DNA of 32,927 nucleotides, taken from positions 1-32,927 of the forward strand of contig JAJCZZ010000009.1 in the NCBI GenBank assembly GCA_029262115.1, written 5' to 3'. The notes under the pieces were generated by a model. The model was given only the letters and a program-made list of their open reading frames with translations, was not told the DNA's origin and made no database searches. A program made the translations under genes and the position numbers. Below are positions 1-32,927 of this stretch, piece after piece. Position 1 is the first letter of the stretch, and each line of letters opens with the position of its first letter. The stretch is from Gemmatimonadota bacterium (GTDB lineage: Bacteria > Gemmatimonadota > Gemmatimonadetes > Longimicrobiales > Gaopeijiaceae).

Positions 1-2
1 CC

Positions 3-287
3 TTCGCCGCCAACCAGGCCAAGCTTCTGCTCGCCCTCCTGGCCGCCAACATCCTCGCCGCCGGCGCCGATCTCATGAGCTCCGACGACGACGTGCGTAT
101 GAGCCGCCAACGCTTTCGATCCGTGCTCCTCAAGACCGCCACCCGTGTCCTGCTCGGTGGCCGCCGCGTAATCGTCGTCATCGAAGCCACCCGCGCTCAC
201 CTGTGGCTGCGCTTCCGAGCCCGCCTGCTTGATCTCCCCCTCGCCCGTGGCTCTCCCGCTCCGGATACCCTGCCCACTCCAGCGTAG
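3..287 (+). CDS. IS1380-like transposase, C-terminal fragment
   Basis: The reading frame is open from the window edge to the TAG at 285-287, so only the last 94 residues are visible. It begins with the motif FAANQAKLLLALLAANIL, and later has an Arg-rich LLKTATRVLLGGRRVIVV segment. This pairing of an 'F-ANQ' hydrophobic helix with a later 'LLKxxxRV...RRV' segment matches my memory of the C-termini of IS1380-family DDE transposases. The catalytic acidic residues would lie upstream, outside the window, so I cannot say whether the element is intact. I did not identify the terminal inverted repeat. The last 15 or so residues are Pro/Ser-rich and may be poorly conserved. Confidence 0.62.
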   Translation, partial: FAANQAKLLLALLAANILAAGADLMSSDDDVRMSRQRFRSVLLKTATRVLLGGRRVIVVIEATRAHLWLRFRARLLDLPLARGSPAPDTLPTPA

Positions 288-654
288 CATCCCCCCGGGC
301 CGGGAATCCAGCAGCCTCTTCCCCCATGGGGTAAGGGGCCTGTACCCTGCGCTCACCGTCCCGCACCATTTTCACGCTTTCACCGCCTCATCGTACACGC
401 ACCTCTCAATCCCGACCTCTCGTGAATAGGCCGGGGTGAGGACTCCGCTCCTACCTGGTCCACTCTTGAGACACCGGAAGGCAACATTCCCCGGGGCGCT
501 GGCCTTCCCGCCGGGGCAGTATGGCCTTGAGTTCGGGTGGCTTCCCGAGAACCTGACCGACGGCCGGATTCTCCACGCGAACTCCGGGGGTGGCGGAGTG
601 GCTGGACACCATTCTCTCGCGCGGAGGGATGCGCCCGGCACACGGCGGCGTTTA
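288..654. other. Intergenic stretch without a convincing gene
   Basis: About 370 bases lie between the transposase stop and the toxin-antitoxin promoter. Open frames exist on both strands (for example 372-668 on the reverse strand), but their products are Arg/Pro/Ser-rich, look like high-GC shadows and resemble no family I know. The right end of the insertion element probably lies here. Without its left end I cannot define the inverted repeat. Confidence 0.5.
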
Positions 655-692
655 TTGCGCAACGACAAATGTTGCGCTACGATTTATTCATG
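655..692 (+). promoter_or_regulatory. Palindromic operator and likely leaderless promoter of the Xre/RES pair
   Basis: A perfect 7-bp inverted repeat, GCGCAAC (657-663) and GTTGCGC (671-677), is separated by GACAAAT. It is embedded in a plausible sigma-70 promoter: TTGCGC at 655-660, a 17-bp spacer and TACGAT at 678-683. The antitoxin ATG is at 690-692, only 6 nt after the -10 element, so transcription should start at or next to the start codon. No Shine-Dalgarno sequence is present. Antitoxins of this family commonly bind palindromes over their own promoter, so autoregulation is inferred. Confidence 0.55.
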
Positions 693-1043
693 CCCATCTC
701 AGTTGCGACTCCAATCTCCCCTACCCTCCATCACCTGGACTCCATCCGGTCCGTCCTCGGGGCCGACCGGACCGTGGCACGGATCCTGGATGTGTCTCCT
801 GCTCAGGTGTCACGGTGGAGGAAGGGTCAGACCCCTGATCCGGACAACGCCGACAGGCTCGCCGGGCTGGCGCTCGTGGTGGAGATGCTGGCGCGCTGGC
901 TCCACCCCGATACGGTCGAAGGGTGGCTCGACGGCATGAACGCGCATCTGAACGACCGCACGCCTGCCTATCTTCTCCGGCGGGGGCAAGTGGCCGACGT
1001 GATCGGCGCGATCGAGCTCGACAAGGCGGGCAGCTACGCGTGA
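690..1043 (+). CDS. Xre/MbcA/ParS-type antitoxin (DUF2384-like)
   Basis: Predicted antitoxin of 117 residues that neutralises the RES toxin encoded next to it and probably represses the operon. The N-terminal part has a helix-turn-helix (TVARILDVSPAQVSRWRKGQ, about residues 27-46). The C-terminal part ends with an NDRTPAYLLRRGQVADVIGAI segment, which fits the toxin-binding domain of Xre/MbcA/ParS antitoxins (Asn and Pro, then Leu...Gly...Val). The ATG at 690 is chosen because it sits just after the palindromic promoter; the in-frame extension upstream to 537 reads through non-conserved sequence. The stop overlaps the toxin GTG by 4 nt, which suggests translational coupling. Confidence 0.85.
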   Translation: MPISVATPISPTLHHLDSIRSVLGADRTVARILDVSPAQVSRWRKGQTPDPDNADRLAGLALVVEMLARWLHPDTVEGWLDGMNAHLNDRTPAYLLRRGQVADVIGAIELDKAGSYA

Positions 1044-1636
1044 ACCCACAGACCGGTCTCTGGCGAGTCTTCCCCTGGGATCCCGGCGCGGCGCCGGGCC
1101 ATCCCTTCTCCCCATCGTTCGTGCCGCGCACCTCGGGCCAAGCGCGATTCGATCTCCCGGCGCGGCTCTCCCGCGTGCTCTACCTGGCTGGGTCGGCCGA
1201 TCATGCCGTCGCTGAGCTCATTCATGCGCGACGTTGCCGGACCCTCGACGAACGGCACCTGGAACGAGCTGGCCACCGATTGGCTGCCGTTGAGGTTCAC
1301 CTCCCGGAGAGCGTCCTGGGGTCCGTTGTGGATCTTTGCACTCCCCTGGGGCTCGAGGAGACCATGACCCGTGCCGACCGGGTGGCGTCACCGCATCGCG
1401 CGACGACGCAACCGATCGCTCGTGCCGTTTGGGACCGGGGCCATGCGGGCCTCAGATGGTGGTCGCAATTCCACGGAGACTGGCACACGACCGTCCTCTT
1501 CGCGGACCGCCGGAGCGTGGATGGTCAGGGGAAGAGACCGAAGCTTCGCTTTTCGGAGCCGGTCCCGCTGACGCTCGAGTCGCCGAGCGTGGTGGAGGCT
1601 GCGCGGGTGCTGGGGATCGAGCGAACTGAGAACTGA
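1040..1636 (+). CDS. RES-domain toxin (NAD+-targeting)
   Basis: Predicted toxin of 198 residues with a RES domain across most of its length. Family members studied elsewhere (MbcT, ParT) consume NAD+ or ADP-ribosylate a target; this role is carried over from the family. Visible features are the N-terminal LWRVFPWDPGAAPG, then GQARFDLPARLSRVLYLA and AVAELIHAR. Arg36, Tyr48 and Glu59 sit where the family keeps its polar active-site residues. The GTG at 1040 overlaps the antitoxin TGA, and the LWRVF motif follows at once. A start at 923 would only add sequence antisensical to the antitoxin frame. The pair lies beside a transposase remnant, consistent with a mobile origin. Confidence 0.85.
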   Translation: MNPQTGLWRVFPWDPGAAPGHPFSPSFVPRTSGQARFDLPARLSRVLYLAGSADHAVAELIHARRCRTLDERHLERAGHRLAAVEVHLPESVLGSVVDLCTPLGLEETMTRADRVASPHRATTQPIARAVWDRGHAGLRWWSQFHGDWHTTVLFADRRSVDGQGKRPKLRFSEPVPLTLESPSVVEAARVLGIERTEN

Positions 1637-1815
1637 ACGATGACGTGTGGATAGGCATCCAAACGGGGTCTCGCGCAGTTCCGGTGAAGCTGGGGCGGCG
1701 GGCTTGAGCCGTGCCAGGCGCGTCCTGTCGGGCGTTAAGACGTATCGGGGAGGGTATTCATGAATTCGAGACAGACTCGAGGCTGCGTTTCTCGTGCTGT
1801 CCTGATCGGCCCGCG

Positions 1816-2124
1816 TCAGTTCTGGACGTCGCTCCCGCGGGGGTACGCCCAGAAGAGGTGGTCGAGGCCCATGGACTGGAGTAGGTCCCAGGTACCTGTC
1901 GGGAGCGCCCGCACGTACACGCGGTCGTCGTCCTCAGATTGCAGGCGGGCCGTGAGAATGAAGGACAGATCGCGAAGTTCGGGTCTACGCAGTCCCGTGA
2001 AGTCGAAGATCAGATCTTCCACACGCTCGTGCGTTCCCTTTTCGGTGTCGTGGCCCGTCTCCGACGTTTCTTGGAGACCCGGGCGTAGGTCGTCTCGACC
2101 GTCGTTTCGTCCGTCGGGTCTCAT
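1816..2124 (-). CDS. STAS-like (anti-anti-sigma type) small protein
   Basis: Protein of 102 residues. After an Asp/Arg/Gly-rich N-terminal tail of about 30 residues it reads VEDLIFDFTGLRRPELRDL, then LSFILTAR, DRVYVRALP, and WDLLQSMGLDHLFWAYP. This strand-helix-strand-helix layout, ending in a 'L..GLD.LF..YP' helix, is typical of STAS domains of anti-sigma-factor antagonists. The usual D-S-S/T-G phosphorylation loop is replaced by RPELRDLS, so classical Ser phosphorylation is doubtful. The ATG at 2124 is preceded by GGAGGA at good spacing, so I prefer it to the ATG at 2160. No anti-sigma kinase lies nearby. Assignment is by fold pattern only. Confidence 0.55.
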   Translation of the reverse strand: MRPDGRNDGRDDLRPGLQETSETGHDTEKGTHERVEDLIFDFTGLRRPELRDLSFILTARLQSEDDDRVYVRALPTGTWDLLQSMGLDHLFWAYPRGSDVQN

Positions 2125-2374
2125 GGTTCCTCCGGTCCATCGGGATGCGAGCGGCCACACGCCCCGGCGTGCGGCTATTTTTCACCAACTCAAGATGCGT
2201 GCCACCGAACCTCTGTCACTTAGGCAGGTACGGCGGGCTCATCGAGCGCATCCAGCGCGACTCAACCATCTGGCGTCCAATGTGGTAACGTCATCGGGGT
2301 CCCGGGATGTTTCCGGGGGACTTTTCGCGCGTCGGGTGTATAACCAACCAACTCAGAGGTTCGGGAGGTACGCA

Positions 2375-2923
2375 GTGGACATTGTGAAGCGGCTCGGGCT
2401 GATGACCGCGTTGTTCGCGGTTGTGGTCGTACCCATCCGGGCGCAGACAGGGGGGCCGGACGGCCTCTACTATGCCGCGGTCGCAGAGTTCTTCGAGCTC
2501 CCCGCGAGCGAGGTGGACATCCTCCGCGACTGGCGGCTCCCGGTCGACGAGATTCCTGTGGTGTTGTTCGTGTCTCGCCGTGCCGGGGTCTCCGCGGAGG
2601 CCCTTGCCCAGCTCCGCCGTGCTGGGAAGCAGTGGCCGGAACTCGTGACGCAGTATGGTCTGGACGCCGGCCAACTGCATCTCCCCATCGCGGACGTGTC
2701 GCGTGCGTACGCTCTCGCTGCTCTCTATCAGCAGTACGACTCGCTCGAACCGAGACGTTGGCGTGAGGTCAAGCTCACCGACCAGGACGTCGTCGTACTG
2801 GTGAATGTACGCATGGCCGCTCAGACGCTCCGCATGAGTCCTGAGGACATCCTGGAGGGCCACCGGACGACGCCGTCGTTCGTTGCCCTCTACGCACGGC
2901 TCGTCCCTCTCCGGAAGCCGTGA
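2375..2923 (+). CDS. Secreted two-repeat helical protein of unknown function
   Basis: I do not recognise a named family. The GTG at 2375 follows GGGAGG by 6 nt. The first 24 residues form a signal peptide: charged start, a hydrophobic run [13 protein letters not shown], and cleavage near RAQT. The mature part of about 158 residues contains two similar segments of about 37 residues. The first begins at [20 protein letters not shown] and the second at [20 protein letters not shown]. Both continue to an aromatic residue near 'QWPELV' or 'SFVAL' and have an Arg in the middle. The product is probably periplasmic and all-helical. The TGA overlaps the GTG of the nitroreductase, so the two are co-expressed. 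An upstream extension to 1760 is antisense to the STAS-like gene and was not used. Confidence 0.75.
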
Positions 2924-3591
2924 CCGGACCCCGCTATGTCCCGCTCTCGTCCTACAGAGAGTATCCAGAAGACGAGATGAAGCGGCGCGCCGAGGATTTT
3001 TATGCCGAACTCCGCCGGCGCAGAACCGTGCGGGACTTCTCGGACCGACCGGTGCCACGAGAAGTCATCGAGTCCTGCCTGCTCGCCGCCGGTACGGCGC
3101 CCAATGGTGCCAATCGGCAGCCGTGGCGCTTCGTCGTGGTTGGCGACCCAGCACTCAAGGCGCGTATCCGAGAGGCGGCCGAAGAGGAGGAACGTGCCTT
3201 CTACAGCGGTCGCGCACCCAAGGAATGGATCGAGGCGCTCGCGCACCTCGGCACCGACGAGAACAAGCTGTTCCTGGAGCGGGCACCCTGGCTGATCGCG
3301 ATCTTCGCGGAAAGTTGGGAGCCAACTGCCGAGGGTGGTAAGGCCAAGAACTACTACGTCAGTGAGTCCGTCGGAATCGCGACGGGCATGCTCATCACGG
3401 CCCTCCATCACTCGGGGCTGGCCACGCTGACACACACGCCCTCTCCCATGAAGTTCTTGAACGACGTGCTCGACCGACCGGACAACGAACGTGCGTTTCT
3501 CGTGCTGGTGGTCGGATATCCCGACGAGAACGCGACCGTCCCGGACATCACCAAGAAACCTCTCGATCAGATCGCCCACTTCATCGAGTGA
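2920..3591 (+). CDS. Nitroreductase family, iodotyrosine deiodinase-like flavoprotein
   Basis: FMN-dependent reductase of 223 residues. The FMN phosphate site is visible in [10 protein letters not shown] (about 32-41). It is followed by [16 protein letters not shown] (59-74) and, late in the protein, [14 protein letters not shown] and KKPLDQI, the last two being typical of iodotyrosine deiodinase (IYD). In IYD a lid closes over the halotyrosine using Glu, Tyr and Lys. Here Glu91, Tyr95 and Lys116 have the same spacing as in human IYD (4 and 21 residues). The predicted reaction is reductive removal of halogen from a halotyrosine or related phenol. The substrate is not proven, since nitroreductases vary. 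The GTG overlaps the preceding TGA, and the full IYD-like N-terminus ([14 protein letters not shown]) supports this start. Confidence 0.85.
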
Positions 3592-3665
3592 GAGTAGTGG
3601 GGAGAAGGCCCGGCGCTTAGACTAGGGTGGTGTTACGAAGGTTCGCGAGCCACCGAGAGGAATGC

Positions 3666-5582
3666 ATGGGCCAAGACGTTTCAGGCGAGCGCACCGGTCC
3701 CGATGCCGTTCGGGCTTTCACGAAGGCCCTGCTACGAGACCTCCAGGCCCTCGAGCACATGCTGTCCCACGGCATGATCGAGTCGGGTGTCCGCCGTATC
3801 GGTGCTGAGCAGGAGATGTTCCTGGTCAACCCCGGCTGGCGGGTGGCTCCCGTGTCCTTGGAGGTGCTGGAGGGATTGGAAGGCCCCTTTACCACCGAAC
3901 TCGGGCTCTTCAATCTCGAAGCGAATGTCGAGCCGAGGCTTCTGAGCGACCGGTGCTTTTCCGATCTCGAGGCGCGGCTCGACGAACTGGTCGGGCAGGT
4001 GCGTTTCCGGGCGCGGGAATTGGACGCGGACGTGGCCCTGGTCGGCATTCTTCCGACGCTCAGCAAGTCCGACCTGTCCCTGGACAACATCACGCCGAAG
4101 GCTCGCTACTACGCGCTCAACGATGCTCTGTCACAGATGCGGGGCGGAGAGCCGTACAAGCTTCGCATCGAGGGCTCGGACGAACTGTATATCGAGCATG
4201 ACTCGGTGATGTTGGAAGCCTGCAACACCAGCCTGCAGGTGCATCTCCAGGTAGAGGCGGATGAGTTCGCCCACCTTTACAACGTCGCGCAGTTGATCAC
4301 GGGGCCGGTCCTTTCGGCCGCGGTCAACTCGCCGGTCCTTTTTTCGAAACGACTCTGGGATGAGACGCGGATCGCTCTCTTCCAGCAGTCGGTCGACACA
4401 CGATCGGCGACCGTCCACATGAGAGAACTGGCGCCTCGGGTGCGCTTCGGTGACCAGTGGGTCCGTGAATCGGTGACGGAGTTGTTTCAGGAGGATGTGG
4501 CCCGGTTTCGCGTGCTACTCACGTCCAAGATCGACGAGGATCCCAACGCGGTCCTGGCCGAAGGCGGTATCCCCGAGTTGCAGGCACTGCAGCTACACAA
4601 CTCCACGATCTATCGGTGGAATCGACCTTGCTATGGGGTGGGTGGAGGAAAGCCGCACCTCAGGATCGAGTGCCGGGTGCTGCCGTCCGGGCCGTCGATT
4701 GTCGACGAGGTCGCCAATGCCGCGTTCTGGATCGGCGCGGTCATGGGTGCCGCCGCCGAGTTTCCGGACCTGACCGAGCGGATCGAGTTCGACGAGGTGA
4801 AGGCGAACTTTTTGTCCGCGTCACGCCAGGGGCTGAAGGCGGGGTTCCACTGGCTGGACGGTGAGGCGGTCTCCGCGCGCCGGTTGATTCTCGACACGTT
4901 GCTACCTCTCGCGGAGAACGGGTTGTCGGCGGCGGGCGTCGACTCCGGCGACGTCGACCGGTACCTGGGCCTGATCCGGGAGCGCGTCGAGTCTGGAACG
5001 ACGGGTACCCAATGGATGATGCGCTCGATCGCGGCCATGAAGGGGCAGGGGAGCCGGGAGGAGCGGCTCGCGGCGGTGACGGCGGCGACCGTCAACCGGC
5101 AGCGGGTGGGAACGCCGGTCCACACCTGGAAACTCGCCGAGATCGACGAGGCAGGCGGGTGGCGGCTCAACTACCTTCGGGTCGAGCAGTACATGACGAC
5201 CTCGCTCTTCACGGTGCACGAGGATGAATCCGTGGAGATGGTGGCGTTCCTGATGGATCGTCGGCAGATCCGCCATGTCCTGGTCGAGGACGGCAAGCAC
5301 CGACTGGTGGGCATCGTGTCCTATCGCTCGTTGATCCGCTTGATGGCGGACAGCGTGAATCGGAAGGCGGAAGACGCCCCACCCGTCAAGATGATCATGG
5401 AGCGCGACCCCATCTCCGTCGCTCCGGAGACACCCACGCTCGACGCCATCGATCTCATGCGTCGACACAAGGTCTCGTGTCTGCCGGTGGTGAACGGCGG
5501 TAAGCTGGTGGGTATCGTGACCGAACGGGACTTCATGCCGATCGCGTACGAGCTACTCGAAGACCGTTTGAGGGAGGCGTAG
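3666..5582 (+). CDS. GCS2-type carboxylate-amine ligase fused to two CBS domains
   Basis: Protein of 638 residues. Residues about 15-480 resemble the glutamate-cysteine ligase family 2 (GCS2) fold: RRIGAEQEMFLV, ELGLFNLEANVEP, IEHDSVMLEACNTSLQVHLQ and HLRIECRVLPSGPS carry the acidic metal- and nucleotide-binding residues expected. GCS2 enzymes use ATP to form an amide bond between a carboxylate and an amine. Two CBS domains follow, at about 502-560 and 575-632. CBS pairs usually sense adenosine nucleotides, so the ligase may be energy-regulated. Real glutathione synthesis is not implied, because no glutathione synthetase is seen. The ATG at 3666 has GAGAGG 6 nt upstream. The next gene is a likely amide hydrolase. 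Confidence 0.8.
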   Translation: MGQDVSGERTGPDAVRAFTKALLRDLQALEHMLSHGMIESGVRRIGAEQEMFLVNPGWRVAPVSLEVLEGLEGPFTTELGLFNLEANVEPRLLSDRCFSDLEARLDELVGQVRFRARELDADVALVGILPTLSKSDLSLDNITPKARYYALNDALSQMRGGEPYKLRIEGSDELYIEHDSVMLEACNTSLQVHLQVEADEFAHLYNVAQLITGPVLSAAVNSPVLFSKRLWDETRIALFQQSVDTRSATVHMRELAPRVRFGDQWVRESVTELFQEDVARFRVLLTSKIDEDPNAVLAEGGIPELQALQLHNSTIYRWNRPCYGVGGGKPHLRIECRVLPSGPSIVDEVANAAFWIGAVMGAAAEFPDLTERIEFDEVKANFLSASRQGLKAGFHWLDGEAVSARRLILDTLLPLAENGLSAAGVDSGDVDRYLGLIRERVESGTTGTQWMMRSIAAMKGQGSREERLAAVTAATVNRQRVGTPVHTWKLAEIDEAGGWRLNYLRVEQYMTTSLFTVHEDESVEMVAFLMDRRQIRHVLVEDGKHRLVGIVSYRSLIRLMADSVNRKAEDAPPVKMIMERDPISVAPETPTLDAIDLMRRHKVSCLPVVNGGKLVGIVTERDFMPIAYELLEDRLREA

Positions 5583-5587
5583 GCACC

Positions 5588-6733
5588 ATTCGGGCGGAGC
5601 GAATCATCGGGAGCGTCCACGGCCATCGGCCGGGCCCTACCCTCATCTGCATCGCGGGCCTCCACGGCAACGAGACCGCCGCCGTCGAGGTTCTTCCCGA
5701 AGTCCTCGAAGAGCTGGCGAAGCACGCGCCGGACATGTGTGGCGACTTCATCGCGTTGGCGGGAAATCAACGCGCGCTGGAGCTCGGTCAGCGCTTCGTC
5801 GATCGCGATCTGAACCGTGCCTGGACGGAGGAGCGGCTTGAGCGGCTCCTGTCGGGAGACCCTGGCGACTTCTTGGCGGAGGACCACGAGCAGGTCGAAC
5901 TTCTAAACGCGATCGAGGAGGCCAGGCGGGCCGCGAGAGGGTCGGTATATCTGCTCGACCTCCACACGACATCAGGCGAAGGCGGCCCGTTCACCACGTT
6001 CGGCGACACGCTCGCGAATCGTGAATTCGCGTCCACCATTCCCGTGCCCATGATCCTCGGGCTCGAGGAGCTCGTCGACGGGACGCTTCTGTCGTACTTC
6101 GGCGAGCGCGGATGGGTGGCCGTGGTTTTCGAGAGCGGGCAGCACGACGAGCCCACGGCGCGCGATCGGGCGGCCGCGGCGATCTGGGTGTTCGTGGCCG
6201 CGGCCGGCCTCGTGCCGCACGCTGACATGCCCCAGGCCGCCGAGGGGTGGAAGCTTCTCAACGGAGAGACGCGACGGCTGCCCCGTGTTCTGGAGATGCG
6301 GTACCGGCACCCTGTGGACATGGTCGATGGGTTCACGATGTCGCCCGGCTATCTGAACTTCCAGAAGGTCGAGGAGGGTGAGGTCGTCGCCCGGGACGTT
6401 CGCGGCGTCGTCCGTGTGCCCGAAGCGTCACGGATCCTCATGCCGCTCTACCAGGTTCAGGGAGAGGACGGGTTCTTCCTCGTCCGGGAATTCCGTCCGT
6501 TCTGGCTCTGGATGTCCGGCGCTCTGCGGACGCTTCGGGTCGACCGGGTGGCCCACCTGCTCCCGGGAGTGGCGCGGGACCCGAACGACCCGCACGCCGT
6601 GGTGGTCGACCGGCGGGTGGCTCGTTGGTACGCGCTCCAGCTCTTCCACCTGCTCGGATTCCGGAAGCTGGAGGATGAGGGAGGCCTCCTGGTGCTGCGC
6701 AGGCGCGCGCTGGAGGGTGGCCGGGAGGCCTGA
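5588..6733 (+). CDS. AstE/AspA-type zinc deacylase (aspartoacylase family), non-canonical start
   Basis: M14-like metallo-hydrolase of about 381 residues, related to succinylglutamate desuccinylase and aspartoacylase, which cut N-acyl amino acids. The zinc site appears as GLHGNE (His26, Glu29) and LDLHTTSG. A later [11 protein letters not shown] probably holds the catalytic Glu. GNQRA matches the family's 'NP/QRA' element. The zinc motif starts about 20 residues after position 5588, but the first ATG in this frame is 5735, beyond the motif. From the in-frame TAA at 5501 onward there is no ATG, GTG or TTG before the conserved region. ATT at 5588, 10 nt after AGGGAGG, is the best start. The C-terminal third (about 220 residues) is longer than in minimal relatives and unassigned. 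Confidence 0.75.
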
Positions 6734-6840
6734 TCGCGGATCTGGATCGCTTCGCGGCGCGAAGCGTGCAGTGGAAGGAGTTCTTAGAAGGCCCCTGGAC
6801 GCTCGATCGGGCGTCCGACGCCTGGAATCCCTGGGAGATG

Positions 6841-7974
6841 ATGACGACACTCGGCGCTGCAACGGAGTCCCTGAAGGATTTCCGCATCCTCATCGTCGAC
6901 GATGAGGAGTCCAACGCTGAAGCGCTGTGCAAGTTGCTTCACCGCGCGGGATACCGCGATGTCGAGTTCGAGAAGGACCCTCGGGAAGCAAGCAAACGGT
7001 TCGCTGAGTTTCGCCCGGATCTTCTGGTACTCGACCTCCATATGCCGCATCTGGATGGGTTCGGGGTCATGGACGCTGTCCGGCCACATCGCGGCGAGGG
7101 TGAGTATTTCCCGATCCTGGTACTGACCGGTGACCTGGACGACGACATCCGGACCCGTGCGCTGGCGGAGGGCGCCAAGGACTTCCTCACCAAGCCGTTC
7201 GAAGCGTCCGAGGTCCTGCTCAGGATCAAGACCCTACTCGAAACCCGGTCGCTTCACCTCGAACTCCAGAAGCAGAACCGAAAGTTGGAAGTCAGGGTGA
7301 TGGATCGAACCCGCGCGCTCTACGATGCGCAGACCGAGATTCTGTTCCGGCTTGCCCTGGCTGCCGAGTATCGCGACGACGTCACCGGCCAGCACGCCGA
7401 GCGCGTGGGGATCTTGTCGGCGCTGATCGCAGGTGAACTCGGTTTGAGTGAGGACGCGATTGCTCTTATCCGACGGGCCGCACCTCTTCACGATGTCGGC
7501 AAGATCGGGATTCCGGACTCGATCCTGATGAAACGCTCCGCCCTGACGCCGTCCGAATTCGAGGTGGTTCGCAGCCACGTCGACATCGGCGCGAAAATCC
7601 TGTCAGGCGGGAGCTTCGAATTACTCCGGATGGCGGAGGTGATCGCGCGCACCCATCACGAGCGTTGGGATGGCGGGGGATACAAGGGCATGGCGGGCGA
7701 GGACATCCCCCTGGTGGGCCGGATCGTGGCCGTGGCCGACGTCTACGACGTCATTACCAGCGATCGACCGTACAAACAGGCAATGAGCAGAGAAAAGGCC
7801 GTGGCCCGCATTCAGCAGGACGAGGGTGCGCACTTCGATCCAGCGGTCGTGGCTTCCTTCCTCTCGGTCGTGGAATCCGGGCGACTCGATGGGATCCGAC
7901 GAGTCATGCCGGCCACCATGTTCTCCGGCCGTCACGAGCTCGTGACGCCGCAGCAGATCGTGGCGCCAAGCTGA
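6841..7974 (+). CDS. Response regulator with HD-GYP domain
   Basis: Protein of 377 residues. The receiver domain has acidic residues Asp20/Asp21, phospho-acceptor Asp65 (LLVLDLHMP), Thr96 and Lys118 (FLTKPF). A short coiled-coil (about 128-168) links it to an HD-GYP domain with HDVGKIGIP (His217, Asp218) and [12 protein letters not shown] (272-283). HD-GYP proteins usually hydrolyse cyclic di-GMP. Here the GYP signature reads GYK, so the Pro is lost while the metal ligands remain. Activity is likely but not certain. No histidine kinase is adjacent. ATG 6841 follows GGGAG closely; ATG 6838 or GTG 6766 are alternatives. It follows the deacylase after about 100 bp and converges on the AAA gene. 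Confidence 0.88.
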
Positions 7975-8019
7975 GCGAGACCACGCGCTGCGACGCCGAC
8001 CGACCGCGAGGCGCGTCTC

Positions 8020-9510
8020 TCAGTTCGCGCGGACGGCTCGCCCGACCGCCCACGACCGCATGGCGTCGATCTTCTCCGCCATGGTGACGGACAGCGGCCT
8101 GGTCGCCGCCACTTCGCTCAGGAGGACGCTGTCGTCCACCTCCACGCCGGCGGCGAAGGCAGTATAGAGTCCCGACACGACCACTTGCTCCACCTCGGAC
8201 CCGCTGAAGCCGTCTGTCGCGCGGGCCAGCGACGCCAGGTCGAAACCGGAAACGTCCTTGCCCCTCCCGGTGAGGTGGATCCGGAAGACCTCGGCTCGCG
8301 TGCGGGAGTCCGGGAGGTCCACGAAGAAGATCTCCTCGAAGCGACCCTTTCTGAGGAACTCCGGCGGCAGGCTCTGGATGTCGTTGGCCGTGGCCACCAC
8401 GAACACGTCGCCGCGCCGGTCCTGCATCCACGAAAGGAAGGAGCCGAGGATGCGCTGGCTGACCCCTCCGTCGTCTCCGCCTCCGGACGCGAACGCCTTT
8501 TCCAGTTCGTCGATCCACAATACTACCGGTGCCATCCGTTCCGCCGCGGCCATGGCGCGCTTGAAGTTGGACTCGCTCTCGCCGATGAACTTGTTGTACA
8601 GATTCGACGGATCCAGCTTGAGCAGAGGGAGCCCCCATTCATTCGCCACGGCTTTCGCACACAGACTCTTCCCGCAGCCGGGGACGCCGAGGAGCAGCAT
8701 CCCCTTGGGGAACTCGAGCCCGAAGTCGCGGGCGCGGTCGGGCGCCTCCACTACCGCCTTCCGTTTGCGGAGCCAGTCCTTGAGCGTGGCCAGGTCGGCC
8801 ACCTCCGCCATGGCTGTCTCCACCGGGTAGTACTCCAGCAGGCCGTCCCGCTCCACGATCCTGCGCTTCGCGTCCACGACGTGGCGGATGTCGTCGGGTC
8901 CGAGCGTCGCGTCCTCGACGATGGCCTTCGTGAGGATCTTCTCCGCCTCCATCAGCGTCAGCCCGGAGAGATGCCCGACGAGCACGCTCACGTCTTCCTT
9001 TCTGAGCGTGACCCGGATGTCCTGGCGTGCGGACAGATCGCGGACGATACGCTCCAGCAGTTGACGGAACTCGCGGTCCGAGGGGCCGGGTAGCGTCACA
9101 TGGGCGGTGACTTCCCGCAGGACGGGAGGAAGCGCGTCGGTGGTTCCGGTCAGTACGACAGCACCGCGAACGTCGCGCATGAGTGCGGCGGCGTCCCGGA
9201 TATGGGCGTTGAGCAAGTCCTTCTGAGGAAGGCTCCCGACCAACCCCTGAACATGATAGACGCCTTCCAGGGGGGAGGCCCCGATGTGGCGAAACGCCTT
9301 CACGGGCTCCGACGTATCGTAGATCCCGTCCTCCGCGTTCCCGCGACGAATACCCTGCGAGCGTGTCCAGGTGAAGAACGGGACCCGGAGACGCGAGGCC
9401 ACATACCGAAGGAGCGCGTTGGCTCGCTCCTCCTCCGGCGTGTCGAGCCAGATCAGGCCGTGCCGCGCCCGGATCAGGAGCTCGAGATCACGAATCGCGT
9501 CGTGCGGCAT
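8020..9510 (-). CDS. Ycf46-like AAA+ ATPase
   Basis: Protein of 496 residues. The C-terminal AAA+ module has Walker A GVPGCGKS (275-282), Walker B VVLWIDELEKAF (329-340), sensor-1 Asn in VVATANDIQ (371-379) and arginines at FLRKGRFEE for the finger. The N-terminal 240 residues start with LLIRARHGLIWLDTPEEERA and include VVLTGTTDALPPVL, a degenerate ATPase-like half without a P-loop. This architecture matches Ycf46, a conserved AAA protein of cyanobacteria, plastids and many bacteria that has been linked to photosynthetic or CO2 regulation in cyanobacteria. Its role here is unknown. It starts 4 nt after the MscS gene on the same strand, suggesting a joint job. Confidence 0.85.
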   Translation of the reverse strand: MPHDAIRDLELLIRARHGLIWLDTPEEERANALLRYVASRLRVPFFTWTRSQGIRRGNAEDGIYDTSEPVKAFRHIGASPLEGVYHVQGLVGSLPQKDLLNAHIRDAAALMRDVRGAVVLTGTTDALPPVLREVTAHVTLPGPSDREFRQLLERIVRDLSARQDIRVTLRKEDVSVLVGHLSGLTLMEAEKILTKAIVEDATLGPDDIRHVVDAKRRIVERDGLLEYYPVETAMAEVADLATLKDWLRKRKAVVEAPDRARDFGLEFPKGMLLLGVPGCGKSLCAKAVANEWGLPLLKLDPSNLYNKFIGESESNFKRAMAAAERMAPVVLWIDELEKAFASGGGDDGGVSQRILGSFLSWMQDRRGDVFVVATANDIQSLPPEFLRKGRFEEIFFVDLPDSRTRAEVFRIHLTGRGKDVSGFDLASLARATDGFSGSEVEQVVVSGLYTAFAAGVEVDDSVLLSEVAATRPLSVTMAEKIDAMRSWAVGRAVRAN

Positions 9511-9514
9511 CGAG

Positions 9515-10399
9515 TCAGGACGCCCGCGAAACGTTCGCGATCGATTCCTCGATCGGTGGGGCCAGATGGATGTCGAGTTGCGGGAACGCGATCACGATTT
9601 CCGCATTCTGCAGTGCCCACCAGACCTCCTCGTGGAGGTCCGATGACACCATCGGGGCGGTCCACGGATCAGCCGTCCAGACGGAAACCTCATAGTTGAC
9701 CGACGAGTCGCCGAAGCCCAGGAGTTGGACCACGGGATCTCGGAGACTCTTCCACGACTCGGCATTCACGACGCCTTCCAGGATCTGGCGTACCTGCGCC
9801 AGGTCGGAGCTGTATGTGACACCGACGGGCACCCTGATCCGGAAGTGGGAGTCGGACATCGTGTAGTTCTTCACCGTGCCCTGCGCGAGCACGGTATTCG
9901 GGATGATGAGTTGTTCGTCGTCTCGGGTCCGCGCGACCGTGGCGCGGATTCCCATCTTTTCGACCCGGACCACACGTCCCTCGACCTCGAGGATATCCAT
10001 CGGCTTGATCGACCGCTCGAACAGGAGGATCAGCCCCGACAGGAAGTTCTGCGCGACGTTCTGGAACGCGAACGAGATTCCGACCGCGAACACGGCACCC
10101 GCGGCGAACAAAGCTCCGAGGTTGATGCCGATGTTGGTGATCGCGGTGGCGAATCCGACCCCGAGGACCACGAAGGTGATCAGCTTGGTCGTGATGGCGC
10201 GTGTGCCTGAATCGTCGATGCCCCGCCGATCCATGGCGCGATTCGCGCTTTTCTCGAGGAGGCGGGACGCCATCACCGTGAGGAGGATGATCAGCGCGAA
10301 CGTCAGAATGCTGATCAAGGTGATCGGCGTTCCAAATATGGCCGTCAGTTCCGTATTGAGAATCTGATCGAGCAGAGACGTGAGTTCCTGGAAGGTCAT
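9515..10399 (-). CDS. MscS-family mechanosensitive channel
   Basis: Protein of 294 residues in the inner membrane. Three helices are visible: ITLISILTFALIILLTVMA, LITFVVLGVGFATAI, and the pore helix in LGALFAAGAVFAVGISFAF continuing as QNVAQNFLSGLILLFERSI. A beta domain follows (DILEVEGRVVRVEKMGIRAT, IIPNTVLAQGTVKNYT), then the C-terminal alpha/beta domain. The length is normal for small MscS channels, which release solutes on hypo-osmotic shock. The ATG at 10399 has GGAG 9 nt upstream and gives a usual N-terminus; the ATG at 10459 would add 20 Pro/Gly-rich residues. It is the first gene of a two-gene unit with the AAA ATPase and diverges from the ECF sigma gene. Confidence 0.92.
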   Translation of the reverse strand: MTFQELTSLLDQILNTELTAIFGTPITLISILTFALIILLTVMASRLLEKSANRAMDRRGIDDSGTRAITTKLITFVVLGVGFATAITNIGINLGALFAAGAVFAVGISFAFQNVAQNFLSGLILLFERSIKPMDILEVEGRVVRVEKMGIRATVARTRDDEQLIIPNTVLAQGTVKNYTMSDSHFRIRVPVGVTYSSDLAQVRQILEGVVNAESWKSLRDPVVQLLGFGDSSVNYEVSVWTADPWTAPMVSSDLHEEVWWALQNAEIVIAFPQLDIHLAPPIEESIANVSRAS

Positions 10400-10570
10400 G
10401 GGAGTTGCTCCGGGGAAGTCGAGGGGCCCGCGGTCGCCAACCTGCCGAGGCGGGGGCACGGCTGTCCAGCCGCCTGGCCGGTAGACCCCGGCGATTCGTG
10501 CGTTGTAGCCTTGGACACCCGGTAGGTGGCGCCGTCGCCGCCTCGAGGGGGGGAGCGCCAGGAGGGTGCG

Positions 10571-11152
10571 GTGGAACTGGAACGAATTCGGAAAGGAGAC
10601 ACGGAGGCGTTGGGCGCCCTACTTGCCGACGCATGGGCTCCGCTCGTCCAGTTCCTTGCCCGGATGACCGAGTCGGACGATGCGGCAGAGGACGCCGCGC
10701 AGGAGGCGTTTGTCCGCCTCTGGGAGCGGCGGGAGCGGTGGACCGAGGGGTCGGCTCGGGCAGTCCTGTTCCGGATCGCGCGGAACGTCGCGCTCGACCA
10801 GACCAGGCGGTTGGACGTCCGCGCGCGCTTCGCCGACTCCGTCCCGAGGCCCTCCCGGCCTTCAACGCCGGTCGACGACCTCAGTCTGCTGGAGGCGCGC
10901 TCCCGCGTGGACGAGGCCCTGGCCGCACTCCCCGCTCGGAGGCGCCAACTGTTCGAGCTCGTGCGATTCGACGGCATGTCCTACCGAGAGGCGGCGCACG
11001 TGCTGGACCTCTCACCTCAGACGGTGGCGAATCAGATGAGTCTGGCCCTGCGAGACCTGCGAACGCTGCTGTCCGACTTCCTTCCGCCCGTCGCTCCGTC
11101 GGACATCGACGGCGCTGACGGACAGCCGAAAGGGGAGCACGCCGATGGATGA
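10571..11152 (+). CDS. ECF sigma factor (FecI/RpoE type)
   Basis: Sigma-70 family protein of 193 residues. Region 2 reads DDAAEDAAQEAFVRLWERRE, then SARAVLFRIARNVALDQTRR, which together form the core-binding and -10-binding helices. Region 4 is ALAALPARRRQLFELVRF, then GMSYREAAHVLDLSPQTVAN with a clear helix-turn-helix. The GTG at 10571 has AGGAGG 5 nt upstream, so I prefer it to the GTG at 10526. The 3' end overlaps the FecR gene by 8 nt. Together with the FecR and STN-receptor genes it forms a Fec-like cassette. Its target is presumably the operon itself and uptake genes. Confidence 0.92.
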   Translation: MELERIRKGDTEALGALLADAWAPLVQFLARMTESDDAAEDAAQEAFVRLWERRERWTEGSARAVLFRIARNVALDQTRRLDVRARFADSVPRPSRPSTPVDDLSLLEARSRVDEALAALPARRRQLFELVRFDGMSYREAAHVLDLSPQTVANQMSLALRDLRTLLSDFLPPVAPSDIDGADGQPKGEHADG

Positions 11153-12119
11153 GCTGATCCTTCGCCATCTGGCGGGGCGGGCCACCGATCTTGAAGCCCG
11201 ACGACTGGAGCGCTGGTACGCGGAGTCCGCGGAGAACCGACGCAGGGTCGATGAACTCCGCGCCGTCTGGGTCGCCACGGGCACGGACGGCGGGTCCGGG
11301 AGCCCCTCCGGTGAGCCGCCCCCTCTGGACTGGATCGTCGCGACGGCCGAAGGGCGCCGGCGGAAAGCCGAGGGGGCCGAGCGGCGCCGAACGATCGTCC
11401 GCTCGCCATGGCTGGTGCTGCTCGGCACCGCCGCGGCCGCGGCGGTTGTCGTCGTCGCCTCCCCGGGCGACGCGCCCCGGGAGCCTGACGTGCGCCTTCG
11501 GGCGGTCGAAACAGCGACGGGATCGAGCGATGTGACCACGATGTCGCTCTCCGATGGCAGCGTGATCCGCTTGGCCTCCGCGTCGGCGGTCGAATTCCCT
11601 GTTGTCGCCGGCGTGCGGGCGGTCGACCTCAGCGGTAGGGCGTTCTTCGCCGTCCGACCGGATACGCTCCCGTTCGTGGTCCGCACGGCGGCCGGCGAGG
11701 TGACCGTCCGCGGGACTCGATTCGAACTATTCGAGGACCCGGGCGGCCTGCGGGTCATCGTGGTCGAAGGTCGGGTGGCCGCCGAAGGCCACGGAGGAAG
11801 CGTCTTGATCGTCGCTGGCCAGGTCGCTCGGATCGGTACGGACGGGGTGCCCATGGTGGAGTCGAACGTGGACGTGTGGTCGTTGCTCGACTGGGAGGGC
11901 GGCTTGTTGGTGTTCAGCGAGACGCCGCTGGGTCAGGTGGTGGCCGAGCTGCAGCGACGGTTCGGCGTGCCCGTTTCTCTCGCCGACCCGTCTCTGGCGG
12001 GGCGGCGCATCACCGCGTGGTTTGGAGACGACTCGTTGGACGAGGTGGCCGAGGCCATCTGTCTCGTGGCGGGGGTGTCGTGCGAGACGCGGGGCGGGGG
12101 AGTTCGGCTGGGACGATGA
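11145..12119 (+). CDS. FecR-type anti-sigma factor / sensor
   Basis: Protein of 324 residues. The N-terminal cytoplasmic part (1-85) has the FecR-type helical start with LERWYAESAENRRRVDELRAV (about 23-43; Trp24, Trp43). A single membrane helix (WLVLLGTAAAAAVVVVAS) follows at about 89-106. The periplasmic FecR domain contains LSDGSVIRLASASAVEFP, DLSGRAFFAV, and VRGTRFELF. A C-terminal STN-like module (FSETPLGQVVAELQRRFGVP, then DSLDEVAEAICLVAGV) probably meets the receptor. In Fec-like systems this protein carries the outer-membrane signal to the sigma factor. It overlaps both neighbours (ATG inside the sigma gene; TGA overlaps the receptor ATG). Confidence 0.9.
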   Translation: MDELILRHLAGRATDLEARRLERWYAESAENRRRVDELRAVWVATGTDGGSGSPSGEPPPLDWIVATAEGRRRKAEGAERRRTIVRSPWLVLLGTAAAAAVVVVASPGDAPREPDVRLRAVETATGSSDVTTMSLSDGSVIRLASASAVEFPVVAGVRAVDLSGRAFFAVRPDTLPFVVRTAAGEVTVRGTRFELFEDPGGLRVIVVEGRVAAEGHGGSVLIVAGQVARIGTDGVPMVESNVDVWSLLDWEGGLLVFSETPLGQVVAELQRRFGVPVSLADPSLAGRRITAWFGDDSLDEVAEAICLVAGVSCETRGGGVRLGR

Positions 12120-14729
12120 TCAGAATCCGCGGGGGGCACGGGATGAGGGGATGGGTAGCGGTGGTGATCGGGATGGGTGGTCCGCTGCAGGCGGCTGGGC
12201 AGGAGGCGGATTCGCTACTTCGACGTCCGGCGTTCCTGGACGTTCGGGCCGAGCCGGTGGCGGACGCGTTGCGGGCCCTTCAACGGAGCTCGGGCGTGGC
12301 GCTAGCGTTCAGCTCGGACCTCCTGCCCGTGGGGCGCTTCGTCGACTGCCCCTGTATGACGCTCACGGTGGCGGCCGCCCTCGACCGGATTCTGGAAGGA
12401 ACGGGGCTGACGTACAGAGAGGGTCGACGTCAGGTCCTGATCGGGCGCGGGAGCGACGGAGGTGCGGTGACGCCGCCGGATCGCATCCTCGGTTTCGTCG
12501 TGGAGGAGGGTATCGGGAGGCCAGTCGCGGGTGCCGAGATCGTCACCGACTCGGGAACGGTGGTCTTGACTGGAGACGACGGACGGTTCGTCCTCGCACG
12601 CATGGCCGCTCGGGGGGTCCGGAGCCTCCGCGTGGAAGCGCTCGGGTATCGCCCCACGACGGTCTCGCTGACGGAAGGCGTGTCGGCCGTTCGGGTGGAG
12701 ATCGAGCGGGCGCCGATCCCGCTGGCTGAGCTCGTCATCGCCCCAGGCAGCTTCGGGGTGTTGGACGTGGCTCCGACGACGGCGGGCATATCGGTGAGCC
12801 GTGAGGACATCGAAGCCATCCCCCAGATCGGAGATGACGTATTCCGCACGCTGAAGCGCATGCCTGGGGTGAGCACGGACGACGTGTCCACCCGACTGAG
12901 CGTGCGAGGCGGCACGCCACGCGAGGTCCTGGTCCGACTGGACGGCTTGGAGCTGTTCGAACCGTACCACCTCAAGGATCTCGACGGCGCACTCGGCATC
13001 GTCGACGTGCAGGCCCTCGGCGGAATCGACCTCGTCACGGGCGGCTTCCCGGTCGAGTTCGGCGACCGCACGTCGGCCGTCTTCGACATGCACAGTCGGC
13101 GCCCGCCCGCTGAAGGTACGCGCACCACGCTCGGACTCAGCCTGAGCTCGCTGTCCGCGGTCAGTCAGGGGAGCTTCGCGGGAGGACGAGGTCACTGGCT
13201 GGGCTCGGCACGGCGAGGCTTTCTCGAGTACCTCCTGGCCGTCACGGAAGTCTCGGACGATCTCAGGCCGACATACTGGGATGCCCTTGGTCGGGTGCAC
13301 TACCTCCCTTCGGATCGACACGCGCTGTCTGCGCAGGTCCTGTACGCCGGTGACGACATGCGCTGGCTCGACGGCGCGACCGGCTCGGGCGTTCGCAGCG
13401 CGTGGACCAACGGCTACGGGTGGGTGACCTGGGCCTCGTCGTGGAACGGTCGCCTGCGAACCGAGACGGTTGCGTCGGTCGGACGCCTGACCCGGGACCG
13501 CGTCGGGGACGCCAACAACCCCGACGGGGGTGGCTTCAGTCCGCTGACGAGCGCTGTCCGCGACCTGTCGACGGTCGAGTTCGGTGCCCTTCGACAGGAT
13601 GTGTCGCTCGATCTCGGTCCCGACCTCCTTGTGAAAGCGGGGGGTGAGTTCCGTGGTAGCTCGGCGAACTACGACTATGCGGCGCACTCGACCCGGTACG
13701 CGGTGGACGGGAGTGGCGCTCTCCACGTGTCGGCACAGCAGACGGCGGTGTCGGTCGCACCGTCCGGACGGGAAGGTGCGGGGTGGATGGCGCTGCGCGG
13801 TCGTTTGGGGCGGTTCTCCCTGGAGGGGGGCGCGCGGTTCGACCGGTACACACTGACCGACGACTCCGAATGGTCGCCTCGGCTCCTCGGGCGCTGGGAT
13901 CCGGACGAACGTACGAGCATGAAAGGGAGCTGGGGTCGGTACGTCCAGGGCCAGGGGATCCACGAATTGGCGTCGCAAGACGGGCAGGACACCTTCCGAT
14001 CGGCCGAGGTGGCCCACCAGGCCGCACTCGGAGTGGAGCGCCGGGTCGAGCCTGGCCGTTCGGCTGGAAGCGTACCACCGCTCTGTCCACAACCCGCTGG
14101 TGGAGTATGTGAACCTGTCGCGAGAGGTGAATCCGATCCCCGAGGTGGAGTCCGATCGACGGCCGGTTCAGGCGGACGAGAGCCGGGCCCGGGGTGTGGA
14201 AGCGGTCCTCACACATGACGGTACCGGCGTCCTGTCCTGGTCGGCGGCGTATGCGCTCGCATGGACGGATGGGCTTGTCGATGGAGTGTGGCGGCCGAGG
14301 ACTCTGGACCAGCGCCATACCGTGAACCTGGGGGCCGCCTGGCGGATCGGAGACGCCTGGCAACTCTCGGGTTCATGGCAGTACCACACCGGGTGGCCGT
14401 TCACCGAGCAGTTTCTGGATCTTCGGATCGTCGAGGGCATGGACGGCCAGACGCGGGTCAACTTCCTCGACCGTGGCTTCGGTCCCCTCAATGCCGAGCG
14501 CCTCCCGGCGTACCACCGGCTCGATCTACGCGGCACGCGGGCGTTCACGCTTCCGGACAGCCGGCTGGAGGTGTACCTGGACGTGTTCAACGCCTACAAC
14601 CGACGGAACCTACGCGGACTGGCCTGGAGCTTACGCGCGAACGGCGACGGTTCGTTCCGTGCGGCTCGGGGAGACGGCGAGGAGCAACTCCCCATCATGC
14701 CGACGCTGGGGCTCCGCTGGGTCTTCTGA
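12116..14729 (+). pseudogene. STN-domain TonB-dependent receptor, frameshifted
   Basis: Outer-membrane receptor of about 870 codons, if the frames are joined. After a signal peptide come an STN domain (FLDVRAEPVADALRALQRSS), a carboxypeptidase-regulatory-like domain (ILGFVVEEGIGRPVAGAEIV), a plug (DDVFRTLKRMPGVSTDD, LSVRGGTPREVLVRLDGLEL) and a beta-barrel ending in LPIMPTLGLRWVF. The first frame, from ATG 12116, is barrel-like to about 14038 and then becomes a meaningless Pro/Gly-rich run that stops at 14218. Barrel sequence resumes in another frame as EWSAGSSLAVRLEAYHRS from 14031 to 14729. An indel near 14030-14040 therefore breaks the gene, unless it is a sequence error. The STN domain and overlap with fecR indicate a signalling receptor; its ligand is unknown. 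Confidence 0.82.
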
Positions 14730-14893
14730 GTCGGGTGGCGGGTGGTGATCAAGGCGCCGCCTTCAGGTGTCGGGTTCGGTGCCGGGGTCGAGCGGCGAGC
14801 GATGGTGAGGTGGCGATCGGTCGCTCGGCCGCCGGAGCACCTCCCGACGTTCCGCCGGCAGCGCCTCCCAACCTTCCGCCAGCAGCACCCGTC

Positions 14894-14940
14894 TACTAGT
14901 ATAGCCAGGATATAGTATAGCAAAGCTATCTACCGGAGAG
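14894..14940 (+). promoter_or_regulatory. AT-rich operator/promoter of the PadR-ADOP pair
   Basis: In otherwise GC-rich DNA this patch holds TAGTATAG twice (14897-14904 and 14913-14920, 16 bp apart), the palindrome TACTAGTA (14894-14901) and the dyad ATAGC-AAA-GCTAT (14917-14929). TATAGT (14911-14916) could be the -10 element. GGAGAGG (14935-14941) is the ribosome site for the ATG at 14944. Spacing of the repeats near one and a half helical turns suits a dimeric winged-helix repressor, so autoregulation by PadR is inferred. Confidence 0.5.
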
Positions 14941-14943
14941 GCA

Positions 14944-15270
14944 ATGGGACGCGCAGGGCTCGGAGAGTTCGAGCACCAGATTCTGCTCATCATCCTCCGC
15001 CTCGGTCGAGAAGGCTATTCGGTGTCGATCGTGGCGGAACTCGAGGCACGAACGGGACGCGAGGCCGCGACGGCCGCCGTCTACATCGCGTTGCGCCGTC
15101 TGGAAAAGAAGGGCCTGCTGTCGTCCCGCCTCGAACCCCCCGAGCAGAGTGGGTCTCCCTATCCCCGTCGCTACTTCGCGCTGACGGAGGCGGCGTTCGA
15201 ACCACTTCGCCAGGCTCGACGGGCGTTGCTCGAACTCTGGGACGGCCTCGAGCCGGTTCTGGACGACTGA
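14944..15270 (+). CDS. PadR-family transcriptional regulator
   Basis: Protein of 108 residues with the PadR winged helix: LGEFEHQILLIILRLGREGY (6-25), AATAAVYIALRRLEKKGLLS as recognition helix and start of the wing, and RRYFALTEAAFEPL for the last strand and helix. It lacks the long C-terminal dimerisation domain, as is usual for PadR proteins paired with ADOP permeases in Acidobacteria and Gemmatimonadota. The Shine-Dalgarno is good and the upstream dyads likely bind it. The permease starts 2 nt after its stop, so this is a two-gene operon. The effector is unknown. Confidence 0.92.
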   Translation: MGRAGLGEFEHQILLIILRLGREGYSVSIVAELEARTGREAATAAVYIALRRLEKKGLLSSRLEPPEQSGSPYPRRYFALTEAAFEPLRQARRALLELWDGLEPVLDD

Positions 15271-15272
15271 CG

Positions 15273-17960
15273 GTGGCGGGCGGTGGGGAGGAGGGGGAGG
15301 CGGCGGAGCACCGGCCGCCACGATGGGCGCGGGCGTGGCTGGTCCGGTGGGCCCCGAGGGACGAGAGGGACGTGGTCCTCGGTGAACTGGAGGAGCTGTT
15401 CCGCCTTCGCGTCGCCTCTCGGGGTGGGCGGCGGGCGAGGTGGTGGTATCGCCGCCAGGCGGCGGGATTCACGATGCGCGCCCTGTCGACTCGACGGGTG
15501 ACGGGTACACGAAGGGGAGGGGCGGATCGCATGGGGTGGATGAGAGAGTTTCACGGGGATGTCCGGTGGGCCGTGCGGGCTCTGGCCAAACGGCCCGCTT
15601 ACACGCTCGTTGCGTTGGCCACCCTGGCGTTGGGCATCGGCGCGAATTCGGCCGTGTTCACGTTGGTCGGGGCGCACTTCCTCGAGCCGCTCCCGTACGA
15701 CCGCCCGGACGACCTCGTCCTGCTGTGGGAGACGGCGCGAGACTCTGACGGCGTCATGACGGTCTCGCCGGGGAACTACCTCACCTGGCGGGAGGAAGCG
15801 AATTCCTTCTCCGATATCGCGTCGTTCAACGTGGCGTATGCAACGCTCTCCGGGGAACAGGCCGCCGAACGGGTGACCGCGTCGTGGGTGGCGCCGCACT
15901 TCTTCGATGTGCTCGGCGTGTCCCCGCTCATCGGGCCCGGCTTCGAAGAAGCGTCCGCCCGAGCCGCCAACGGTGACGTAGTCGTCCTCTCGCACGGGTT
16001 GTGGACCCGACGCTATGGGGCCGACCCGGACCTCGTCGGCCGCGATGTCCGGGTGGACGGCAGGCCTCACACCGTTGTCGGAATCCTGCCGCCGACGTAT
16101 CGGCAGCCCGAGAAGGGCCTCTCGTGGCAGGCCGCTGAGCTGTGGAAGCCGCAGTTCCTCGACGACCAACGCCAGGCGTACGGCTCACGGTACCTCCGCA
16201 CCGTCGCCCGACTCGCTCCCGGCGTGAGCATCGAGTCAGCACGCCTCGAGATGGATCGGATGGCCGATCGCATGGCCGTCGAGTTCCCCGAGGCCAACAC
16301 AGGTCGCCGCATCCAGGTGTGGACGCTCGACGACTACCTGATGGGGGAGAGCCGACCGGTGCTGTTTCTCTTGCTCCTCGCGGGGGGCGCCGTACTTGCC
16401 ATCGTATGCGCGAACGTTGCGAACCTAACCCTGGCCCGTGGGCAGGAGAGGCGGAGGGAGTTCGCCTTGAGGACTGCCCTCGGATCCGGGCGGAGTCGGC
16501 TCCTGCGCCAGGTGCTGGTGGAGTCGGTCGTTCTCGCGTTGGCCGGCGCCTTCCTCGGTGCGCTCCTCGTGTACCTGGGGCGAGATGTGCTGCAGGGTGT
16601 GCAGGAACGCTTCTTCTCCGGTCTCGTGGATGCGGACGTGGACGTGCGAGTGCTCCTCGGCACCACAGTGATGGCGCTCCTCTCGGGACTTCTCTTTGGG
16701 CTGCCACTGGCTCTCACCGCCTCGTCCACCGACCTGAGGGGAGCCCTGGTCGAGGGAGGTGAGCGGGCGGGGAAGGCGTCGAGCGTGACGCAGAACCTCC
16801 TCATCGTGGGACAGGTCGGGTTGGCGACCTCTCTGGTGGTGTCGGCCCTTCTCCTCACTCGTACCTTCAGCGCCATCACCGGTATCGCCCCAGGCTTCGA
16901 GCCCGCGGGAGTACTGACGTTCTCGGTCTCACTGCCCCGGGCGAGCTATCCCGACGGGGAGGCCATCATGCGCTACATGGACGACGTCCGGGCGGAGGTG
17001 GCGACCGTCCCGGGGATCACACGACTCGGGCTGGCTTCCGACCTTCCGTTCACGACCGAGAATCGCTGGAACGGGGTGCGTATTGACGGCGTCCCGTTCG
17101 ACCCAACCAATCCGACCGTGTCCGAATATCGGATGGTGGTCGGCGAATACTTCGAGGTCATGGGCATCCCGGTTGTTGCCGGCGCCTTTCCTGAGAACGC
17201 CTGGCGGGCGACCGATGGCGAGGTGAGCATCGCCGTCAACGAGCGGGCCGCAGACATGTTCTGGTCCGGCGAGAGCCCGATCGGACGGACTCTCGAACTT
17301 CTGGGTTCGGGCGAACCACGGCCGATGCGGGTGGCCGCCGTGGTCGCGAACGTCCTCGACGATGGATTTCAGGGAACCCCCGAGCCTCTCCTCTACCTGC
17401 CGTGGGGCGCCAGCCCACAGCGGGGGATGATCTTCCTGGCGTCGACGGCGCCGTCCGGACCGGAGTTCGCGTCGGCGGTGCGGGATGCGCTTGGACGGGT
17501 CGACTCCGACGTTCCGGTGGCTGAGCTGCGGATGCTCGAGGAGTTGATGGACGAAACGGTGGTCCGACCGCGCGCGGCATCTCTGATCGGCGGGCTGTTT
17601 GCCGTCATCGCGCTGTTGGTGGCGGCGGCCGGCATCTACGGAGTCCTGAGCTATCTCGTCGAGAGCCGCACCCGCGAGATCGGAATCCGCTCGGCGCTCG
17701 GGGCCACCTCCGAGCAGCTCATGGGCCTCGTGCTTGGGCACAGTACCCGTCTGCTCGTAGCGGGGCTGCTCGCCGGCGTGGTCGGGGCAGTCGTGGCCGG
17801 ACGGGCGCTCTCATCGCTTCTGTACGGCGTCACCCCATGGGACCCCGTGAGCCTCGTATTCTCGACCCTGGCGCTGGGTGTGGTTGGCACGCTGGCCGCG
17901 TGGATTCCCGCGCGGCGAGCCGTCGGGGTCGATCCGCGAGAGGCGTTGCGGGCGGAGTAG
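15273..17960 (+). CDS. ADOP-type FtsX/MacB-like ABC permease
   Basis: Inner-membrane protein of 895 residues. The N-terminal 75 residues form the permease prefix domain (RWAPRDERDVVLGELEELFR). Then come two MacB/FtsX units. The first has a membrane helix (about 108-132), a MacB periplasmic domain with SPGNYLTWREEANSFSDIA, and three FtsX helices from about 365. The second repeats this from about 510 (LLIVGQVGLATSLVVSALLL) and ends with a three-helix FtsX unit containing SRTREIGIRSALGA and WIPARRAVGVDPREALRAE. This 'acidobacterial duplicated orphan permease' layout usually has no ATPase next to it, and none is present. It may act in efflux or mechanotransmission. GTG at 15273 is chosen because it keeps the prefix domain. 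Confidence 0.92.
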   Translation: MAGGGEEGEAAEHRPPRWARAWLVRWAPRDERDVVLGELEELFRLRVASRGGRRARWWYRRQAAGFTMRALSTRRVTGTRRGGADRMGWMREFHGDVRWAVRALAKRPAYTLVALATLALGIGANSAVFTLVGAHFLEPLPYDRPDDLVLLWETARDSDGVMTVSPGNYLTWREEANSFSDIASFNVAYATLSGEQAAERVTASWVAPHFFDVLGVSPLIGPGFEEASARAANGDVVVLSHGLWTRRYGADPDLVGRDVRVDGRPHTVVGILPPTYRQPEKGLSWQAAELWKPQFLDDQRQAYGSRYLRTVARLAPGVSIESARLEMDRMADRMAVEFPEANTGRRIQVWTLDDYLMGESRPVLFLLLLAGGAVLAIVCANVANLTLARGQERRREFALRTALGSGRSRLLRQVLVESVVLALAGAFLGALLVYLGRDVLQGVQERFFSGLVDADVDVRVLLGTTVMALLSGLLFGLPLALTASSTDLRGALVEGGERAGKASSVTQNLLIVGQVGLATSLVVSALLLTRTFSAITGIAPGFEPAGVLTFSVSLPRASYPDGEAIMRYMDDVRAEVATVPGITRLGLASDLPFTTENRWNGVRIDGVPFDPTNPTVSEYRMVVGEYFEVMGIPVVAGAFPENAWRATDGEVSIAVNERAADMFWSGESPIGRTLELLGSGEPRPMRVAAVVANVLDDGFQGTPEPLLYLPWGASPQRGMIFLASTAPSGPEFASAVRDALGRVDSDVPVAELRMLEELMDETVVRPRAASLIGGLFAVIALLVAAAGIYGVLSYLVESRTREIGIRSALGATSEQLMGLVLGHSTRLLVAGLLAGVVGAVVAGRALSSLLYGVTPWDPVSLVFSTLALGVVGTLAAWIPARRAVGVDPREALRAE

Positions 17961-17993
17961 GGAGGGGGAGCGGTGCCGGATGATCGAGCTGGC

Positions 17994-18077
17994 GACCGAT
18001 GAGGGCTGCCGACCGATCGGGGCTGCCGACCGATGGGGGCCGCCGACCGATGGGGGCCGCCGCCGCTGGGGGCTGCT
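17994..18077. repeat. 17-bp tandem repeat array
   Basis: Four units begin with GACCGAT at 17994, 18011, 18028 and 18045, each 17 bp long, for example GACCGATGGGGGCCGCC. A fifth, degraded unit follows at 18062-18077, and the start of another GACCGATCGC at 18078. Variation is limited to a few positions (GAGGGCT, CGGGGCT, GGGGGCC). The unit is too short and has no spacers, so it is not a CRISPR array. Confidence 0.85.
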
Positions 18078-18296
18078 GACCGATCGCGCTATGGACGCGA
18101 CCCCACGGACTGCCTCGATTGGTGCAACCCGGGGGGTGGGGTAGCGGTGGCGGTGGGGTTCGCGAGGCTGCGCGAGGCTGTCGCGACTGCTCTGCGCGAG
18201 GCTGACGAGGCGGCCGGCCGCCGCCGACACACATATCTTACCAACCGAGGTGCTCAGATCATCGACTGTGCAGTTTTGTGGAACTACTACGCACAA

Positions 18297-18395
18297 CTCA
18301 CCAATCGGTGCCCGACCCGATCGACGACTGGTGACTTGTAGGGAATTATTCGCGAGAAGTGCACACTCGTGCTCCCGAGGGCACCGACTGGTGAG
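18297..18395. repeat. Long imperfect dyad, possible MITE-like or structured RNA element
   Basis: The left arm CTCACCAATCGGTGCCC (18297-18313) and right arm GGGCACCGACTGGTGAG (18379-18395) are reverse complements except for one base. They enclose a 65-nt loop holding a further partial copy of the right arm, CGACTGGTGAC (18325-18335). The segment is less GC-rich than its surroundings. It could fold as RNA or be the remnant of a small mobile repeat. Confidence 0.5.
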
Positions 18396-18519
18396 AAACC
18401 TGCGTTGCAGGGGGCCTGGGCCACCCTCTCGGTCGTCGCGATGGATCGGGAGCACGACGCGACCGATCTGTTGGCTTGACGCCGAACCACCCTCGGGTGC
18501 TGCGGTGAACCTACGCCCC

Positions 18520-18632
18520 AGATGCCGCCCTACCCCCCCGACGCCGCCCTACGCCCCCCTACGCCCCCCTCGCCCTACCACCCCGCCGCCGCCTACGCCC
18601 CCCTTCGCTCCCTACGCCCCCGCCCTACGCCC
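18520..18632. repeat. C-rich low-complexity array with recurring CCCTACGCC
   Basis: On the + strand a pattern like CCCTACGCC recurs many times with runs of five to six C, directly after the aminotransferase stop codon (reverse strand, TAG at 18633-18635). Read on the aminotransferase strand it is G-rich (GGCGTAGGG with G-runs). It could form G-quadruplex structures in the 3' transcript end. Confidence 0.65.
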
Positions 18633-19760
18633 CTATCTCCGCCCCGTGACCTCGTCGAACGCCTCGCGGACCCTTCGGAGTCCCTCCCGAAGTTCATCCT
18701 CGGGGTTTCCGAAGCCGATGCGCAGATACGAGTCCATACCGAAGTGGTCGCCGGGAACGGTGAGAAGGCTCTTTTCGGTCCGAAGTTTCTCCGCGAACGC
18801 GGTCGAGTTGATCGGAGCGTCGTACCGGGTGAAGCAGATGGCTCCGGCATCCGGTAGCCGGTACGAGAACCGTCCCTCCTGGGCTTGCATCCAGTCGACG
18901 AGAACGCCGAGGTTCTTCCGGACGATTCCTCTGGTGCGCGCGAAGATCCGGGCCCGAACGTCGGGCTCGAGCGCGAGGGTGGCCAGGACGTCCGAGATCG
19001 AGTTGGGGCTGATCGTCGTGTAGTCGGTACGCCCCCACAGCCCTTCGGCCACGTCGTTCGGAGCGACGATCCACCCCAGCCGCAGGCCGGGCAAACCGTA
19101 CGCCTTGGACAGCGAATTGGTGACGAGCACCCGGTCGTGCACGCCCCAGAACGACGCCGTCTCTCCTCCCCCCCGTTCGGCGCCCGCGTACACCTCATCC
19201 GCCAGAATCCACGCGCCGTGCCGTTCGGTCAGGTGGGCGATGGCGTCCATGCTCTCTCGAGTCAGCGCCGCGCCGGTGGGGTTGTTCGGATTGGTGACCA
19301 GAACGAAGCGGGCTCCGGCCTCCAGGGCCCGGTCCAGCGCCTCCAGATCGGGCTGCCAACCCTCGCTTTCGATGAGGTCGACGGGCGCGATTCTCGCGCC
19401 GAAGGACTCGAGGAGGCCGGGTACCTGCCCGTACGTCGGAACGAGTACGGCCGCCGACTTCTCGCGCTCGAACAGGTGCCAGAACGAAGCGAAGTTGGCT
19501 TCGACCCCGCCGACCGTCACCAGGACGGACCGGTCCGTCGCGCCCGGGTACAGTGCGGCGATCCGGGCCCGTAGCTCATCGGAGCCGTTCGACTGCCCGT
19601 ATTCGAGGCGGATGTCCTCAACGCGCACGTCGGAGTGCCCCGACAGTTCGAGCAACTCGCGCACCGTCAGCGGGTGCACTCCGGACTCGGACAGGTTGAT
19701 GTCGACCCTGTGCTCGTAGGTCGATTGATAGCGTTCCATGGCGAACGGCTGATAGCGCAC
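18633..19760 (-). CDS. PLP-dependent class I/II aminotransferase
   Basis: Fold-type I aminotransferase of 375 residues. The PLP lysine lies in VLVTNSLSKAYGLPGLRLGW. Also visible are LVTNPNNPTGA (binding of the substrate carboxylate and PLP), ILADEVYAG with the Asp that pairs with the pyridine nitrogen, and LRIGFGNP near the end with the carboxylate Arg. The N-terminal LEYGQSNGSDELRARIAALY resembles aspartate/tyrosine-type enzymes and the capreomycidine synthase group, so the substrate cannot be named. The GTG at 19760 has AGGAG 7 nt upstream; ATG at 19739 is possible. It is a single gene, diverging from gpmI, with no biosynthetic partners close by. Confidence 0.88.
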   Translation of the reverse strand: MRYQPFAMERYQSTYEHRVDINLSESGVHPLTVRELLELSGHSDVRVEDIRLEYGQSNGSDELRARIAALYPGATDRSVLVTVGGVEANFASFWHLFEREKSAAVLVPTYGQVPGLLESFGARIAPVDLIESEGWQPDLEALDRALEAGARFVLVTNPNNPTGAALTRESMDAIAHLTERHGAWILADEVYAGAERGGGETASFWGVHDRVLVTNSLSKAYGLPGLRLGWIVAPNDVAEGLWGRTDYTTISPNSISDVLATLALEPDVRARIFARTRGIVRKNLGVLVDWMQAQEGRFSYRLPDAGAICFTRYDAPINSTAFAEKLRTEKSLLTVPGDHFGMDSYLRIGFGNPEDELREGLRRVREAFDEVTGRR

Positions 19761-19975
19761 GGTGCTCCTCTCGTTGGCGCGGAACCTACTCGACGGAAAT
19801 TGGCGGATGGCCGTCCTGGGCGGACGATCCGACAGAGGGTAGAACCGGGACGCTACCGAGGCAAAGTCGTACGGTTCATGCCCCCCATGGCGTCCGTTAC
19901 CTTTTTCGACATGCCGGTCGCGTGGGGCGCTCCCTCGTGCCGGCCCCCCGCAACACCGTGTCAGAGCGTCCCTGC

Positions 19976-21520
19976 ATGAAGAAGGTTCTCCTGATCATCC
20001 TCGACGGATGGGGCCACTCGGAATTCGGGCCAACACCCGATCCAGGCAACGCCGTCGAGCAGGCGGACGTCCCTCGGTTCCGGAAGCTGCTCGACGAGTA
20101 TCCGACGTGCCGCCTGGCGTGCTCGGGCGTCGATGTCGGTCTGCCCCCCGGGCAGATGGGCAACTCTGAAGTGGGTCACTTGAACGTCGGGGCGGGACGC
20201 GTCGTCTACCAGTCGATCGCCAGGGTCGACAAGGCCGCGGCGGATGGGACCCTCGCTGATGCACTCCGACTGCCGGCGATTGTCGAGGAGCTCGAGCGCA
20301 CGGGTAGAGCCCTCCACGTGATCGGCCTCGTTTCCGACGGGGGTGTGCACAGCCACATCCGCCATCTCCATGCGATTCTCGATTCGCTCCCCACGACGTT
20401 GGACGTTCGGATCCATTGCATAACGGACGGGCGTGACACGTCGCCCCACGGTGGTGAGAAGATGGTCCGCGAGGTCGTCACGCGGGCGGCCGCGGCGCCG
20501 GAGTGGCGGGTGGCCACGGTCACCGGCCGGTACTTCGCCATGGACCGCGACAAGCGCTGGGATCGTGTTGAACAGGCCTACCGTGCCATCGTCATGGGTG
20601 AAAGCAAGCGGACGTCCACCAACCCCGACTTCCTCGGTCGGTACTACCGTGCGGGCGGCTCGGACGAGTTCCTGCCTCCGACCGTCATCGAGGGTGCCGG
20701 GGAGCGGGGCATCGAGGAGGGAGATGCCGTCATCTTCTTCAATTTCCGGGCAGACCGGATGCGGCAGTTGGTGGGTGCGCTCATGGACCCCGACTTCTCC
20801 GGTTTCGAACGGGAAGGTCCGATCATCGACAGCGTCACGACCTTCACCGAGTACGACGACGACTTCGAGGTCCGTGTGGCGTTCCCCCCGCTCGAGCTCG
20901 CGAATGGGCTCGGGTGTGTGTTGGCCAGCCACGGAAAGCGGCAGCTCCGGGTGGCCGAAACGGAGAAGTACGCCCACGTGACGTACTTCTTCAACGGGGG
21001 CGAGGAGGACCCGGAGAGCGGAGAGGACCGAGTCATGATTCAGTCCCCGGCCGTGGCCACGTACGACCTCCAGCCGGAGATGAGCGCGGCGGGCGTGTGC
21101 GCGGCGGTCGAGGAAGGTATCGAGGGGGGGGACTACGACTTTATCCTCGTCAACTTCGCCAACCCTGACATGGTCGGGCACACGGGGGTGATCACGGCGG
21201 CGGCGAAGGCGGTCGAGACGGTCGACGCCTGCCTCGGGCGGCTGATCGACCAGGTGGAATCGCGCCCGGAATGGGTGGCGTTGGTCACCGCCGACCACGG
21301 CAACTGCGAAAAGATGTTGCAGGAAGACGGGACCCCCCACACGGCGCACACGGTCGAGCCGGTCGACTTCATAGTGTGCGACCCGGAGCGAAAGGGCGCT
21401 TCCCTGCGCGGAGACGGCCGTCTCGCGGACGTGGCCCCGACGGTGCTCGAGTACCTGGGCCTTCCCTGTCCCGAGGAGATGACCGGGTTGCCGCTCACGG
21501 GGCGGGGCGGCTCGGACTGA
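19976..21520 (+). CDS. gpmI: 2,3-bisphosphoglycerate-independent phosphoglycerate mutase
   Basis: Enzyme of 514 residues that interconverts 3- and 2-phosphoglycerate in glycolysis. It belongs to the alkaline-phosphatase superfamily and uses two Mn2+ ions. VLLIILDGWGHSE (4-16) holds a metal Asp, and MGNSEVGHLNVGAGR (61-75) holds the nucleophile Ser64. Later come SDGGVHSH, CITDGRDTSP, RYFAMDRDKRWDR, FNFRADRMRQL, ETEKYAHVTYFFNGGEE, NFANPDMVGHTG and VTADHGNCEKM, all typical signatures. ATG 19976 starts just before the first motif; a start at 19922 would add an unconserved tail. Its stop overlaps the next ATG (TGATG), making it the first gene of a seven-gene operon. Confidence 0.96.
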   Translation: MKKVLLIILDGWGHSEFGPTPDPGNAVEQADVPRFRKLLDEYPTCRLACSGVDVGLPPGQMGNSEVGHLNVGAGRVVYQSIARVDKAAADGTLADALRLPAIVEELERTGRALHVIGLVSDGGVHSHIRHLHAILDSLPTTLDVRIHCITDGRDTSPHGGEKMVREVVTRAAAAPEWRVATVTGRYFAMDRDKRWDRVEQAYRAIVMGESKRTSTNPDFLGRYYRAGGSDEFLPPTVIEGAGERGIEEGDAVIFFNFRADRMRQLVGALMDPDFSGFEREGPIIDSVTTFTEYDDDFEVRVAFPPLELANGLGCVLASHGKRQLRVAETEKYAHVTYFFNGGEEDPESGEDRVMIQSPAVATYDLQPEMSAAGVCAAVEEGIEGGDYDFILVNFANPDMVGHTGVITAAAKAVETVDACLGRLIDQVESRPEWVALVTADHGNCEKMLQEDGTPHTAHTVEPVDFIVCDPERKGASLRGDGRLADVAPTVLEYLGLPCPEEMTGLPLTGRGGSD

Positions 21521-22359
21521 TGGAACTCGAGCAGCTTCTCGCACGCACGCTGGCGTTCGCCGACGACGGAGAGTGGGAGGCGGCCGCGGACCTCCTGAGA
21601 GATCACCTCGACACCCTGGACGAGGAGCCGGCCGTGCACTGCTGGCTCGGAGTGGCGGAGCGGGAGCTCGGCCTGGAGGGGATCGCCTACGAGCGCTTCA
21701 AACGCGCGCTATCGCTCGACCCGGAGGACCCGTACGTCCTGGCCATGGCGGGGTCCGGTATCGCGGCGTTCGACGATCCGGAGGCCGAGGCCGCTCTACG
21801 AACTGCTGCCCTGACCGCACCGGAGCTGCCTCTGGCACGGATGCTCTACGGGGCCTACCTCGCCCGGGAGGGCTTTCCCGAGCGAGCGGTCGAGCAACTC
21901 CAGGCGGCGCGCGCGCTCGACTCCGACGATCCCCAGACCGCCTACGAGCTCGGTGTGGCGCATTTCTTCGCGGGCGATCTCGACGCGGCAACCGACGCGG
22001 TCGGTGATGCCGTTGCTCTGGATCCCACGGACGCCTGGCACCGGGTCGCGTTCGGCCTCCTGCTCGTGGAGGGGGAGCGGTGGGAGGAGGCGGCGGGAGA
22101 ACTCGCCGAAGGCGCCCGACTGAGCCCTGAGGACGTCGAGGCACAGTTGACCGCGGCGCTCGCCGCCGCGGGGGTGGGCCAGCTCGATACCGCGTACGAG
22201 ATGGTCGAGCGGGCACGGGTTCGTTCGGACGAGCCCGATCAGGCGCTGCTTCTCCGGGTCGAGGATCGAATCGATGGGGACGCGGAAGAGATTCGACGGT
22301 TCCTGGTGGATGAGGTGGCATCCGGGGCGCTGCGCGTTCGCATGATGGAGCGTCCGTGA
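21520..22359 (+). CDS. TPR-repeat protein
   Basis: Soluble protein of 279 residues made almost entirely of helical tetratricopeptide-like pairs. Examples are HCWLGVAERELGLEGIAYER, PQTAYELGVAHFFAGDLDAA and WHRVAFGLLLVEGERWEEAA, each followed by an 'ALSLDPEDP'-type turn (ALSLDPEDP, ARALDSDDP, AVALDPTDA, GARLSPEDV). The composition is very acidic. It has no signal peptide or membrane helix, so it is likely a cytoplasmic scaffold. No partner is known; position between gpmI and four M16 proteins, with overlapping stops and starts, suggests co-expression with them. Function unassigned. Confidence 0.85.
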   Translation: MELEQLLARTLAFADDGEWEAAADLLRDHLDTLDEEPAVHCWLGVAERELGLEGIAYERFKRALSLDPEDPYVLAMAGSGIAAFDDPEAEAALRTAALTAPELPLARMLYGAYLAREGFPERAVEQLQAARALDSDDPQTAYELGVAHFFAGDLDAATDAVGDAVALDPTDAWHRVAFGLLLVEGERWEEAAGELAEGARLSPEDVEAQLTAALAAAGVGQLDTAYEMVERARVRSDEPDQALLLRVEDRIDGDAEEIRRFLVDEVASGALRVRMMERP

Positions 22360-23789
22360 GGCGGGGCCGGACCAGGGCATCGTTCCGGCAGGCCATGGTC
22401 GTCACGGTCGCGCACGCCCTCACGGGCGGCGCAGCGTCACCGTTGGACGCTCAGCAAGGAGATCAGGTGGAGGTCCACATACCGTATACGCAACACACGC
22501 TCCCCAACGGGCTTACGGTTCTCGTGCATCGTGACCCGTCGATTCCGGTGGTCAGTGTGAACCTCTGGTACCATGTGGGCTCGAAGAACGAGGTTCCGGG
22601 CCGGACCGGCTTCGCCCACCTGTTCGAGCACCTGATGTTCGAGGGTTCGGCCCATGTGCCGGAGGGCGAGTTCGACACCCGGTTGGAGGCGGTGGGCGGA
22701 GTCAACAACGGGTCGACCACCAACGATCGGACGAACTACTGGGAGACCGTGCCATCCAACGCCCTCGAATTGGCGATCTGGTTGGAGGCGGACCGGATGG
22801 GCTACCTCCTCGAGACGATGACGCAGGAGAAGCTCGACATCCAACGAGACGTCGTGAAGAACGAGCGGCGTCAGGGCGTGGACAACCAGCCCTATGGCCG
22901 GGCCTTCGAAACGGTGTACGCGCACCTCTATCCGGACGGGCACCCGTACCAGTGGCCGGTGATCGGCTCAATGGACGACCTCAGCACGGCCACGCTCGAC
23001 GACGTCAAGGAGTTCTTCCGCACGTACTATGCGCCGAACAACGCGAGCATCGCGGTGGCGGGAGATGTGCGCGAGCGCACCGTCATCCGCCTCGTCGAGA
23101 AGTACTTCGGAGATATCCCCGCGGGGCCCCCCGTGCCCGAAGTCGTCGCTCCGGACGTATCGCTCGCCACCGACGACGTGGTCGTGCTCGAGGACGCGGT
23201 TCCGCTCCCCCGTTTGTACGCGGCCTGGCACTCGGCTCCGGAGTTCAGCGAGGACGACGCGGTCATGGAGGTGCTCGGCGCCATCCTGACGGACGGGAAG
23301 GCGTCGCGCCTTCACCGCCGGCTGGTATTCGACGACCAGATCGCCCAGGATGTCGGGTCGTTCCAGAACTCTCAGCAGCTTGCGGGCTCGTTCTGGCTCG
23401 TCGCGACCGCGCGACCGGACGTGGCCCTGGGACAGATCGAGGGCGTGGTCCGTGAAGAGATCGGTCGGGTCGCGCGCGAAGGCGTGGAGCCACGAGAGGT
23501 CGAGCGCGCCGTCAACGGAATCCAGGCCGACTTCGTCCGATCGCTCCAGCGGGTCGGTGGCTTCGGGGGCAAGGCGGACCGGCTGAACGAATACCAGATG
23601 ATGACGGGCGACCCCGGCTTCGTCCGGAGGGACCTCGCGCGGTATCGACGCGTGACGCCCGCCGCGGTGCAGGACGCCGCACGCCGTTTTCTCGACGGCC
23701 GTCCGGCGGTCTGGCTGAGCGTGGTGCCGGAGGGCCGTCCGGAGTTGGCCACGGGCACCCCTCCGATCGGGGAGGGAGACACTCCATGA
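22356..23789 (+). CDS. M16 zinc peptidase, catalytic subunit, exported
   Basis: Protein of 477 residues. HLFEH (88-92) is the inverted zinc motif HxxEH of M16 peptidases, and the third ligand is Glu170 (VVKNERRQG), 78 residues after the second His. An N-terminal hydrophobic segment (MVVTVAHALTGGAASPLDAQ) looks like a signal peptide, so periplasmic location is expected. In the C-terminal half the region SRLHRRLVFDDQIAQDVGSF lacks the Tyr of the R/Y pair used for substrate binding, which its neighbour supplies. This fits the split M16B heterodimer. The GTG at 22356 overlaps the TPR stop, and the stop overlaps the next ATG. Confidence 0.93.
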   Translation: MRRGRTRASFRQAMVVTVAHALTGGAASPLDAQQGDQVEVHIPYTQHTLPNGLTVLVHRDPSIPVVSVNLWYHVGSKNEVPGRTGFAHLFEHLMFEGSAHVPEGEFDTRLEAVGGVNNGSTTNDRTNYWETVPSNALELAIWLEADRMGYLLETMTQEKLDIQRDVVKNERRQGVDNQPYGRAFETVYAHLYPDGHPYQWPVIGSMDDLSTATLDDVKEFFRTYYAPNNASIAVAGDVRERTVIRLVEKYFGDIPAGPPVPEVVAPDVSLATDDVVVLEDAVPLPRLYAAWHSAPEFSEDDAVMEVLGAILTDGKASRLHRRLVFDDQIAQDVGSFQNSQQLAGSFWLVATARPDVALGQIEGVVREEIGRVAREGVEPREVERAVNGIQADFVRSLQRVGGFGGKADRLNEYQMMTGDPGFVRRDLARYRRVTPAAVQDAARRFLDGRPAVWLSVVPEGRPELATGTPPIGEGDTP

Positions 23790-25312
23790 ACAGGGGCGCG
23801 GTCGTGACGATCATGAGCTGGGCTGCGGTGTCGCTGACCGGGTGCGCCTTCGGCGTCGCCGTGTCGTCGGACAGCGGGGATGGCGAGGGGGGGAGCGTCA
23901 CGGTCGGGCCGGGTGCGACCGGCGGTACGCCGTCGGGTTCGGCATCGCCCCTGGACCGGACGGTGGCGCCGTCCGTGGGACCGCCTCCGTCGCTGGCCCC
24001 CCCCGAAGCGGCCGACTACACGTTGGACAACGGCCTTCGCGTGATCCTGGTCGAGCGGCACACGCTGCCGCTCGTGAGCATGGCTCTTCAATTCAACGGC
24101 GGTGCGGCCGCCCACCCCGCGAGCCAGGCCGGGCTCGCGGGCTTTACGGCCGACATGCTGGACGAAGGCACCGCCACCCGCTCGGCACTCGAAATCTCGG
24201 AGGAACTCGACTTCCTGGGGGCCGAGCTTTCGACCTCGGCCGGCTACGACGTCAGCGTGGTGCGCCTGAACGCGCTCGAGCCCCAGCTTGACGAGGCCAT
24301 GGCCGTACTTGGAGACCTGGTCATGAATCCGAAGTTCGCCGAGGCCGATCTCGAGCGCGTCCGCCGCGAGCGCCTCGGCCGGATCCTCCAGCGCAGCGCG
24401 CAGCCCGCGGCGCTGGCGGACGACGCCTTCCTCGAAGTCCTCTACGGCCAGGATCACCCGTACGGAGCGCCCCTGATGGGCTCCTCCGGGACCTTATCCG
24501 CCCTGACCCGAGAGGACGTCGTCACCTTCCACCGGGAACGGTACGCGCCTGGCCAAGCGACGCTGGTGGTGGTCGGCGACATCGACCGGGAGGAGTTCGA
24601 CAGCCTGGTGTCGAGTGTGTTCGACGGATGGGAGGGTGAAGGAGTGGCACCCCCTCCGCTCGCTCAGCCCGACGGCCATCGGGACGGCCGCGTGGTCTTC
24701 CTGGTCGACCGCCCAGGGTCCGCGCAGAGCGAGGTCCGCGTGGGCCGCGTCGGACTCGCGCGCTCCACCGACCGCTACGTGCCCACCCAGGTGGCGAACA
24801 CGGTGCTGGGTGGGTCCTTCACGAGCCGCCTCAACAGCAACCTGCGCGAGGACAAGGGATACACGTACGGGGCCGGCTCCTTCTTCGACCTTCGCCGTGA
24901 GCCCGGGCCCTTCGAAGCCACCGCATCGGTCGCCACGCCGAGCACGGCGGAGTCGGTGGTCGAGTTCCTCGCCGAGTTGGATCGGATGGGACGGGAGCAG
25001 GTGCCCGCGGATGAACTGGAGCGCGCGCGCAACTTCATCGCGCTGCGCCTCCCACAGCGGTTCGAGACGATCGACGACGTGGTGGCGCGGCTGGCCGAGC
25101 TCGCCGTCCATGATGTTCCGTTGGACTTCTACGCCGGCTACGTGGAGGACGTGATCGGAGTCGGCGGTGACGAAGTCCAGCGGGTGGGCACCGATCTGAT
25201 GGATCCCGAGGGAATGGTCATCGTCATCGCCGGAGACGTGTCCGTCATCGAAGCGCCCCTTCGTGCCCTGGGCATCGGGCCCGTCCACATCCTTTCCGCA
25301 GGACAGCCGTGA
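23786..25312 (+). CDS. M16 family non-catalytic subunit, lipoprotein
   Basis: Protein of 508 residues. The N-terminus MSWAAVSLTGC gives a lipobox with Cys at about residue 20, followed by a Gly/Ser/Pro-rich linker of about 50 residues, so it should be membrane-anchored outside the cytoplasm. The M16 domain starts at YTLDNGLRVILVERHTLPLV. The position of HxxEH reads GLAGFTADMLDEG, so the zinc site is lost. The C-terminal half has SRLNSNLREDKGYTYGAG, which keeps the Arg and Tyr that bind the substrate peptide. It should complete the active site of the protein encoded just upstream. The 4-nt overlap with both neighbours supports this pairing. Confidence 0.92.
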   Translation: MNRGAVVTIMSWAAVSLTGCAFGVAVSSDSGDGEGGSVTVGPGATGGTPSGSASPLDRTVAPSVGPPPSLAPPEAADYTLDNGLRVILVERHTLPLVSMALQFNGGAAAHPASQAGLAGFTADMLDEGTATRSALEISEELDFLGAELSTSAGYDVSVVRLNALEPQLDEAMAVLGDLVMNPKFAEADLERVRRERLGRILQRSAQPAALADDAFLEVLYGQDHPYGAPLMGSSGTLSALTREDVVTFHRERYAPGQATLVVVGDIDREEFDSLVSSVFDGWEGEGVAPPPLAQPDGHRDGRVVFLVDRPGSAQSEVRVGRVGLARSTDRYVPTQVANTVLGGSFTSRLNSNLREDKGYTYGAGSFFDLRREPGPFEATASVATPSTAESVVEFLAELDRMGREQVPADELERARNFIALRLPQRFETIDDVVARLAELAVHDVPLDFYAGYVEDVIGVGGDEVQRVGTDLMDPEGMVIVIAGDVSVIEAPLRALGIGPVHILSAGQP

Positions 25313-26586
25313 AGCGTCTCGACATTCCCTCCGAGCGACATCGCCTCGACAACGGCCTCAGGGTCGTGCTCTCCCACGATGACACGGTTCCGGTCGTTGC
25401 GGTCAACCTGTGGTATGGGGTGGGCTCCCGGAACGAACAGCCGGGAAAGACCGGATTCGCCCATCTCTTCGAGCACATGATGTTCCAGGGATCGGAGCAT
25501 GTACCCAAGAATCGCCACTTCGAGCTCATCGAACGGGCGGGGGGCGCGTCCAACGCCACTACCTGGTTCGACCGCACGAACTACTTCGAGACCGTTCCTT
25601 CCCACCACCTCGACCTCGCCCTCTGGCTCGAGGCGGACCGGATGGGGTGGATGGTCCCGGCCATGACGCAAGAAAAGCTGGACAACCAGCGCGACGTCGT
25701 GAAGAACGAGAAGAGGCAGCGGTACGACAACCAGCCGTACGGTGACTGGGACGAGCGGCTGCAGAAGCTCCTGTGGCCCGAAGATCATCCGTACCATCAC
25801 ACGGTCATCGGTTCGATGGAGGACCTCGACGCCGCGAGCCTCGACGACGTGGCGTCCTTTTTCGAGACGTTCTATCGCCCGAGCAACGCGGTTTTGACGA
25901 TCGCGGGCGAATTCACCCGAGCCTCGGTGCTCGAGAAGGTGGACCGGTGGTTCGGGGATATTGCCCAGGGCGATGCCATACCGCCGATCCCGGGCCGGTC
26001 GGAGGTCCCGCCGTTGATTGGGTCCACCATGCGCGATCGGGTGGTGGCGGACGTGCCCCTCCCTCGGGTCATTGTCGCGTACAGGATTCCGCCCTATTCC
26101 TCGGACGACTTCGCGGTCGTGGAAGTGGCACGAGCGGTCCTCGGCGCTGGTCGTGCCTCCAGGCTGTACCGGCGCCTCGTTCGTGAGCAACGTGTGGCGA
26201 ACGACGTGGTGAGCTATGCGTTTCCGCTCATGAGCGGAGCGTCCATGCTGCTCGTATGGGCTACGGGCTTTCCCGGCTCTGATGAAGCGGCCTTGGAAGA
26301 GGCGCTTACACGCGGGGTATCGGACCTGGCCGATGTCGAGATGTCGGAGGTCGAGCGGGCCATTGCCCTGACCGAGACCGACGTGGTCCGCTCGCTTGAA
26401 ACGGTTGCCCACCGAGCCGACGTGCTGTCGATGCTCGAACTCCACTTCGCCGATCCCGCTCGGATCAATCGTGAAGTGGATCGTCTACGCGCGGTCACGG
26501 TCGAGCAAATTCGGTCGTTCGCGTCGGAGCACTTCGGTCCGGACAATCGAGCGGTCCTGACGTATGTCCCGGAGGACGGATCATGA
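25309..26586 (+). CDS. M16 zinc peptidase, catalytic subunit, no signal peptide
   Basis: Protein of 425 residues. HLFEH (52-56) and Glu134 form the zinc site with the same spacing as in the exported paralogue upstream. The sequence starts directly with LDIPSERHRLDNGLRVVLSH, with no hydrophobic leader, so it probably acts in the cytoplasm, or is exported with help I cannot see. TGFAHLFEHMMFQGSEHVP and EADRMGWMVPAMTQEKLDNQ are close to the paralogue. The C-terminal half (SRLYRRLVREQRVANDVVSY) lacks the substrate Tyr in its usual context. GTG at 25309 overlaps the preceding stop by 4 nt. Probably arose with the upstream pair by duplication. Confidence 0.93.
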   Translation: MKRLDIPSERHRLDNGLRVVLSHDDTVPVVAVNLWYGVGSRNEQPGKTGFAHLFEHMMFQGSEHVPKNRHFELIERAGGASNATTWFDRTNYFETVPSHHLDLALWLEADRMGWMVPAMTQEKLDNQRDVVKNEKRQRYDNQPYGDWDERLQKLLWPEDHPYHHTVIGSMEDLDAASLDDVASFFETFYRPSNAVLTIAGEFTRASVLEKVDRWFGDIAQGDAIPPIPGRSEVPPLIGSTMRDRVVADVPLPRVIVAYRIPPYSSDDFAVVEVARAVLGAGRASRLYRRLVREQRVANDVVSYAFPLMSGASMLLVWATGFPGSDEAALEEALTRGVSDLADVEMSEVERAIALTETDVVRSLETVAHRADVLSMLELHFADPARINREVDRLRAVTVEQIRSFASEHFGPDNRAVLTYVPEDGS

Positions 26587-27953
26587 GCGTCGATCGCAGC
26601 CGGGCGCCAAAGCCGGGCCGGATTCGTCCCTTTGACTTCCCGGACGTCGATCGTCGACGGCTCGACAACGGGGCGGATCTCCACATCGCTCGTATGGGCC
26701 GATTGCCGGTCGTCAGCGTGAACCTCTTCATGCGTGCTGGCGAAGCCGCGCTGGACGCCGAGCATGCCGGCCTCGCCGTGCTTACGGGTGACACGCTCGA
26801 GGGCGGAACGCGTCGAAGGTCCGGGACAGAGCTGGCCGACGCCCTGGAGCGCATCGGAGCCCGGCTGAACGTCTCCACCGGTTGGGAGGGGACGAGCGTG
26901 TCGCTCTCTTGCCTCGCCGAGCGTCTGGACGAGGGGTTGGCGCTTCTGGCCGAGGCAGTTGTCGAGCCGGCATTTCCCGAGGCGGAGGTCGAGCGCGCCC
27001 GCGCTCAGCAGGTCGCCGACATCCGGCAACGGTCGATGGACCCCGCGTCCATCGCCTCGGACGAGGCCGCACGGCGCTACTTCGCCGAGGGCGTCCCTTA
27101 CGCTCGCCCGCAGGTCGGTATGTCGGACGTGGTGGAGTCGTTCAACCGGAACCACCTGGTCGGCTATGCCGACGCTACCTGGCGGCCTGAGACCGGTGGG
27201 GTCGTCGTGGTCGGAGATGTGGACGAGGATGAGATAGAGTCCACGGTCGCCGGCCATTTCGGAGGTTGGACCGGTCGACCGGCGCTCAGTCAGGACTTCG
27301 ACGTGACGCCACGCGCGGTGGAGCGCCGGATCTGGATCGTCGACCGCCCCGGAGCGGTCCAATCGGAGATCCGGGTGGGGCACGTCGGGACCTCGCGCAC
27401 CGATCCACGGGTGCCCGCCCTCACCGTGCTGAATACACTGTTCGGAGGCGCGTTCACCAGCCGGCTGAATCTGAATCTGCGGGAGGAGCACGGCTTCACG
27501 TACGGGGTTCGCTCCCGGTTCGGGCTACGTGGAAAGCCCGGTCCGTTCCAGGTCGGCACCTCGGTCGGTACGGACGTGACCGCTCCGGCGCTCGAGCAGA
27601 TCGTCATCGAGTTGGAGAAGCTGGTGGAAGCCGGGGTGCGCGAGGACGAAGTGGCGGCGGCGCGGGACTATATCGCCGGCGTCTTTCCGCTACGCATGGA
27701 GACCGTGGGCCAGGTTGCGGGTCGGCTCACCGAGTCGGTCATCTACGGTCTGCCCGACGACTACCACGCGACGTACAGGGAGCGGATCCGGGCCGTGACG
27801 GTTGCGGACGCCGAGGATGTGGCGGCTGTGCACATTCGTCCGTCCGAGGCGCAGATCGTGATCGTGGGTGATGCCACGGCCATCCGTGCGCCGGTGGAGG
27901 CGTTGGGGATCGCCGACGTGCATCGGGTCGCCCCCGTGGGGAGTGAAGCATGA
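26583..27953 (+). CDS. M16 family non-catalytic subunit, no signal peptide
   Basis: Protein of 456 residues. The domain begins at RRRLDNGADLHIARMGRLPV. The HxxEH position reads GLAVLTGDTLEGG, so it has no zinc site. SRLNLNLREEHGFTYGVRSR in the C-terminal half keeps the Arg/Tyr substrate-binding pair. This is the same arrangement as the lipoprotein paralogue, but here there is no lipobox or signal peptide. It should pair with the catalytic subunit just upstream. The ATG overlaps the preceding stop, and its own stop overlaps the Nudix ATG (ATGA at 27950-27953). Confidence 0.92.
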   Translation: MSVDRSRAPKPGRIRPFDFPDVDRRRLDNGADLHIARMGRLPVVSVNLFMRAGEAALDAEHAGLAVLTGDTLEGGTRRRSGTELADALERIGARLNVSTGWEGTSVSLSCLAERLDEGLALLAEAVVEPAFPEAEVERARAQQVADIRQRSMDPASIASDEAARRYFAEGVPYARPQVGMSDVVESFNRNHLVGYADATWRPETGGVVVVGDVDEDEIESTVAGHFGGWTGRPALSQDFDVTPRAVERRIWIVDRPGAVQSEIRVGHVGTSRTDPRVPALTVLNTLFGGAFTSRLNLNLREEHGFTYGVRSRFGLRGKPGPFQVGTSVGTDVTAPALEQIVIELEKLVEAGVREDEVAAARDYIAGVFPLRMETVGQVAGRLTESVIYGLPDDYHATYRERIRAVTVADAEDVAAVHIRPSEAQIVIVGDATAIRAPVEALGIADVHRVAPVGSEA

Positions 27954-28708
27954 CTGATGGACCCGACGGCCCCGCGGCCCCCGGCTTGATCGAACGGAAG
28001 CCGGTACGGTCGGGACGCATTCTCGACATCTCCGTGGACACGGTGCGCTTTCCGGACGGCTCGACGGGTGAACTGGAGATGATCCGGCACCCGGGCGCTT
28101 CGGCCATCCTGCCGGTTCTCGGGAGCCTCGACGAGGACGATCCACAGGTGCTCCTCCTCCGCCAGTACCGATACGCGACGGGCGGATACATCTACGAAGT
28201 GCCGGCAGGCATCCCGGACTCGGGGGACGAAGCCTGGGAGGCGTGCGCGCGGAGGGAGTTGGAGGAGGAGACCGGGATGCGAGCGGGAGACCTCCGCCGA
28301 CTGACCCACATCTACACGACCCCTGGCTTCTGCGACGAGGTCATCCATCTGTTCGTGGCGTGGAACCTGGAGTCGGGGACCAGGAGTTTGGATGATGACG
28401 AGTTCGTCGAGGTCGTCGAGCTGCCTTTCTCAGAAACGGTGGCCATGGTTCGGCGCGGTGAGATCGTCGACTGCAAAAGCGTGGCGACGTTGCTGTACGC
28501 CCACGCGTTCGTTTTTGGCGCGGGTTTGGCGCGGGCGCCTGAACCTGCCACCAGCAGCTTGGAACGCCGCCACCAGAGCGGTTTGGAACGCCGGCCCGGA
28601 GGGCTGGGAGCAACATCGTTGGCGACTGGGCGCTCTGTCACCGGCGTCCTGGGCGAGCGTCCCCACGAGAGGACGGTTGGCCTCGATAGGCCTGATTTCA
28701 TGCGGTAA
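27950..28708 (+). CDS. Nudix hydrolase, ADP-ribose pyrophosphatase-like, with unusual tail
   Basis: Protein of 252 residues. The core (1-190) resembles NudF-type ADP-sugar hydrolases: VLLLRQYRYATGGYIYEVPA (67-86), then the Nudix box around EACARRELEEETGM (97-110) with Glu105-Glu107 as metal ligands, and TTPGFCDEVIHLF (123-135). The spacing between Gly87 and the first Glu is one residue longer than the strict motif. Residues 191-252 form a tail rich in Arg, Gly and Ser with an internal duplication, unlike family members. It is the last gene of the operon. It may recycle ADP-ribose; this is not tied to the peptidases by any sequence evidence. Confidence 0.88.
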   Translation: MTDGPDGPAAPGLIERKPVRSGRILDISVDTVRFPDGSTGELEMIRHPGASAILPVLGSLDEDDPQVLLLRQYRYATGGYIYEVPAGIPDSGDEAWEACARRELEEETGMRAGDLRRLTHIYTTPGFCDEVIHLFVAWNLESGTRSLDDDEFVEVVELPFSETVAMVRRGEIVDCKSVATLLYAHAFVFGAGLARAPEPATSSLERRHQSGLERRPGGLGATSLATGRSVTGVLGERPHERTVGLDRPDFMR

Positions 28709-28811
28709 TTCTCCGAGGGCACCCGTGGCACGGTGCCTGCACCATTGAAAGCCGAACAGACCGTGCTCGTACAGACGGTTCGATGCTCCTCCTAGGTGTG
28801 AGGGTGATGAC

Positions 28812-29465
28812 GTGAGCAGGCCCAATACAGCGAAGCGCTTCGATCAGAGCCCGGCGACGGGTGAAGCGCGGCAGCACCGGCAGCATCTGAAATCGCTGTC
28901 GGACAGCGAGGTCGTGCAGTCGTCCCTCGACGGTGATTCCCGCGCGTTCGGTGAACTGGTCACACGGTATGATCAGCGGCTCCTGAACTTCGTCTACCGG
29001 ACCATCGGCGACCGGGAGCGCGCCCAGGATCTGGTGCAGGAGACGTTCGTGCGGGTGTACCGCCACCTGGAGCGCTTCGACCAGAGCAAGAAGTTCTCGA
29101 CGTGGATCTACACGATCGCGAGCAACCTGGCCAAGAACGAGCTGCGCAACCGCTCGCGGAACCCACTGGTCCTCTTTCAGACCATCAAGAAGAATTGGGA
29201 CGCCGACCACCGGCCGCTCGAGTGGGAGGACACGCAGTACAAGCCCGACGACCTGTTCCGGAAGCGTCATCTCCGTGAGAAGGTCGAGGAGGCCGTCGCA
29301 CAGCTTCCCGAGCATCATCGGATCGTCTTCGTCCTTCGTGAACTCGAGGGCAAGACCTACGAGGAGATCGCTGACATCACCGGGTGCAACCTGGGTACCG
29401 TCAAGAGTCGGTTGAACCGTGCTCGGAACAACTTCGCCTCGATCGTCGGACCCATGATCCAGTAG
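28812..29465 (+). CDS. ECF sigma factor (RpoE-like)
   Basis: Protein of 217 residues with an N-terminal extension of about 27 residues. Region 2: FGELVTRYDQRLLNFVYRTI, RAQDLVQETFVRVYRHLERF, STWIYTIASNLAKNELRNRS. A linker with acidic residues (EWEDTQYKPDDLF) follows. Region 4: VAQLPEHHRIVFVLRELEGK then TYEEIADITGCNLGTVKSRL with the helix-turn-helix. The GTG at 28812 follows a GAGGGTGAT site. A perfect terminator lies 40 nt after the stop, and the zinc-finger anti-sigma gene comes after it. A weak promoter candidate upstream is TTGAAA at 28745 with TACAGA at 28770 (19-nt spacer). Confidence 0.93.
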   Translation: MSRPNTAKRFDQSPATGEARQHRQHLKSLSDSEVVQSSLDGDSRAFGELVTRYDQRLLNFVYRTIGDRERAQDLVQETFVRVYRHLERFDQSKKFSTWIYTIASNLAKNELRNRSRNPLVLFQTIKKNWDADHRPLEWEDTQYKPDDLFRKRHLREKVEEAVAQLPEHHRIVFVLRELEGKTYEEIADITGCNLGTVKSRLNRARNNFASIVGPMIQ

Positions 29466-29505
29466 GCCGATGTCCTGGGGGCCGAGTGCTAGGTCCCGAG
29501 ATACC

Positions 29506-29545
29506 ACGAGGTCCCACCGCACCCGCGGTGGGACCTCGTCGTTTT
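29506..29545 (+). terminator. Rho-independent terminator after the ECF sigma gene
   Basis: A perfect 15-bp stem, with left arm ACGAGGTCCCACCGC at 29506-29520 and right arm at 29525-29539, encloses the loop ACCC and is followed by C and GTTTT (29541-29545). The U-run is short, but the stem is very stable. It separates the sigma gene from its anti-sigma gene. Confidence 0.85.
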
Positions 29546-29599
29546 GTGGGCGTAACGGTGGCGACGCGGGCGGGACGAGGGAATCCTGGGTGGAACCGG

Positions 29600-29627
29600 G
29601 GAACCCCCCTGTGGTGCGGCAGTATCA
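29600..29627 (+). promoter_or_regulatory. Candidate ECF-type promoter of the anti-sigma gene
   Basis: GGAACC (29600-29605), a 16-nt spacer and GTATCA (29622-29627) resemble the GGAAC-N16-GTC/TCA pattern of RpoE-like sigma factors. It lies between the terminator and the anti-sigma ATG at 29694. Autoregulation by the preceding sigma factor is inferred. A second GGAACC at 29592 has a spacer that is too long. Confidence 0.4.
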
Positions 29628-29693
29628 TCAAGCGTCCCCACCGGTTGGTCGGGGCGGAGAGCACCACGTCGCGTTGCGGAGGTCGGTCCCGGA

Positions 29694-30257
29694 ATGAAGT
29701 GCACGGAGTTCGTCGAGTTGTACTCGGACTACCATGACGGCATTGCGTCCGCTGGGACCGTTGCGCGCATGGATCAGCACGTCGAGGAGTGTCCTCGGTG
29801 CCGGAAGTACGCCCATGTGATGAACGAAGGAGTGTCCGTCCTCCGGTCGGTGGACGGCCTGGACGTTCCCGGGGATTTCGAGGCTCGACTCCGACATCGG
29901 CTGTACCACGTGGATGAGGAAGATACGTTGCTCAGTCACGCGCATTCCGGCGCCACGGCGCTGGCGGTCCTGAGCATCGCGCTGGTTCTGACTGCGGTGG
30001 CGTGGTCGCCCATGCTCCGGCCGGCTGTTCCGCAGGTCGAAGTGTCGCCCCTGGTCGTGTCGGCGCCACCCGTTCGCCAGCAGTTACGGGCGATGACCGC
30101 CTATCCGTTCGCCGATGGGGGGCAGGCGGTGGTGCAAACGGCCGGGCCGAACGACCTGTTCGGTGATGCGCACCGTCTGCTCTTTCAGTATTCTCAACTG
30201 TCCCAGCGCTATTCACGACCGGTCGTGCGCCAAGTGGGCTTCGGATCCACCCGGTAA
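29694..30257 (+). CDS. Zinc-finger anti-sigma factor, membrane-bound
   Basis: Protein of 187 residues. The N-terminal anti-sigma module has Cys3, and HVEECPRC with His29, Cys33 and Cys36, which is the HxxxCxxC zinc motif of ZAS proteins. A membrane helix (GATALAVLSIALVLTAVAW) sits at about 87-106, and the last 80 residues should be outside the cytoplasm. It likely holds the ECF sigma factor encoded 229 bp upstream at the membrane until stress triggers proteolysis; the trigger is unknown. A terminator stands between the two genes, so it needs its own promoter or read-through. Confidence 0.88.
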   Translation: MKCTEFVELYSDYHDGIASAGTVARMDQHVEECPRCRKYAHVMNEGVSVLRSVDGLDVPGDFEARLRHRLYHVDEEDTLLSHAHSGATALAVLSIALVLTAVAWSPMLRPAVPQVEVSPLVVSAPPVRQQLRAMTAYPFADGGQAVVQTAGPNDLFGDAHRLLFQYSQLSQRYSRPVVRQVGFGSTR

Positions 30258-30321
30258 CGAGTCGGGGTGACTTTCGGCGTCGTGGGCGCCGGGCCTTTAC
30301 CGACCCCCCATCGACCACCCT

Positions 30322-31326
30322 GTGACCAACCCCCTGGACGAGATCGGACTCAGCAAGGCTCGCGGGGGCGTGTTCTACCTCCACGGCGAGGACGAGTTCA
30401 GAAAGGATGAGGCCGTCCGCGCCCTGGTCGACGCCCATCTGGATCCTGCCACGTCGGACTTCAACTTCGACCCGTTGCGTGGCGGCGACGTGGACGGAGA
30501 GCAGCTCGCGTCCGTCATCGCGACGCCTCCCATGATGGCCGAGTGGCGTGTCGTGGTCGTCCGGGATGTCGAGGCCCTGGCTTCGAGCCCCAAGACGCGA
30601 CAGATCCTTCTGGACGCGGCCGGCTCACCCCCCTCGGGTCTCGCGCTGATCCTCAGCTGCAGCGTTCCGCAAGGCTCTCGCGCCAAGTTCTACAAGGAGT
30701 TGGCGAAGGCCGCGCAGTCCGTGGAGTTCGCCCCGGTCAGCGCCGCTGATGTCCCGGGGTGGTTGATGGCCCGTGCCCGCGACGCGTACGGACTCGATCT
30801 GGACGTGGACGCCGCCCAGGCCCTCGGTGCGGCTATCGGGGCGAACCTCGGCGTCCTGACCATGGAGTTGAAGAAGCTCGCCGACTTCATCCAAACGGAA
30901 ACCAGAACCATCACCTTGGCCGATGTGGAGGCTGCGGGCACCAGCTTGCCCGTGCAGGACCGCTGGCGCTGGTTCGATCTGGTTGGGGAGGGGCGCTTCG
31001 AGCAGGCACTCGAGGGATTGGACGTCCTCTTCGCTCAGGGCGAGTCCGGGGTGGGCCTCATCATCGGGTTGACGACGCATCTCCTCCGGCTGGGCATCGT
31101 CGCGGAATCGGGCACGTCCGCGCTGGAGGAGTCGCTCCCACCTCATCAGAAGTGGTTGGCCCGGCGCCTCGGGGGGCAGGGGCGTTCCTGGCGCCCGATT
31201 GAGCTCGACGCCGCGCTCGAAGGGCTTCTCCGGGCGGACCGGCTGGCGAAGTCGACGCCCGTCGGCGATCGGCACCTTCTGGAGGAGTGGTTGCTGACGC
31301 TGATGGCACGGAGGCAGGCTGCCTGA
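30322..31326 (+). CDS. holA: DNA polymerase III delta subunit
   Basis: Protein of 334 residues that, as part of the clamp loader, opens the sliding clamp. The N-terminal AAA-like domain starts with FYLHGEDEFRKDEAVRALVD and includes ATPPMMAEWRVVVVRDVEAL, without a working Walker A, as usual for delta. The middle has NLGVLTMELKKLADFI, and the C-terminal collar domain has LVGEGRFEQALEGLDVLFAQ and LAKSTPVGDRHLLEEWLLTL. Length fits the family. The GTG start at 30322 is 64 nt after the anti-sigma stop. Its stop overlaps the next ATG as TGATG. Confidence 0.9.
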   Translation: MTNPLDEIGLSKARGGVFYLHGEDEFRKDEAVRALVDAHLDPATSDFNFDPLRGGDVDGEQLASVIATPPMMAEWRVVVVRDVEALASSPKTRQILLDAAGSPPSGLALILSCSVPQGSRAKFYKELAKAAQSVEFAPVSAADVPGWLMARARDAYGLDLDVDAAQALGAAIGANLGVLTMELKKLADFIQTETRTITLADVEAAGTSLPVQDRWRWFDLVGEGRFEQALEGLDVLFAQGESGVGLIIGLTTHLLRLGIVAESGTSALEESLPPHQKWLARRLGGQGRSWRPIELDAALEGLLRADRLAKSTPVGDRHLLEEWLLTLMARRQAA

Positions 31327-32231
31327 TGGGGACTTCGACGAAGAGCGTGGTCTGCGCTCTCGTGTTCTTGCTGACGCCTTCGGGCGGCCCCCTTCGCGCG
31401 CAGACGGCGGGACCGGATACGGTGGCGCTGGACGCTGTTGCGGACCTGGCGAGTGTTGGGCGCACGGTGGAGGCCCGCGTGCTGCTGCTTCGGTGGTGGG
31501 ATGAAGTCCGCCCGGATGCGTCCCGAGCGGACGTGCAGCGGGGACTCTGGCTCCGCGGTCGGTTGACGGTCGATCCCGACCAGGCGGATCTCGACTTCAG
31601 GCGCCTCGTCGTTCGCTATCCAGGAGGCACGTACTCGGACCGAGCGCTGTTGCGGCTGGCTCAGGCCGCGCACGACGCGGGGAACGGGGAGCAGGCCCAG
31701 CGGTTGGTCGCTCAGCTCCTCCGCGACTACCCGGACGGCTCTGTCGGGCGGCAGGCTCGAACGTGGTTGGCCGGTGCGGGCCCTGCGCCCGCTCCCGTCG
31801 CCGCGGACGGTACCTCCGAACCCATGATCCACCCTACCCGTGATCCGGTGAGGCCCGACCCGGGTTCTCGCGACCCGGAATCGGCCGAACGGACCGATTC
31901 GGTAGCGCCCACTCCCCCGACGCCACCGCCCCCGGTTTCGCAGCCCGAGCCCGAAGCCGACAGCGAGACCCCCGCAGTGATATCGGGCGACTATGCGGTC
32001 CAACTCGGCGCGTTCATCAGCTCGAGCCGAGCCCAGGCGCTGTCGGCGCGCCTCGGGGAGGCCGGCTTCGACCCGCGACTGGTTCGTGTCGAGGGCAGCC
32101 GCCTGATCCACGTCCGGGTGGGTCGATTTGACTCATTTCAGGATGCGGGCGACTTATTGAGCGCCATGCGTGCGGCGGGTTTCACCGCCGCGCTTGTGCG
32201 GGACGCCACACAGGAACGGTCCGTGCGATGA
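31326..32231 (+). CDS. SPOR-domain protein with TPR-like region, exported
   Basis: Protein of 301 residues. It begins with a signal peptide (VVCALVFLLTPSGGPLRAQT), then a helical region of about 110 residues with FRRLVVRYPGGTYSDRALLR and AQAAHDAGNGEQAQRLVAQL, a TPR-like pattern as in YbgF/BamD-type proteins. A Pro/Glu-rich linker follows, and the C-terminal SPOR domain (about 220-294) reads YAVQLGAFISSSRAQALSAR then HVRVGRFDSFQDAGDLLSAM. SPOR domains bind denuded peptidoglycan at division sites, so a periplasmic cell-wall role is likely. ATG 31326 overlaps the holA TGA; its stop overlaps the next ATG. Confidence 0.88.
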   Translation: MGTSTKSVVCALVFLLTPSGGPLRAQTAGPDTVALDAVADLASVGRTVEARVLLLRWWDEVRPDASRADVQRGLWLRGRLTVDPDQADLDFRRLVVRYPGGTYSDRALLRLAQAAHDAGNGEQAQRLVAQLLRDYPDGSVGRQARTWLAGAGPAPAPVAADGTSEPMIHPTRDPVRPDPGSRDPESAERTDSVAPTPPTPPPPVSQPEPEADSETPAVISGDYAVQLGAFISSSRAQALSARLGEAGFDPRLVRVEGSRLIHVRVGRFDSFQDAGDLLSAMRAAGFTAALVRDATQERSVR

Positions 32232-32791
32232 AGAAGAGCGGAAGGAAATCGTGGTCCGTCATTCTCGCGGAGGACAACGACGACCACGCGCTTCTCATCC
32301 AGATGGCTCTCGAGCGCGCGACCCGGATCCCCGTCGAGGTGCATCGTGCTCGCAACGGCGACGAGGCGCTCGACCTCCTGGCGGAACTCCGCCCGGACCT
32401 GATGCTGCTGGACCTGAAGATGCCGGGGCGCTCGGGCCACGAGGTTCTCGAGGCCGTGAAGGGTGACGACGAGTGGCGAAAAATCCCGGTGGCCGTCCTC
32501 ACCTCGTCGGATCGGGACGACGACGTGGCACGGAGCTATGGGCTGGGTGGCAACCATTTCATTACCAAGCCGGAAGACCCCAGCCACCTCGAAAACCGGC
32601 TGCGGTCGCTGCTGAAAAACGTGGAGGAGTTGTCCTCGATCCGACGCGGGAGCGGGCGCCTCGATCCCACGGCCGTGAGCGCGATGAATCCCGGGTCGAT
32701 GGCCGTGCGGAAGCTCGGCATCTGGGTCGGGGTGATCCTGGCCCTTGCCTCGCTCGTGGTGTTCGCCTGGATCGTAGGGGTGGTAGGCTAA
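32228..32791 (+). CDS. Response regulator receiver with C-terminal membrane helix
   Basis: Protein of 187 residues. The receiver domain (10-130) has Glu15/Asp16, phospho-acceptor Asp62 (LMLLDLKMPGRSG), Thr92 (VAVLTSSDR) and Lys114 (FITKPEDPSHLE), in the style of Rcp1-like single-domain regulators. After a linker of about 30 residues comes RKLGIWVGVILALASLVVF continuing to the C-terminus (162-187). This is one clear membrane helix, with Arg-Lys on its inner side. A tail-anchored receiver is unusual. No kinase is in the window. ATG 32228 overlaps the SPOR gene stop by 4 nt. Confidence 0.88.
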   Translation: MKKSGRKSWSVILAEDNDDHALLIQMALERATRIPVEVHRARNGDEALDLLAELRPDLMLLDLKMPGRSGHEVLEAVKGDDEWRKIPVAVLTSSDRDDDVARSYGLGGNHFITKPEDPSHLENRLRSLLKNVEELSSIRRGSGRLDPTAVSAMNPGSMAVRKLGIWVGVILALASLVVFAWIVGVVG

Positions 32792-32825
32792 GTCCTCTGA
32801 GACGTAAGTACGGGCACGTATCGAG

Positions 32826-32927
32826 TCAGGCGGCCAGAGGGGAGGGGAGGTCGGTTGACTCGGGAGCCCTCTCGATCTTGATGAGCAAGGCCATCAGGTC
32901 CTTGCGAGTAAAGGTCCAGCGGAACGG
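32826..32927 (-). CDS. Transposase-like C-terminal fragment (IS630-like?)
   Basis: The last 33 codons of a reverse-strand gene run off the window; TGA is at 32826-32828. The visible residues, PFRWTFTRKDLMALLIKIER followed by a Pro/Ser-rich end, recall the 'PFxWTFTxxDL' C-terminus of IS630-type DDE transposases. This is by memory and the catalytic part is outside the window. It lies 34 nt from the stop of the preceding convergent gene, so an insertion-element end may sit there. Confidence 0.45.
   Translation of the reverse strand, partial: PFRWTFTRKDLMALLIKIERAPESTDLPSPLAA

Follow-up and report, generated by a model that had tools for sequence, protein, structure and literature searches.

Enzymes of the carboxylate-amine/ammonia ligase superfamily activate a carboxylate by phosphorylation, in the usual case that at the gamma position of glutamate, with subsequent transfer to an amine (PMC2588565), and AstE/AspA-type enzymes hydrolyse amino-acid amides, including beta-aspartyl isopeptides and dipeptides, as exemplified by CphZ (PMC10206079). 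The genes for making and breaking such a product may be clustered, as is the case for cyanophycin synthetase and cyanophycinase in 81% of genomes (PMC10206079). In the AcuABC system the CBS adaptor AcuB controls the deacetylase AcuC by energy charge, which is reported by the AcuB CBS pair (PMC13121692).

The window analyzed here (32,927 nt) is one entire contig (C9) of a Gemmatimonadota genome of 5.45 Mb. It contains a gene for a putatively CBS-regulated carboxylate-amine ligase with the GS fold (GCS2/YbdK-like, 638 aa; 3666..5582) and, directly downstream on the same strand, a gene for an AstE/AspA-family zinc amidohydrolase (381 aa; 5588..6733); features are on the + strand unless otherwise indicated. 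Members of the two enzyme families are as a rule called "glutamate-cysteine ligase" and "succinylglutamate desuccinylase", respectively. The ligase open frame extends from 3627 to 5582, and the ATG start at 3666 agrees with the alignment of 16 relatives; the alternative GTG start at 3627 was discarded, being without support from the relatives. In the hydrolase frame no ATG, GTG or TTG was found between 5504 and 5735. Since the HGNE zinc motif lies within this stretch, translation must begin upstream of 5735, and a start at 5735 would result in loss of the zinc ligands. The likeliest predicted start is the AUU codon at 5588, which follows GAGGGAGG at a distance of about 11 nt; alternatively, the missing standard start may be due to a sequencing error there.

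When the window ligase was compared with Pfam, GCS2 was absent even at E = 10. Among its relatives, PF04107 (GCS2, curated cut-off 21 bits) was matched by 38 out of 40 at E ≤ 0.01, with a score of 25 bits for the Nannocystis protein, and the CBS domain was matched by all 40. Profile-profile comparison by HHalign with the YbdK relatives gave a match of 97.1% with an E value of 5e-11; global HHalign with single E. coli sequences was unsuccessful, and PDB sequence searches with the ligase, singly or as a profile, returned nothing real. The AlphaFold2 model of the ligase (pLDDT 91) matched the folds of YbdK (Z 39), plant glutamate-cysteine ligase (Z 33) and yeast GCL (Z 29), and superposition on YbdK and GCL showed a GS-like fold spanning residues 24–480; Dop and PafA were matched at Z about 21–22. 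The GCS2 membership of the window ligase is thus based on the PF04107 matches of its relatives, the YbdK profile match and the fold taken together, and agrees with the original prediction, made from the DNA letters and open reading frames, of a GCS2-type ligase carrying two C-terminal CBS domains.

Residue conservation was determined in an alignment of 40 ligases, with the superfamily motifs as previously defined (PMC2588565). The GhExE metal/ATP motif of strand 1 (G46-A-E48-Q-E50; 3801..3815) and the acidic metal ligands E78 and E85 of core strands 2 and 3 (3897..3920) are invariant in the 40 sequences. The same is true for Q191-x-H193 of core strand 4 (4236..4244), aligned with HVH of YbdK and equivalent to the [HQ]x[NH] motif ([HDQ]x[NH] in the superfamily test), for R235 (4368..4370), aligned with the active-site loop arginine of YbdK, and for E335-x-R337 of core strand 6 (4668..4676), the equivalent of ExR in the YbdK alignment. 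Within the longer Ex[RK]x2D motif of strand 6 the x2D position is occupied by Pro in 39 ligases and by Gly in the other one. The window ligase shares with the YbdK/GCS2 (PF04107) ligases, including plant-type glutamate-cysteine ligase and EgtA, the GS fold across the catalytic part and all of GhExE, the acidic ligands, QxH, ExR and the loop arginine, but differs from them in the fused CBS pair, the frequent hydrolase partner and the Pro at x2D after ExR. As compared with YbdK, it contains insertions of about 20 and 65 residues and shows only about 15% identity in the fold alignment.

The tandem CBS (Bateman) domain covers residues 500–636 (5163..5573), with two PF00571 copies (102 bits), and this segment of the AlphaFold2 model superposes on AcuB, its closest solved match, with Z 20. 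In the alignment of the 40 ligases the [TS]xx[DN] nucleotide motif of the second CBS is kept in about 35. The usual Asp is absent from the first CBS, and for this reason binding of adenine nucleotides by the pair is not certain; the pair is a probable energy sensor. The CBS pair is of the same type in AcuABC and in the window module, and in both it would be coupled to reversible acylation; AcuB is a separate protein acting on protein lysine acetylation, whereas the window CBS pair is part of the ligase.

The hydrolase scored 54.4 bits against PF24827 (cut-off 25), a match that covers the first 108 of 192 positions, and its AlphaFold2 model (pLDDT 93.5) matched the folds of EutE/DoeB (Z 23), AstE (Z 22), AspA (Z 20) and the isopeptide hydrolase CphZ (Z 19). 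In an alignment of 29 hydrolases, H26, E29, R69, N76, R77, H126 and E182 were present in all the sequences. These residues belong to the zinc ligands H26-G-N-E29 (5663..5674), aligned with HGNE of AstE, the amino-acid carboxylate binding motif of AstE/AspA, R69...D74-x-N76-R77 (5792..5818), aligned with RYIDCDLNR of AspA, the third zinc ligand H126 (5963..5965), corresponding to DLHT of AstE, and the catalytic glutamate position E182 (6131..6133). The fold, the HGNE...H zinc site, the RxxxxDLNR substrate motif and the catalytic Glu are the same as in AstE, AspA and DoeB (EutE), and an AstE/AspA-type enzyme directly after the ligase was confirmed. The window hydrolase differs from these enzymes in a PLYQxxGxDGFF motif of its own and in an extra C-terminal segment (residues 316–381; 6533..6730), which occurs only in the long form of the hydrolase. 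The NCBIfam equivalog/subfamily cut-offs for succinylglutamate desuccinylase and aspartoacylase were missed (51, 45 and 44 bits versus 170, 306 and 180, respectively), and with scores so far under the curated cut-offs neither the desuccinylase nor the aspartoacylase function is transferable to this protein.

The neighbourhood of the two genes was surveyed in a sample of 200 genomes of the phylum, of which 49 contained the CBS-type ligase and 49 the hydrolase. Both genes were found in 41 of the 49 ligase genomes, side by side in 38 and separated in three (Fisher p 1.7e-26, a value that overstates independence because the species are related); the hydrolase without the ligase was found in seven genomes of one genus and in one other. 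Since the close hydrolase is present in one copy per genome and yet lies directly downstream of the ligase in those 38 genomes, the adjacency is far from chance. Outside this sample the best 80 GTDB loci from other species were used, 72 of which had enough downstream sequence to be informative; many genomes in the surveys are incomplete. The hydrolase was next to the ligase in 34 of these 72 loci, belonging to at least nine phyla, with gaps typically of 20–80 nt and mostly below 100 nt, and the remaining neighbours varied. The phyla with the adjacent pair include Planctomycetota, Balneolota, Gemmatimonadota, Myxococcota, Bacteroidota, Calditrichota, Acidobacteriota, Krumholzibacteriota and Chlorobiota; a Pseudomonadota contig with the pair (L041) looks misbinned and groups with the window's own family. 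The survey proposed with the original prediction thus revealed a conserved neighbourhood, and the pair is a distinct, widespread two-gene module. As the pair travels together across at least nine phyla, both genes very probably serve one shared small-molecule (or tagging) pathway. No promoter or terminator delimiting a ligase/hydrolase operon was found; the two genes are best read as an operon-like module that belongs to one pathway and has been maintained for a long time.

Outside the phylum, no hydrolase adjoins the ligase in about half of the relatives. Among the 31 genomes lacking adjacency, a close hydrolase was located elsewhere in nine, and no hydrolase match at all was obtained in 21, many of them incomplete MAGs. 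Because ligase-only and hydrolase-only genomes both exist, neither gene strictly needs the other. Adjacency is clustered on the ligase tree, yet it requires at the fewest 20 changes, at least nine of them forced by supported branches, which is what an ancient pair would show that has many times been separated or lost, or else has many times been regained. Within the phylum, the open frames of five distant relatives (about 510–540 aa) leave no room for CBS, and their genomes are devoid of the hydrolase; an adjacent hydrolase is also missing in three actinobacterial relatives, of which two are annotated at about 500 aa. In Balneolota the gene order is ligase, ligase, hydrolase, as seen in loci L072, L077 and L084, where two tandem CBS ligases precede one hydrolase; both ligases are intact, to judge from the catalytic residues of those copies that were part of the alignment, and they possibly form a heterodimer or catalyze two steps. 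In L121 and L122 (genus g52) the ligase-less hydrolase is beside an ORF with a resemblance, judged by eye, to pterin-4a-carbinolamine dehydratase. Several other candidates were rejected. Ligase-hydrolase fusions, suggested by long open frames in high-GC loci, were discarded, the hydrolase being always a separate frame after the ligase stop; gamma-glutamyltranspeptidase (L052 and L100) and M28 peptidase (L091 and L096) as replacement hydrolases beside the ligase were found in too few cases, and a FadD-like CoA ligase adjoining the ligase is limited to one gammaproteobacterial clade.

In the window's own bacterial family the conserved string is longer and consists of a small, probably exported protein (2411..2923, start not fixed; syntenic in the same family), a nitroreductase-family flavoprotein directly upstream of the ligase (2920..3591; Pfam match, syntenic in most of the own-family genomes and in this family only), the ligase and the hydrolase. 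The first two genes had been missed in the original prediction. Synteny outside the family led to rejection of the nitroreductase as a member of the core module, and among ORFs of at least 80 aa no conserved cluster was found there apart from the hydrolase. The earlier statement that no standard pathway is found nearby holds. In E. coli, nfsB is three genes from ybdK, possibly by coincidence.

The best single reading of the locus, to which we assign close to an even chance, is an energy-gated two-gene module that makes and breaks a gamma-glutamyl-type amide. The ligase would use ATP to phosphorylate a carboxylate, which by analogy with its fold relatives is most likely that at the gamma position of glutamate, and would join it to an amine; the CBS pair would bind adenine nucleotides and set the ligase activity by energy charge; and the zinc hydrolase would split into its parts the amide so formed, or else an N-acyl amino acid closely linked to it in the pathway. 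The net effect would be formation of the amide when ATP is plentiful and its recovery when ATP is scarce. The folds, the preserved catalytic residues, the fused CBS pair and the conserved adjacency were established by computation, and this reading is preferred since the superfamily chemistry, the cleavage reactions of AstE/AspA-type enzymes, the clustering of the cyanophycin genes and the AcuB precedent together point to it. Of the make-and-break system put forward originally, the enzyme classes, the CBS sensor and the conserved functional link are supported, whereas glutamate as the acyl donor, nucleotide sensing itself, the direction of control and the action of both enzymes on the same bond are what we infer. 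More speculatively, and rather doubtfully in this specific form, the product may be an undescribed gamma-glutamyl isopeptide metabolite (a store, an osmolyte or a signal) of many unrelated phyla, built by the energy-gated GS-fold ligase and dismantled by the adjacent dedicated AstE/AspA-type isopeptide hydrolase.

The main rival is a sequential pathway without breakdown, in which the hydrolase would deacylate (acetyl, succinyl or formyl) a precursor or late intermediate and the ligase would form a different amide, both being biosynthetic for one modified amino acid or peptide. It fits the data almost as well, in that the closest solved relatives of the hydrolase (AstE, AspA and DoeB/EutE) have N-acyl amino acids as substrates, the RDLNR carboxylate-binding motif is preserved, and the hydrolase is present alone in some genomes; however, no acyltransferase is found among the conserved neighbours and, outside the phylum, one half of the ligase loci lack a nearby hydrolase, and we regard this pathway as possible though somewhat unlikely. 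A reversible tagging of proteins or peptides, like pupylation by PafA/Dop of the same superfamily or polyglutamylation by RimK, with the ligase adding and the hydrolase removing the tag, could be suggested by the fold matches to Dop and PafA and by the occurrence in the same genome of RimK with AstE/AspA and retropepsin genes. Dop and PafA are, however, much more distant from the ligase than YbdK and GCL, and no conserved small modifier gene was seen between or beside the pair (ORFs of at least 80 aa surveyed; gaps mostly <100 nt); tagging appears improbable.

In the original prediction, an ordinary gamma-glutamylcysteine synthetase was named as an outcome that would refute it. The corresponding explanation, with the ligase serving thiol metabolism and the hydrolase as an incidental neighbour, is consistent with the GCS2/GS-fold relationship, with the NCBI label of distant relatives ("glutamate-cysteine ligase family protein") and with the lack of any other GCS2 gene in 29 of the 49 CBS-ligase genomes, in view of which gamma-glutamylcysteine may still be used. 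Against it, the window genome does have another GCS2 gene, all 49 genomes with the CBS ligase contain the bacillithiol synthase BshC (195/200 overall), and strong GshB-domain matches occur in only six of the 49, the weak match in the window genome being RimK. The two insertions (about 20 and 65 residues) that set the ligase apart from YbdK and an adjacency too conserved for an incidental neighbour also disagree with this explanation, which appears improbable; from the gene content of these genomes, the ligase probably does not participate in ordinary glutathione chemistry.

The ligase/hydrolase pair has counterparts in the same genome. On contig C31 (L181), genes for a retropepsin-like protease, RimK and another AstE/AspA enzyme are found in succession, and on C27 (L147) those for an RLAN-RimK (ATP-grasp) ligase, a GCS2 ligase and an N-formylglutamate amidohydrolase. 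As in the window, in the former cluster a glutamate-adding amide ligase adjoins an AstE/AspA enzyme, but the ligase is of the unrelated ATP-grasp fold, no CBS sensor is present and there is an extra protease. In the latter, a GCS2-type ligase adjoins an amidohydrolase as in the window, but there is a second, ATP-grasp ligase, the amidohydrolase belongs to another family and CBS is absent. Because the two clusters share this theme, the pairing of an amide ligase with an amidohydrolase is a recurrent arrangement. The window pair adds another version, in which the ligase carries a fused, probable energy sensor. The cyanophycin system, with cyanophycin synthetase and cyanophycinase/CphZ, is similar in the clustering of make and break genes and in CphZ being an AstE/AspA-type isopeptide hydrolase, and differs in that its ligase is of the ATP-grasp/Mur type and its product is a polymer. 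In a literature search that did not extend to a 2009 survey of amidoligase neighbourhoods, no description of the CBS-ligase/hydrolase pair was found.

Once the product is identified, a metabolic gap would be closed simultaneously in Planctomycetota, Gemmatimonadota, Myxococcota, Balneolota and Bacteroidota, and a direct gating of amide-ligase chemistry by CBS domains would be put to the test. Cultured carriers include Nannocystis exedens DSM 71 and Rhodohalobacter sulfatireducens.

Other genes of the window include one for a RES-domain protein (PF08808; 923-1636, +), preceded by an ORF (436-939) for which no Pfam match was obtained; in RES/Xre toxin-antitoxin pairs the RES-domain protein is the toxin. 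A run of four M16-family peptidase genes, overlapping at their ends, is located at 22356-27953 (+), and at least two M16 genes are kept beside the same NUDIX and sigma-factor genes in L042 and L043. An AAA ATPase gene (8020-9510, −) adjoins an MscS-type channel gene (9515-10459, −), both being syntenic in L133 with 51–54% identity, and in L134 the AAA gene is found after the ligase cassette and an HD response regulator.
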